A model generated the notes under the pieces. The model saw only the letters and a list, made by a program, of their open reading frames with translations, searched no databases and was not told the DNA's origin. A program made the position numbers and the translations under genes. From IMG/VR virus record IMGVR_UViG_3300025679_000003, positions 1 through 43,466 of that record: a stretch of 43,466 bases of DNA; one strand, written 5' to 3'. The DNA is from a virus. Of this stretch, positions 1 through 43,466 are shown one piece after another (position 1 is the first letter of the stretch; each line of letters starts with the position of its first letter).

Positions 1-127
1 CGCGGGAAACATTCTCACAGGTCAAACAGCTTTGACTTTGAATGATTCCGGTCTTGTTCCGGGAACGACCTATTTCTACGTCGTCATCGCAACCGACACA
101 GGCAACGGAAGCGCGACCGCGAACTCC
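1..127. repeat. Terminal direct repeat, left copy
   Basis: Bases 1-127 are identical to 43340-43466 at the other end. The repeat lies inside one open reading frame that continues across the junction, so it is best read as assembly overlap of a circular (or circularly permuted) genome and not as a biological terminal repeat. A length of exactly 127 is a common assembler k-mer, which supports this reading. Confidence 0.95.
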
Positions 128-622
128 ACCCAGCTTACGGTTGGTCTTGAGCCCGCGTTATCGCCTAACCAAATTTACCAGGCGACAGTCGTCGGTCTCG
201 TGGACATGAAAGTTGGCTCGACCAACGTCATTTCCGCTCAAGTCGACGCGAGCGTCACCACACAAATCTATCCGGGCCAAGCGGTCAAGATTGTGGCGAA
301 CACCGCAGGCGGCATTCCAAAAATTGCGCCGGTTTCGGGCAAGGCGGATGCGGCCATCGGCATTGCAACATTCAACATGAAGGACATTCAATACGTCGCA
401 GGCCAAAACCTCGAAATTGCATTGTTCGGATCGGTGATTTGGCAATACGCCACGGGTGCAATCACTCAGTTCGGCGAAGTTTGTCTCGACCCCACCTATA
501 TTGGTGGCGTTCAAGCGTCTGGCAATACCGCCACGCTTTTAGGCTGGGCATTTGACGGTGCATCGGGCGCAGGACCAATTCGGGTCATGCTGTTACCGAA
601 TGCCGCATTTGCAACGGCGTAA
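2..622 (+). CDS. Head decoration-type protein with Ig/FN3-like N-terminus (3' part; gene begins at 43201)
   Basis: This is the continuation of the gene that begins at 43201; joined across the circle it is about 294 aa. The first ~90 residues form an Ig/FN3-like beta domain: the stretch around PYTYQWYRSTT is followed by GTTYFYVVIATD, typical of FN3 strands. The rest, from LSPNQIYQATVV, resembles structural-cement/decoration proteins that sit on the capsid surface, with a GKADAAIGIATFN-type beta-rich fold. It lies directly before the major capsid gene (gap 23 bp, RBS AAAGGGAA). Function as a capsid decoration protein is inferred from position and composition; no catalytic motif is visible. The Ig domain could bind host surface glycans. 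Confidence 0.75.
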   Translation, partial: AGNILTGQTALTLNDSGLVPGTTYFYVVIATDTGNGSATANSTQLTVGLEPALSPNQIYQATVVGLVDMKVGSTNVISAQVDASVTTQIYPGQAVKIVANTAGGIPKIAPVSGKADAAIGIATFNMKDIQYVAGQNLEIALFGSVIWQYATGAITQFGEVCLDPTYIGGVQASGNTATLLGWAFDGASGAGPIRVMLLPNAAFATA

Positions 623-645
623 CCAATAAGAAAGGGAATTTTAAA

Positions 646-1734
646 ATGAGAAAACTACGCAAGTTTAAACAGCCGGTAATTTACAGCTCAATCAAAAACT
701 CGAAAGGCGAGTATGAGCCAATTAGATTATCGGAAGAAGAAAAATACCATGCGGCGTACACCCAGAAAATGGTGAACGAGCGTTTCGGTAATGCTCTGGG
801 CTTTGAAGTACCGATCACAACTCTGACGACCGTCGTAAAAAAAGTCTCGGAGCAAAAGCTGTACGAAATCGCTCCGGCGGATTACATTCCAATCCGTGTC
901 GGTGAAGGCACATGGTCTTCCAACTTAACAACCTTCCGTTCGTTCGACGTTGCGGATTTGTTTGAGTCGGGGATCATCAACACTGGTCAAGACAACACTC
1001 GCTTGAGTGCTCCGTCTGCCGGTGTTGACGCTGTGAACGTCAAAGTGAACAACTGGGCAAAAAACAACGGGTGGACCGTCTTTGATTTGAAGCAGGCGTC
1101 GGTCTCGGGCAACTGGGATATTGTGAGCGCGAAAGAGAAATCTCGTTTGCGAAACTGGCAGCTCGGTATTCAGCGCGTGGCATTCTTGGGCGCTCAAGGA
1201 CAAAACGGCGCTGGCGGTTCTTGCTTGGGTCTCTTGAATCAACCGGGCGTCACATTCGATGCGAGTCTCATTTCGACAGCTCTGTCTTTGATGACTTACA
1301 CGCAACTTGCAGCTTTCCAACAAGCCGCAATCGGCAACTATCGCAAGAATTGTAATTACACCGCGTTTCCGACTCATCTCGTGATCCCGGAATCCGATTA
1401 CAACGGCCTTGCAACCCAAAGCTCCCCACAATTCCCGGTCAAATCGACATTGCAATTGTTGGAAGAGGGTTTCCAAGTCATCACCCGCAACAAGCAATTT
1501 AAAATCTTGCCGCTGGTGTACGCCGACCATGCGAACTCGATGGGAAATCTCTCGAAACAAACTTACTGTTTCTCGAACTACGACGAAGAGTCGATCCGTA
1601 TGGACATCCCATTGGATTACCAAAACACCCTCGCCAACTCTTTGGACAATTTCATGTTCCAAAACGCGGCGATGGGTCAGTTCACTGGTGTGGTTGCTTA
1701 CCGCCCCGCTGAATTGTATTACGCTGGTTACTAA
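646..1734 (+). CDS. Major capsid protein (HK97 fold, DUF2184-like)
   Basis: A 362-aa protein matching the usual size of HK97-fold major capsid proteins of the DUF2184-like group. The start is ATG with AGAAAGGGAA upstream. Features that fit are the long charged N-arm, the LYEIAPADYIPIRVGEG segment, a central helix region (NWQLGIQRVAFLG) and the C-terminal P-domain-like end YRPAELYYAGY. It is preceded by protease-scaffold and decoration genes and followed by a terminator and neck genes, the standard head order. The N-arm may be trimmed by the protease encoded at 41998, though no cleavage site can be read directly. Assignment rests on family resemblance recalled from sequence plus strong synteny. 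Confidence 0.9.
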   Translation: MRKLRKFKQPVIYSSIKNSKGEYEPIRLSEEEKYHAAYTQKMVNERFGNALGFEVPITTLTTVVKKVSEQKLYEIAPADYIPIRVGEGTWSSNLTTFRSFDVADLFESGIINTGQDNTRLSAPSAGVDAVNVKVNNWAKNNGWTVFDLKQASVSGNWDIVSAKEKSRLRNWQLGIQRVAFLGAQGQNGAGGSCLGLLNQPGVTFDASLISTALSLMTYTQLAAFQQAAIGNYRKNCNYTAFPTHLVIPESDYNGLATQSSPQFPVKSTLQLLEEGFQVITRNKQFKILPLVYADHANSMGNLSKQTYCFSNYDEESIRMDIPLDYQNTLANSLDNFMFQNAAMGQFTGVVAYRPAELYYAGY

Positions 1735-1758
1735 GCACCTTTCACACGGTCGCTTGGA

Positions 1759-1794
1759 CGCCGAGGGGCTTAAAAAATCCTTCGGCGTTTTTCT
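1759..1794 (+). terminator. Rho-independent terminator after major capsid gene
   Basis: A 10-bp stem (CGCCGAGGGG at 1759-1768 with TCCTTCGGCG at 1778-1787, two G-U pairs) is followed by TTTTTCT. It lies 24 bp after the capsid stop and before the neck genes. It may partly separate high-level capsid expression from downstream tail expression. Confidence 0.8.
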
Positions 1795-1810
1795 AAAAAC
1801 GGAGAAACGA

Positions 1811-2242
1811 ATGTACACAGCCCCGACGATTGCACAATTTAAGGCGCAGTTCTCGCGGGACTTTCCGTACAATTCGGACCCGAAAGTGGGCGTCACAGAT
1901 AATGACATCACCTACGCTTTCAACCTCGTCGATGTAACTATCAACATCGGCCTTTACTCTTCGCAACTCAGCTACCAAATGTCGTACAACTATCTCGCGG
2001 CACATTTTATGGTGCTCAACATTCGCGCGTCTTCACAGGGTTTGAATGGACAATACGACTGGGCTTCAAACTCAAAAGCCGTCGGCGGAGTTTCCGTCGG
2101 AATCGAAATTCCCCAACGTATCAAAGATAATCCTGATTTCATGGCATACACGAAAACAAATTACGGCGCGATGTACTTGAATTTATTGTGGCCTCTTTTG
2201 GCCGGACAAGTCTTTACAGTTTGCGGAAGGACAAAGCCGTGA
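1811..2242 (+). CDS. Neck/head-completion protein (DUF4054-like)
   Basis: A 143-aa protein starting at ATG 1811, which has GGAGAAACG just upstream; the open frame extends further back into the capsid gene but that part is a shadow. It opens with a short helix (TIAQFKAQFSRDFPY) followed by VTDNDITYAFNLVDVTIN and a hydrophobic helical middle (QMSYNYLAAHFMVLN), the pattern of DUF4054 head-tail adaptor proteins. These bind the portal and extend the neck channel. It lies immediately after the capsid gene and overlaps the next gene by a GTGA junction. The role is inferred from family resemblance and synteny. Confidence 0.7.
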   Translation: MYTAPTIAQFKAQFSRDFPYNSDPKVGVTDNDITYAFNLVDVTINIGLYSSQLSYQMSYNYLAAHFMVLNIRASSQGLNGQYDWASNSKAVGGVSVGIEIPQRIKDNPDFMAYTKTNYGAMYLNLLWPLLAGQVFTVCGRTKP

Positions 2243-2781
2243 GCGACACCGACGATTCAACCTTCGACGACAGACAGCTCATGCAACTTGTAAAAGCACT
2301 CAAAGGCGAGATGCCCCGCGCGCGCGTGGGCATTCTCGGACAAAAAACTATTCGCAGAGGCGCAGACTCAGAAAAAGAAACTGTCTCCGTGAATATCAAT
2401 CTCAATCAAAAGAAACTGGGCTTCAAACAAGGCGCAGTTAGCACCAACGCTGCCGTCGGTGCGGTTCATGAGTTCGGAACGGAACACATTCCGCAACGCT
2501 CGTTCTTGCGCGTGCCAATCTCTGAGCATTTGCCGAAACGAATGGAAGAGGCAGGGGCGTTCAATCCTGAAACAATCAAAGAAGTTTTAAAAGAAGGCTC
2601 AGTCAAACCATGGCTTGAAACAATCGCAGCGATGGCAAAAGGAATTGTGATCGAAGCTTTTGCAACCGGCGGCTTCGGTAAATGGGTTGCTTGGCAGACG
2701 CCGGGTTACGAGAACAACACCGGACAACTTTTAAAAGACACTCAACAATTGAGTGAGTCAATTACTTGGGAAGTGAAATAA
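2239..2781 (+). CDS. Head-tail joining / tail completion protein (HK97 gp10- or Mu gpG-like)
   Basis: About 180 aa. The start is taken as GTG 2239, which overlaps the previous stop (GTGA) and has GGAAGG nine bases upstream; an upstream GTG at 2188 has no such support. The segment AVHEFGTEHIPQRSFLR is the hallmark of HK97-gp10-like/virion morphogenesis proteins that close the neck or nucleate the tail. The N-terminal 40 residues are charged; the C-terminal half is helical. The next gene begins on the stop codon (TAATG), indicating translational coupling. Assignment is by motif and position between capsid and sheath. Confidence 0.72.
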   Translation: MSDTDDSTFDDRQLMQLVKALKGEMPRARVGILGQKTIRRGADSEKETVSVNINLNQKKLGFKQGAVSTNAAVGAVHEFGTEHIPQRSFLRVPISEHLPKRMEEAGAFNPETIKEVLKEGSVKPWLETIAAMAKGIVIEAFATGGFGKWVAWQTPGYENNTGQLLKDTQQLSESITWEVK

Positions 2782-3179
2782 TGGGCGTGATTAAAAATGC
2801 CGCAGACCAACCGCTTTTTGCAGTCGCAGGCACAGTGCCGGACGTGAGCGGAGCTTTGCAGGATTTCTATCAACCCATGACTTTTGAGCCGCTTCAAAAA
2901 ACAGCCGTCGGATTCCAAGCCGTCGAAGTCGGACAACCGATAAACTTCAGAGGAGTCATTCAACCCTTAAGCGAACGCCAACTCTTACTTAAGCCTGAAG
3001 GACAAAGAGCGTGGACATGGTTCACGCTCCACGCCGACACCGCGCTCGTCTTGGGTGTCGATGACGTTGTTTTATTTAAAGGGAAGCAAACGCGAGTCAT
3101 GGCTCGCAAAGATTACGTGCTCTACGGTTACGTCGAGTACAGTTTGGTTCAAGATTGGACCGGGGCGGGTCCGCGATGA
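2781..3179 (+). CDS. Neck-region structural protein, unknown family
   Basis: 132 aa from ATG 2781, which sits on the previous stop (TAATG). It is beta-rich, with the stretches FRGVIQPLSERQLLLKPEG and VLFKGKQTRVMARKDY resembling head-closure or small neck proteins that have a beta-barrel core. The sequence from GVDDVVLFKGKQ to YVEYSLVQDW is typical of such folds. It is followed by an ATGA overlap into 3176. No named family is recognised with certainty; by order it should be the head-closure or tail-completion factor between portal adaptor and tail terminator. Confidence 0.65.
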   Translation: MGVIKNAADQPLFAVAGTVPDVSGALQDFYQPMTFEPLQKTAVGFQAVEVGQPINFRGVIQPLSERQLLLKPEGQRAWTWFTLHADTALVLGVDDVVLFKGKQTRVMARKDYVLYGYVEYSLVQDWTGAGPR

Positions 3180-3913
3180 TTGCGCTCACACAATCAAAAA
3201 CCGCACTCGCCATCAATCTCACTGCCTCGTTCTTAGCCGGGGGCGGGACGCCGCCTTACGCGTATTCCGTGAGGGCCGGTGGCGCAGGAGGGTCGATTGA
3301 CTCAGCCACCGGCCTTTACACCGCCCCGGCGGTCGTCCCTGATGACCCCCAACTCCTGTTCGACACCGTCCAGGTAACGGACGCCGCCGATGGTGTCGCG
3401 ACTGCACAAATTATGGTGGGAACTCCGTTGTTACTTTTCTGCGAGGTCATTCAGAATCAATTGGTGTTGCCAAATGGTCGAGTGTACTTGTGGGACCAAA
3501 AACTTTTTCAGCCGACCGACACTGGGCTTTACGTTGCCGTGTCTGTTTTGGCTCCGAAAGTTTTTTCAAGTCAAAATACTCAAGACTCTGAGGGTAACTC
3601 GCTTCAGTCGGTGAATATGTATGCGCGACTCGATCTTGATATTATCTCGCGCGACATTTCAGCGGTGAACCGAAAAGAAGAAGTCATCATGGCGCTGAAT
3701 TCAAACTACTCGCGTAATCAGCAAGACGCGAACAGTTTTTATATCGCGCCATTGCCGCCCGCTTCACAATTTTTGAATTTGTCGAATCAAGATGGCTCCG
3801 CGATTCCGTACCGATTTAAGATTGCCGTCGCGATACAATATGTCGTGAGAAAATCTTCTGCGGTTCCGTATTACACGGATTTTGAATCGCCTCCCGTAAC
3901 AATTGAACCTTAA
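3176..3913 (+). CDS. Tail terminator/neck-type protein with N-terminal Ig-like domain
   Basis: 245 aa from ATG 3176 (ATGA overlap with the preceding stop). Residues ~1-85 look like an Ig/cadherin-like repeat: ASFLAGGGTPPYAYSV and DSATGLYTAPAVV are the glycine-rich turn and strand pattern seen in phage surface Ig modules. Residues ~90-245 resemble the LIC_12616/gp12-like neck proteins that precede the sheath in DUF3383-type contractile phages (NGRVYLWDQKLFQP, then VNMYARLDLDIISRD). It probably caps the tail tube and sheath at the neck. A fused Ig domain on a neck protein is unusual. Function is inferred from position, 17 bp before the sheath gene. Confidence 0.65.
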   Translation: MIALTQSKTALAINLTASFLAGGGTPPYAYSVRAGGAGGSIDSATGLYTAPAVVPDDPQLLFDTVQVTDAADGVATAQIMVGTPLLLFCEVIQNQLVLPNGRVYLWDQKLFQPTDTGLYVAVSVLAPKVFSSQNTQDSEGNSLQSVNMYARLDLDIISRDISAVNRKEEVIMALNSNYSRNQQDANSFYIAPLPPASQFLNLSNQDGSAIPYRFKIAVAIQYVVRKSSAVPYYTDFESPPVTIEP

Positions 3914-3930
3914 CGAAAGGGTTTTTAAAA

Positions 3931-5367
3931 ATGGCACAGCTAGCGTTATCAAACATCATCAACATTTCGGTCTTGCAAGCCAATGCCGGGATTGGCGCGT
4001 ACAACACCAGCAACCTCGCGGTTTTCTCCGATGAAATTCCGGCGATGAGTTTCGGGACGAACGGTTACGCGCTTTACTTGTCGCCGACTCAAGTCGGAAT
4101 CGACTTCGGCACGAACTCGAAAACGTACAAGATGGCAAACGCAGTTTTCTCTCAGCAACCGAACATTCTTTTGCCGGGCGGGTATCTGTGTATCATCTTG
4201 CTCACCGTCGCGACTCAAAACTTGGCACTGTCCGGCGTACCGGCAAGCGGAACATTTGTTTTCAATTACGGCGGCCACGCTTCGGCAGCAATCAACTTTG
4301 GTGACACCGCTTCGATGATTCAAACGAAACTGCAAGCCGTCTCGGGCTTGAGTGAAGTTTTGGTCACAGGTTCACTTGCAAACGAATCTCTAAGTGTTCA
4401 ATTCGCAGGCGTGTACGGAGTTTTAAGTCCTGCGACGATTACGAGCAACACACTCGAAACGTCAGATTCGGCCGGAATCACGTTCACGATTACAACTTCA
4501 ACACCGGGGGAAACCTGGGATGCAGCAATCACCCGCACAGTCGGACTCGTTCAATACTTCGGTTGCATGGTCAATCAAACGGTTGCAGAAATCGGCCAAA
4601 CCGATTTGCTCGCTGCCGCTGCCGTTATTCAGGCGCTCAACAAAATTGCGTTCTGTGTATCGCATTCGGAAGCCGACATCACGGCGGGCGGGATGCTCGA
4701 CTTGCTCCGAACTGGGAACTTGACGCAAACTCGCGGCCTGTTCTATGACGACAGCAATCCGGTGAACGACATCGTAATGATGGCATCTTACGCTTCGCGC
4801 GCGCTCTCGACTGTATTCTCCGGGTCGAATACGACTCAGACGATGCACTTGAAAACGCTCACTGGTGTCCAACCAGACCCGAACATCACGCAAACAATTC
4901 AGAACGAAGCGACAGCCGCGGGCGCCGACACTTACGTTTCCCTCCAAGGCGACCCTTCGGTTCTGTGCTCGGGTGCGAACAGCTATTATGACGAAGTTTA
5001 CAACTTGCAATGGTTCGTTGGTGCTCTTCAAGTTGCCGGGTTTAATTATCTCGCGCAAACCGGCACCAAGGTTCCGCAGACAGAAAACGGAATGGACGGG
5101 CTCAAAGGCGCATACCGAAAAGTCTGTCAGCAAGCGGTCGTCAATCAATACGTCGCTCCGGGAACGTGGAACAGTCCGACGACTTTCGGAAATCAAGCGG
5201 ATTTCCTCTTGAACGTGAGCCAGGTCGGTTACTACATTTACTCGGTTCCGATTTCTCAGCAATCGCAAACTGACCGCGTAGCGCGAAAAGCGCCGCTCGT
5301 TCAAATCGCGATCAAAGAGGCTGGCGCGATCCAAAGTTCAAGCGTCATCGTAAACGTAAATCCATAA
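3931..5367 (+). CDS. Contractile tail sheath protein (DUF3383-like)
   Basis: 478 aa, ATG 3931 with AACGAAAGGG upstream. The N-terminus (residues ~1-150) is the tube-attachment and sheath core, and a beta-rich insertion at ~90-200 (SGVPASGTFVFNYGG) projects outward. The C-terminal part, from the region around YVAPGTWNSPTTFGN to KAPLVQIAIKEAGAIQ, is the conserved sheath handshake end where strands interlock between subunits. Overall pattern and length fit DUF3383 sheath proteins. Together with the tube gene just downstream it establishes a contractile tail. Confidence 0.88.
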   Translation: MAQLALSNIINISVLQANAGIGAYNTSNLAVFSDEIPAMSFGTNGYALYLSPTQVGIDFGTNSKTYKMANAVFSQQPNILLPGGYLCIILLTVATQNLALSGVPASGTFVFNYGGHASAAINFGDTASMIQTKLQAVSGLSEVLVTGSLANESLSVQFAGVYGVLSPATITSNTLETSDSAGITFTITTSTPGETWDAAITRTVGLVQYFGCMVNQTVAEIGQTDLLAAAAVIQALNKIAFCVSHSEADITAGGMLDLLRTGNLTQTRGLFYDDSNPVNDIVMMASYASRALSTVFSGSNTTQTMHLKTLTGVQPDPNITQTIQNEATAAGADTYVSLQGDPSVLCSGANSYYDEVYNLQWFVGALQVAGFNYLAQTGTKVPQTENGMDGLKGAYRKVCQQAVVNQYVAPGTWNSPTTFGNQADFLLNVSQVGYYIYSVPISQQSQTDRVARKAPLVQIAIKEAGAIQSSSVIVNVNP

Positions 5368-5389
5368 CTTTAATTAAGAGGAGTTTTAA

Positions 5390-5845
5390 ATGGGAACAGT
5401 TGCAATGTCCGGCTCCGACACAATCAACATCAATGGGCAGGTCCTAACAGGCCTAGCCGATGGAAATTGCGTCGAGCTGACTTATCCAAACGAAATCGCG
5501 AACGTCAAAACCGGCAAAGATGGGAACTCCATTTACGGTTTCAATGCGAGCGGTAAACAGTGCGAAGTGAAATTGCGAATTATCCGTGGAAGTTCTGACG
5601 ACAAGTTCTTGAACAATTTGCTTTCACAGCAACAAGGAAACTTCGCAGGCACGGTGCTTCTGACCGGCGAGTTCATCAAGAAACTCGGCGACGGTGCGGG
5701 TAACATTACGTCCGACACGTATATCATGAGCGGCGGGATCTTTGCGAAACAAATCGAAGGCAAGTCCAACGTAGAGGGTGAAACGGAACAATCCATCGCG
5801 ATGTATTCGTTGAAATTCTCGAACAGCCCGAGGGTGTTGACATAA
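5390..5845 (+). CDS. Tail tube protein (DUF3277-like)
   Basis: 151 aa with a strong AGAGGAG RBS eight bases before ATG. Beta-rich: SDTININGQVLTGLADGNCV, then VKTGKDGNSIYGFNASGK and a C-terminal SLKFSNSPRVL, the layout of DUF3277 tube proteins that stack as hexameric rings inside the sheath. Position directly after the sheath gene and before the tail chaperones is diagnostic. The strong RBS suits a highly expressed virion subunit. Confidence 0.85.
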   Translation: MGTVAMSGSDTININGQVLTGLADGNCVELTYPNEIANVKTGKDGNSIYGFNASGKQCEVKLRIIRGSSDDKFLNNLLSQQQGNFAGTVLLTGEFIKKLGDGAGNITSDTYIMSGGIFAKQIEGKSNVEGETEQSIAMYSLKFSNSPRVLT

Positions 5846-5846
5846 T

Positions 5847-6254
5847 ATGAGCAAGCCGAGCGAAATGAAATTGCCAAGTGGAGCGACTCTTAAACTGAAC
5901 ATTGTTCCGTTTGCAGAGGCGCGGGAGTTGTACCAAATTGTCCTTGAAGAATTGAAAGGTATTCCGATTTCGGGGAAGACCGAACTCCCCGCGCTTTACA
6001 AAGATTTGTTTTGTACGGGATTTGCCTCGAAAAGAATCGAAGCGGCTTTGTGGGTTTGTTTTGCTCGAATGCAATACGTGGATAGACGTGGCGCTCTAAA
6101 AATCGACGACCAGACTTTTGAACCTATTGAAGCGCGGGACGACTATATGACCGCGTGCATGGAGGTTGGAAAATTTGTCATCGCCCCTTTCGTGAAAAGC
6201 CTTTATGCACGGTACGAACAGCATTTCAAAGAAATTCTCGGAGACCTGTCATAG
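5847..6254 (+). CDS. Tail assembly chaperone, short form
   Basis: 135 aa, ATG 5847 right after the tube stop (TAATATG). It opens with KPSEMKLPSGATLKLNIVPF, then a helical body; such proteins between tube and tape measure coat the tape measure during tail assembly and are absent from the virion. A slippery heptamer CCCTTTC lies in frame at 6185-6191, 60 bases before the stop, so a longer form is probably made by -1 frameshifting. Family naming is by position and architecture; the sequence itself is divergent. Confidence 0.78.
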   Translation: MSKPSEMKLPSGATLKLNIVPFAEARELYQIVLEELKGIPISGKTELPALYKDLFCTGFASKRIEAALWVCFARMQYVDRRGALKIDDQTFEPIEARDDYMTACMEVGKFVIAPFVKSLYARYEQHFKEILGDLS

Positions 6255-6418
6255 AGGCTTCAGACGACGTATTGTTGATTCACTTGCGGCTCGTGAAACT
6301 CGGTTACGGGTCGATGACTGAAGTGCAAGAACTGGGTGCGCGCGTAGTTTTACAAGCCCTCAACTTGGAAAAGTTCGAAGGCGATTACGAGGCGGCCTTT
6401 ACGGAGTTGAACAAATGA
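5847..6418 (+). CDS. Tail assembly chaperone, -1 frameshift fusion product
   Basis: Reading 0 frame to the heptamer C CCT TTC (6185-6191) and then slipping back one base gives a product of about 190 aa (115 codons plus 75). The second frame is open from 6155 to 6418, has no credible own start (no ATG, and the GTG at 6155 lacks an RBS), and ends in an ATGA overlap with the tape measure gene. Its unique part (VLLIHLRLVKLGYGSMTEVQ to TELNK) is helical, like the T part of lambda gpGT. Such G/GT pairs with -1 slippage are widespread in long-tailed phages. The slip motif is seen directly; its use is inferred. Confidence 0.68.
6185..6191 (+). promoter_or_regulatory. Programmed -1 ribosomal frameshift site CCCTTTC
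   Basis: The codons GCC CCT TTC place C CCT TTC exactly in the X XXY YYZ register. After slippage Pro-tRNA re-pairs with CCC and Phe-tRNA with TTT, both without mismatch at the first two positions. Translation then enters the frame that stays open to 6418. Confidence 0.65.
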
Positions 6419-7596
6419 ATATCGCAGAATTGTTCGTAAATCTTGGCATCAAAGGCACTGACAAAACTGTCAGTGCCATCGTTGGCGTGCATGGGAAACT
6501 CAGCGACACCAAGACGATGGCTCTTGAAACCAAAGCTGCGATTTTGGGAGCAGTCCTCGCGTTTGAAAAGATGATTGGCGTCTCAGCCAAATTGGGCTCG
6601 ACACTTTCTAATTTTAAAACTCTCACGGGAATTTCTTCGCAAGTTTTAGAACAGCATCAGTATGCCGCCCGCCAAATCGGAGCAACCAACGAAGAAGTCA
6701 CAGGCTCTTTCATGAGCTTGCAGGAAGCGATGTTAGCGATTAAACGGGGCGAAGGCGCGCCCGCCGGTTTCCAAATTATCGCGCAAACCATTGGTGGCAT
6801 TAGATCAAATCTAGAAGATATGCCGGGGCTTTTACAAGAGTTCCAAAAGTTCGCGCAAGATCCGTCAGTCAACGAAGCAACGAAACGCTGGGCTCTCGGC
6901 ACGACCGGCATGACTGACAACATGATTGTGGCACTTGAGCGCGGTAAGTTTTCTTTGGAGAACTTTAAAAAAGCTCCGACATTCTCGGATAAAAAAAATC
7001 ATTCGCTTCAAGGCGCTGAAGCTGCAATGTTAAATCTTGAAGACCGTTTCAAACGGGGCATGTCTAACTTTACTGCAAATCATGGCGAGAAAATTGTTGA
7101 TGATTTAGGCCTGATTACGGGCGCGGTTTTTAAAATGATCAACGCTCTTACAATTCTTGCGGAGAAAACAAAAGTCTTTACTGCCCTAGGTTGGTCTTTG
7201 GACAAAATCGCGACTGGTGTAAATCTCGCTTCGGTTGTCGTCGATGATTCGACTGGCGCGCATAAAAAATCAGACAATGAAAATCTTTTTGGAAAAGGTA
7301 TGATTTCAGGTGTGCTAAATTGGCGTGACGATATCGACACCGCTGTCATCAACCGAATCAAAGAATTGATGACCAGCACGCCTGCAAATGCTTACATTGC
7401 AACCGGCGCGCAAGCCGCAATTCCGTATCAACAGCGCGCACCTGTCGTTTACAATTCTCAAGTCACTCACCAGCACGTTGCTGTCACTCATCACGGCGAT
7501 GCAAAGGACACTCACGCCGTTGGACAACTTCATAAAGCTAGCGCAAGACAGCTCAACAATGCGACTCGCCAACGCCCGCAAGGACAGGGTAACTGA
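6415..7596 (+). CDS. Tail tape measure protein
   Basis: 393 aa, starting in an ATGA overlap with the chaperone extension. Mostly alpha-helical with Ala/Gly-rich stretches (ETKAAILGAVLAFEKMIGV, then QLGAT-like helices) and a polar C-terminus rich in His/Gln (THQHVAVTHHGDAKDTHAVG). Position after the chaperone pair and before baseplate genes identifies it as the ruler of tail length. It is short for the family; at roughly 1.5 angstrom per residue it predicts a tail of about 60 nm. No peptidase or lysozyme motif is apparent. The next gene starts at the stop codon (TGATGG). Confidence 0.82.
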   Translation: MNIAELFVNLGIKGTDKTVSAIVGVHGKLSDTKTMALETKAAILGAVLAFEKMIGVSAKLGSTLSNFKTLTGISSQVLEQHQYAARQIGATNEEVTGSFMSLQEAMLAIKRGEGAPAGFQIIAQTIGGIRSNLEDMPGLLQEFQKFAQDPSVNEATKRWALGTTGMTDNMIVALERGKFSLENFKKAPTFSDKKNHSLQGAEAAMLNLEDRFKRGMSNFTANHGEKIVDDLGLITGAVFKMINALTILAEKTKVFTALGWSLDKIATGVNLASVVVDDSTGAHKKSDNENLFGKGMISGVLNWRDDIDTAVINRIKELMTSTPANAYIATGAQAAIPYQQRAPVVYNSQVTHQHVAVTHHGDAKDTHAVGQLHKASARQLNNATRQRPQGQGN

Positions 7597-8480
7597 TGGC
7601 AAACCTATCCTCACTTACATCTCTCGCAACCGCGGCAACGGCCCTATCCAACTTGATTTTGGTGAGCCCGCAATCCGTGCTTGGGTATCAACCGCAAGCT
7701 TCGCCCAATACGACGGGCCAAACTTCACAGTTGCCGCCCGCATTTCTTTTTCATTACGAAGGCGAACAGACAGCGACTTTGACCAGCGACATCACTGACA
7801 ATTTTCTCGAAGACAACACCGCGGTCCAAGATCAAATCGCGCTGAAACCTGTCATGGTCTCGACCCACGGATACATCGGCGAACTTAACGACATTACGCC
7901 GTCGACTCTCGGTATTCTTAAAACTGCCGCTCAAAAATTGACAATCATTTCCGCATATACTCCGGCGTTATCGCAAACAGCACTCCTCGCGTACAACACC
8001 GCTTTTCAGTTGTATCAAGTTGCCTTGAACGCTCAGAACTCTGCAGTCGCCGCATGGAGTACAATCGCCGGGTCCGGCAATGCGGAAAGTGTCATCACTG
8101 GCCAAGACGGATTCCCAATTGCTTTGGAACCTAACCAAAATAAACAGCAAACCGCGTTCCAACAATTCTTCGGATATTGGAACAACCGCACACTTTTCAC
8201 CATTCAAACGCCTTGGGCGATTTTTCAGAACATGGCGATTTCATCTCTTCGCGCAGTTCAAAGCGAAGAGACGGTCGTGATTACAGACTTTGAGTTGACC
8301 TTTAAACAGCTCAGGTTCGCAAGCACGCTTTCAAGTTCCTCGGGCTTAGACGCTCAAGGGCGGCTCGCTTCGCAAGCTGCTTCGGTTGCAAACTTAGGCT
8401 CTCAAACGCCAATCTCAGTGTCGGCCTCTTTGCTCTCTCGACTCGCAAACGCCGAACCCGGCGGACCTGTGGGGGTTTAG
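7596..8480 (+). CDS. Baseplate/tail hub-associated structural protein
   Basis: 294 aa, with its ATG overlapping the tape measure stop. Early residues are Ala/Ser/Leu-rich (LTSLATAATALSNLILV), followed by a beta-rich part (PPAFLFHYEGEQTATLTSDI) and a helical section containing GYWNNRTLFTIQTPWAIFQN. The phrase MVSTHGYIGELNDITPSTLG fits proteins found between tape measure and plug genes in contractile phages with minimal baseplates. It is expected to sit in the baseplate hub or distal tail. The exact family is not recognised. Confidence 0.62.
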   Translation: MANLSSLTSLATAATALSNLILVSPQSVLGYQPQASPNTTGQTSQLPPAFLFHYEGEQTATLTSDITDNFLEDNTAVQDQIALKPVMVSTHGYIGELNDITPSTLGILKTAAQKLTIISAYTPALSQTALLAYNTAFQLYQVALNAQNSAVAAWSTIAGSGNAESVITGQDGFPIALEPNQNKQQTAFQQFFGYWNNRTLFTIQTPWAIFQNMAISSLRAVQSEETVVITDFELTFKQLRFASTLSSSSGLDAQGRLASQAASVANLGSQTPISVSASLLSRLANAEPGGPVGV

Positions 8481-8837
8481 ATGCAGCTGATTCAGAACAT
8501 CACGAACGGCCCACTCCAGACTCAGACAATCTATTTACCCGACGGCTCGTCGTTTACCATGACTCTTTACTTCGTGCCACTGCAACAAGGTTGGTTCATC
8601 ACTTCCTTGTCGTATTTGACTTTCACTTTGCAAGGTTTGCGAATCACGGTGAGTCCGAACATGCTCAACCAATTCCAAAACCAAATCCCTTTCGGTCTTG
8701 CTTGTTTTTCAGCGCAGAATCGTGAACCGAGTCAGCAAAATGATTTCTCTTCAAACGCTTGCCAACTTTTACTTCTAAACGCGGACGAAGTTGCTCAGTA
8801 TCAAGAATTCTTGGAAGGAAATCTCAGTGGCAGTTAA
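8481..8837 (+). CDS. Baseplate plug protein (DUF6983-like)
   Basis: 118 aa beginning directly after the previous stop. The beta pattern PLQTQTIYLPDGSSFTMTLY and the motif GWFITSLSYLTFTLQGLRI match small plug proteins, known from simple myovirus baseplates, which close the tube end above the spike. Length is typical for the family. It overlaps the next gene by 11 bases. Confidence 0.7.
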   Translation: MQLIQNITNGPLQTQTIYLPDGSSFTMTLYFVPLQQGWFITSLSYLTFTLQGLRITVSPNMLNQFQNQIPFGLACFSAQNREPSQQNDFSSNACQLLLLNADEVAQYQEFLEGNLSGS

Positions 8838-9708
8838 GTTTGGGCGTAACTATATTTTGAAGGCACAAACTCAGGATGGCAGCATTCTGACGATTGAACC
8901 ACCGTTTACAATTGAGTTCGACATCACTCGGAACACGTTTTCGAGTTTGAATATCGCATCAATTCGCATTTACAACCTCTCGAAAAATAACCGCAACAAT
9001 CTCCGTAAGGACGTGACAGACTATAACAGTTTTCGTTCTATTGAATTGGCCGCCGGTTACGGGAATGCGCTGTCAATCATTTTCAAAGGCAACATCACTC
9101 AAGCATGGTCAGTTCGCGAAGGCGTGGACTTTGTAACCCAAATAGAGTCCTTCGATGGCGGCTTTGCCGCGCAGAATGGATTTACAAATTTACCCCCCTT
9201 TCCTGCCGGAACCTCTGAATTTACAGTTATCGCAACTTTGGCTCAATCTCTGCCGAAGCTTTCTCTTGGTGCCGTTTCTCAAAAGTTATTTACAGGCACG
9301 CTGTCACGAGGAAACGCATACAACGGAAACACCTTAAATATCTTAAAACAAAACTGGCCGAACACTGTTTTCATCGACAACGGAAAAGTGAACTGTCTTG
9401 GCAACACGGAATGTCTGCTAGGACAAATCCCGATTATCGACTCTAGCAACGGGCTCTTAGAGACACCAGTTTTGGAACAGACAATTTTAAATTTCAATAT
9501 GATCTTTGAGCCGGGGCTCATCGTCGGTCAGTATTTGCAATTGAAAAGCTTGACTGCCCCGGCGCAGTTCAATAACTCAGCTTACAAAGTTATTTCGCTG
9601 AAACATCGCGGAACGATTTCGAGTGCCATTTGCGGCAACGCTATCACGTCGGTCGGGATGACCAACGGCGGTCCCGCATTGACGATCGTCCCACAGGCGG
9701 TACTGTGA
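8827..9708 (+). CDS. Baseplate hub protein
   Basis: 293 aa from GTG 8827, chosen because GGAAGGA lies eight bases upstream; upstream alternatives lie inside the plug gene and lack an RBS. The phrase FSSLNIASIRIYNLSKNNRN, followed by GYGNALSIIFKGNITQAWS, is the classic opening of phage hub proteins related to T4 gp27/Mu gpP: intrinsic tail-tube-like barrels that carry the spike. Later, FEPGLIVGQYLQLKSL and NNSAYKVISLKHRG fit the final hub domain. The next gene (spike) begins by GTGA overlap. Confidence 0.8.
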   Translation: MAVKFGRNYILKAQTQDGSILTIEPPFTIEFDITRNTFSSLNIASIRIYNLSKNNRNNLRKDVTDYNSFRSIELAAGYGNALSIIFKGNITQAWSVREGVDFVTQIESFDGGFAAQNGFTNLPPFPAGTSEFTVIATLAQSLPKLSLGAVSQKLFTGTLSRGNAYNGNTLNILKQNWPNTVFIDNGKVNCLGNTECLLGQIPIIDSSNGLLETPVLEQTILNFNMIFEPGLIVGQYLQLKSLTAPAQFNNSAYKVISLKHRGTISSAICGNAITSVGMTNGGPALTIVPQAVL

Positions 9709-10442
9709 ATCCTCAAACCAGTTTAAATCAGACACCGAACGACCCTCAACTCGCCGACCTTATGGACCAACTTAAGCGCGAAATCATGCTTGAGCTTTGC
9801 AGCACTCACGTTGGGACAATTCAAAATTTCAATTCTTCCTTGCAGACCGTGCAAGCGACAATCAACTACGCGCAGACTTTCTTCATGCTCAATGATGTGA
9901 CAGGCGTTTATGCTCCTGTCCTTCGAAATTACCCACTCTTGATTGACTGCCCGTGCATTGTCCTCGGCGGCGGCTCCTCGTGGATAAATACGCCTATCCA
10001 AGCTGGTGACGAGTGTTTGTTGCTTTTTAATGATCGTGATATCGACAGTTGGTTTCAGAGCGGGCAATTTGGCGCGGTCGCGACGGGTCGGACTCATTCT
10101 TTTTCCGATGCTTTCGCATTGGTCGGAGTAAAATCCGCACCAAATGCGCGTCCGCTTTATGATGCTGTTCGCATGATGTTTACAAACGGAAGCGTGAAAG
10201 TTGGAATCAATCCGACGAACAATAAAGCCACTATTCAGAATAATATAACGACGTTAAACCAAACGCTTCAAGATCTTTGCACGCAGCTCGAGACTTTAAC
10301 GACAGCACTCGCCGCGTTGACAGTGAGTGGTGTGACATCGGGCCCCGGCATAAGTGGTGTTCCCGTAAACGCGGCTGCAATTTCAGCGGTCGGCACACAG
10401 ATTCAAGTGATTGCTTTGAAAATTGGAGGGCTTTTAGAATGA
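9705..10442 (+). CDS. Membrane-puncturing spike (gp138-like)
   Basis: 245 aa from GTG 9705 on the previous stop (GTGA). The N-terminal ~150 residues form the OB-fold domain of gp138-type spikes: THVGTIQNFNSSLQTVQATI, then YPLLIDCPCIVLGGGSSW and the GDECLLLFNDRDIDSWF motif. The C-terminal part (SVKVGINPTNNKATIQNNI) is a short beta-helix-like needle followed by a trimerising helical and Gly/Ala-rich end. Such spikes pierce the outer membrane on sheath contraction. Confidence 0.86.
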   Translation: MNPQTSLNQTPNDPQLADLMDQLKREIMLELCSTHVGTIQNFNSSLQTVQATINYAQTFFMLNDVTGVYAPVLRNYPLLIDCPCIVLGGGSSWINTPIQAGDECLLLFNDRDIDSWFQSGQFGAVATGRTHSFSDAFALVGVKSAPNARPLYDAVRMMFTNGSVKVGINPTNNKATIQNNITTLNQTLQDLCTQLETLTTALAALTVSGVTSGPGISGVPVNAAAISAVGTQIQVIALKIGGLLE

Positions 10443-10804
10443 TCGTCAGAGCATTAGATTCCGACGACGATTGGCAGTTCGGAAAAGGAAAGAACGATTA
10501 TCGGGCGAACAACGATGCGATTGCTCAGAGTATTAAAACGCGCTTAAGCATGGTTCTCGGCGACTGTTTTTTTGCGGTCTCTGAAGGCATCGACTGGTTC
10601 AACCAACTCGGCGGTAAAAATCAACTGGCCTTGAACCTTTCAATCAACGCAACGATTTTAAATACAGAAGGTGTGACGGGTATTTTACAGACGAGTTTGA
10701 GTGTTTCGCCGGTAACAAGAGGATTTGCCGTCCAGTACAAAGTGCAGACAGTCTATTCGACACTAACAGGGATTTTTCAATACGACTTGAACGGCGTAGG
10801 CTAA
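10439..10804 (+). CDS. Baseplate wedge protein (gp25-like)
   Basis: 121 aa from ATG 10439 (ATGA overlap with the spike). It contains DDWQFGKGKNDYRANNDAIA followed by IKTRLSMVLGDCFFAVSEGI and the pattern DWFNQLGG, characteristic of gp25/Mu gp46-type wedge proteins that initiate sheath assembly. Ends in a beta-rich tail (FQYDLNGVG). The position between spike and J-like protein agrees. Confidence 0.82.
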   Translation: MIVRALDSDDDWQFGKGKNDYRANNDAIAQSIKTRLSMVLGDCFFAVSEGIDWFNQLGGKNQLALNLSINATILNTEGVTGILQTSLSVSPVTRGFAVQYKVQTVYSTLTGIFQYDLNGVG

Positions 10805-10813
10805 GGGGAAGAA

Positions 10814-11995
10814 ATGCCAAATGCAATCGGGCCTACAGGACTAACGGTCGCGACACAAGCAGAGCTGCTTGCGACGTACACCGCGGCTTTCAAATTAATT
10901 TATGGTAACGATATAAACCTTGACCCAGACTCCCCTGACGGGGAGTGGTTGAACATCACCATTCAAGCGATTCTCGATCTAGAGGATTTGCTCGTTCAGA
11001 TTTACAACATGTTTGATCCCGACAATGCAATCGGGGTCATCCTTGACCAAAGGGTTGCGATCAATGGCATCCAACGTCAGGTCGGAACTTTCACGGTTAC
11101 AAACCTCACTTTAGTCGTCGCGCAATCGTTGAATTTGTACGGTCTTGACCAGGCTATTCAGCCTGTTTATACTGCCGCCGACAACGCGGGGAACCAGTGG
11201 CAATTGCAGACCACTCAACTTGGTGTCACCGCCGGTACGCATGTTTACGCGTTTCAGGCGGCAAATCCGGGCGATGTGCTGACGGTTCCGAACACGATTA
11301 CGATTCCGGTCACGATTGTTCTTGGCGTTTCATCCATCAACAATCCGACCACTTACACGACTCCGGGGATAAATGAAGAGAGCGACGCCGCCCTTAAAAT
11401 CCGCCGACAAAAATCGGTTTCACTCGCGAGCCAAGGTTATCTTAAAGGGCTGCTTGCCGCTCTTGAAAACATCCCTGGTGTTACTTCTGCTTTTGTATAC
11501 GAAAATGATACAAGTGCAACGGACGAAGACGGAATCCCAGAGCATTCAATTTGGATCATCGTTGCTGGTTCCGCTGCCACTGCCGATATCGCAAATGCTA
11601 TTTACGTCAAACGAAACGCAGGATGTGGACTTTTCGGAGCAACTAATTACACCTTGATTCAAGTGAACGGGATTCCGTTTACAGTGAAGTGGGACAATGT
11701 TGTTTCCGAAGACCTGTTCATTCAATTTAATGCGACTTCTCTAAACGGAATCAATCCCCCGAATACTGCGGCCATTCTCGCAGGACTTCCGACCGACTTC
11801 GTTCCGGGCGTAAACGTCGAAGTAAACATCAATCAATTGGCAACTATCGTTCAGCAAATTGACCCCAATACGCTCGTAACTGGTGCGGGATTTTCTACCT
11901 CGGCGATGGGCTCGTTCACGAACACACTCTCCCCGTCTACGAAAAATAGGCAGTTTGCGGTTTCAAGCGACAACATTGCGATTACGGTGGTTTAA
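10814..11995 (+). CDS. Baseplate J-like protein
   Basis: 393 aa with AAGGGGAAG before ATG. Near the N-terminus, AAFKLIYGNDINLDPDSPDG is the conserved baseplate J signature, followed by the helix LLVQIYNMFDPDNAIGVILDQ and the ring-forming beta domains. Further on, GINEESDAALKIRRQKSVSL is another family hallmark. The protein forms wedge arms linking the hub to fibres (T4 gp6/Mu gp47 role). Stop and next start are adjacent. Confidence 0.9.
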   Translation: MPNAIGPTGLTVATQAELLATYTAAFKLIYGNDINLDPDSPDGEWLNITIQAILDLEDLLVQIYNMFDPDNAIGVILDQRVAINGIQRQVGTFTVTNLTLVVAQSLNLYGLDQAIQPVYTAADNAGNQWQLQTTQLGVTAGTHVYAFQAANPGDVLTVPNTITIPVTIVLGVSSINNPTTYTTPGINEESDAALKIRRQKSVSLASQGYLKGLLAALENIPGVTSAFVYENDTSATDEDGIPEHSIWIIVAGSAATADIANAIYVKRNAGCGLFGATNYTLIQVNGIPFTVKWDNVVSEDLFIQFNATSLNGINPPNTAAILAGLPTDFVPGVNVEVNINQLATIVQQIDPNTLVTGAGFSTSAMGSFTNTLSPSTKNRQFAVSSDNIAITVV

Positions 11996-12700
11996 ATGGC
12001 GACGAATCAAGAACTGATTGACTATTACGCCAAACTTTTAGTTATCCAGTATCTTGGAAAGCCGAAAGCTTACGCTACGATTCAAGCTACCGTGGGCCCG
12101 ATCATCATGGATCAACTGCCGCTGCAAGTGCAAAACGCTTTCAACATGCTCGGCACGAATATCGCTCAAGGCGTACAGCTTGACGTCATCGGGAAATATG
12201 CCGGCGTTACCCGTTACAGTTCTGACTTTAATGGAAACCTAATCACACTTTCTGACGCCGACTTTTTGTCACTAATTAAATTTGCAACCGTCACCAATAG
12301 CAACGGCAGTTCGCTCTCTGACATTCAAGATTTAATGTATCAGTTCTTTCCGGGTGAGGTCTTTGTTTACGATTATCGCGATATGCGAATCAGTTACGTC
12401 ATCAATTCAAGCGTTGGATCTCAAGATTTGATCCAAGCTTTAGTGAACGAGGGATTGATTCCGAAGCCGATGGGCGTGCAACTCGCGTCCATTATTTATG
12501 TTCCGATCACTGACCAGTTCTTCGGATTTCGCGACTATTATCATGCAGCGGTGTACGCGAATCCGTTTAATGACTATTCTGACTATCAGTTGACGTGGCC
12601 CTGGCTGTCGTACAATGATGCGGCTCACGCGACGACAATTATGACGACCGAGTCCGGCGATCCGTTGACACAAGAAAACGACGATTTAATTTACGTTTAA
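11996..12700 (+). CDS. DUF2612-like baseplate/tail protein
   Basis: 234 aa with no gap from the J-like gene. The N-terminus LLVIQYLGKPKAYATIQATV and the following AQGVQLDVIGKYAGVTR are the DUF2612 signature, a family always found next to the J-like gene and thought to link baseplate to fibres (comparable with Mu gp48/P2 gpI). The later segment is aromatic-rich (FFGFRDYYHAAVYANP), like a fibre-attachment region. The role is inferred from family context. Confidence 0.8.
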   Translation: MATNQELIDYYAKLLVIQYLGKPKAYATIQATVGPIIMDQLPLQVQNAFNMLGTNIAQGVQLDVIGKYAGVTRYSSDFNGNLITLSDADFLSLIKFATVTNSNGSSLSDIQDLMYQFFPGEVFVYDYRDMRISYVINSSVGSQDLIQALVNEGLIPKPMGVQLASIIYVPITDQFFGFRDYYHAAVYANPFNDYSDYQLTWPWLSYNDAAHATTIMTTESGDPLTQENDDLIYV

Positions 12701-12711
12701 GAGGGTGAAAT

Positions 12712-13326
12712 ATGGCAAATGAAAGAATTTCGCAGCTTCCGTCGGTTACGAACTCCGATGTCGGAGCTTCAAGCGTCCTTCCTGTTGTGGACGGCATTAC
12801 GAAAAAAATTGCTCTCTCTCAACTCGATCTTCGGTGGGCGCCGATCTCACTCGTAACGACGGTATCAAATTTAAATACAAAAGTTCTCGCAAACCAGCCT
12901 ATGACAACCGGCGGTGACATGATCTATGGCGGTGCCTCCGGAGTGCCAACGAGACTCGGTGCGGGAATCGCCGGATATCTTTTACAGGCGAATGGCGCTG
13001 GTAACGCCCCGTCTTACATAAATCCCGTTCAAGCCGGACCAGCATCGCAAGCAATTTCAGCTTCCGCTATCGACTGGTCTACTGGATTGTCTTTCTCAAA
13101 AACTCTTTCTGCCGGAACTACGTTCACTTTTTCAAATCAAATTTCCGGTCAAACGATTATTGTTCGCCTCACTAATACTGCGAGCAATTATTCTGTAACA
13201 TGGCCTGCTGTTAAGTGGTCCGGAGGAGTGGCTCCGACTATGAGCCCGGGTGTTGTGAGCGATATTTACACATTTTTTTACGACGGAACGAGCTTTTTTG
13301 GCTCTTACGTTCAGAACATGAGCTAG
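12712..13326 (+). CDS. Tail fibre-type protein
   Basis: 204 aa, with the GAGGGTGAAAT RBS region before ATG. The opening MANERISQLPSVTN and ASSVLPVVDGITKKIALSQL is the common N-terminus of phage fibre proteins. Then comes a low-complexity linker (GAGIAGYLLQANGAGNAPSY) and a beta-sandwich-like end (TTFTFSNQISGQTIIVRLTN). It is the first of four consecutive fibre/receptor-type genes. Function is by resemblance. Confidence 0.7.
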   Translation: MANERISQLPSVTNSDVGASSVLPVVDGITKKIALSQLDLRWAPISLVTTVSNLNTKVLANQPMTTGGDMIYGGASGVPTRLGAGIAGYLLQANGAGNAPSYINPVQAGPASQAISASAIDWSTGLSFSKTLSAGTTFTFSNQISGQTIIVRLTNTASNYSVTWPAVKWSGGVAPTMSPGVVSDIYTFFYDGTSFFGSYVQNMS

Positions 13327-13333
13327 GTTTTAC

Positions 13334-14194
13334 ATGATAAAAGGTTACGCACCATTCTCGTTCATCAGTAATTCACACTTTTTGAATTATCTCGTGGTCG
13401 CTGGCGGCGGCGCCGGGAACCCTGCATCGGGCGGCGGCGGCGGCGGGGGCGGGATGTTAGAGGGATCGGCGTCAGTGACGCCGGGCACCACAATAACCGT
13501 TACCATCGGTGCCGGCGGGCAATTTTCGGGCGGCGCCTTCGGAACAGCACTTTCTGGAGGAAATTCTTCGATTGCTTCGACTGGTGGTCCCAACATCACG
13601 ACTATCGGCGGCGGGGCCGGCGGTTATAGCACTGGAAGCTCTGGCGGTAGCGGCGGCGGCGGCGGATCACAAGGCGGCGGCGGCGTTGCTGGTGGGGCGG
13701 GAACTGCCGGACAAGGCTCTGCCGGAGGAACGAGCGGGACGCCTATTGGAACGGCAGGTGCCGGTGGTGGCGGCGGGGCCGGAGGAGTTGGTTCGAACGG
13801 GAATAATGGCCCCGGTGTTGGTGGAGTTGGAGGAATAGGTCGTCAATCTTCAATCACAGGAACAGCCACATATTATGCCGGCGGCGGCGGCGGCGGCAGC
13901 GGTAACATTAGCGGAAATAACGGATGCCTCGGCGGCCTCGGCGGCGGCGGAAACGGTACAGGATACCCAACTCAAGCCGGCGCAGGAACAAATGGGCTTG
14001 GTGGTGGTGGTGGTGGGGCCGGATCACAAGTATCAGTCGGAAATGCGGCCGGCAACGTCGGAGGGTCTGGTGTCGTGATAATTTCCGTCCCGACGTCACA
14101 ATACTCCGGAGTTACGACTGGGTCGCCATCTGTCACAACAAGCGGAAGCAATACGATAATTAAATTCACAGCGTCCGGATCTTACAAGGCGTAA
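13334..14194 (+). CDS. Glycine-rich tail tip / adhesin-type protein
   Basis: 286 aa dominated by runs of glycine with Ala, Ser and Asn. A short N-terminus reads FLNYLVVAGGGAGNPASGGG and the C-terminus closes with GGSGVVIISVPTSQYSGV, the signature of the glycine-rich domain found in phage and bacterial surface proteins. The DNA is correspondingly rich in GGC/GGN runs. Glycine-rich sheets of polyglycine-II type occur at tips of some phage adhesins and bind outer-membrane receptors. Weak RBS (AGG). Its place among the fibre genes supports a receptor-binding role. Confidence 0.75.
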   Translation: MIKGYAPFSFISNSHFLNYLVVAGGGAGNPASGGGGGGGGMLEGSASVTPGTTITVTIGAGGQFSGGAFGTALSGGNSSIASTGGPNITTIGGGAGGYSTGSSGGSGGGGGSQGGGGVAGGAGTAGQGSAGGTSGTPIGTAGAGGGGGAGGVGSNGNNGPGVGGVGGIGRQSSITGTATYYAGGGGGGSGNISGNNGCLGGLGGGGNGTGYPTQAGAGTNGLGGGGGGAGSQVSVGNAAGNVGGSGVVIISVPTSQYSGVTTGSPSVTTSGSNTIIKFTASGSYKA

Positions 14195-14204
14195 AGGGGG
14201 TTTC

Positions 14205-14903
14205 GTGGCAACAAAATTAGCTCGGGTCTTACAAAAAGTTTTTGGGTCAACTGCGGGCCCGACTGACTTAGGTGTCATCGGTTCGCTCGCTGCGGGAAGC
14301 CCGGCGTTTACCGACGACCCTCTAGAAATGCAAAGCCTTCCAAACTTCGACGAAGGTTGGTTCGGCGTCGTCGTCGGCGCGAACTCACCAGCCATTGAAG
14401 ACATGAACTCACTCTGCTTTTTACTCTCGCGGCAAATCGCTTATGTCCTGCAAACGGGCGTGCCTGAATGGGACGCGACTACTTCCTATTTTATTGGGAG
14501 TATTGCACAAGACGGAACCGGCGTGATGTACGTGTCTTTGACAGACAACAATTTAAACCACGCTCTCACGAGCACAGCAAATTGGCGCAGCGTTAGTGGT
14601 GGCACAAATCTCGTCACCGTCACCCCGCCGACGGCTTACACCCTGTCGCTGCCTGATAACGGAAAGACTTTCTTGGTCAATTCAGCAGCCGGCGCAATTC
14701 AATTTAATTTGCCAGTACCGTCAGCAAACTTTAAATTTAAAATCAAAGATTCCGGCGGTGTAATGAACACCAACGGTTGCACCATGCACAGAAACGCCGC
14801 TGAACTGTTCGCAGGACTGGCTACGGATTACGTGATGAACGCAAACGGCGGTGAGTGGGAAATCGGAACTGACGGCACAAACTGGTTTATTTTAGGGAGA
14901 TAA
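14205..14903 (+). CDS. Tail fibre-type protein with carbohydrate-binding-like segment
   Basis: 232 aa from GTG 14205, with AAGGGGG upstream. N-terminus ARVLQKVFGSTAGPTDLGVI followed by DPLEMQSLPNFDEGWFGVV is an attachment segment. Residues ~88-130 (VPEWDATTSYFIGSIAQDGT, then YVSLTDNNLNHALTSTANW) resemble the CBM5/12-like modules of fibre proteins. The C-terminal ~85 residues are beta-rich and end in GTDGTNWFILGR, as in many fibre tips. It lies three bases from the RCC1 gene. Confidence 0.7.
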   Translation: MATKLARVLQKVFGSTAGPTDLGVIGSLAAGSPAFTDDPLEMQSLPNFDEGWFGVVVGANSPAIEDMNSLCFLLSRQIAYVLQTGVPEWDATTSYFIGSIAQDGTGVMYVSLTDNNLNHALTSTANWRSVSGGTNLVTVTPPTAYTLSLPDNGKTFLVNSAAGAIQFNLPVPSANFKFKIKDSGGVMNTNGCTMHRNAAELFAGLATDYVMNANGGEWEIGTDGTNWFILGR

Positions 14904-14906
14904 GAA

Positions 14907-16439
14907 ATGGCACAAATCGTAGACAAGGTTTTTACCGCGAATGGAAATTGGACGGCACCGGCTGAAGTGTTCAACGTGAAAGTCATTGGAGTTCAAGCGT
15001 GGATTCCGATTTCCTCTTACGGATCGAGCTGCGCTATGAACTCAACGGACGGTCTAACGTATGCCTGGGGACTGAACGTCAACGGCGAACTCGGCGTCGG
15101 CTCTGTCACAGCTGCGAGTTCTCCGACAGCTGTATTAAACAGCTATCAAAACGACTTCGTTCAATTGGTTCCAGTGAGTAACGATTCGCTGACAGACCAA
15201 TGTGCCTTAGCGATAAATTCTTCAGGAGATTTATTTGCTTGGGGAACAAATTTTTCAGGTCAGCTCGGAGTCGGGGACGTAACAGTAAGAAGTTCACCAG
15301 TTCTTGTTCTTGGTGGATTTAAGTGGGCCTCGGTTTTAAATACTTCCGAAGGCGTTATCGGTTCGGGAGCCGCCTCTTTTACTCTCGGACTAAGTAAAAC
15401 TGGATCGACGTATGCTTGGGGCGGGAACGCGAACGGTCAACTCGGCGTCGGAGACGTGACTCCTAGGAGTTCTCCGGTCGCGGTCCTTGGAGGACTGATT
15501 TTCTCTCAGCTCTGCACGTCGATATCGCCTATCGGAGGGTCGGCGGTATCCTACGGCCTGACTTCGGCCGGCCAACTTTACGCTTGGGGAGCGAACGCCC
15601 AGGGTCAACTCGGCGTCGGAGACGTGGTTGCGAGGAGTTCTCCGGTCGCGGTCCTCGGCGGCCTGACGTTCTCTCAGATTTCTTCTGGGTGCGATCCGTT
15701 CGGCACGATTAGTTTCAACTACTCTTACGGATTGACGTCCACCGGAAGTCTCTATGCGTGGGGATCAAATATTAACGGCCAACTCGGCGTCGGGGACGTG
15801 ACAGTTAGATCCTCTCCAGTCGCCGTATTGGGGTCCTTAACATTCTCCACCGTTCTAACTTCTGGAAATTCCACGGTAGCACTTTCAACTTCCGGACATG
15901 CGTATGCGTGGGGGCTGAACAATGTTGGGCAATTAGGTCTCGGAGATTTAAATCCGCGAAGCTCGCCCGTAGCAGTCCTCGGGGGGTTGACCTTCACTCA
16001 GATATTCAATATCGGATATTCTTTTTTCGGCCTGACTTCGAGCGGCCAGCTCTACGCCTGGGGGGCAAACAGCGTTGGCGCGCTTGGGGTCGGCGACACA
16101 GTTGGCAGGAGTTCCCCCGTTGCAGTTCTTGGCAGTCTTTCTTTTTCACAAGTCTTTACCGGGGCAGCGGTTTACGGGCTAACAACTTCGGGGCAGATTT
16201 ATGCTTGGGGATTCAATCCCAACGGTCAACTCGGCGTCGGAGACGTGGTTGCGAGAAGCTCGCCGGTTCTTGTTCTTGGCGGTCATTACGTGGCCTCGCA
16301 ATCGCCGCAAATTATCAAAGAAATTCAGGTCGTGCCCGGCACGACCTATGCTTTGAATTTACAGAATCCTATTGCCTTTTTCGGCACAATCCCGTTAGGA
16401 CCTATGTTGAACCAAATCACATTGCAGTATCAACAATAA
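14907..16439 (+). CDS. RCC1-repeat beta-propeller tail protein, putative receptor-binding protein
   Basis: 510 aa, ATG with TAGGGAGATAAG upstream. The N-terminal KVFTANGNWTAPAEVFNVKV is the same short beta motif that opens glycine-rich fibre proteins and may anchor the protein. Residues ~50-455 contain eight copies of a YAWGxNxxGQLGVGD motif, each followed by SSPVAVLGG; these are regulator of chromosome condensation (RCC1) repeats that fold as blades of a beta-propeller. The C-terminus (QIIKEIQVVPGTTYALNL) ends the chain with a beta segment. Eukaryotic RCC1 has seven blades; here eight motif copies are visible. A receptor-binding role is inferred from position after the fibres. Confidence 0.82.
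   Translation: MAQIVDKVFTANGNWTAPAEVFNVKVIGVQAWIPISSYGSSCAMNSTDGLTYAWGLNVNGELGVGSVTAASSPTAVLNSYQNDFVQLVPVSNDSLTDQCALAINSSGDLFAWGTNFSGQLGVGDVTVRSSPVLVLGGFKWASVLNTSEGVIGSGAASFTLGLSKTGSTYAWGGNANGQLGVGDVTPRSSPVAVLGGLIFSQLCTSISPIGGSAVSYGLTSAGQLYAWGANAQGQLGVGDVVARSSPVAVLGGLTFSQISSGCDPFGTISFNYSYGLTSTGSLYAWGSNINGQLGVGDVTVRSSPVAVLGSLTFSTVLTSGNSTVALSTSGHAYAWGLNNVGQLGLGDLNPRSSPVAVLGGLTFTQIFNIGYSFFGLTSSGQLYAWGANSVGALGVGDTVGRSSPVAVLGSLSFSQVFTGAAVYGLTTSGQIYAWGFNPNGQLGVGDVVARSSPVLVLGGHYVASQSPQIIKEIQVVPGTTYALNLQNPIAFFGTIPLGPMLNQITLQYQQ
15050..16290 (+). repeat. Eight tandem RCC1-coding repeats
   Basis: The DNA segment GGTCAACTCGGCGTCGGAGA and close variants recur at intervals of about 145-180 bases, near 15079, 15259, 15435, 15603, 15777, 15926, 16077 and 16221. 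Copies near 15435, 15603 and 16221 are nearly identical over 20 or more bases, which allows recombination between blades. Confidence 0.85.
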
Positions 16440-16453
16440 AAGGGGTATGTCGT

Positions 16454-17518
16454 ATGCAAAAAGGGATCAAGCAAATCACGCCGGGAACAGTCTTCAAAGG
16501 CGACGAGCGAATCGCCATTCCGATTAACCACTCGCCGCTTTTTCGAAGTCACATCGCCATCCAAAATGGTGTTGAGAAAAATCTTCTGTTCAAGACTTGG
16601 GGCGGTCTCGGCGATCAAATTTGTGCGGAACCAACTTTGCGATACGTCGTTAAGAACTTTAAAAATGCACGTGTGTCTTTGGCGTCTGAAAAACCAGAGC
16701 TATTCGATCATTTACATTTCGACAAAGTTTTCGATTTACAAGACTCGCGTCCGGCCTGGGAAAAGTTCTTGGTCTTCGACACCATTACTCCGCCGAACGA
16801 CACCAACATGGTGTGGCAGTTCTTCAGCCACATGCTCACGAACTGCGTGGACTTTCCTTCTTTGTGCGCGATTCGCAGTCAGCTCCCCGTCAAGGACCGT
16901 GAGATTCACGTGCGCCCGACGGAGCCTGATTCCGAACTTGAATTATTCCCGGGCGTTGGAGGCGTTCTCGTTCACGCCGGCCGTCACTGGCCGTCGAAAA
17001 CTTTCCCGAAAGACTGGTGGGACAGAGTTCTAAATGAACTCATTTTGCAGGGGCATACGCCAGTTCTCATTGGTGCCAATACCGATGACAACCGCGGAAC
17101 CGTGGACGTGAACCCGCAAGGGTGCATTGACCTCCGCAATAAAACTTCCGTAAACGATATTGTGTGGCTTTGTCAGCGCGCAAAGGTCTTGGTCACGAAT
17201 GACTCAAGCCCTTTGCACATGGCCGCGTCCCGCGACCCGGCCGATGAGACGACCGGCAAGACTTGGATTGGATACATCGCAACTTGCAAACACCCGGATT
17301 TCATTACGCATTGGCGCAGAAACTTACAAGGGAAACTCGAATGGCAGTTCCGTGAATGCAATCTCGGAACCGGGGGCATGTGGGACATCATCGACAATTG
17401 CCCGAACAACTCCCAAGAAATCACGGTCGATGAAATCGACGAAGCGACTTTACGCTCGTGGTTGCCGGAACCGGAATACGTCGCCAATTGGGTCTCTTCA
17501 AAAGTGGATGGGTTTTAA
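16454..17518 (+). CDS. Glycosyltransferase family 9-like (heptosyltransferase-like) protein
   Basis: 354 aa. ATG 16454 is taken because it is the first in-frame start after the AAAGGGG region; a nearby ATG at 16447 is in another frame. LLFKTWGGLGDQICAEPTLR at residues ~37-56 resembles the N-terminal G-D loop of GT9 enzymes, and GVLVHAGRHWPSKTFPKDWW plus VTNDSSPLHMAA are the conserved GT9 C-domain motifs for nucleotide-sugar binding. GT9 members transfer heptose or other sugars from nucleotide donors to lipopolysaccharide core. In a phage tail cluster the target could be host LPS or the phage's own fibres. Both substrate and acceptor are unknown. Confidence 0.75.
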   Translation: MQKGIKQITPGTVFKGDERIAIPINHSPLFRSHIAIQNGVEKNLLFKTWGGLGDQICAEPTLRYVVKNFKNARVSLASEKPELFDHLHFDKVFDLQDSRPAWEKFLVFDTITPPNDTNMVWQFFSHMLTNCVDFPSLCAIRSQLPVKDREIHVRPTEPDSELELFPGVGGVLVHAGRHWPSKTFPKDWWDRVLNELILQGHTPVLIGANTDDNRGTVDVNPQGCIDLRNKTSVNDIVWLCQRAKVLVTNDSSPLHMAASRDPADETTGKTWIGYIATCKHPDFITHWRRNLQGKLEWQFRECNLGTGGMWDIIDNCPNNSQEITVDEIDEATLRSWLPEPEYVANWVSSKVDGF

Positions 17519-17567
17519 AGTGAAATTGTTGGCACTTTCACCCTTACGACAAAAAAGGTAGACACAA

Positions 17568-17843
17568 ATGAACTTACTAGGGGAAGGCGACGAAAACGGA
17601 TCAGACGGGAAAATCACAACAAAGACCGCAATTTCCTTTCACGTTGTCGTCATGCTCTTCACCCTCGGCGTGTGGATTGTTCGACTCGGCGACGTGGTTG
17701 AACAGTTGCAGAAAGAAAAAATCGAAGACCGAAAAGTTGTCGGGCTTTGTGTTAAGAAAAACAGTAGTTCGGAACAAAGAATTTACCGCCTTGAAGAGCA
17801 CTGCGGTTTGAAACATCCTCGAATAGAGGAAGACGGAGAATAA
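17568..17843 (+). CDS. Small single-pass membrane protein with coiled-coil tail (spanin- or holin-like)
   Basis: 91 aa. A polar 20-residue N-terminus precedes one transmembrane helix (residues ~24-42, ISFHVVVMLFTLGVWIV) and a charged heptad-like segment (DVVEQLQKEKIEDRKVV) predicted to be coiled coil. One-pass membrane proteins of this shape next to an endolysin are often inner-membrane spanins, XhlA-like or holin partners. The next gene, the endolysin, starts five bases later. The RBS is weak (AAAGGTAG). No specific family is recognised. Confidence 0.6.
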   Translation: MNLLGEGDENGSDGKITTKTAISFHVVVMLFTLGVWIVRLGDVVEQLQKEKIEDRKVVGLCVKKNSSSEQRIYRLEEHCGLKHPRIEEDGE

Positions 17844-17848
17844 ACGAT

Positions 17849-18535
17849 ATGGCATTTCAGAGACAAGCTTTGCAAAAAGGAATGGACGGCGTTGCCGTCG
17901 TAAACTTGCAGAAAAATCTTTATCAACTTGGCGTGCGTCCGATGTCGGTTGACGGGCAATTCGGCTTACAAACGGATTCCGCCGTTCGCGCTTTCCAACA
18001 AGCTCACGGCGTAAAAGCTGACGGCATTGTCGGCGAAGAAACTCAAGGCGCAATTGCTCACGCACTCATCGGCCAAATCCCGGCCCCTGCCGACGGACCT
18101 TCGCCGTGGATGCAATGGATGAAAGCCCACCTTGGCCTAGTCGAGAAAACCGGCTCAGAGCCAACGGCGTTCGACGAAGAAGTGTTTTCGCACACCAGTT
18201 ACGGCAACTTAAATGGTGTCATGGAGCCAAGTTGTGCCGCAACTGTCAGCGCCGCTCTCGAAGAAACCGGATATAAGTCCGAGCATAACGCTGCCGCAGA
18301 GTCGTATCGCAGTTTCGGAACACCGTGCGACTTGAAACCCGGCGCGATTGTGGGCTTCAATTGGCAAGGTAAACCCGACGAACGTGCCGACCATGTGACG
18401 TTTTGCGACCACATCATTGACGGCAAATATGTTGCATGTCTTGGCGGGAATCAGAGTCACCAAGTTGGCGTGGCTCAATACTCGCGGTCTAACATCGCGT
18501 TTGTTCGCTGGCCCTTGGAGAAATTGACGAAGTAA
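17849..18535 (+). CDS. Endolysin: peptidoglycan-binding domain plus NlpC/P60-CHAP-like peptidase (TIGR02594-type)
   Basis: 228 aa, with CGGAGAATAAACGAT before ATG. Residues ~9-73 are a PG_binding_1 domain (KNLYQLGVRPMSVDGQFGLQ, then AVRAFQQAHGVKADGIVG). From ~85 the catalytic domain resembles the TIGR02594/CHAP cysteine peptidase fold: Cys129 in MEPSCAATVSAAL and His182 in ADHVTFCD are the likely catalytic pair, with KPGAIVGFNW as the usual strand before the His. It cuts peptide cross-links in peptidoglycan at lysis. No signal peptide is seen, so a holin is needed for export. Neighbours include three membrane proteins. Confidence 0.85.
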   Translation: MAFQRQALQKGMDGVAVVNLQKNLYQLGVRPMSVDGQFGLQTDSAVRAFQQAHGVKADGIVGEETQGAIAHALIGQIPAPADGPSPWMQWMKAHLGLVEKTGSEPTAFDEEVFSHTSYGNLNGVMEPSCAATVSAALEETGYKSEHNAAAESYRSFGTPCDLKPGAIVGFNWQGKPDERADHVTFCDHIIDGKYVACLGGNQSHQVGVAQYSRSNIAFVRWPLEKLTK

Positions 18536-18550
18536 GCTTTTAAAAACAAA

Positions 18551-18573
18551 ATATGAGGGTGGGTCCTTCATAT
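18551..18573. other. Hairpin in the intergenic gap between endolysin and membrane protein
   Basis: ATATGAGGG (18551-18559) pairs with CCTTCATAT (18565-18573), nine pairs with one G-U, loop of five. On the plus strand it is followed by AAAAACG, not T-rich, so it is not a plus-strand terminator. The minus strand would place TTTTGTTTTT after it, but no minus gene is here. It lies just upstream of the RBS of the next gene, so a translation effect is possible. Confidence 0.4.
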
Positions 18574-18591
18574 AAAAACGAGGAGTAAGTT

Positions 18592-19107
18592 ATGAAAAGT
18601 TCTGTGTTTAAGTTTCTGTCTTTGTTTCTGGTGATGGCGTTCGCAGGCCTCTACGCGATGACCGCCTTTTCTCAAACCGTGCCGCCTGCAACTGTGAGTC
18701 CCGGCGATTTTTTGACTCAAGTTCTGGCCGCAATTCAGAGCTTCGGGGGGCTCTCGACGATGTTGAAAATCTCAGCCGTCATCATGCTGATTGTTGCGAG
18801 CATGAAAGTTTCTTACCTCAATACGCTGATTTGGTCGAAGCTTGGAGCGGCACAAGTTTACTTCGCTCCCGTTCTCGGTCTCATCGCCGGTTGCTTAGGT
18901 CTGGGAACACCAGGCGTCGCCGTGACTGGGGCAACGATATTCGCTTACGTCTCAGCCGGTGGCGGAGCCGTATTCCTTCACGAAATTCTTGATTCCGTAA
19001 AAGCGATTCCAGGAATTGGGGCGGTCTATGTGACCGTCATTAATTTGATCGAGAGTGCCTTGGGAGGCCCGGCGGCTCAGAGTTCGAGTTCTTCGTCGGG
19101 AAGCTAA
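18592..19107 (+). CDS. Multi-pass membrane protein with N-terminal signal-like segment (holin candidate)
   Basis: 171 aa with a strong AGGAG RBS. Residues ~6-30 form a hydrophobic signal-like helix ending FSQTVPP, so cleavage after AFS is possible. Further hydrophobic segments lie at ~58-78 (LKISAVIMLIVASMKV), ~90-110 (YFAPVLGLIAGCLGL) and a Gly/Ala-rich stretch at ~112-128. The C-terminus is a serine run (QSSSSSSGS). Position right after the endolysin suggests a holin or antiholin. The layout does not match a named holin class. The stop overlaps the next start (TAATG). Confidence 0.55.
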   Translation: MKSSVFKFLSLFLVMAFAGLYAMTAFSQTVPPATVSPGDFLTQVLAAIQSFGGLSTMLKISAVIMLIVASMKVSYLNTLIWSKLGAAQVYFAPVLGLIAGCLGLGTPGVAVTGATIFAYVSAGGGAVFLHEILDSVKAIPGIGAVYVTVINLIESALGGPAAQSSSSSSGS

Positions 19108-19613
19108 TGGACTTTTTGGGTTACTGTCTTTATGTTGCTTGGTTTTTAGTTGGGCTCAATATCGGGCTTCACTTAGGGAAGAGAAAGCGTCAACGTCCAC
19201 GCCGCTTTTTCATTCATTTTTTCACGCGCGGACGAAGAATAAGGAAAGTTATGCAACTGAAAGTAAACGACTCGCTGCCGATTTCGATTCAAGCCGCCGA
19301 TGAGTTCGGCAATCCGACTGCCGCCGCATTCGACGCCCCTCCCGCATGGTCGTCTTCGGACGACTCTGTGGCCTCGGTCGTCGCTTCGCCGGACGGTTTG
19401 TCGGCGCAAGTAACCTCGCCTTCGGGCAAGCTCGCGTCTGCAACCATTCAGGCCTCTGGTCTGGTTGGTGGCGCGCCGGTTGTGGGTTCCCTGCAAATTG
19501 ATATGATTGCCGGAGACGTCGCCGCAATCGTCATGGCACCGGGCGCGCCCGTTGCTGTGCCTTTGCCGTCTGGCTCGCAACCCGCGGCTCCCGCGGCCCC
19601 TGTAAGCCCGTAA
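19107..19613 (+). CDS. Membrane-anchored Ig-like protein, possibly with a second internal start
   Basis: 168 aa. Residues ~3-22 form a transmembrane helix (GYCLYVAWFLVGLNIGLHLG) followed by a strongly basic stretch, then from ~49 a BIG2-type Ig domain (LPISIQAADEFGNPTAAAFD, then WSSSDDSVASVVASPDG) and a Pro/Ala-rich tail. A second in-frame ATG at 19251 has AAGGAAAG six bases upstream, so the soluble Ig domain alone may also be made. Ig modules of this type occur on phage virions and bind host surface carbohydrate. A terminator follows. Confidence 0.6.
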   Translation: MDFLGYCLYVAWFLVGLNIGLHLGKRKRQRPRRFFIHFFTRGRRIRKVMQLKVNDSLPISIQAADEFGNPTAAAFDAPPAWSSSDDSVASVVASPDGLSAQVTSPSGKLASATIQASGLVGGAPVVGSLQIDMIAGDVAAIVMAPGAPVAVPLPSGSQPAAPAAPVSP

Positions 19614-19636
19614 ACAGCGACCCTTTCGGGTCGTCA

Positions 19637-19670
19637 CGCGGGGGACTTAAAAGTCTCCCGCGTTTCTTTT
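19637..19670 (+). terminator. Strong rho-independent terminator
   Basis: A 12-bp stem (19637-19648 with 19651-19662, one G-U pair, loop AA) built on CGCGGGGGACTT and AAGTCTCCCGCG is followed by TTTCTTTT. A smaller hairpin, CGACCC TTTC GGGTCG, lies just upstream at 19618-19633. It ends the main late transcript before the last two small plus-strand genes. Confidence 0.85.
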
Positions 19671-19679
19671 GGAGGCTCT

Positions 19680-20054
19680 GTGTCAACTCCCAACGATACG
19701 ATTGACATTACTGATTTGGTTTCTAACCTTCAGACCACATTCGTCTCACTCGCCAAAGCCTTTTTGCTCGGCGAAGCTCTCGCGATTCCCGGCCTCGGTC
19801 CTTTTCTCACATGGATCATCAATAATTTCTTTGGTCCGATTTTGGATTGGGTTCTTGCCAAACTCACAGCCTGGTCCGTCTTTCAATCTTTCATTCTCAA
19901 CACAGCACTTCGCAAAGCCTCTGAAGCTGCCGATTACACCGACTCCGTAAATTACAAAAACTCTCTGCCGCCAACAACCAGTGAGGACGACTATGCCCAT
20001 GCCGAAGCTGCCGAAGCTCATGCCTTTTATACTTTCGTCGTTCTGTCTAATTAG
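19680..20054 (+). CDS. Small hydrophobic protein, unknown (holin-like candidate)
   Basis: 124 aa from GTG 19680, with GGAGG four bases upstream and directly after the terminator. A hydrophobic central region (residues ~24-70, with IPGLGPFLTWIINNFFGP and WVLAKLTAWSVFQSFIL) could make one or two membrane helices; the C-terminus is acidic and Ala-rich. The lipoprotein gene starts inside its 3' end (62-base overlap), reminiscent of nested i-spanin/o-spanin genes, but the N-terminal membrane anchor of an i-spanin is absent. Function unknown. Confidence 0.55.
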   Translation: MSTPNDTIDITDLVSNLQTTFVSLAKAFLLGEALAIPGLGPFLTWIINNFFGPILDWVLAKLTAWSVFQSFILNTALRKASEAADYTDSVNYKNSLPPTTSEDDYAHAEAAEAHAFYTFVVLSN

Positions 20055-20442
20055 TTGCGCGCTCAAGCCCCCCGACGTGCCGGTGTTTGAAGACTTGCAA
20101 CAATGGGTTGGCACCGATCCCGTCACCAAGCATTTGATTTTAAACGCGAGCCCAATGTGTATGTTGAAAATTCAAGAGGTCGAATGTGGGCACGGAGTTT
20201 TTATCGTATCGGGGAAAGAGATTTACATCGGCGAGAACGCGCCCAACTTGTACAACGGAAAGAAGTGGAGCCAACTGAAATCGGAATCCATTTACTGTCC
20301 GGCGAAGGAATGTTTCGCGCCGATTGAAACTTACATGGTCAACACTTGCGCTCAGAACAAATGTGACAACACAATCGACGCTTACAAAGTGAAGTTAGAT
20401 TCGCTCAATGGAATCAGCGGCGTCCTTGCGACGCCCCCCTAA
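19993..20442 (+). CDS. Lipoprotein with Cys-rich body, unknown function
   Basis: 149 aa from ATG 19993, which has GAGGA seven bases upstream; an in-frame ATG at 19999 is possible. A signal peptide ends in the lipobox LISC (Cys at ~22), then ALKPPDVPVFEDL, so the mature protein should be lipid-anchored, probably in the outer membrane. The body contains further cysteines (SPMCMLKIQEVECGHG, CPAKECF, CAQNKC) that could form disulfides in the periplasm. It could be an o-spanin partner or a superinfection-exclusion lipoprotein. Its 3' end overlaps a minus-strand gene. Confidence 0.68.
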   Translation: MPMPKLPKLMPFILSSFCLISCALKPPDVPVFEDLQQWVGTDPVTKHLILNASPMCMLKIQEVECGHGVFIVSGKEIYIGENAPNLYNGKKWSQLKSESIYCPAKECFAPIETYMVNTCAQNKCDNTIDAYKVKLDSLNGISGVLATPP

Positions 20443-20622
20443 GAACTTAAAAATTGATTTCTGCAACCGCGATTCGAGAGCTTTCAAAAGAGCCTCGTCA
20501 TCAAAGGCGTCGTGCATCCCGCTGTCCAATTCGCGGTCGAACTCGATGCACTCAGCGACGATGACCTTTTTGAGCCGACGCATTTTGCGTCGGCCCTTCG
20601 CACTATTATCCCCGACAATCAT
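20395..20622 (-). CDS. Small hypothetical protein at the end of the early operon
   Basis: 75 aa starting at an ATGA overlap with the transglycosylase stop (ATG at 20622), the same coupling used throughout this genome. It is charged: an N-terminal basic patch (AKGRRKMRRLKKVIV), a helical acidic middle and the end GGRRKDAADSIERI. The last 48 bases run under the 3' end of the plus-strand lipoprotein gene. No family recognised. Support comes from coupling only. Confidence 0.45.
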   Translation of the reverse strand: MIVGDNSAKGRRKMRRLKKVIVAECIEFDRELDSGMHDAFDDEALLKALESRLQKSIFKFLGGRRKDAADSIERI

Positions 20623-21149
20623 GCAGGCGGAAAAATCAACGACTTGGTTTTTTGGGCAATCAATGCGCTCGCATCGTACTTGCCGCCCGGACACAGCGTT
20701 GACCAGTAATCGCCCGACTGACCATGATGAATCATGATGACGCCTTTTTTGTGAATTTGGTCGCAGAGAATTGCGATCCCCAAAGTCAGGTTCGGCGTCA
20801 CTTGCTGCAAATCCTCGAACGAATATGCAAATGGTAAGCGACGATTCTTTTGGTCGCAGACGCTTACTTGCAAAAGGCCGACGCTGTACGTGTCTTTGTC
20901 TTCACGGGTTCCCGCATCGACAGAGTTGACCGCCGGATTCCAATTCGATTCATGGGCCGCAAGCCACACGAAGAACTCACACCAGACACGAACTTTTTGA
21001 AGGTCGCTCAACGACGTGTAATCAGGACGGAAGAACGCGACGTCGGTCGCCTTGTCCAAATTCTCAAGTTCGTTGGTGACAATCGTCACGAGTGACTCAG
21101 ACCACGACGCACGCTCCGGATGCAAAAATTCCCACGGCAAATTATTCAT
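20619..21149 (-). CDS. Lytic transglycosylase-like (SLT fold) protein
   Basis: 176 aa. ATG 21149 is chosen because GAGGGAAAG lies just before it and it overlaps the previous gene by ATGA; the upstream GTG extension is not needed. WCEFFVWLAAHESNWNPAVN carries the ES motif with the catalytic Glu, as in SLT-type transglycosylases, and DTYSVGLLQVSVCDQ is the second family motif (usually GLMQ). Such enzymes cleave the glycan strand of peptidoglycan. It lies in the early minus-strand operon and not in the lysis cluster. No signal peptide. Confidence 0.75.
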   Translation of the reverse strand: MNNLPWEFLHPERASWSESLVTIVTNELENLDKATDVAFFRPDYTSLSDLQKVRVWCEFFVWLAAHESNWNPAVNSVDAGTREDKDTYSVGLLQVSVCDQKNRRLPFAYSFEDLQQVTPNLTLGIAILCDQIHKKGVIMIHHGQSGDYWSTLCPGGKYDASALIAQKTKSLIFPPA

Positions 21150-21352
21150 TTCTTTCCCTCTTGTATTTCTTTGACACGTTCCCAAATCTTTTCGTCTCGT
21201 TCAAAAGTTCCCATGACTTCGCCGGATGCAATTTCTTGCGCGCGACGCTCACGCTGTTCCCATTCTGAGCGGTCCATTTTTCCAAACATCGAACCGTCTT
21301 TCAGATAGTCGTCATATTTTTCATCGGAGTCGCCTCCGCCAAACATGCCCAT
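21146..21352 (-). CDS. Small charged protein, unknown
   Basis: 68 aa, ATG with GGAGG seven bases upstream. A glycine-rich start (MGMFGGGDSDEK) is followed by a highly charged helix (DRSEWEQRERRAQEIAS, then DEKIWERVKEIQEGKK). It ends in an ATGA overlap with the transglycosylase gene. Similar short Gly-start, acidic-helix proteins are found near phage structural or lysis genes, but no function is known. Confidence 0.65.
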   Translation of the reverse strand: MGMFGGGDSDEKYDDYLKDGSMFGKMDRSEWEQRERRAQEIASGEVMGTFERDEKIWERVKEIQEGKK

Positions 21353-21364
21353 GCAAAACCTCCG

Positions 21365-23587
21365 TTATTTTCGATACCGCAAACCTTCCCACCCTTTCGC
21401 TTCGATGGGAAGACCTTTTGCCCACGCCGGGCGTTCACAAAGAATTTTTACGAACTCTTCCACGGTTCCGTTTGCTTTCTGACTGATACCTTCGTCATGC
21501 ACCATGAGTTGCGCTTCGTAACCGTTTTTCTCTAAGCGCACCATTGCGGGCATCATGAGGTCGCGGGCAACGGCCTGAGTGATATTCTCGCAAAGCGTTC
21601 CGCCCCAACTTCTTTCGATTGACCATTTTTTAGTCTTGGTGTTGACAGCCCAGAACTCGATTGTTTTTTGCGGCTGAGTTTGCACGGTCTTAAACTTCGT
21701 CAGCGGCTCGCCGTCGTCGCCCATGACGGGGCGGCCTTTGCGATCAACGACGGGTTCTTTGACTTGGTATTCACGAACACGCCAAGAGATTTGTGGGTCA
21801 GCGTATGCAAGTCTCCGGCCCGACGGAAGCTCAACCCACAGAAATTGGGTCTTTGCTTTTGGATCACGTTTATAAATGAATTTGCATTTGCCCGCGGTCA
21901 CAGTCTTTTGCGTTTCAATCGCGGCAACTGCCGCAAGCTCGTAAGATTCCCACAGCTCAGGCACGGCAGAGTTTGCTTCGCGGTAACTGAAGACCGCGCC
22001 CTTTGACTGTTTGTCGTTGAGCTTCAGACGATATTGGTCCCACGCGGTCGATTGGAATTTCATCCAACCCATTCCGAATTGACAACCAAGAATCTGAGCC
22101 TTGCCGAGCTGACGCGCGTCCATTGCCCACGGCTCTTCGTTCTTAACAGCCGTTTCGATTTCTTCGTAAGTCTTCCCAAGGTTCTCCGCCGCTTGATAAA
22201 TGTACGGGTCTTTTCCAGAATTTAAAACCTTCAAGCCTGCCCAGTTATTTGCAAGCCACCAGCACACGGCGACTTCGATCTTGGAAAAGTCGGCCACGAA
22301 AAACTTTTTGCCTGGGCTCGGGATAATCATATTGCGAAGAATCGCCGAAAATAAAATTGAGAGGTTGTCACCATAGAGGAGTTGCAACGTCTCTTTGTCG
22401 CACTTGATGACGTTCTCGACATGCGAGTACGGGTTTGCTTTGTCCACGTTTAAAAGCCCGCGGGGAAAGTTGTGCGGCATTATTCCGGTGCCTGTGTCTC
22501 GCCCCGTACTTGCTCCGTGATACATCAAAATGTCGCGCACGCGCTCGTCATCGTTCACGCGGTTTAAGAACGATTGATACTTTTTCGTGGATGATTTTGA
22601 AAGGGCCTGACGAATCTCAAGCAACCGGCGCATGTCGGAGTCGAGGTCGTCGCGATTTTTCAAGACGTCTTCGATTGTCTTCGCTCGAAGGTTGGGAAGA
22701 ATCACGTCGTCGATTGCCAAAAATTCGAGAATGGATTTGATGGCTCCCGGCTTTTTGATGAGCCCCATTGTAACCGTGTCGAGTTCTTCTTTGAGGACGA
22801 TGCTTTCCGTTTCCATAATGGCCGACACTTTTTTGATTGTCGGCATATCTACACGCAAGCCCCGCCAATTGAGCTTTTGGTTTAGATGCCAAATCTCTTG
22901 TTCGCTTGGGATCAAATCAGGAATCGAATCGTCGAGTTCTTCTTCCGACTTAACGTCGAACTTGCAATATGTGTACAGCGTTTCCCAAACGTCGGGCGCT
23001 TCAGCGTACTCCAAAAACATTGGTGGCGGGGGGCCTGCCGCGCGCTCGGCGCGTTTCTTTTGAATGCGACGGCCCTCGCTCAATTGCTTTTTTGCTTTCC
23101 AATAGTCGTTCCATTGGCGCGTCGGCTTGCACGTTTTCATCATCGCGACATATCCGCGTTTGTCTTTTTGAATACGGAGGCGCATCGCTTCGCCCGCGCC
23201 CTCAAGCTTACGAGGCAGCGCACACGCGGCAGCTTTGGCAGCGGTGCAACGGTATTGTCGTGCCGGGATCATCGGCCACCCGAGGCGCGCCACCAGAATG
23301 TTTTCGTAAATGCAACGCTCGAAAAATGCGTTGTGAGCTGAGAACTCGTAACCGTCTAAGATCCACTCACTCCACATATCGCAGAAATCGGGATATTTCT
23401 TTTGCAGTTGTTTCCACGGCAAGTTGATGGCTTCAAAACGAAAGAAGTAAATCCGGCTCTCGCCGTGTTTCTTAATGCCGAGGCATGTTGGTTGCGACGA
23501 TGGGTCGAGTGAATACTTGTAAGGCCCCTCAAGTTTGAGCGGACTTTTCGACCTTGTTTCAAAGTCAAACGTGATCCGCTTTTTCAT
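21365..23587 (-). CDS. DNA polymerase, family A, with 3'-5' exonuclease domain
   Basis: 740 aa starting by TAATG overlap with the previous stop. Exonuclease domain at residues 1-~215: Exo I DFE (Asp8, Glu10), Exo II SAHNAFFE, Exo III-like YCKFDV (Asp211). Polymerase motifs: A, DFSKIEV (433-439); B, Arg492/Lys496 in RQLGKAQILGCQFG; C, MVHDEG (~695-700). No 5'-3' exonuclease domain, as in T7-type replicative polymerases. The position equivalent to E. coli Pol I Phe762 is Leu500, and the Tyr766 equivalent is Phe504. It is the replicative polymerase, working with the primase-helicase, SSB and SNF2 protein. Confidence 0.93.
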   Translation of the reverse strand: MKKRITFDFETRSKSPLKLEGPYKYSLDPSSQPTCLGIKKHGESRIYFFRFEAINLPWKQLQKKYPDFCDMWSEWILDGYEFSAHNAFFERCIYENILVARLGWPMIPARQYRCTAAKAAACALPRKLEGAGEAMRLRIQKDKRGYVAMMKTCKPTRQWNDYWKAKKQLSEGRRIQKKRAERAAGPPPPMFLEYAEAPDVWETLYTYCKFDVKSEEELDDSIPDLIPSEQEIWHLNQKLNWRGLRVDMPTIKKVSAIMETESIVLKEELDTVTMGLIKKPGAIKSILEFLAIDDVILPNLRAKTIEDVLKNRDDLDSDMRRLLEIRQALSKSSTKKYQSFLNRVNDDERVRDILMYHGASTGRDTGTGIMPHNFPRGLLNVDKANPYSHVENVIKCDKETLQLLYGDNLSILFSAILRNMIIPSPGKKFFVADFSKIEVAVCWWLANNWAGLKVLNSGKDPYIYQAAENLGKTYEEIETAVKNEEPWAMDARQLGKAQILGCQFGMGWMKFQSTAWDQYRLKLNDKQSKGAVFSYREANSAVPELWESYELAAVAAIETQKTVTAGKCKFIYKRDPKAKTQFLWVELPSGRRLAYADPQISWRVREYQVKEPVVDRKGRPVMGDDGEPLTKFKTVQTQPQKTIEFWAVNTKTKKWSIERSWGGTLCENITQAVARDLMMPAMVRLEKNGYEAQLMVHDEGISQKANGTVEEFVKILCERPAWAKGLPIEAKGWEGLRYRK

Positions 23588-23955
23588 TAGGTGAGTTTGA
23601 CCTGTGGGTTCGGAGTCACGCCGACTTTTTCAATGTCGCCACGGGCGTCAGCCAAGCGAAGGGAAATCAGCCCCTCACGAATCTTGGTTGAAATGTTCGA
23701 GATGAACGCTTCCGGCGGACGGCCATCTTTTTCGAGATTGAACGCACACGAAGCGAGGATGTTGATGGCCGCAAACTGCAAAATCAAAACTTGGTTTTGC
23801 ATTTGCTCCGGGTTCTGCGACGTGCGAATAGCGTTATCAATCCACTTGTTCGCAATCTCTTCGGCAGCGTCTTCGAGAATCGCCAACTTCTCTTCCATTG
23901 TATCGACAACATTGTCAGGCGTGACCGCTTTTAAATCAGTTTTGGGGTTTGTCAT
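23587..23955 (-). CDS. Hypothetical early protein
   Basis: 122 aa upstream of and coupled to the polymerase. Mostly helical: VVDTMEEKLAILEDAAEEIA, then NQVLILQFAAINILASCAF, ending in a polar GVTPNPQVKLT. The pattern suggests a small helical-bundle protein, perhaps a dimer, with no enzymatic motif. It overlaps the gene before it by 20 bases. Function unknown; polymerase accessory factor is only a guess from position. Confidence 0.7.
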   Translation of the reverse strand: MTNPKTDLKAVTPDNVVDTMEEKLAILEDAAEEIANKWIDNAIRTSQNPEQMQNQVLILQFAAINILASCAFNLEKDGRPPEAFISNISTKIREGLISLRLADARGDIEKVGVTPNPQVKLT

Positions 23956-24268
23956 TTTTCATTTGCTCCGCGCTGTAAGTTTTTCCGTCCACTTTGATCG
24001 ACTCAACAAGGCCGCCGTCGTTCTCAACTTTGGGCGCGCCTTTGTCGTCGAACGTGATTTTGATTTCTCTCATTGGTGGCAGCGAGGTCATGAGCTTACC
24101 AAGCCAATGGTCGATGGCGTTCAAATGCAATTGCGTAATTGGCTCGCCGACTTTCATCGTCGTCAAGGTCATGAGCGCCGCCATTCCTGCGACCGCTTTA
24201 CGGCTCGCCTCGATTTGCTTTTCCGTCGGTCTCACGTTCGGTTGTTGCTTTGATTCGACTTCGCTCAT
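23936..24268 (-). CDS. Hypothetical early protein
   Basis: 110 aa, ATGA-coupled to the gene upstream of it. The N-terminal part is polar then helical (KQIEASRKAVAGMAALMTLT), and a middle helix (HLNAIDHWLGKLM) is followed by a small beta-hairpin (EIKITFDDKGAPKVEND) and a lysine-rich end. No family recognised. Confidence 0.68.
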   Translation of the reverse strand: MSEVESKQQPNVRPTEKQIEASRKAVAGMAALMTLTTMKVGEPITQLHLNAIDHWLGKLMTSLPPMREIKITFDDKGAPKVENDGGLVESIKVDGKTYSAEQMKNDKPQN

Positions 24269-24528
24269 GACAAAGGTCCTTTCGACTTGATGGCCGCTTC
24301 AATGGCAGGCCAAATTTTTTCTAAACTGATTTGCGCGGACACGCACATGCCCGCCTCAACGTGAAAGATAAAACAAAGCGACGGCTCTTCGTCGGTTGTC
24401 CCGTCCGGCTTGACATGAATCTCGATGGGATGAACCTCTTGAATGACCGGCAACTGAATGACGATTTGCTCTTCGCGTTCCCAAAGAAACGTCGGACATT
24501 CTGGGTCATCCTTTACGAGAGTTCTCAT
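24265..24528 (-). CDS. Hypothetical early protein
   Basis: 87 aa from ATG 24528; a GTG three bases upstream is the alternative. GAGG lies eight bases before. It is beta-rich with WEREEQIVIQLPVIQEVHPI and SLCFIFHVEAGMCVSA, ending in a short helix (IWPAIEAAIKSKG). No motif recognised. Confidence 0.65.
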   Translation of the reverse strand: MRTLVKDDPECPTFLWEREEQIVIQLPVIQEVHPIEIHVKPDGTTDEEPSLCFIFHVEAGMCVSAQISLEKIWPAIEAAIKSKGPLS

Positions 24529-24532
24529 CACA

Positions 24533-25072
24533 TCAACCTCGCTTATTCATGTCGTTGGGGCGCACTTTTTCGCGCGTCGTTTTCTTCGCTTCAAGGCATT
24601 CGATTTCGCGCTCAAGATACCAGACGGCTTTCTTTAAATCCTCGACTTCTTTCGACGGGTCTTTTTTACCGGCGCGGGCTGTATATTTGACAGCGTTGCC
24701 GCGATGGAAATTCAAAGCCCAATCCTCAATCGCTTCAATAACTTCGATCTTGCCAGAATTGTAATGACTTGGATGCGTGACCGAATTTGCAGCAAGTTTT
24801 TCCTTTATAGCGTCCACAACATATTTTGGTGGCACTTCAGCGGGCATGATGAAATCGCTCAATGGTTGGTCAATTTGTTGAAACAAAATTCCCAAGCCTT
24901 CAGGGACGTAAGCACGAATCTCAACGCGCATGTCTTCACACGCGAACTTATCCGTTTTAATAATCACTTGCCGCAACTCTTTGTCGAGTTGAACCTGATA
25001 CGCCTTCACGTCGTACCGATGCAAAACACGCTGAAGCCGGTCGTTTAAATCTTTCAGTTCGTCGCGGCTCAT
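24533..25072 (-). CDS. DUF3310-domain protein
   Basis: 179 aa, ATGA-coupled to 25069. Residues ~1-95 are an uncharacterised alpha/beta segment (LQRVLHRYDVKAYQVQLDKE). Residues ~100-168 are a DUF3310 domain: HPSHYNSGKIEVIEAIEDW, then NAVKYTARAGKKDPSKEVED. DUF3310 proteins are common in phage replication regions, carry a conserved H-Y...E-x3-D-W...K-Y-x2-R pattern, and have been suggested to act in nucleotide metabolism, though no reaction is proven. The N-terminal extension is unusual for this short domain. Confidence 0.8.
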   Translation of the reverse strand: MSRDELKDLNDRLQRVLHRYDVKAYQVQLDKELRQVIIKTDKFACEDMRVEIRAYVPEGLGILFQQIDQPLSDFIMPAEVPPKYVVDAIKEKLAANSVTHPSHYNSGKIEVIEAIEDWALNFHRGNAVKYTARAGKKDPSKEVEDLKKAVWYLEREIECLEAKKTTREKVRPNDMNKRG

Positions 25073-25350
25073 GACATCGCCTCGTTTGGTGACACAACTT
25101 TCGTCCGATTCGATTCGGGCGTGTAATACCTAAAGCTGTACACCATTTCGCCTTTGTCGATGTCCTCTTGAAAAAAGAAATCGCTTGCCTTGAACGTCGG
25201 CATTCGAGCGAGCATCTCGTCTTCGGCCTCTTTCCAAAGCCGGGGGAGCCAACTCTTTTTGTAAGCGTCGAGCACAAAGCCCACGCGAATCACCAACTCA
25301 GGTTCTTTGAACTCAAAGCCACCAATGACTTTTTCTTTATTCTTCGCCAT
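25069..25350 (-). CDS. Hypothetical early protein
   Basis: 93 aa from ATG 25350, preferred over a longer frame reaching 25434, which overlaps the small gene at 25337-25483. The RBS is weak (GGAT). The protein is aromatic and charged: GFEFKEPELVIRVGFVLDAY, then SWLPRLWKEAEDEML and DKGEMVYSFRYYTPES. No family recognised. Ends in an ATGA overlap with the DUF3310 gene. Confidence 0.6.
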   Translation of the reverse strand: MAKNKEKVIGGFEFKEPELVIRVGFVLDAYKKSWLPRLWKEAEDEMLARMPTFKASDFFFQEDIDKGEMVYSFRYYTPESNRTKVVSPNEAMS

Positions 25351-25483
25351 TTGGAATCCAAACTTTAATGCCCGGAGCAGACAGCTCCGCTTTGCGTTTT
25401 TCCGCAGCGGCAAGAGTTGCAAAATATTCCACACGACACAGCCCCAATCGGTGATAACTTTCTTGAATGCAAACTTTAAACAT
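25337..25483 (-). CDS. 48-aa microprotein
   Basis: ATG 25483 has GGGGA and GGGGGA directly upstream. The reading MFKVCIQESYHRLGLCRV continues through YFATLAAAEKRKAE to KVWIPNGEE, then TAA at 25337. It overlaps the next gene by 14 bases and fills the gap between tRNA-Asn and that gene on the coding strand. The layout (beta strand, helix, beta strand) looks like a real small fold. It is too short for most ORF-length cut-offs. No family recognised. Confidence 0.6.
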   Translation of the reverse strand: MFKVCIQESYHRLGLCRVEYFATLAAAEKRKAELSAPGIKVWIPNGEE

Positions 25484-25509
25484 AATCCCCATTCCCCCGT
25501 TGAAATTCT

Positions 25510-25585
25510 TGGCTGGACTTCCTGGGCTCGAACCAGGGACCTAACGGTTAACAGCCGTGTGCTCTACCAACTGAGCTAAAGTCCA
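25510..25585 (-). tRNA. tRNA-Asn (anticodon GTT), CCA encoded
   Basis: A 76-nt cloverleaf on the minus strand. Acceptor stem TGGACTT/AAGTCCA, D arm GCTC/GAGC, anticodon loop CTGTTAA (anticodon GTT), T arm CCTGG-TTCGAGC-CCAGG, discriminator G, encoded CCA. The first pair of the anticodon stem (C-T) is mismatched; the rest pair well. The gene sits between the SSB gene's terminator and the microprotein, within the early operon. It probably supports translation of asparagine codons. Confidence 0.95.
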
Positions 25586-25586
25586 A

Positions 25587-25626
25587 CAAAAAATCCCCGC
25601 GCCGGATGTGTTGAAACGGAGCGGGG
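25587..25626 (-). terminator. Rho-independent terminator between SSB gene and tRNA-Asn
   Basis: On the minus strand CCCCGC (25626-25621) pairs with GCGGGG (25600-25595), with inner CCG/CGG pairing, and is followed by ATTTTTTG. The T-run ends one or two bases before the tRNA 5' end at 25585. It probably trims SSB expression from genes downstream and could also define the pre-tRNA 5' leader. Confidence 0.72.
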
Positions 25627-25668
25627 CAAACGACGGCGGCCCCTTGAAAGCACCGCCGTTTAAAAACT

Positions 25669-26298
25669 TTATCGGAAATCCAAATCGTCGCCTTCTTCGT
25701 CTTCAGTGAAGCCGCCACCCGTCGGTGCAAACACTTCGCCCCCGGCTTTCTTGCCGCCGAACGATTTGCCATCGCGAGTCTTTTGGAAGAGTTCCAAGCT
25801 GAAGCTCACGCCGTACTTGCCATTAAATTCCCAGGCAAATGCGTAAACGTAAGCCTTCGCATAGCAACCCGGATAAAGAATGGTGTTGATTTCAGGGTCC
25901 AAGCGGTCGAGTGCTTCCGCTTTTCCCGTGCCATCATCGCCGGGTCCGAACAAACCGGGCGCGCCGTACTGCGGGTCCTTCGAGGCTTTGATGGCCCAGT
26001 GACCGGCAAACCCTTCCGTGTCCTCGTACTTTTCATCGTCGCCGTCTCTGACCGGGCTCTCGATGTTCATCGGCCATTTTGCTTTGTCGGCACCGAACTT
26101 TGCAACCTTCGCCGCTTGAATCAAACGCTGGTAAGGTTTTAAGTCGGACTTTTTAGGGATCAACATTATGACCGAATACTTCGGTTTGTTGGTTGTGCCC
26201 TTCATTGCCCGCGGTTCAATCACGCTTAAATAAGCTGCGCGAAATTCCGGTGTGACAACTCTGCAATCGTCGTAATTCGTTTTTTCTTTTTGTCCCAT
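25669..26298 (-). CDS. Single-stranded DNA-binding protein (DUF2815/T7 gp2.5-like)
   Basis: 209 aa, ATG with GGAAAC upstream. Opening segment NYDDCRVVTPEFRAAYLSVI, then KPKYSVIMLIPKKSDL and the core GHWAIKASKDPQYGAPGL, YPGCYAKAYVYAFAWEFNGK and GVSFSLELFQKTRDGK are hallmarks of DUF2815 OB-fold SSBs. The C-terminus is strongly acidic and ends in an aromatic residue near the tip (DEEGDDLDFR), the usual tail for partner binding. It protects ssDNA during replication. Confidence 0.88.
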   Translation of the reverse strand: MGQKEKTNYDDCRVVTPEFRAAYLSVIEPRAMKGTTNKPKYSVIMLIPKKSDLKPYQRLIQAAKVAKFGADKAKWPMNIESPVRDGDDEKYEDTEGFAGHWAIKASKDPQYGAPGLFGPGDDGTGKAEALDRLDPEINTILYPGCYAKAYVYAFAWEFNGKYGVSFSLELFQKTRDGKSFGGKKAGGEVFAPTGGGFTEDEEGDDLDFR

Positions 26299-26324
26299 GT
26301 GTTTCCTTTGGTTCCGTTCGTTGT

Positions 26325-26669
26325 TTAGAAATAACCTTCGTCTTCTTCGTCGTTCAATTCTTCGGGCTCGTCTTGCATGTCATTGTCAAAGCTGTGCGTT
26401 TCAAGTCCGCTCTCTTCAGCTTCCGGCGCGTCACCCGCGTGGATGCCTTCGTCGGGAACTTCGTGCGCGTCTTGTGCCTCAACCTCGGGAGGGGCGGAAG
26501 GGGTTCGCGCGGCTCGTGCTTTGCTTTTCTTTTTGCCCCCTGATTTTTTGGCCTTTTTCTTCGGCGCGGCTTTGCGCTTTGGTGCGGCCTTTTTTACTTT
26601 CTTCGCGCCATTGCGCTTCGCTTTTTTGACGGCTTTCTTTGCCGCCTTTTTCACTGGACGTTTTGCCAT
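26325..26669 (-). CDS. Lysine/alanine-rich histone H1-like protein with acidic tail
   Basis: 114 aa; ATG 26669 has GGGGGAAC just upstream. Residues 1-~55 are KKAxKK-type repeats (MAKRPVKKAAKKAVKKAKRN, then KKVKKAAPKRKAAPKKKAKK), as in bacterial histone H1-like proteins. Residues ~56-114 are Pro/Glu/Asp-rich and end in EELNDEEDEGYF, an SSB-like acidic tip with terminal Phe. It probably binds DNA nonspecifically. Its first 191 bases overlap, in another frame, the 3' end of the RecB-like nuclease gene. It could be a DNA-condensing or host-nucleoid protein. Confidence 0.75.
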   Translation of the reverse strand: MAKRPVKKAAKKAVKKAKRNGAKKVKKAAPKRKAAPKKKAKKSGGKKKSKARAARTPSAPPEVEAQDAHEVPDEGIHAGDAPEAEESGLETHSFDNDMQDEPEELNDEEDEGYF

Positions 26670-27444
26670 TTGTTCCCCCTTCGGGTTTGGTTATGACGGG
26701 CGCGAAAAGCGCCCGGCCTTTTTCAATTACTTTATCTTGCTTGAGTGGACAGATTGCCTTGGCCTTACACCAATGGCAATGGCCGCCTTCGACGTATTTC
26801 TTCGGGTTCTCTTCGACCGCTTTCACGCCGTCGCGCAAGATTTGTTCGTACTCGCGAAGCTCAGGCATAGTGAGTTCCCACATCGCAGGACCGTCATATC
26901 CTTTGATCCGGGGTTGAATGATCCACAGACGAATTTTTTGAAAGTTGTAATTGAACTCGTGAGCTTTGCCGATGGCATAGAAAATCATTTGCAAACAGCG
27001 CACAGGCGAAACGGCGTGGCCGCTGCCGTACTTGAAATCGTAAATGTCGAGCGACCAGAACGGCACCACGAGTGCGCCGTCATACGTCCCGAACATCTCT
27101 TCGTGAATGTGCGAAAGGTAAACCCGTTCTTCGGAAGTTAGTTCCGAGCCGGGATTTTTCTTGTGTTGGTCGAGCATGAAGCACGCCGCGTTGGCGGCGT
27201 GGTTGACCATAATCGTCGGAGCTTGAAAGTGGATAGGGGGCAATTTCTTTTCCCCATTCAACTTTGCAAGCTCCCGACGCATGAGCTGTTCTAATATCTC
27301 GTGAGCCTTCGTCCCTTCAATCGACCACTTATTGCCGTTGTCGGGTTGCCCCTCCGAGAGAGCGACCGAGCCCGGACACGCGAGCCATCGCTCGGCACCC
27401 GACGCGGAAAACTTTGAATGCGCTCTCTCTTCGTGCTTTTTCAT
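26479..27444 (-). CDS. RecB/Cas4-like PD-(D/E)XK nuclease (DUF2800-like)
   Basis: 321 aa, ATGA-coupled to the gene before it. FSASGAERWLACPGSVALSE near the N-terminus is the opening of DUF2800/Cas4-type exonucleases. EGTKAHEILEQLM, the active-site strands GTYDGALVVP and LDIYDFKYGSG (Asp, then D-x-K), and the Cys cluster CHWCKAKAICP fit the PD-(D/E)XK fold, possibly with a partial Fe-S site. The last ~65 residues are a disordered Lys/Arg/Glu/Gln-rich extension encoded by DNA that also codes for the histone-like protein. It probably processes DNA ends during replication or recombination. Confidence 0.83.
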   Translation of the reverse strand: MKKHEERAHSKFSASGAERWLACPGSVALSEGQPDNGNKWSIEGTKAHEILEQLMRRELAKLNGEKKLPPIHFQAPTIMVNHAANAACFMLDQHKKNPGSELTSEERVYLSHIHEEMFGTYDGALVVPFWSLDIYDFKYGSGHAVSPVRCLQMIFYAIGKAHEFNYNFQKIRLWIIQPRIKGYDGPAMWELTMPELREYEQILRDGVKAVEENPKKYVEGGHCHWCKAKAICPLKQDKVIEKGRALFAPVITKPEGGTNGKTSSEKGGKESRQKSEAQWREESKKGRTKAQSRAEEKGQKIRGQKEKQSTSRANPFRPSRG

Positions 27445-27680
27445 TTAAACTTTTCTCCAAGCAACGCCTTGATGTCGTTGATGTGATAACTCGGAATCGT
27501 AACAAAAGCCGGAACGGGCTCGTTCGTCAAGTAGAGTGTCCCGTGTGAGAACATCCATTGGTCGAAGTCCGGCGATTCAACAATCATGTCGAGCACAAAA
27601 TGTTCTTTGATGGCCTCGGCATTTTTAGTTTTGCCGGAGCCTTGCGGCCCCCAGACGATGACACTCTCGCGCATTGGCAT
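27441..27680 (-). CDS. 79-aa mini P-loop protein
   Basis: ATG 27680 has GGAAGG eight bases upstream. Residues ~4-21, ESVIVWGPQGSGKTKNAEAI, are a clear Walker A loop with following helix. The remainder, DMIVESPDFDQWMFSHGTLY and EPVPAFVTIPSYHINDIKA, resembles a compact alpha/beta end. No Walker B Asp-Glu pair or sensor motifs are visible, and the length is less than half of a minimal P-loop NTPase. ATGA coupling joins it to the nuclease gene. Confidence 0.72.
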   Translation of the reverse strand: MPMRESVIVWGPQGSGKTKNAEAIKEHFVLDMIVESPDFDQWMFSHGTLYLTNEPVPAFVTIPSYHINDIKALLGEKFK

Positions 27681-27684
27681 GACG

Positions 27685-28191
27685 TTAGCCTTCCATTGCT
27701 TCGATCACAGCGCCGCGGTCTTCGGGCTTGATCGACGAGACGGAAAGCGTTTTGAATTTCTTTTTCAAAATGCCTTCGACAACGGCGCGACCTTTTTTCC
27801 CGCCGCCTTCAGCGATGGCGCGGTCACGGCAAGCGGCGTTTACCATTTCTTCCGTAATCTTTGGTGCTTTCTTCGCCGATTTCTTAACGGTCTTTTCTTC
27901 CGCTTCCTCTTCGGTTTCTTCGTCGGCGTCATCATCGAACGCGGCAGCGGCGGCTTTCTTCGTGGATTTTTTGGTCGTGCCAAAATCCTCGTTGTCGTCT
28001 TCGTCGTCAGCCGTTGTGTCTTGCTCTTCCGCTTCGTCATCGGCAGCGTCCGCTTGGACTTTGGCTGTCGTGTTCTTGCGAGACGCGGCCTCTTTTGGTG
28101 TCAAGCCTTCAAGCAATCCCGCTTGCATTCTCAGCTTGTGTGCAATGGCTTCCGCTGTCGCGTTGTCATCGAAATTAAAGGACAATTGCAT
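27685..28191 (-). CDS. Acidic/basic low-complexity early protein
   Basis: 168 aa; ATG has GAGGAG upstream. Short N-terminal fold (MQLSFNFDDNATAEAIAHKL), then a long acidic linker (residues ~45-75, DAADDEAEEQDTTADDEDDN) and a second acidic run near 85-105, broken by Lys/Ala patches such as TKKSTKKAAAAAF and KKSAKKAPK, and a C-terminal helical domain (ITEEMVNAACRDRAIAEGGG) ending KPEDRGAVIEAMEG. Probably a flexible DNA- or protein-binding accessory factor. No family recognised. Confidence 0.7.
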   Translation of the reverse strand: MQLSFNFDDNATAEAIAHKLRMQAGLLEGLTPKEAASRKNTTAKVQADAADDEAEEQDTTADDEDDNEDFGTTKKSTKKAAAAAFDDDADEETEEEAEEKTVKKSAKKAPKITEEMVNAACRDRAIAEGGGKKGRAVVEGILKKKFKTLSVSSIKPEDRGAVIEAMEG

Positions 28192-28216
28192 CGTCGTTCT
28201 CCTCGGTTGTGCCCTT

Positions 28217-28570
28217 TCAAGGGGCTGTTAATTTTTTGGTTCTTTGTTTTAAGTGGATGAGCGTGTCGGTTACAAGCTCCGAATAACGATGATTCGCAAT
28301 TCGTGCAAGATTTTTAAGCCCTTGTTTTAAATCCGGCAACGTCTGATATAAAATAATCTCAGACAAACCGGAGTTCAAAAAGGCCTCACCTGTTTCGTAA
28401 ATAAGTGCATACCCGTGGCGCAGTTCAAAGACGTGTAAAGCCATTTTCTCGCTGCCGAGATTTTCTTCCACGACCGACACCAAGCAATCGCGCGGTTCAA
28501 AGCCCCGCGTCTTTTGCCAGACGAGAAGGGATTGGCCGAATCTTTTAAGCCGGTCGTGGCGGTCACTCAT
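28217..28570 (-). CDS. Hypothetical early protein
   Basis: 117 aa, overlapping the previous gene by eight bases. Begins with a basic helix (DRHDRLKRFGQSLLVWQKT), then a beta-rich middle (MALHVFELRHGYALIYETGE) and two helices ending HLKQRTKKLTAP. No recognised domain. Its gene is followed by a small GCCCCTT/AAGGGC hairpin before the next gene. Confidence 0.65.
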   Translation of the reverse strand: MSDRHDRLKRFGQSLLVWQKTRGFEPRDCLVSVVEENLGSEKMALHVFELRHGYALIYETGEAFLNSGLSEIILYQTLPDLKQGLKNLARIANHRYSELVTDTLIHLKQRTKKLTAP

Positions 28571-28862
28571 CGGTCGCCCCAGGTTGTTCTTTGACGATGA
28601 TTTCCATTAGCACGCAGGCACTTCGGGCGTAACCAATATCAATCAGCTTGTACAATTTTTCCCACTCTTCTTTTGGGACTTGAATCATTTCATCGAGAGC
28701 AACGAAAGGCACCTTCACGCTTTTGCAAAGCTCTTCGGTTTTCTTCGCGACGATTGCGGCGTATGCCTCGCGCGCATCCATTGGTGACGACGTTTTATCA
28801 AACGCGCGGTTGGCCGCCGCACAAGCAAGCTTGTGAACGTCGTTCGGGATTTTGTCGCTCAT
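28563..28862 (-). CDS. Hypothetical early protein
   Basis: 99 aa, ATGA-coupled to the helicase stop. Mainly helical: NDVHKLACAAANRAFDKTSS, then ARSACVLMEIIVKEQPGATD. No enzymatic motif. Probably an accessory factor of the helicase by position only. Confidence 0.65.
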   Translation of the reverse strand: MSDKIPNDVHKLACAAANRAFDKTSSPMDAREAYAAIVAKKTEELCKSVKVPFVALDEMIQVPKEEWEKLYKLIDIGYARSACVLMEIIVKEQPGATDE

Positions 28863-30457
28863 CCGATGATCCGTTTCACTGAAAGTTGTTTTCGGAAATT
28901 GGCTCGCAAGAGTTTTTCATCCATCGAATTAGGAGCCGCGACGTAATCCGAGCGAACAAACTTTTTAAGATTGCCCCGACGCGCGACCCTTTTCTCGGCT
29001 TGCTTATTTGTCTCATCGGTCCAAGACCATTCGGCGAAAACAGTACGGTCAGCTCGCTGTAAGTTGTGAATCCGACCGAGAGATTCGATGTTGCCGACGA
29101 TAAGTTTGCATTTTCCCGCTTGAAACGATTCAAAAGTGCTCTCTCGATCTTCTTTCGACGTTCCGCCCATGACCAGTCCAGGGTTGAACTCACGTAGAGC
29201 AGAATGGAGTCCTTCGCAAACGTCGCGGTGCCAAGCGAATAAAAGTACAGATTCCCCTTTTTCAAGGCGCTCTCTAACGTAACTTGCAACCCAGGCAATT
29301 TTAGAAACACCCAACAACCTCCGATGTGTCGCAAGATCCCCTTGCGAGTCGTCTTCCGACAATTTTGAAAAATCAATCTTGCTTAAATTCTTTTCTTCCC
29401 ACTCTTTCATCTCAGGCGTGCGTGGGTCTTGGTTCATCCACAGAATCGAACGACGACGCTCGGGGTGTTGCAACTCGTCTTCGGTCACAACCTTCATGAA
29501 GTTCTTTTGCAAGCGTTCGCGCAACTCGTTTTCATTCGACGAGTATTTGAACTCGTAGGCACCAAAGGAATTAATGCGCGGCCCGCAAAACTTGAAGCCG
29601 AAATCTTGTTGAGACATACAGTCGATAACCTCGGGAGCCATCGCATACGTCGGCCCCCAAAGTTCCATCGGACGGTTCGGCATAGGCGACCCATCCATAA
29701 GTGTCGCGATGTGCGCGCGCTTAATGAAGCCCGGCGATTGCACTTTGTACGAGCGTTTCTTTTTCGCCTCGTCGCGCTTGTCTTTATATTGCACAGAGTA
29801 TTCGCCGCCGAAGAGTGCCTTGCTCCGTTGACTCGCGGGGTCCTTAAACCGAGACGCCTCATCGACGGCGACGAATTTGAACTTGAGCTTTAGTAGTTGC
29901 TCTAAGACCCACGGCTTTGCAAGCATGGAATCGGGGACGACAATATGTTCCGCCGACCAATTGGTGAGATGCCGGTCGGCGGATTCTGGAATGACAGAAA
30001 TCAACGGGGAGCGTTTGTCCCACATCAAGATTTCCCTGCGCCAATGCTCAGTCGCGGTTGGCGGGACCACGAACAGCACTTGGCCTTCTTCATTGATAAG
30101 CTGCGCGCAAGTAATCGCGATGCACGTTTTGCCTGCGCCCGGAGCCGCGGCCAAGTACGATCGTGAGCGGGAAAGCACCCAACGCACGCAATCCTTTTGC
30201 ATCTTATCTAAGTAAGCAGGCAGCGAGCGCGGAGGGGCGAGCACTTGCATGAAAGTACGTCTGAAAATTTTCCCTGCGACCTCATCCGAATGACGCCTGA
30301 AACGCGCCGCCGCCCTCAAAGATTGAGTCGAATAACTTGTTGCCGAGATTGGTGTCCATGATTCGGCGTCGCCAAGAATGGTTCCGATCACGGAAGGCAC
30401 ATCGTCTTTAAGGTCGAGCGACAACACAAATCGACCGCGTTCAAATGTCAGCTTCAA
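28859..30457 (-). CDS. SNF2/DEAD-like superfamily 2 helicase
   Basis: 532 aa. The start is TTG 30457 with GTGAGG upstream; the next in-frame Met is at about residue 70 and would remove conserved sequence. Walker A AAPGAGKT (~104-111), motif II VAVDEASRF (DEAS in place of DEAH, ~197-205), motif III-like LMDGSPMPNRP, and C-terminal KQAEKRVARRGN (motif VI) define an SF2 ATPase of the SNF2-related phage type. It is the first gene of the early operon, transcribed from a promoter at 30496-30524. It likely remodels or unwinds DNA at replication or recombination forks. Confidence 0.88.
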   Translation of the reverse strand: MKLTFERGRFVLSLDLKDDVPSVIGTILGDAESWTPISATSYSTQSLRAAARFRRHSDEVAGKIFRRTFMQVLAPPRSLPAYLDKMQKDCVRWVLSRSRSYLAAAPGAGKTCIAITCAQLINEEGQVLFVVPPTATEHWRREILMWDKRSPLISVIPESADRHLTNWSAEHIVVPDSMLAKPWVLEQLLKLKFKFVAVDEASRFKDPASQRSKALFGGEYSVQYKDKRDEAKKKRSYKVQSPGFIKRAHIATLMDGSPMPNRPMELWGPTYAMAPEVIDCMSQQDFGFKFCGPRINSFGAYEFKYSSNENELRERLQKNFMKVVTEDELQHPERRRSILWMNQDPRTPEMKEWEEKNLSKIDFSKLSEDDSQGDLATHRRLLGVSKIAWVASYVRERLEKGESVLLFAWHRDVCEGLHSALREFNPGLVMGGTSKEDRESTFESFQAGKCKLIVGNIESLGRIHNLQRADRTVFAEWSWTDETNKQAEKRVARRGNLKKFVRSDYVAAPNSMDEKLLRANFRKQLSVKRIIG

Positions 30458-30495
30458 GGGGCCTCACATCAAGAAATTTATTTGCTTGAAAACCG

Positions 30496-30524
30496 ATAAG
30501 ACTTTAAGACACACTCCAAGTCAA
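30496..30524 (-). promoter_or_regulatory. Putative early promoter for the minus-strand operon
   Basis: On the minus strand TTGACT (30524-30519) and TCTTAT (30501-30496) are spaced by 17 bases, a sigma70-like arrangement, 39 bases before the helicase start codon. The same 94-base gap (30458-30551) must also serve the divergent HTH gene. The plus-strand signals there (TTGCTT with TAAGAC, 17-base spacer) are weaker. Confidence 0.5.
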
Positions 30525-30551
30525 CAAAGAATTTACCCAAAAAGGAACCAC

Positions 30552-30797
30552 ATGCCGCGCAAGACAATATCCTTGAGCCAATGGATTGAAACCGTTGGCG
30601 TTTCGCAGTTATCCACAGACCTTGGTGTAAGTCGGTCCGTCGTTTCTAAGTGGAAATCCAAGTGCCGATTTCCAGACTCCCGAAATCTTTTCCTCCTCAT
30701 TAATATGTCGCAAGGCCGGGTCAGTTTTGACCGCGCTTTTGCTGATTGGTTCGACGCCAATCCAAAACAACTTCGCGCTAAGGCTCAGTCCAAATGA
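30552..30797 (+). CDS. Cro/YdaS-like HTH DNA-binding protein
   Basis: 81 aa; ATG 30552 has AAAGGAAC upstream. Residues ~8-31, LSQWIETVGVSQLSTDLGVS followed by RSVVSKWKSK, form a helix-turn-helix typical of Cro/C1 or YdaS proteins. The rest, FLLINMSQGRVSFDRAFADW, is a small helical end. It is divergent from the early operon and ATGA-coupled to the primase-helicase gene, so it is well placed to control the early/replication switch. It is the only clear repressor-type gene. Confidence 0.78.
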   Translation: MPRKTISLSQWIETVGVSQLSTDLGVSRSVVSKWKSKCRFPDSRNLFLLINMSQGRVSFDRAFADWFDANPKQLRAKAQSK

Positions 30798-33049
30798 AAA
30801 CAAAATCAACTCCGACTCTCATCGAAGCGAAACGGCTTTTTGATCTTGGCTTTGCGATTCATTGGTGTGCGCCGAAACAAAAGCGGCCCGTTGAATCCAA
30901 GTGGACAACCGGCGAGCGCAAGCCGTGGTCCTATTTAAAAGAAACATATTTCGACGGCCTTAACGTCGGCGTGCGAACCGGGACACCTTCACACATCGAC
31001 GGCGATTATCTCGCGTGCATCGACGTGGACATCAAGAAACCCGAAGCAAAGTTCGCGGCACTCGCGGCCCTTAAGAACATCATCGGCGACGAAGTGCTTC
31101 CCGAAGTCCGATCCGGGGGAGGCAACGGCTCCCGTCATTTGTACTGTGTCACACCGGCACCATTTAAAATGATTACTGCGTACAAAGAAGACGATTGGGA
31201 AATTTGCATTTATTCCGACGGACGCCAAATGGTCTTGCCGCCTTCGATTCACCCGAGCGGCAAGCCGTATCAATGGATTGTGCCGATCCCCGCTGACGGC
31301 CTTCCGCAAATGGTCTTCGATGACGTCGCACCGAAGAAATCCCCAAAGTCCACGAAGTTATCCACAGCGACGGTGCGTAAAGAAGTGGGCGGGTTCGTCT
31401 TTCAGCTCGCCGACGTGCCGGGGCTTGATTGGCTCTCAATCAGCCCTAAGATGCTCAAAGCCATCAAGACCGGTGAAGCTGTCGAGGACCGCTCTGCGTG
31501 GCTCTTACCGGCCTCTGAAGCCCTTTACAAAGCGGGCCTGTCGCGTGACGAAGTGCTGACCGTTTTGACTGACAAAGACAATTACTTAGGTGGTTGTGCT
31601 TACGACCACGCAAAGACGACCGACCGGGCGCGCGCCGCTTACTGGTTGTACAAATTCACCGTCAAATCCGTCATCGACAAATGCGAAGGCGTTGGCATTT
31701 TTAAACCGGCAAATCTGTACGAGCTGGAGGCCGAACTTTCGGAGCGTGAGATGGCAGAACAAACCGCCGAAATGGAGTTCGACCGTAATTGGATGAACGA
31801 CCTAGTGAAGAGCGGTCAGCACGGAGAGGGGCCGCCGAAACCTCTCGTCAGTAACATTGTTTTGATTCTTGAAAACGCTGTCAGCTTCGAGTTGTTCAAA
31901 CATAATGAATTTGCATATCGCGATATTTACGGATGTGAAACGCCGTGGGGATCAAAACCCGGCGAAGTATTAAAGGACAACGACGTCCCGAAAATTCGAT
32001 TCTGGTTATCAAAACGGTTTCGCTTTGAACCAAAGACCGAGGCCATCACTGACGCCATGACAATCATCGCGCAACGAAACGCCTTTGACCCGGTTCGCGA
32101 TTGGTTGGACGCCTTACCTGAATGGGATCAAAAGCCACGGCTCAACACTTGGCTTGCGAAAAACTTTGAAGCTCAAGGACATGAAGAATACCTCGCGCAA
32201 GTATTCCGTAAATGGATGATTGCAATGGTCTTGCGCGTTTATCAGCCGGGAGCGAAGTTCGATTGGATGCCAATCTTTGAAGGCACTCAAGGCGTCGGCA
32301 AATCCTCTTTTGGCCGCGTGCTTGTTGGTGATGAATACTTTCTCGATTGGCTCCCGAACCTCAACGACAAAGACTCAGCGTTGGGTCTCCAAGGCATGTG
32401 GGGGGTTGAGATGGGCGAGCTGTCGCAGTTCCGTCGCAACGAACTTGAAAGCATTAAAGCGTTCGTCACGCGAACCGTGGACAAAATGCGCCCGCCGTAT
32501 GGCCGCCGCTTGATCGAATCCGCACGTCGTTGCGTGTTCTTCGGAACAACCAACCGGGGAAAGTATTTGACTGATGACACCGGCAACCGTCGGTTCAAGC
32601 CTGTCGTGGTGGGGGCGCTCAACTTTAAAGCCCTCCGCAAAGACCGGGAGCAATTGTTTGCCGAAGCGAAATGGAATTACCTGAATAATTTGGGCGAAGA
32701 AAACAACCTCGAACTTAGTGGTGACGCTAAGATTTACGAGGCCGAAATCCACGACGAAAAAATGGTCGAAGACGAATCCACGGTCATGACCGAAGCGATG
32801 CAAGATTTCACCAAATTGGTGCAAAACGGCGAGGCAAATTTTGAGTTCAAAAAGTTCCGAATTTTGGACTTATTTTTAGGGGGCGGGCCTTTGCAGAAAT
32901 GGAAGCCAGACAACCGAAATTGTCAGTTTGCGGCCAAGATGCTCAAGAAACTAGGTGCCACCAGGGTTAAGATTAACGGGCTTTATCATTGGAAATTTAG
33001 TGAAGGGGCAGGGTTTTTGAGTACACCCGACCCCCTAGATTTCTACTGA
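30794..33049 (+). CDS. Primase-helicase: prim-pol N-terminus plus VirE/D5-type ATPase
   Basis: 751 aa, ATGA-coupled to the HTH gene. Residues ~1-175: prim-pol-like fold (LFDLGFAIHWCAPKQKRPVE, CIDVDI with Asp pair near 77/79, SGGGNGSRHLYCV, GRQMVLPPSIHPSGKPYQW). Residues ~430-660: virulence-associated E (VirE)/SF3-like helicase, with DWLDALPEWDQKPRLN, Walker A GTQGVGKS (~496-503) and the arginine-containing FFGTTNRGKYLTDDTGNRRF. The C-terminal ~100 residues carry a winged-helix-like end. It lays primers and unwinds the template for the family A polymerase. Confidence 0.9.
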   Translation: MKTKSTPTLIEAKRLFDLGFAIHWCAPKQKRPVESKWTTGERKPWSYLKETYFDGLNVGVRTGTPSHIDGDYLACIDVDIKKPEAKFAALAALKNIIGDEVLPEVRSGGGNGSRHLYCVTPAPFKMITAYKEDDWEICIYSDGRQMVLPPSIHPSGKPYQWIVPIPADGLPQMVFDDVAPKKSPKSTKLSTATVRKEVGGFVFQLADVPGLDWLSISPKMLKAIKTGEAVEDRSAWLLPASEALYKAGLSRDEVLTVLTDKDNYLGGCAYDHAKTTDRARAAYWLYKFTVKSVIDKCEGVGIFKPANLYELEAELSEREMAEQTAEMEFDRNWMNDLVKSGQHGEGPPKPLVSNIVLILENAVSFELFKHNEFAYRDIYGCETPWGSKPGEVLKDNDVPKIRFWLSKRFRFEPKTEAITDAMTIIAQRNAFDPVRDWLDALPEWDQKPRLNTWLAKNFEAQGHEEYLAQVFRKWMIAMVLRVYQPGAKFDWMPIFEGTQGVGKSSFGRVLVGDEYFLDWLPNLNDKDSALGLQGMWGVEMGELSQFRRNELESIKAFVTRTVDKMRPPYGRRLIESARRCVFFGTTNRGKYLTDDTGNRRFKPVVVGALNFKALRKDREQLFAEAKWNYLNNLGEENNLELSGDAKIYEAEIHDEKMVEDESTVMTEAMQDFTKLVQNGEANFEFKKFRILDLFLGGGPLQKWKPDNRNCQFAAKMLKKLGATRVKINGLYHWKFSEGAGFLSTPDPLDFY

Positions 33050-33234
33050 AACAACACCAACTTAGGTTAATTAGGTGGTAGGGGGCAGGGTATTATGTAT
33101 AAAGTTAAGAATGGGACATTTATTTACAGCAATGAGGGCCTTGCCTGCCTGCCCGCGAGGGGCGCGTATAGGTGTTGCACACCCGCCTGCCCCCCGTGCT
33201 TCCCTGCCCCTTCGCCAAAAACTGGAGTTTAAAA
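33050..33234 (+). other. Largest noncoding gap: GC-skewed, with inverted repeats (possible origin or control region)
   Basis: 185 bases after the primase-helicase gene. GGGGCAGGG (33082-33090) is matched by CCCTGCCCC (33202-33210), a perfect 9-bp inverted repeat. Between them lie GGTGT-TGC-ACACC (33171-33183) and repeated CCTGCC blocks. TATTATGTATAAAG at 33091-33104 could provide a -10 element for the small genes downstream, but the -35 is poor. No ORF of coding character is seen. Origin function is an inference from position and composition. Confidence 0.4.
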
Positions 33235-33360
33235 ATGGCAAAGAAATTGACTAATTTTCGGCGACTCGGACGGTTCGCTGAAAAGGCCAGAAAACGGATG
33301 AAAAAGAGAATTGAAAAGCGGAGGGCAAAACTTGGAAAAGCCAATCGAACTAAAATTTGA
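33235..33360 (+). CDS. 41-aa highly basic protein
   Basis: ATG 33235 has GGAG seven bases upstream. The sequence MAKKLTNFRRLGRFAEKARK continues as an almost unbroken run of Lys/Arg helix (KKRIEKRRAKLGKANRTKI). It overlaps the next gene by 29 bases. It could bind nucleic acid or be a small ribosome/RNA-associated factor; no family is known. Confidence 0.55.
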   Translation: MAKKLTNFRRLGRFAEKARKRMKKRIEKRRAKLGKANRTKI

Positions 33361-33766
33361 ATGCCAAGGTTCGGGCAAATGTTGCGTTCATAATGGTGAA
33401 AATGGGTTCGTCTTTTTGACCGATGCCGACGCCAAAAGATTGGAACTTTTCACGCACATGAATCGCACCGAGTTTTCAAAAACTTCGGTGTTCAACTTTA
33501 CGCGATTCCGATTTTGGACGGGCACCGCGCGGCACCTCACCAATTCCGAAAAGCAATGTCGGTTCTTAAAGCGCGGCAAGTGTTCGGTGTACGAAGCTCG
33601 TCCGCAACAATGCCGAACGTGGCCGTTCTATCCTGAGCACATGAATCCGAAGAAGTGGGCAACGGTCGCAAAGTTTTGTCCCGGCATTGGCAAAGGGCCG
33701 GAGCGAGACCCGGCAGAGGTCCAAACGATAATCGACGCACAAACAAAATCAGATAAGGAATATTAA
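33332..33766 (+). CDS. YkgJ-like Cys-cluster protein
   Basis: 144 aa from TTG 33332, which has GGAGG seven bases upstream; an earlier TTG at 33311 lacks this. The motifs FECQGSGKCCVHNGENGFVF, CRFLKRGKCSVYEARPQQCR and FCPGIGKG form the conserved CxxxxC-C...C...C pattern of the YkgJ/CxxCxxCC family, thought to chelate zinc or iron. These proteins occur in many phages next to nucleases. The biochemical role is unproven. Confidence 0.75.
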   Translation: MEKPIELKFECQGSGKCCVHNGENGFVFLTDADAKRLELFTHMNRTEFSKTSVFNFTRFRFWTGTARHLTNSEKQCRFLKRGKCSVYEARPQQCRTWPFYPEHMNPKKWATVAKFCPGIGKGPERDPAEVQTIIDAQTKSDKEY

Positions 33767-34135
33767 ATGCCTAAGAAACGTACAGAGCAACGAACGGACG
33801 GCCTCTCGGCTGGTGACGTGGAAAAGATCCGCAAAGCAATCAGACAAGTTTGGATGTGGTCATGGCCGCGCCGCTTGGTCATCAAGCGATGTCTCACCAA
33901 AGACGGGTTCTCGAAGTGCGAGCAATGCGGGAAGAAATGTCCCAAGGTTGCCGTTGACCACATCGAAAGAGTTGGCCTTGTCGATGCTGGTTTCATTGAG
34001 CGGCTTTTCTGTCCGTCATCCAAATTGCAAGGACTTTGTAAAGATTGCCATCGCTTAAAAACGAATGAGGAGAACCGTGAGAAACGAGCGCGTGAAAAAA
34101 TCACCAAGACCGAAGACCCCGGCGATTTTTATTGA
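33767..34135 (+). CDS. HNH endonuclease
   Basis: 122 aa, adjacent to the YkgJ-like gene. The N-terminal basic region (MPKKRTEQRTDGLSAG) leads to CEQCGKKCPKVAVDHIERVG and LCKDCHRLKTNEENREKRAR: CxxC, the catalytic DH (His65) and CxxCH-x3-N give a complete HNH site with structural zinc. HNH enzymes encoded beside terminase genes often assist genome packaging in cos-type phages, which fits its place about 670 bases upstream of the terminase small subunit. A homing-type free nuclease is the alternative. Confidence 0.82.
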   Translation: MPKKRTEQRTDGLSAGDVEKIRKAIRQVWMWSWPRRLVIKRCLTKDGFSKCEQCGKKCPKVAVDHIERVGLVDAGFIERLFCPSSKLQGLCKDCHRLKTNEENREKRAREKITKTEDPGDFY

Positions 34136-34149
34136 GCGTTCGTGTACAG

Positions 34150-34185
34150 CTATTCACTCAGAGGCACTATTCACTTGAAAGTGAA
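34150..34185. promoter_or_regulatory. Palindrome with repeated CTATTCACT, possible operator
   Basis: CTATTCACT occurs at 34150-34158 and 34167-34175. The second copy overlaps the perfect palindrome TTCACTT-GA-AAGTGAA (34170-34185). It lies just before the RBS (GGAGG) of the micro-membrane gene, in a 70-base gap. It could be an operator or an RNA hairpin controlling the following small genes. Confidence 0.4.
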
Positions 34186-34205
34186 CAGCAAAACGGAGGC
34201 TTGAG

Positions 34206-34304
34206 ATGAATTTTCTTTTGTTCATTTGCGAAAATTGGTCGTGGCTTGCATTGGGAATTTTGGTTGGCGTTGTTGTCAGCATGAGACCGGCGGCGCGATT
34301 ATGA
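34206..34304 (+). CDS. 32-aa single-pass membrane microprotein
   Basis: ATG 34206 with GGAGG seven bases upstream. The sequence is MNFLLFICENW then a membrane helix (SWLALGILVGVVVSM) and a short basic end. It finishes in an ATGA overlap with the next gene. The perfect RBS and coupling support a real gene despite its size. Possible roles are a membrane-active toxin-like peptide, a membrane anchor or a regulator; none is shown. Confidence 0.55.
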   Translation: MNFLLFICENWSWLALGILVGVVVSMRPAARL

Positions 34305-34519
34305 GCGGCGCAAGGAAAGTTCCAAACGACGGGCGCGGGCATTGTGACAATTGCGGCAAGGCGCTCGGCGCACACAAATGGTATAGCGGCGACAGCACAG
34401 GTTGCACGAAGAAATGCGCTGAAGCTGACGAGGCGTTCGACAACATGCTCGCAGACGAACAGGCGAACGACACTTACGAATATATCAACATGGGCGGCGT
34501 GAAAGTTGTCTTGCGATGA
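34301..34519 (+). CDS. Zinc-ribbon-like small protein
   Basis: 72 aa from ATG 34301 in an ATGA overlap. GRGHCDNCGKALGAHKWYSG has a CxxC knuckle with a following His, and STGCTKKCAEADEAFDN provides a second Cys pair, so a four-ligand zinc site is likely. Ends in an aromatic/beta tail (TYEYINMGGVKVVLR). Similar proteins occur next to phage nucleases and terminases. Function unknown. Confidence 0.6.
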   Translation: MSGARKVPNDGRGHCDNCGKALGAHKWYSGDSTGCTKKCAEADEAFDNMLADEQANDTYEYINMGGVKVVLR

Positions 34520-34689
34520 ATCCCGCAAAAACGCCGCTCAGAATTTTGTCGAAAATAATTTGCGCGAATTGTTTACACGAACTTGCGTTCCAAATTCAAG
34601 CGGGAAAGCCTGTCCAATTGTGCGCTGGGTGCCAAGCGAAAGTTGAGGCACTCGAAGCCGCGCCGCCCAAAGATCCGTCCAACCATTAG
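34516..34689 (+). CDS. 57-aa zinc-finger-like protein
   Basis: ATGA overlap start at 34516. It contains IICANCLHELAFQIQAGKPV and QLCAGCQAKVEAL, two CxxC knuckles spaced about 20 residues apart, a classical zinc ribbon, followed by an acidic/proline tail ending in a stop at 34687. Third member of a coupled chain of small genes. No family recognised. Confidence 0.6.
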   Translation: MNPAKTPLRILSKIICANCLHELAFQIQAGKPVQLCAGCQAKVEALEAAPPKDPSNH

Positions 34690-34709
34690 GACTTCAGTCG
34701 AGAAAGTGA

Positions 34710-34760
34710 CCGGAACATCGTCCGAAAAATCAAGTAGGATGTTTTTCCGGTAAATTTTTC
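34710..34760 (+). terminator. Imperfect hairpin with T-rich flank before the terminase genes
   Basis: CCGGAACATC (34710-34719) pairs with GATGTTTTTCCGG (34738-34750), ten pairs with a three-base bulge, followed by TAAATTTTTCC. It sits in the 110-base gap before the terminase small subunit gene. It may act as a weak terminator or as a packaging-related structure. Evidence is only the fold seen by eye. Confidence 0.35.
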
Positions 34761-34799
34761 CTTGTCTGCCCCGGCCTTTTGCCCCACGCTTGAGGCAAT

Positions 34800-35381
34800 A
34801 TGGCGCTTAACGCAAAGCAAAAGCTCTTCGTAAAAGAATACCTCGTCGATAAGAACGGCACTCAAGCCGCGATACGGGCAGGCTATTCCAAAAAGAGTGC
34901 CAACCAAATCGCCGCCGAGCACATGGCAAAACCTGGCATTCGCGCCGCAATCGACGCAGGACTGGCCAAGCTTGAACGCGACGCCGACCGCCGGGCAATC
35001 GAGGCGGGGCTCACGAAAGAGCGATGGATCAAAGAATTGGCCCGCATAGGCTTTGCGAACATCGACGACGTGGCCGTGGTCGAAAAGGGCCAAATCAAAG
35101 TTTTCGACACAAACCAGCGCGACGCCTCTTTAGGTGCCGCCATCCAAAGTCTCGAAGGCGGCAAGTTCGGGCCGAAGGTCCGCTTGCATCCGAAACAAGC
35201 GGCACTCGATACGCTTGGTCGAGCACTCGGTTGGGTCAAGAACGACATCGGCATTTCAAACACTGGTGGCGAGCCGCTGGTGATTTTGACGATGCCCGCG
35301 AATGGTCGTGAAGCTCCAAAAGAAAAACCAGTCGAAACATCGGCACTTGAAGAAAATAAATCGGACAAAGAATGCAAATAA
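34800..35381 (+). CDS. terS: Terminase small subunit (Terminase_2-like)
   Basis: 193 aa. The N-terminal HTH region, NAKQKLFVKEYLVDKNGTQA followed by IRAGYSKKSANQIAAEHMAK, is the classic DNA-binding part of phage small terminases (T-Q-A-A-I-R-A-G-Y). A helical oligomerisation middle follows, and the C-terminus is polar and Glu/Lys-rich. It recognises the packaging site and stimulates the large subunit. The methyltransferase gene starts inside its 3' end (10-base overlap). Confidence 0.9.
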   Translation: MALNAKQKLFVKEYLVDKNGTQAAIRAGYSKKSANQIAAEHMAKPGIRAAIDAGLAKLERDADRRAIEAGLTKERWIKELARIGFANIDDVAVVEKGQIKVFDTNQRDASLGAAIQSLEGGKFGPKVRLHPKQAALDTLGRALGWVKNDIGISNTGGEPLVILTMPANGREAPKEKPVETSALEENKSDKECK

Positions 35382-36466
35382 TTTTAGGGGACTGTTTAGA
35401 AGAAATGATGTGGTTACCTAGTAATTCAGTCGATGCGATTGTGACTGATCCGCCCTATGGCCTTTCGTTCATGGGGAAGAAGTGGGATTATGATGTTCCG
35501 AGTAGATCAATCTGGAAAGAGGCCATTCGAGTTCTTAAGCCTGGAGGGCATGTTCTTAGTTTTGGTGGCACTCGTACTTATCACCGCCTTGTCACCGAGA
35601 TTGAGGAAGCGGGTTTTGAAATTAGAGATCAGATCCAATGGATCTATGGCTCAGGATTTCCTAAGTCTCACAACATCAAAGAAGGTGACTTCAAAGGTTG
35701 GGGCACAGCCCTTAAGCCTGCGAATGAGCCGATCTGTTTAGCTCGCAAGCCCTTAGAGGGAACTGTCGCGCAGAATGTTCTTAAATATGGGACTGGTGCG
35801 ATCAATGTGGATGCGTCGAGGATTGGACCCAACCCAGGATATAAATACCCGAACGGTCTCGGCGGAAATTCATTCAGCGTTGGAGAATCTCCAGATGGAT
35901 CACGCCTAAGCCCAATTGAATCAACCCAAGGCCGATGGCCCGCCAATGTTCTATTCGATGAAGAAGCTGCACAGATGTTGGATGAGCAGAGTGGGATTTT
36001 GAAGCCCGCCGGAAACAAAGATCAATCTTCAAGGTTCAATAAAACTTCTGGGGGTTCTTTCTCATCAGATTACGGCAATCAGTCTGCCGTCAAAACTGAA
36101 CAAGGCGGAGCCTCCCGCTTCTTCTACTGCGCGAAAGCTTCAAAGTCTGAGAGGAATGCTGGGCTTGAGGGGATGCCTGAGAGATCGACTGGCCAAAGAA
36201 TCAAGGCCCAGAGTGCAGGACGCAAAGACGCTGGACAGCAGGAGTCTTCATTTCCGCAAGCCAACCACCACCCCACAGTCAAACCAATCAAGCTCATGGA
36301 ATACCTTATCAAGCTCATCACTCCACCGGGCGGAACAGTCTTGGATCCCTTCATGGGTTCTGGCTCAACCGGCGTCGCAGCGAAGAGATTGGGATTTAAT
36401 TTCATCGGCATTGAGCGTGAGCTTGAATATGTCGAGATTGCAAAGAGGCGATGTGGGAGCGATTAG
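35372..36466 (+). CDS. DNA methyltransferase (N6-adenine/N4-cytosine, beta-class layout)
   Basis: 364 aa. DPPY motif at residues 26-29 (VTDPPYGLSFMGKKWD) is followed by ALKPANEPICLARKPLEG, and the SAM-binding DPFMGSGSTGVAAKR comes near the C-terminus, so the order is IV then I, as in beta-class enzymes. A large insert (~130-280) between the halves probably contains the target-recognition region. It uses AGA/AGG arginine codons more than the neighbouring terminase genes, a sign of separate origin. It may protect phage DNA from host restriction. Target sequence unknown. Confidence 0.88.
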   Translation: MQIILGDCLEEMMWLPSNSVDAIVTDPPYGLSFMGKKWDYDVPSRSIWKEAIRVLKPGGHVLSFGGTRTYHRLVTEIEEAGFEIRDQIQWIYGSGFPKSHNIKEGDFKGWGTALKPANEPICLARKPLEGTVAQNVLKYGTGAINVDASRIGPNPGYKYPNGLGGNSFSVGESPDGSRLSPIESTQGRWPANVLFDEEAAQMLDEQSGILKPAGNKDQSSRFNKTSGGSFSSDYGNQSAVKTEQGGASRFFYCAKASKSERNAGLEGMPERSTGQRIKAQSAGRKDAGQQESSFPQANHHPTVKPIKLMEYLIKLITPPGGTVLDPFMGSGSTGVAAKRLGFNFIGIERELEYVEIAKRRCGSD

Positions 36467-37829
36467 ACTTGCCCCCCAAGAAGGACCGCAAACCGCGTTC
36501 TTGGCTTGCACTGCTGATATTGCCATTTACGGCGGGGCAGCGGGCGGGGGCAAATCTTACGGACTCTTACTTGAAACTCTTCGTCACCACGACAACGCCA
36601 AATTCGGCGGTGTGATTTTCCGTCGTAACTCTGTCCAAGTTCGCAACGAAGGCGGATTGTGGGACGAGAGCATGAATGTGTTCCCGCTCTTTGGCGCGCG
36701 CCCGCGCGAGGCAACGCTCGAATGGAATTTCCCGAGCAAGATGCGAATGAAGTTCGCGCATTTGGAATACGACAATACCGTGCTCGACTGGCAAGGGACT
36801 TCGATTCCTTTCATCGGCTTTGATGAACTCACGCATTTCAGTGAATACCAATTCACGTACATGATGACGAGGAATCGTTCGACGTCAGGCGTGCGACCGT
36901 ATATGCGTGCGACGACGAATCCCGATCCCGATTCTTGGGTTCGCACGTTCATTGACTGGTGGATTGGACCCGACGGTTACGCAATTCCAGAACGAAGCGG
37001 AGTCATCCGTTGGTTCATCCGCCGGGATGACGCATGGATTTGGGCTGATTCGCCGGAAGAGATTTACGCTCAGTATGGCAACGGCCCTGAGATAATGCCG
37101 AAGTCCGTGACGTTCATTGCGGCAAAGCTTCAAGACAACAAAATCCTCATGCGCGAAGATCCAGGTTACATGGCAAACTTGCTCGCGCAAAATCGTGTGG
37201 ACCGCGAGCGACTGCTTAATGGGAATTGGAACGTGAAGCCTTCTGCGGGCATGATGTTCCAACGTGACTGGTTCACGATTCTCGACGCTATTCCTTCAGG
37301 TTGGATTCGTGTCGTTCGGTTTTGGGATCGTGCCGCGACCAAACCCAACGAGACGAATAAAGATCCCGACTGGACCCGCGGGCTTAAATTGTACAAATAT
37401 CCAAACGGCACTTGGCTCGTCGGCGACATCAAATCAATTCGCGATACGCCCGGACAAGTGGACCGATTCATCAAGACCGTTGCTTCACAAGACGGCGTGG
37501 GCGTTCCGATTAGGGCGCACCAAGATCCCGGCTCCGCTGGTGTTCATGAAGCGGAAGCGTTTATCAAGATGCTCGCAGGCTATGACGTGAACACGGCAGT
37601 TGTGCCGCGTGATTCAGTCACGAACAAACGCGATAAGATCACGCGCGCGAAACCCGTTTCAGCTCAAGCTGAATTTGGAAACGTGTTCGTGCTTCGCGCG
37701 CCTTGGAATGAAGACTTTTTTACAGAACTTGAAAACTTCCCCGAAGTGAAACACGACGACCAAGTGGATACACTCTCGGGATCATTTAATGAGCTTGCAG
37801 GCGGTCTTTCGATTGCCGACGTGCTCTAG
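36453..37829 (+). CDS. terL: Terminase large subunit
   Basis: About 458 aa from GTG 36453 (AGAGG four bases upstream, 14-base overlap); ATG 36429 is an alternative adding eight residues. Walker A in ADIAIYGGAAGGGKSYGLLL, Walker B FIGFDELTHFS, and the nuclease domain (VVRFWDRAATKP, HQDPGSAGVHEAEAF, KHDDQVDTLSGS) are complete. It packages DNA into the prohead through the portal and cuts the concatemer. The portal gene starts eight bases after the stop. Confidence 0.9.
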   Translation: MGAIRLAPQEGPQTAFLACTADIAIYGGAAGGGKSYGLLLETLRHHDNAKFGGVIFRRNSVQVRNEGGLWDESMNVFPLFGARPREATLEWNFPSKMRMKFAHLEYDNTVLDWQGTSIPFIGFDELTHFSEYQFTYMMTRNRSTSGVRPYMRATTNPDPDSWVRTFIDWWIGPDGYAIPERSGVIRWFIRRDDAWIWADSPEEIYAQYGNGPEIMPKSVTFIAAKLQDNKILMREDPGYMANLLAQNRVDRERLLNGNWNVKPSAGMMFQRDWFTILDAIPSGWIRVVRFWDRAATKPNETNKDPDWTRGLKLYKYPNGTWLVGDIKSIRDTPGQVDRFIKTVASQDGVGVPIRAHQDPGSAGVHEAEAFIKMLAGYDVNTAVVPRDSVTNKRDKITRAKPVSAQAEFGNVFVLRAPWNEDFFTELENFPEVKHDDQVDTLSGSFNELAGGLSIADVL

Positions 37830-37837
37830 GGAGATAT

Positions 37838-39712
37838 GTGGGAAAAAAGAAATCAACAAAAGTGCAGAACGTGCGAAGAAAAGCGACAATCGCTGTCGAA
37901 CCGCAGAGCCTTTCAGTGCCAAAGCGTGCAATACTTGAACCGGGAGCCGCCGTCGCAAATGGACTTGGCGAAGCTCTCGGCTATCCCGGAAATAACAATT
38001 ATTTCGGGGGATCTTTTCCAGGCGGAGGGGTCGGATGGCCGGGCGGGGGTTCCATTCAACCAGTCGAAGACAGCACAACGCTGTTTGAAAACTTGCGCTG
38101 GTATCTCGTATCAAACTTCCGACAATTACTTTCTCAGCTCTTCGCCGAAGTCGGACTCGTCCGAGTCATTACATGCGTGCCCGTTGATGACGGACTTCGC
38201 GGTGGCATTACTTTAAAATCAAAACAGCTCGACGAAGAACAGCTCAAAGAGTTGAAAAACAGAATGGACCGAGACGGAGACATCACGACCGCGGGCTGGG
38301 CCGCGAAGTGGAATCGTCTTTACGGCGGCGCGGGCATTTTGATTTTGGTTGATGACCAAGACCCGGAAGAGCCGCTCAATCTCAAAGCCATTACGCAAGA
38401 TTCAAAAGTTGAATACCGCGCTGTCGATATGTGGGAACTTTATTGGGACCAACAAAACATCGAAGGCGTAAACCTCGACATGGGCGGCGAAGAGTTCGAG
38501 CATTACAATTACTATGCCGAACAAATCCACACCACACGAGTCATGCGCTTGAAGGGTCTCGAAGCTCCGAGCTTTATTCGCCCGCGCTTGCGTGGTTGGG
38601 GATTATCAGAAATTGAAATCCTCGTGCGCTCGGCCAACCAATACTTGAAAGCCACAGACTTAAGCTTTGAAGTGCTCGACGAATTTAAAGTCGATTACTA
38701 CAAAATCAAAAACCTTATCAACACCTTGCTCTCGCCGGACGGAACAAACAAAGTCCGTCAACGTGTGGAGCTTGCAAACTTCCAAAAGAATTATCAGCAC
38801 GCCGTCGTCCTCGACAGTGAAGACGAGTTCGACCAAAAGCAATTGTCGTTCGCAGGCCTCGCTGAAGTCATGGAAGGGATTCGGATGCAAGTCGCTGCCG
38901 ACATGCGAATGCCGATCACGAAACTTTTCGGAACATCGGTCGGCAAAGGATTTCAAACAGACCAAAACGACATGGAGAATTACAACTCTATGGTCGAGTC
39001 CGAAGTGCGCGACAAACTGAAGTACGACATTCTCCGCATGGCTGAAATCAAATGCCAAATGTTGTTCGGGATGATCCCTGATGACCTTGAGCTTGAGTTC
39101 AAACCGTTGCGTGAATTGTCGGCCACCGATCAAGAGGCCGTCAAAACTCAAAAGTTTGCGCGTATCATTCAAGCCAAGCAAGCGGGCGAACTGACCACAC
39201 AAGAATTTCGCGACGCCTGCAACAAGGGCAACTTGTTCGACATTCAGCTCGACACAACTGGTGACGCTGACACATCCGAAGGCGATGACCAGCTCGACGA
39301 TGTACTTGCAGGCAACGGGCTTAAAGACGAAGAGGCCGACGGCGATGATGAACCGGCAGCAAATGAGCCGGACAATGAAACGCCGAAACCGACAAAAAAT
39401 TCTAAACGGGGGGGGGAAGAAATGAACGCAGTTATTTGGCAACCAGGCATGACCTTGGAGTCGATGGAAGACAAGCGCCAAGATTACACCATTCGCGCAA
39501 ATGACGAAGCGAAATACACCGAGCTTAAAAAGCAAATCAAAGAAATGAAAGAAGACATTGAAGTGTTCGGCGGAAGTAGCTGGACCTCTGTCGCTGAAGA
39601 CAAGCGCCAAGATTACACCGAGCGACTGACGAAAGTTTTCGATGAACTCTTTGCAAAAGACACAATCAAAAACCGATTAGCAAAATACTTTAATATGGGG
39701 GTTAGGAAATGA
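37838..39712 (+). CDS. Portal protein (DUF1073-like), read-through form across a G9 tract
   Basis: GTG 37838 with GGGAGA upstream. Core features include WYLVSNFRQLLSQLFAEVGL, the GGAGILILVDDQDPEEPL segment, SEIEILVRSANQYLKATDLS and GTSVGKGFQTDQNDMENYNS, all typical of DUF1073 portals. Residues after ~500 are acidic and Pro-rich. As read, the frame crosses a run of nine G (39408-39416) and continues into a 96-residue extension encoded from 39422. With eight Gs the protein would end TGA at about 528 aa, forming an ATGA overlap with that ORF, the rule in this genome. The true portal is therefore probably ~528 aa. Confidence 0.85.
   Translation: MGKKKSTKVQNVRRKATIAVEPQSLSVPKRAILEPGAAVANGLGEALGYPGNNNYFGGSFPGGGVGWPGGGSIQPVEDSTTLFENLRWYLVSNFRQLLSQLFAEVGLVRVITCVPVDDGLRGGITLKSKQLDEEQLKELKNRMDRDGDITTAGWAAKWNRLYGGAGILILVDDQDPEEPLNLKAITQDSKVEYRAVDMWELYWDQQNIEGVNLDMGGEEFEHYNYYAEQIHTTRVMRLKGLEAPSFIRPRLRGWGLSEIEILVRSANQYLKATDLSFEVLDEFKVDYYKIKNLINTLLSPDGTNKVRQRVELANFQKNYQHAVVLDSEDEFDQKQLSFAGLAEVMEGIRMQVAADMRMPITKLFGTSVGKGFQTDQNDMENYNSMVESEVRDKLKYDILRMAEIKCQMLFGMIPDDLELEFKPLRELSATDQEAVKTQKFARIIQAKQAGELTTQEFRDACNKGNLFDIQLDTTGDADTSEGDDQLDDVLAGNGLKDEEADGDDEPAANEPDNETPKPTKNSKRGGEEMNAVIWQPGMTLESMEDKRQDYTIRANDEAKYTELKKQIKEMKEDIEVFGGSSWTSVAEDKRQDYTERLTKVFDELFAKDTIKNRLAKYFNMGVRK
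39408..39416 (+). repeat. Homopolymer tract of nine G
   Basis: Codons read CGG GGG GGG GAA GAA ATG. Loss of one G gives CGG GGG GGG AAG AAA TGA, a stop that overlaps the ATG of 39422 as ATGA. The tract could also serve as a very strong Shine-Dalgarno-like element for that ATG. Sequencing or assembly error, transcriptional slippage or a phase-variable site could each explain nine. Confidence 0.85.
39419..39469 (+). repeat. 51-bp duplicated segment, copy 1
   Basis: GAAATGAACGCAGTTATTTG onward at 39419-39469 recurs at 39706-39756 with two mismatches. It spans the start codon and first 16 residues (MNAVIWQPGMTLESME) of both adjacent genes. Confidence 0.92.
39422..39712 (+). CDS. 96-aa ORF with duplicated 5' end, fused in-frame to portal as read
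   Basis: Starts MNAVIWQPGMTLESMED, then DKRQDYTIRANDEAKYTELK and a charged helical body ending AKYFNMGVRK. The first 16 residues equal the start of the next gene. The motif EDKRQDYT occurs twice, at residues ~16 and ~59, because 24 bases at 39467-39490 are repeated exactly at 39596-39619. It ends in an ATGA overlap with 39709. By this arrangement it is a separate, coupled gene that was made by duplication, or a portal extension if nine Gs are real. Function unknown. Confidence 0.55.
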   Translation: MNAVIWQPGMTLESMEDKRQDYTIRANDEAKYTELKKQIKEMKEDIEVFGGSSWTSVAEDKRQDYTERLTKVFDELFAKDTIKNRLAKYFNMGVRK

Positions 39713-39756
39713 ACGCAGTTATTTGGCAACCAGGCATGACGTTAGAGTCGATGGAA
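39706..39756 (+). repeat. 51-bp duplicated segment, copy 2
   Basis: Matches 39419-39469 at 49 of 51 positions. The interval between copies is 287 bases. Copy 2 starts the Fis-type HTH gene and is probably the ancestral one. Confidence 0.92.
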
Positions 39757-40143
39757 AAAGAAATCATTCTCGCAGGGCTCAGGTTCTATCGTGGCAACAT
39801 CACGCAAACGGCTTTGTCGTTAGGCGTGGCAGAAAAAACAATCCGCAACAAAATGGAGAAATACGACAATGACAGAAAGCAATTTGAACAAGGACAACGT
39901 GACGCCGAACTCGAACGAGCTGCAATCCTTAAAAGACTCCGAGGCGAAATCCCTGCAAGACCAGTTGAAACTCCGACGCTCGATGACTCTGGCGCGGGCT
40001 TTCACTCGTCCCCTTCCAGGGATGGCATTCAACCCGTTGTTGAAACTTCCGAGAAACATGACATGCCCGTGCCTGTCAGGAAAGAAGTTCAAAGCGTGTT
40101 GCCTCAACAAGCTGCCAATGGCGGTCCCCGTCGCGGACGCTAA
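39709..40143 (+). CDS. Fis-type HTH protein
   Basis: 144 aa from ATG 39709. Residues ~16-50, EKEIILAGLRFYRGNITQTA, then LSLGVAEKTIRNKMEKYD, form a Fis/NtrC-C-terminal HTH (HTH_8). The rest is Lys/Glu/Gln-rich then Pro-rich and ends in NGGPRRGR. From 39869 onward its DNA also encodes the SEC-C protein in the +1 frame (275 bases shared). HTH_8 proteins bind DNA as dimers; in a head operon one might regulate late genes or mark the packaging start. Confidence 0.65.
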   Translation: MNAVIWQPGMTLESMEKEIILAGLRFYRGNITQTALSLGVAEKTIRNKMEKYDNDRKQFEQGQRDAELERAAILKRLRGEIPARPVETPTLDDSGAGFHSSPSRDGIQPVVETSEKHDMPVPVRKEVQSVLPQQAANGGPRRGR

Positions 40144-40252
40144 AAGTTACGCGGAGCAAATGGAGAAACCATATTTGGTTTTTGAAACTGCCGACAACAT
40201 GGAACAGGTCAAAGAGTTCTTGGCAACTTTCGGAATTAAGAGGCAAGCATGA
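39869..40252 (+). CDS. SEC-C motif protein
   Basis: 127 aa from ATG 39869 (GGAGAAATACGAC upstream). The N-terminal half is polar and helical; LPRNMTCPCLSGKKFKACC contains the SEC-C zinc motif (CPCxSGKKxKxCC) known from SecA C-termini and many small proteins. The C-terminal AKSYAEQMEKPYLVFETADN is an alpha/beta end. Start lies inside the HTH gene. It ends in an ATGA overlap with the next gene. The role in the head operon is unknown. Confidence 0.7.
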   Translation: MTESNLNKDNVTPNSNELQSLKDSEAKSLQDQLKLRRSMTLARAFTRPLPGMAFNPLLKLPRNMTCPCLSGKKFKACCLNKLPMAVPVADAKSYAEQMEKPYLVFETADNMEQVKEFLATFGIKRQA

Positions 40253-40653
40253 TTCCCAGTATCGGCGGAGCTTTTGTTTTAAAACCAGCACCAACGGCTT
40301 TGGCACCTTCGCCACAGCCGCAAGTTGCTTTCACTCAAGGCGATACACCAACACTGAAACTGATTGCGCTTGATCCAAATGGAAATCCTGTGAACCTCGC
40401 AGGCGCAACGCTCTCGTCAGAAATCGGCGGCGAGCTTGGCGCGGTCAATACGTTTGGAAATGGGCAGCACACAATTCTCGATCAAACTTTGTACACCGGC
40501 CAATTCTTGCTCGTGCTCTCGTCAACGGACTCGGGCAACTGCGCGCTTGGAAATAACAAAGACATTCTGACGACGTACAGTTTGGGCGGAACTATAATTC
40601 AACTTCACGGGATGGGGATTCTTAACGTGCTGTCGAACGAGCCAAGTGCATGA
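40249..40653 (+). CDS. Small structural protein with Ig-like core, unknown
   Basis: 134 aa from an ATGA overlap. Contains APTALAPSPQPQVAFTQGDT, then TLKLIALDPNGNPVNLAGAT and YTGQFLLVLSSTDSGNCAL; the latter segments resemble a small Ig/BppU-type beta sandwich. It could decorate the head or join head parts. ATGA coupling leads into the Mu gpF-like gene. Confidence 0.6.
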   Translation: MIPSIGGAFVLKPAPTALAPSPQPQVAFTQGDTPTLKLIALDPNGNPVNLAGATLSSEIGGELGAVNTFGNGQHTILDQTLYTGQFLLVLSSTDSGNCALGNNKDILTTYSLGGTIIQLHGMGILNVLSNEPSA

Positions 40654-41651
40654 TTACCAAAGATTACGTCGAGCTGTCCCCAATTCGGAAATCGACGGAA
40701 GGCTATGAGCAAATCGAGGCCGCCATCCTCAAAGCATTCAAACAGCACATTTACATTCCAATTTTGAAAGAGTTTTCTCAGACCGGGAAAGCTCTCAAGA
40801 ACGCGCCTTACGATTTGTACGAAGCAATCCGTTCGGGCCGCATTCAGTACGCTGACGGAAAATTCAAGGGCAAGTTTAATGCGACGATTTCAGAAGAACT
40901 CAAAGAGCTTGGTGCCAAGTGGGACCGCGGCTCGGAAAGTTTTAAACTTGAAAAGGCCAAAATAAGTCCCGAAATCCGTATGGCCATCGGAGCCTCACGG
41001 ACCGCCTTCGAGCAGAAACTTGACGTCGTTGACCGCAAGCTCGCGGATATTTTACCGGAAGAAATTACCGAACGCCTAAAATTAAAAAAAATGTTCGACA
41101 CGAATCTTTGGAAGGTCGAGCGCGATTTTCAGAAGTCCGTCAAGGGGTTAACCGTCGCTCCCCAGCTGACGAAGGACCAGGCAAAGAAGCTTTCGGACGA
41201 GTGGACTCTCAACATGGATAAGTGGATAAATGACTTTCTAACCGAGCACATTGTTGATCTTCGCAAAGACATCCAAAAGTCTGTTTTTGCTGGGAATAGA
41301 TACGAATCCGCGGTTGGGATGATTCGCGAAAATTACGGTGTTGCCGAACGCAAAGCAAAGTTTCTTGCACGACAAGAGACCAGCTTGATGATGGCAAAAT
41401 TCACCGAGACCAGATACCAGGCCGCGGGTGTGAATGAATACAAATGGGGATGCGTTTCGGGCACAGCGGCCCACCCTGTTCGGCCCATGCACCGGGCTCT
41501 TGGCGACAGGTCGAAAAAAGGGGAAACTTTTAAGTGGGACGACCCACCAATCACAAACGAAAACGGAGACCGCAACAATCCGCACGAGGATTACAACTGT
41601 CGATGCTTCGCGATTCCGGTTGTGAAATTTAATGGGAGTAAAAAGAAATGA
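40650..41651 (+). CDS. Minor head/morphogenesis protein (Mu gpF-like)
   Basis: 333 aa. Helical N-terminal and middle portions (AILKAFKQHIYIPILKEFSQ, then KKMFDTNLWKVERDFQKSVK) lead to a C-terminal Mu F domain: RQETSLMMAKFTETRYQAAG, GCVSGTAAHPVRPMHRAL and NPHEDYNCRCFAIPVV (conserved H-x(n)-P...C-R-C). These proteins are injected or placed at the portal vertex and help head formation. ATGA overlaps at both ends. Confidence 0.85.
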   Translation: MITKDYVELSPIRKSTEGYEQIEAAILKAFKQHIYIPILKEFSQTGKALKNAPYDLYEAIRSGRIQYADGKFKGKFNATISEELKELGAKWDRGSESFKLEKAKISPEIRMAIGASRTAFEQKLDVVDRKLADILPEEITERLKLKKMFDTNLWKVERDFQKSVKGLTVAPQLTKDQAKKLSDEWTLNMDKWINDFLTEHIVDLRKDIQKSVFAGNRYESAVGMIRENYGVAERKAKFLARQETSLMMAKFTETRYQAAGVNEYKWGCVSGTAAHPVRPMHRALGDRSKKGETFKWDDPPITNENGDRNNPHEDYNCRCFAIPVVKFNGSKKK

Positions 41652-42001
41652 AGTTTTTATTTGTAATCAGTCTTTTAGTTTTCTTCGCACAGTTCGCAGT
41701 CGCTTCAAACGTGTCGTCATTGTCGTATTCCGGCACCAACGTCACGACTTCGGCATACGTGACAATCGTCGCGAGCACACCGATCAATTCAAGCACCCTC
41801 GTAATTTGTGACAACTCCGGGCAAATCGTAAAAATTGCCGTCGGTGCCGCCGCAAGTGAAGTTGACCTGTTCACAGTCCCTCTCAACGCGTGTTTTAAGT
41901 TTCCGATTTCGCCTTACCTTGCCTCAGGCGTTCGCCTATCTCTAAAGGCAATAAGCGGGACGGCAAACTCGGGCTATGACAGTGTGAGCTTTCTGCCATG
42001 A
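41648..42001 (+). CDS. Sec-signal-bearing small secreted protein inside the head operon
   Basis: 117 aa. N-terminus MKFLFVISLLVFFAQFAVAS is a textbook signal peptide: charged start, long hydrophobic core and an AVA-S cleavage motif. The mature part is a beta sandwich (LSYSGTNVTTSAYVTIVAST, then SEVDLFTVPLNACFKFPISP) of ~95 residues. It lies between Mu gpF-like and protease genes and is coupled by ATGA on both sides. The sequence looks like a periplasmic or exported protein, odd for a head cluster. No family recognised. Confidence 0.68.
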   Translation: MKFLFVISLLVFFAQFAVASNVSSLSYSGTNVTTSAYVTIVASTPINSSTLVICDNSGQIVKIAVGAAASEVDLFTVPLNACFKFPISPYLASGVRLSLKAISGTANSGYDSVSFLP

Positions 42002-43170
42002 AGAAAAATGTGCTGAAGCTTAACAACTCTAAAGGCGAAGTCTTCTACGGGATGCATTTTTATCCCGGCGTCGCCCAGTATGAGGAGCCCGGCGAAGCAC
42101 CTTATCGTGTGTTCATCAACGAAAGCACGATTCGAGAAATGGGACCGTCCTTCACCGGACGCCCGGTGTTCGTCAGACACGTCAACGAAGTCGATGAAAG
42201 TTTAGATGACTTGCGCGGCGAAGCCGATGGCTGGGTCGTTCAATCTTTCTTCAACCAAGCGGACGGCAAGACCTGGGTGAAGTTTCTCGTCACCAGTGAA
42301 AAGGGCCTCGAAGCAATCCGTCGAGGATGGCGCTTATCCAACGCTTACATCGCCAATGAATTTGACAAAGGCGGCGAATGGAATGGTGTCAGCTACATCA
42401 AAGAAGTGACAGGAGGGGAATTTGAGCACTTAGCGATTGTCGATAATCCTCGGTATGACGAGAGCATCGTGCTCACACCCGAAGAATTCAAAATGTACAA
42501 CGAATCAAAAGAACACGACCTGAAAAGGTTCGCAAATTCAAAAAGGGAGAACACAAACATGAGCTTGAAGTTATTCACGCGCAAGAAAGTGGAAAACGCC
42601 GCTGACCTAGAAAACACTATGGTTGAGCTGCCGCTTTCCAAAAAAGAAATTTCGATCACGAAACTTGTGACCGATCACGACAAGTATTTGAACATGAACG
42701 GTTACGCCAATGGCGACCACATGGTCAAAGTCGGTGACTCTGACGAAATGTCGGTAAACGACCTCGTTAAGAAACACATCGAAGCTTGCAACGAGATCGA
42801 GAAAATGAAGGCCAATGCTGACGGCGGCGAGCCGGGCGGTGAAAACGACGAAGAAGACGAGTCAGAAATGAACTCGGAAGAAGACGTCGAAGAAGGCATG
42901 GACGACGTGGGCGACCGCGGCGGCGATGACTCTCTTGATAATGAAGCCGATGACGAAGACGACGCGGACGAACCTCCTCCGAAAAAAGACAAAAAGAAAA
43001 ACTCGATGTCTTTGGAGCACGCTCGCAAAATCATCGCCAAAGAAAAAGCCGCGAAACTCAAAAACGCAAACCGTCGAATGCAGAACAGCGATGACCGTGA
43101 AATGGCCATTGTCGATTTGCCGATGGATCAAGTCGCACGCGGGATTGCTCGCTACGGCTCGGGCAAATAA
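41998..43170 (+). CDS. Prohead protease-scaffold fusion (DUF2213-like)
   Basis: 390 aa. The N-terminal ~175 residues, NSKGEVFYGMHFYPGVAQYE, GPSFTGRPVFVRHVNEVDES and GGEFEHLAIVDNPRYDESIV, are the DUF2213 prohead protease-type domain (H and S residues near 61 and 155 are candidates for the active site). Residues ~185-390 are scaffold-like: charged and helical, with a long Asp/Glu stretch (DEEDESEMNSEEDVEEG) and a C-terminal helix. It lies directly before the decoration and capsid genes. An internal start at 42559 may give the scaffold alone. Confidence 0.85.
   Translation: MKKNVLKLNNSKGEVFYGMHFYPGVAQYEEPGEAPYRVFINESTIREMGPSFTGRPVFVRHVNEVDESLDDLRGEADGWVVQSFFNQADGKTWVKFLVTSEKGLEAIRRGWRLSNAYIANEFDKGGEWNGVSYIKEVTGGEFEHLAIVDNPRYDESIVLTPEEFKMYNESKEHDLKRFANSKRENTNMSLKLFTRKKVENAADLENTMVELPLSKKEISITKLVTDHDKYLNMNGYANGDHMVKVGDSDEMSVNDLVKKHIEACNEIEKMKANADGGEPGGENDEEDESEMNSEEDVEEGMDDVGDRGGDDSLDNEADDEDDADEPPPKKDKKKNSMSLEHARKIIAKEKAAKLKNANRRMQNSDDREMAIVDLPMDQVARGIARYGSGK
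42559..43170 (+). CDS. Possible internally started scaffold protein
   Basis: In-frame ATG 42559 with AGGGAGAAC eight bases upstream, at the protease/scaffold boundary. It gives MSLKLFTRKKVENAADLENT and all of the acidic scaffold. Nested scaffold genes, as in lambda C/Nu3, are well known and let the phage make more scaffold than protease. Confidence 0.55.
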   Translation: MSLKLFTRKKVENAADLENTMVELPLSKKEISITKLVTDHDKYLNMNGYANGDHMVKVGDSDEMSVNDLVKKHIEACNEIEKMKANADGGEPGGENDEEDESEMNSEEDVEEGMDDVGDRGGDDSLDNEADDEDDADEPPPKKDKKKNSMSLEHARKIIAKEKAAKLKNANRRMQNSDDREMAIVDLPMDQVARGIARYGSGK

Positions 43171-43200
43171 CTTTTTAAAAACGAAAGGAAACAACCTATA

Positions 43201-43466
43201 TGTCCTTAGCAGCAGGTGCTCTTTCAAAAGTTTTGGTCGGACAATCGACCGCCATTCTTTCGAGTGCTGTGGCAACCGGCGGAACCGGCCCATACACTTA
43301 TCAATGGTATCGCTCGACCACGACCGGGTTCTCCCCAGACGCGGGAAACATTCTCACAGGTCAAACAGCTTTGACTTTGAATGATTCCGGTCTTGTTCCG
43401 GGAACGACCTATTTCTACGTCGTCATCGCAACCGACACAGGCAACGGAAGCGCGACCGCGAACTCC
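43201..43466 (+). CDS. Head decoration-type protein, 5' part (continues at base 2)
   Basis: ATG 43201 has GAAAGGAAAC upstream. MSLAAGALSKVLVGQSTAIL starts a beta-rich Ig/FN3-like domain. The open frame runs past the window end and resumes at base 2 without loss of frame, which confirms circularity. See the entry at 2-622 for the rest of the protein. Confidence 0.85.
43340..43466. repeat. Terminal direct repeat, right copy
   Basis: Exact repeat of bases 1-127. Joining the copies gives a 43,339-bp circle. Confidence 0.95.

Follow-up and report, generated by a model that had tools for sequence, protein, structure and literature searches.

In Bdellovibrio phage phi1422, a short portal (gp45), an HTH protein annotated as a putative sigma-54-dependent regulator (gp46) and a head morphogenesis protein (gp47) are encoded in succession with 4-nt overlaps of the ATGA type, and the portal ends right at the HTH start. 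Portal C-termini that carry fused domains are already known, and in polyvalent proteins of the portal/MuF type the C-terminus anchors swappable domains (PMC5512222, PMC9503650). Nine-G tracts inside reading frames have been described in poly-G contingency loci, such as those of Campylobacter jejuni, where the number of Gs in the pseD tract was variable in MiSeq reads (PMC7099621). A survey of bacterial transcriptional slippage dealt with A and T runs (PMC1088944).

The locus described here is located in a 43,466-base stretch of DNA from an uncultured phage (the window), for which phi1422 is the nearest named phage with 51% identity over the portal core. Since one relative was in addition found inside a Bdellovibrio MAG, the host of the window phage is likely to be Bdellovibrio-like. 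The window shares the portal-HTH order and the ATGA-type overlaps with phi1422, and HTH homologues come after the portal across the family, but its portal gene carries an extension that phi1422 lacks. As in the polyvalent proteins, portal C-termini of its relatives anchor swappable domains (ART, Nudix-like and zincin-like). The window resembles the contingency loci in possessing nine Gs inside a reading frame, yet differs from them in showing no evidence of length variation or conservation and in that its tract coincides with a Shine-Dalgarno sequence.

The G tract and the portal reading frame

Profile searches matched the portal core to PF06381 (1.5e-54) and phrog_146 (1.8e-73), which places the protein among phage portals, the gateways for DNA in the virus head, and in an alignment the GTG start at 37838 was consistent with the MGKK... 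start of the relative L014 (Table 1). Counting of the letters gives nine Gs in a row (G9), with which the portal frame reads CGG GGG GGG GAA GAA ATG, spans the junction peptide KRGGEEMNAVIW and is open to the TGA at 39710-39712. With eight Gs (G8) the portal would end in KRGGKK at 528 aa, its stop at 39423-39425 overlapping ATG 39422 as ATGA, while G10 and G7 would give proteins of 555 and 554 aa, respectively, either of which stops approximately 26 residues further on. An earlier note on this DNA had proposed that the tract keeps the portal frame open into a 96-codon extension and that one G fewer restores a coupled stop; translation confirmed the former and the frame arithmetic of the latter is right. 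Since the portal core is intact at all tract lengths, no obvious on/off phenotype would be expected. The ATGA junctions between late genes, to which the same note had drawn attention, are seen at 39709, 40249, 40650, 41648 and 41998. The fused frame itself ends at the first of these (39709-39712), ahead of the Fis-type HTH gene, which is the usual place in this phage family, and the portal-HTH boundary therefore misses no ATGA.

Table 1. Features of the portal-HTH region (window coordinates)
Feature	Position	Strand	Remarks
Portal gene	37838..39712	+	624 codons, GTG start; Pfam Phage_portal_3 / phrog_146
Acidic low-complexity linker closing the portal core	39326..39407	+	about DEEADGDDEPAANEPDNETPKPTKNSK; from translation
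Nine-G tract	39408..39416	+	5 nt upstream of ATG 39422, at the Shine-Dalgarno position of the relatives' coupled downstream gene
60-nt direct repeat, copy 1	39410..39469	+	Shine-Dalgarno-like Gs and first 16 HTH codons (MNAVIWQPGMTLESME); putative rearrangement scar
ORF2	39422..39712	+	96 codons; shares the portal frame at G9; residues 31-91 resemble the end of the L055 portal tail
Exact 24-nt repeat (EDKRQDYT), copy 1	39467..39490	+	abuts the end of the 60-nt repeat; partner at 39596-39619
60-nt direct repeat, copy 2	39697..39756	+	portal ORF end, ATGA 39709-39712 and HTH gene start
Fis-type HTH gene (HTH_8)	39709..40143	+	counterpart of phi1422 gp46; PF02954 2.7e-08

Across the window, no other G or C run reaches seven. 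Under a first-order Markov model, G runs of at least nine are expected approximately 0.09 times in the window, and the relatives contain two G/C runs of nine in 871 kb, so the run alone is uncommon, yet not very improbable.

Homopolymers are a classical site of sequencing or assembly error, and it was considered that the true genome might be G8, with a portal of 528 aa and ORF2 as a separate, translationally coupled small gene. This would give the coupled layout of the neighbouring genes, and the short portal tail of the relative L019 indeed ends in RKK at AAATGA, immediately before the HTH start. However, a second assembly (IMGVR_UViG_3300001398_000036), which is 100% identical to the window over 4096 nt and possibly stems from the same sample, also has G9, as do therefore both known contigs of the species. 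In addition, alignment of relatives' proteins, with coverage mainly of 0-3.5 kb and 33-43 kb, revealed no frameshift in the conserved genes of the window. The agreement of the assemblies and the intact frames elsewhere would favour a real G9, without settling the matter, and as ORF2 is mostly a homologue of a portal tail and is no known separate gene (see below), an error at this position is rather unlikely. The second assembly begins 37 nt upstream of the tract, a position that could reflect assembly difficulty there. At its other end (L024:4097-5741) it runs approximately 1.6 kb past the right end of the window, which is therefore an incomplete genome.

The extension and the portal tails of relatives

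Residues 31-91 of ORF2 are homologous to residues 824-879 of the portal P0004 of the relative L055 (IMGVR_UViG_3300005664_001634), with 36% identity over 61 aa (BLASTP 8e-11; phmmer 9e-7). P0004 is a single uninterrupted ORF from the portal core through the tail, and L055 is the only relative that shares the tail segment; if the G9 frame is true, the window protein carries an L055-like tail in frame with its core and thus belongs with portals that have a C-terminal tail. When every plus-strand open frame of at least 25 codons from 96 relative loci was searched with phmmer, no stand-alone ORF2 homologue was detected, and tblastn detected no match to ORF2 in phage records. The further copies found in viral contigs were just IMGVR_UViG_3300001398_000036 for ORF2 or the tract, and L055 for the tail. 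Because the homologous tail of L055 is part of one ORF and no stand-alone homologue was found, most of the extension would appear to be portal tail, within which the HTH start is probably a scar. ORF2 belongs to none of the functionally characterised Pfam or PHROG families and, in contrast to the portal/MuF effector fusions, has no recognisable enzymatic domain, so it is not itself a polyvalent effector fusion. Its Pfam and PHROG matches were weak (DUF6376 at 0.0015, under the family cut-off) and were set aside.

While the L055 portal shares with the window both the core family and the tail segment in the same polypeptide, it differs in possessing a HExxH zincin-like domain, identified by inspection of its translation, and in lacking the HTH-start scar. 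Its tail runs on into NSVAF, the start of the relatives' EADGGD-type domain, where the contig ends. The tail domain of the EADGGD...GGKF type is recognisable in 29 of the 70 non-redundant junctions tallied (window included, from two collections), and the number of tail residues past the conserved KGxLFD varies between about 54 and more than 400. The portal tails of L005 and L008 contain an ADP-ribosyltransferase domain (PF03496), and inspection of translations identified a Nudix-like domain in the tail of L071 and also in those of L065, L073 and L090. In L005, L008 and L055 the enzyme-like domain is preceded by a linker of the KHPRAxDGKFGKGG type. From these comparisons the portal tail appears to be a site of domain swapping in the family of the window phage.

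Structure prediction for the fused portal gave a poor model (mean pLDDT 52), with residues 474-538 below 50; the extension was modelled as helical with a confidence somewhat above that of the linker.

The duplicated HTH start and its Shine-Dalgarno sequence

The partner junction at 39706-39712, previously proposed as a duplicate of that at the tract, is real. The 60-nt copies are 92% identical and differ at five positions, two of them synonymous changes within the 16 shared codons. The first 16 residues of ORF2 are the same as those of the HTH protein (Table 1). As ATG 39422 sits in a duplicate of the HTH Shine-Dalgarno sequence and start, the seemingly perfect ATGA at this position would represent a rearrangement scar. 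A simple tandem duplication was rejected, the sequence 5' of 39410 being unlike that 5' of 39697, and these differing upstream flanks indicate that multi-step recombination was needed. A chimeric assembly was judged unlikely, since only 3 nt are common at the repeat junction and two assemblies agree.

GGRGG occurs within the final 27 nt of the portal gene in 27 of 69 relatives, as against 1.7% in the portal body, typically 5-9 nt upstream of the ATG of ATGA, and in 11 of the 69 GGGGG is found in this interval. The tract of the window is placed 5 nt from ATG 39422, as is the GGAGG of L019 before its HTH ATG (GGAGGAAGAAATGA and GGGGGAAGAAATGA, respectively). Because the GGRGG or GGGGG of the relatives sits at the same position, the tract is best seen as a degenerate Shine-Dalgarno sequence that was presumably brought along with the duplicated start. 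None of the 69 relatives has a G run longer than five in the final 30 nt of the portal, and the tract is thus not conserved; conservation would support a phase-variable contingency locus, though such a locus does not require it.

This absence of conservation also bears on programmed transcriptional or translational slippage, by which both portal forms would be produced from one genome. The length of the run makes slippage conceivable and the alternative frame stops neatly at an ATGA, but with a tract that relatives do not share, and with bacterial transcriptional slippage surveyed for A and T runs (PMC1088944), programmed slippage is highly improbable.

The HTH start was located by a simple motif search in 44 junctions, 12 of which (that of the window included) are ATGA, while 18 have space for another gene. 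In L040 (L040:3991-4068) the portal frame misses the ATGA stop and continues for 25 codons beyond the HTH start, a 77-nt overlap that reflects either an indel error or a coupled stop that was lost independently.

In the window, a 127-codon ORF (39869-40252) with a SEC-C-like motif (CPCLSGKKFKACC) shares 275 nt with the 3' part of the HTH gene, in another frame. As this alternative-frame motif recurs over the HTH C-terminus (KEVQSVLP) in 19 listed loci, a count that includes the window as well as its twin contig and a few near-duplicates, this conserved C-terminal region seems to code in two frames.

Proposed origin of the fused portal

Instability is common in G9 tracts. Replication slippage might toggle the phage in a heritable manner between G8, with a short portal and ORF2 on its own, and G9, with the long fused portal. 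Such phase variation would be consistent with the singular nature of the tract in the window, with the clean ATGA and good Shine-Dalgarno spacing obtained in G8 and with the break of one assembly shortly before the tract, and it is conceivable because a tract of such length in a bacterial gene, Campylobacter jejuni pseD, showed variation among reads (PMC7099621). Against this, the G run at this position never exceeds five in relatives, both assemblies are G9, a degenerate Shine-Dalgarno sequence accounts for the tract, there is no evident benefit from switching the portal tail and the core is unaffected by tract length; we therefore regard heritable phase variation as unlikely. The intact ATGA and Shine-Dalgarno spacing at 39422 would permit a separate ORF2 under G8, although a poly-G switch within the Shine-Dalgarno sequence of the next start, which toggles the portal tail between a fused and a free, separately translated form, is quite improbable.

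The reading that we favour, with a probability of roughly 60%, is that G9 is the genuine consensus and specifies one fused portal of 624 codons, in which a +1 slip in the degenerate Shine-Dalgarno sequence probably repaired the frame. The portal would thus comprise a Phage_portal_3 core followed by an acidic linker, then 16 residues of scar from the HTH start and finally a helical tail segment. The earlier note had offered a choice between an error and a switch; its frame facts hold, but the choice omitted this third option, in which the extension is mostly portal tail. It had also held that G9 in all high-quality reads and a full extension in the virion portal, together with relatives encoding the same fused protein, would speak against that choice, and the findings go part of the way: the second assembly is G9, and a homologous portal tail, without the HTH-start scar, is present in one relative.

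Under the favoured reading, illegitimate recombination probably placed a second copy of the end of a short portal gene, with its Shine-Dalgarno sequence and HTH start, inside a longer portal tail, which would have left a portal stop within the tail region at 39423-39425. The Shine-Dalgarno sequence would have drifted from a GGAGG type to an all-G form, which several relatives also have, before the run gained one G by a +1 slip and the frame from the portal into the tail was reopened. The product would be a fused portal in which a helical tail follows a flexible linker, as suggested by the low-confidence model; some free ORF2 may nevertheless arise by internal initiation at ATG 39422. The sequence with its repeats, the tail homology, the G9 of both assemblies and the position of the Shine-Dalgarno sequence are direct observations, whereas we infer the order of events, the production of the fused protein and its presence in virions.

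The locus is most likely a real and fairly ordinary fused gene on a rearrangement scar, and not a proven on/off switch. As such, it exemplifies the rearrangement of portal tails in a Bdellovibrio-phage-like family, and suggests that a Shine-Dalgarno sequence encoded in the end of a gene can decay to a G run, in which a single slip fuses coupled frames. Should variation in tract length be found, the tract would constitute a switch that acts on a structural protein of a phage.
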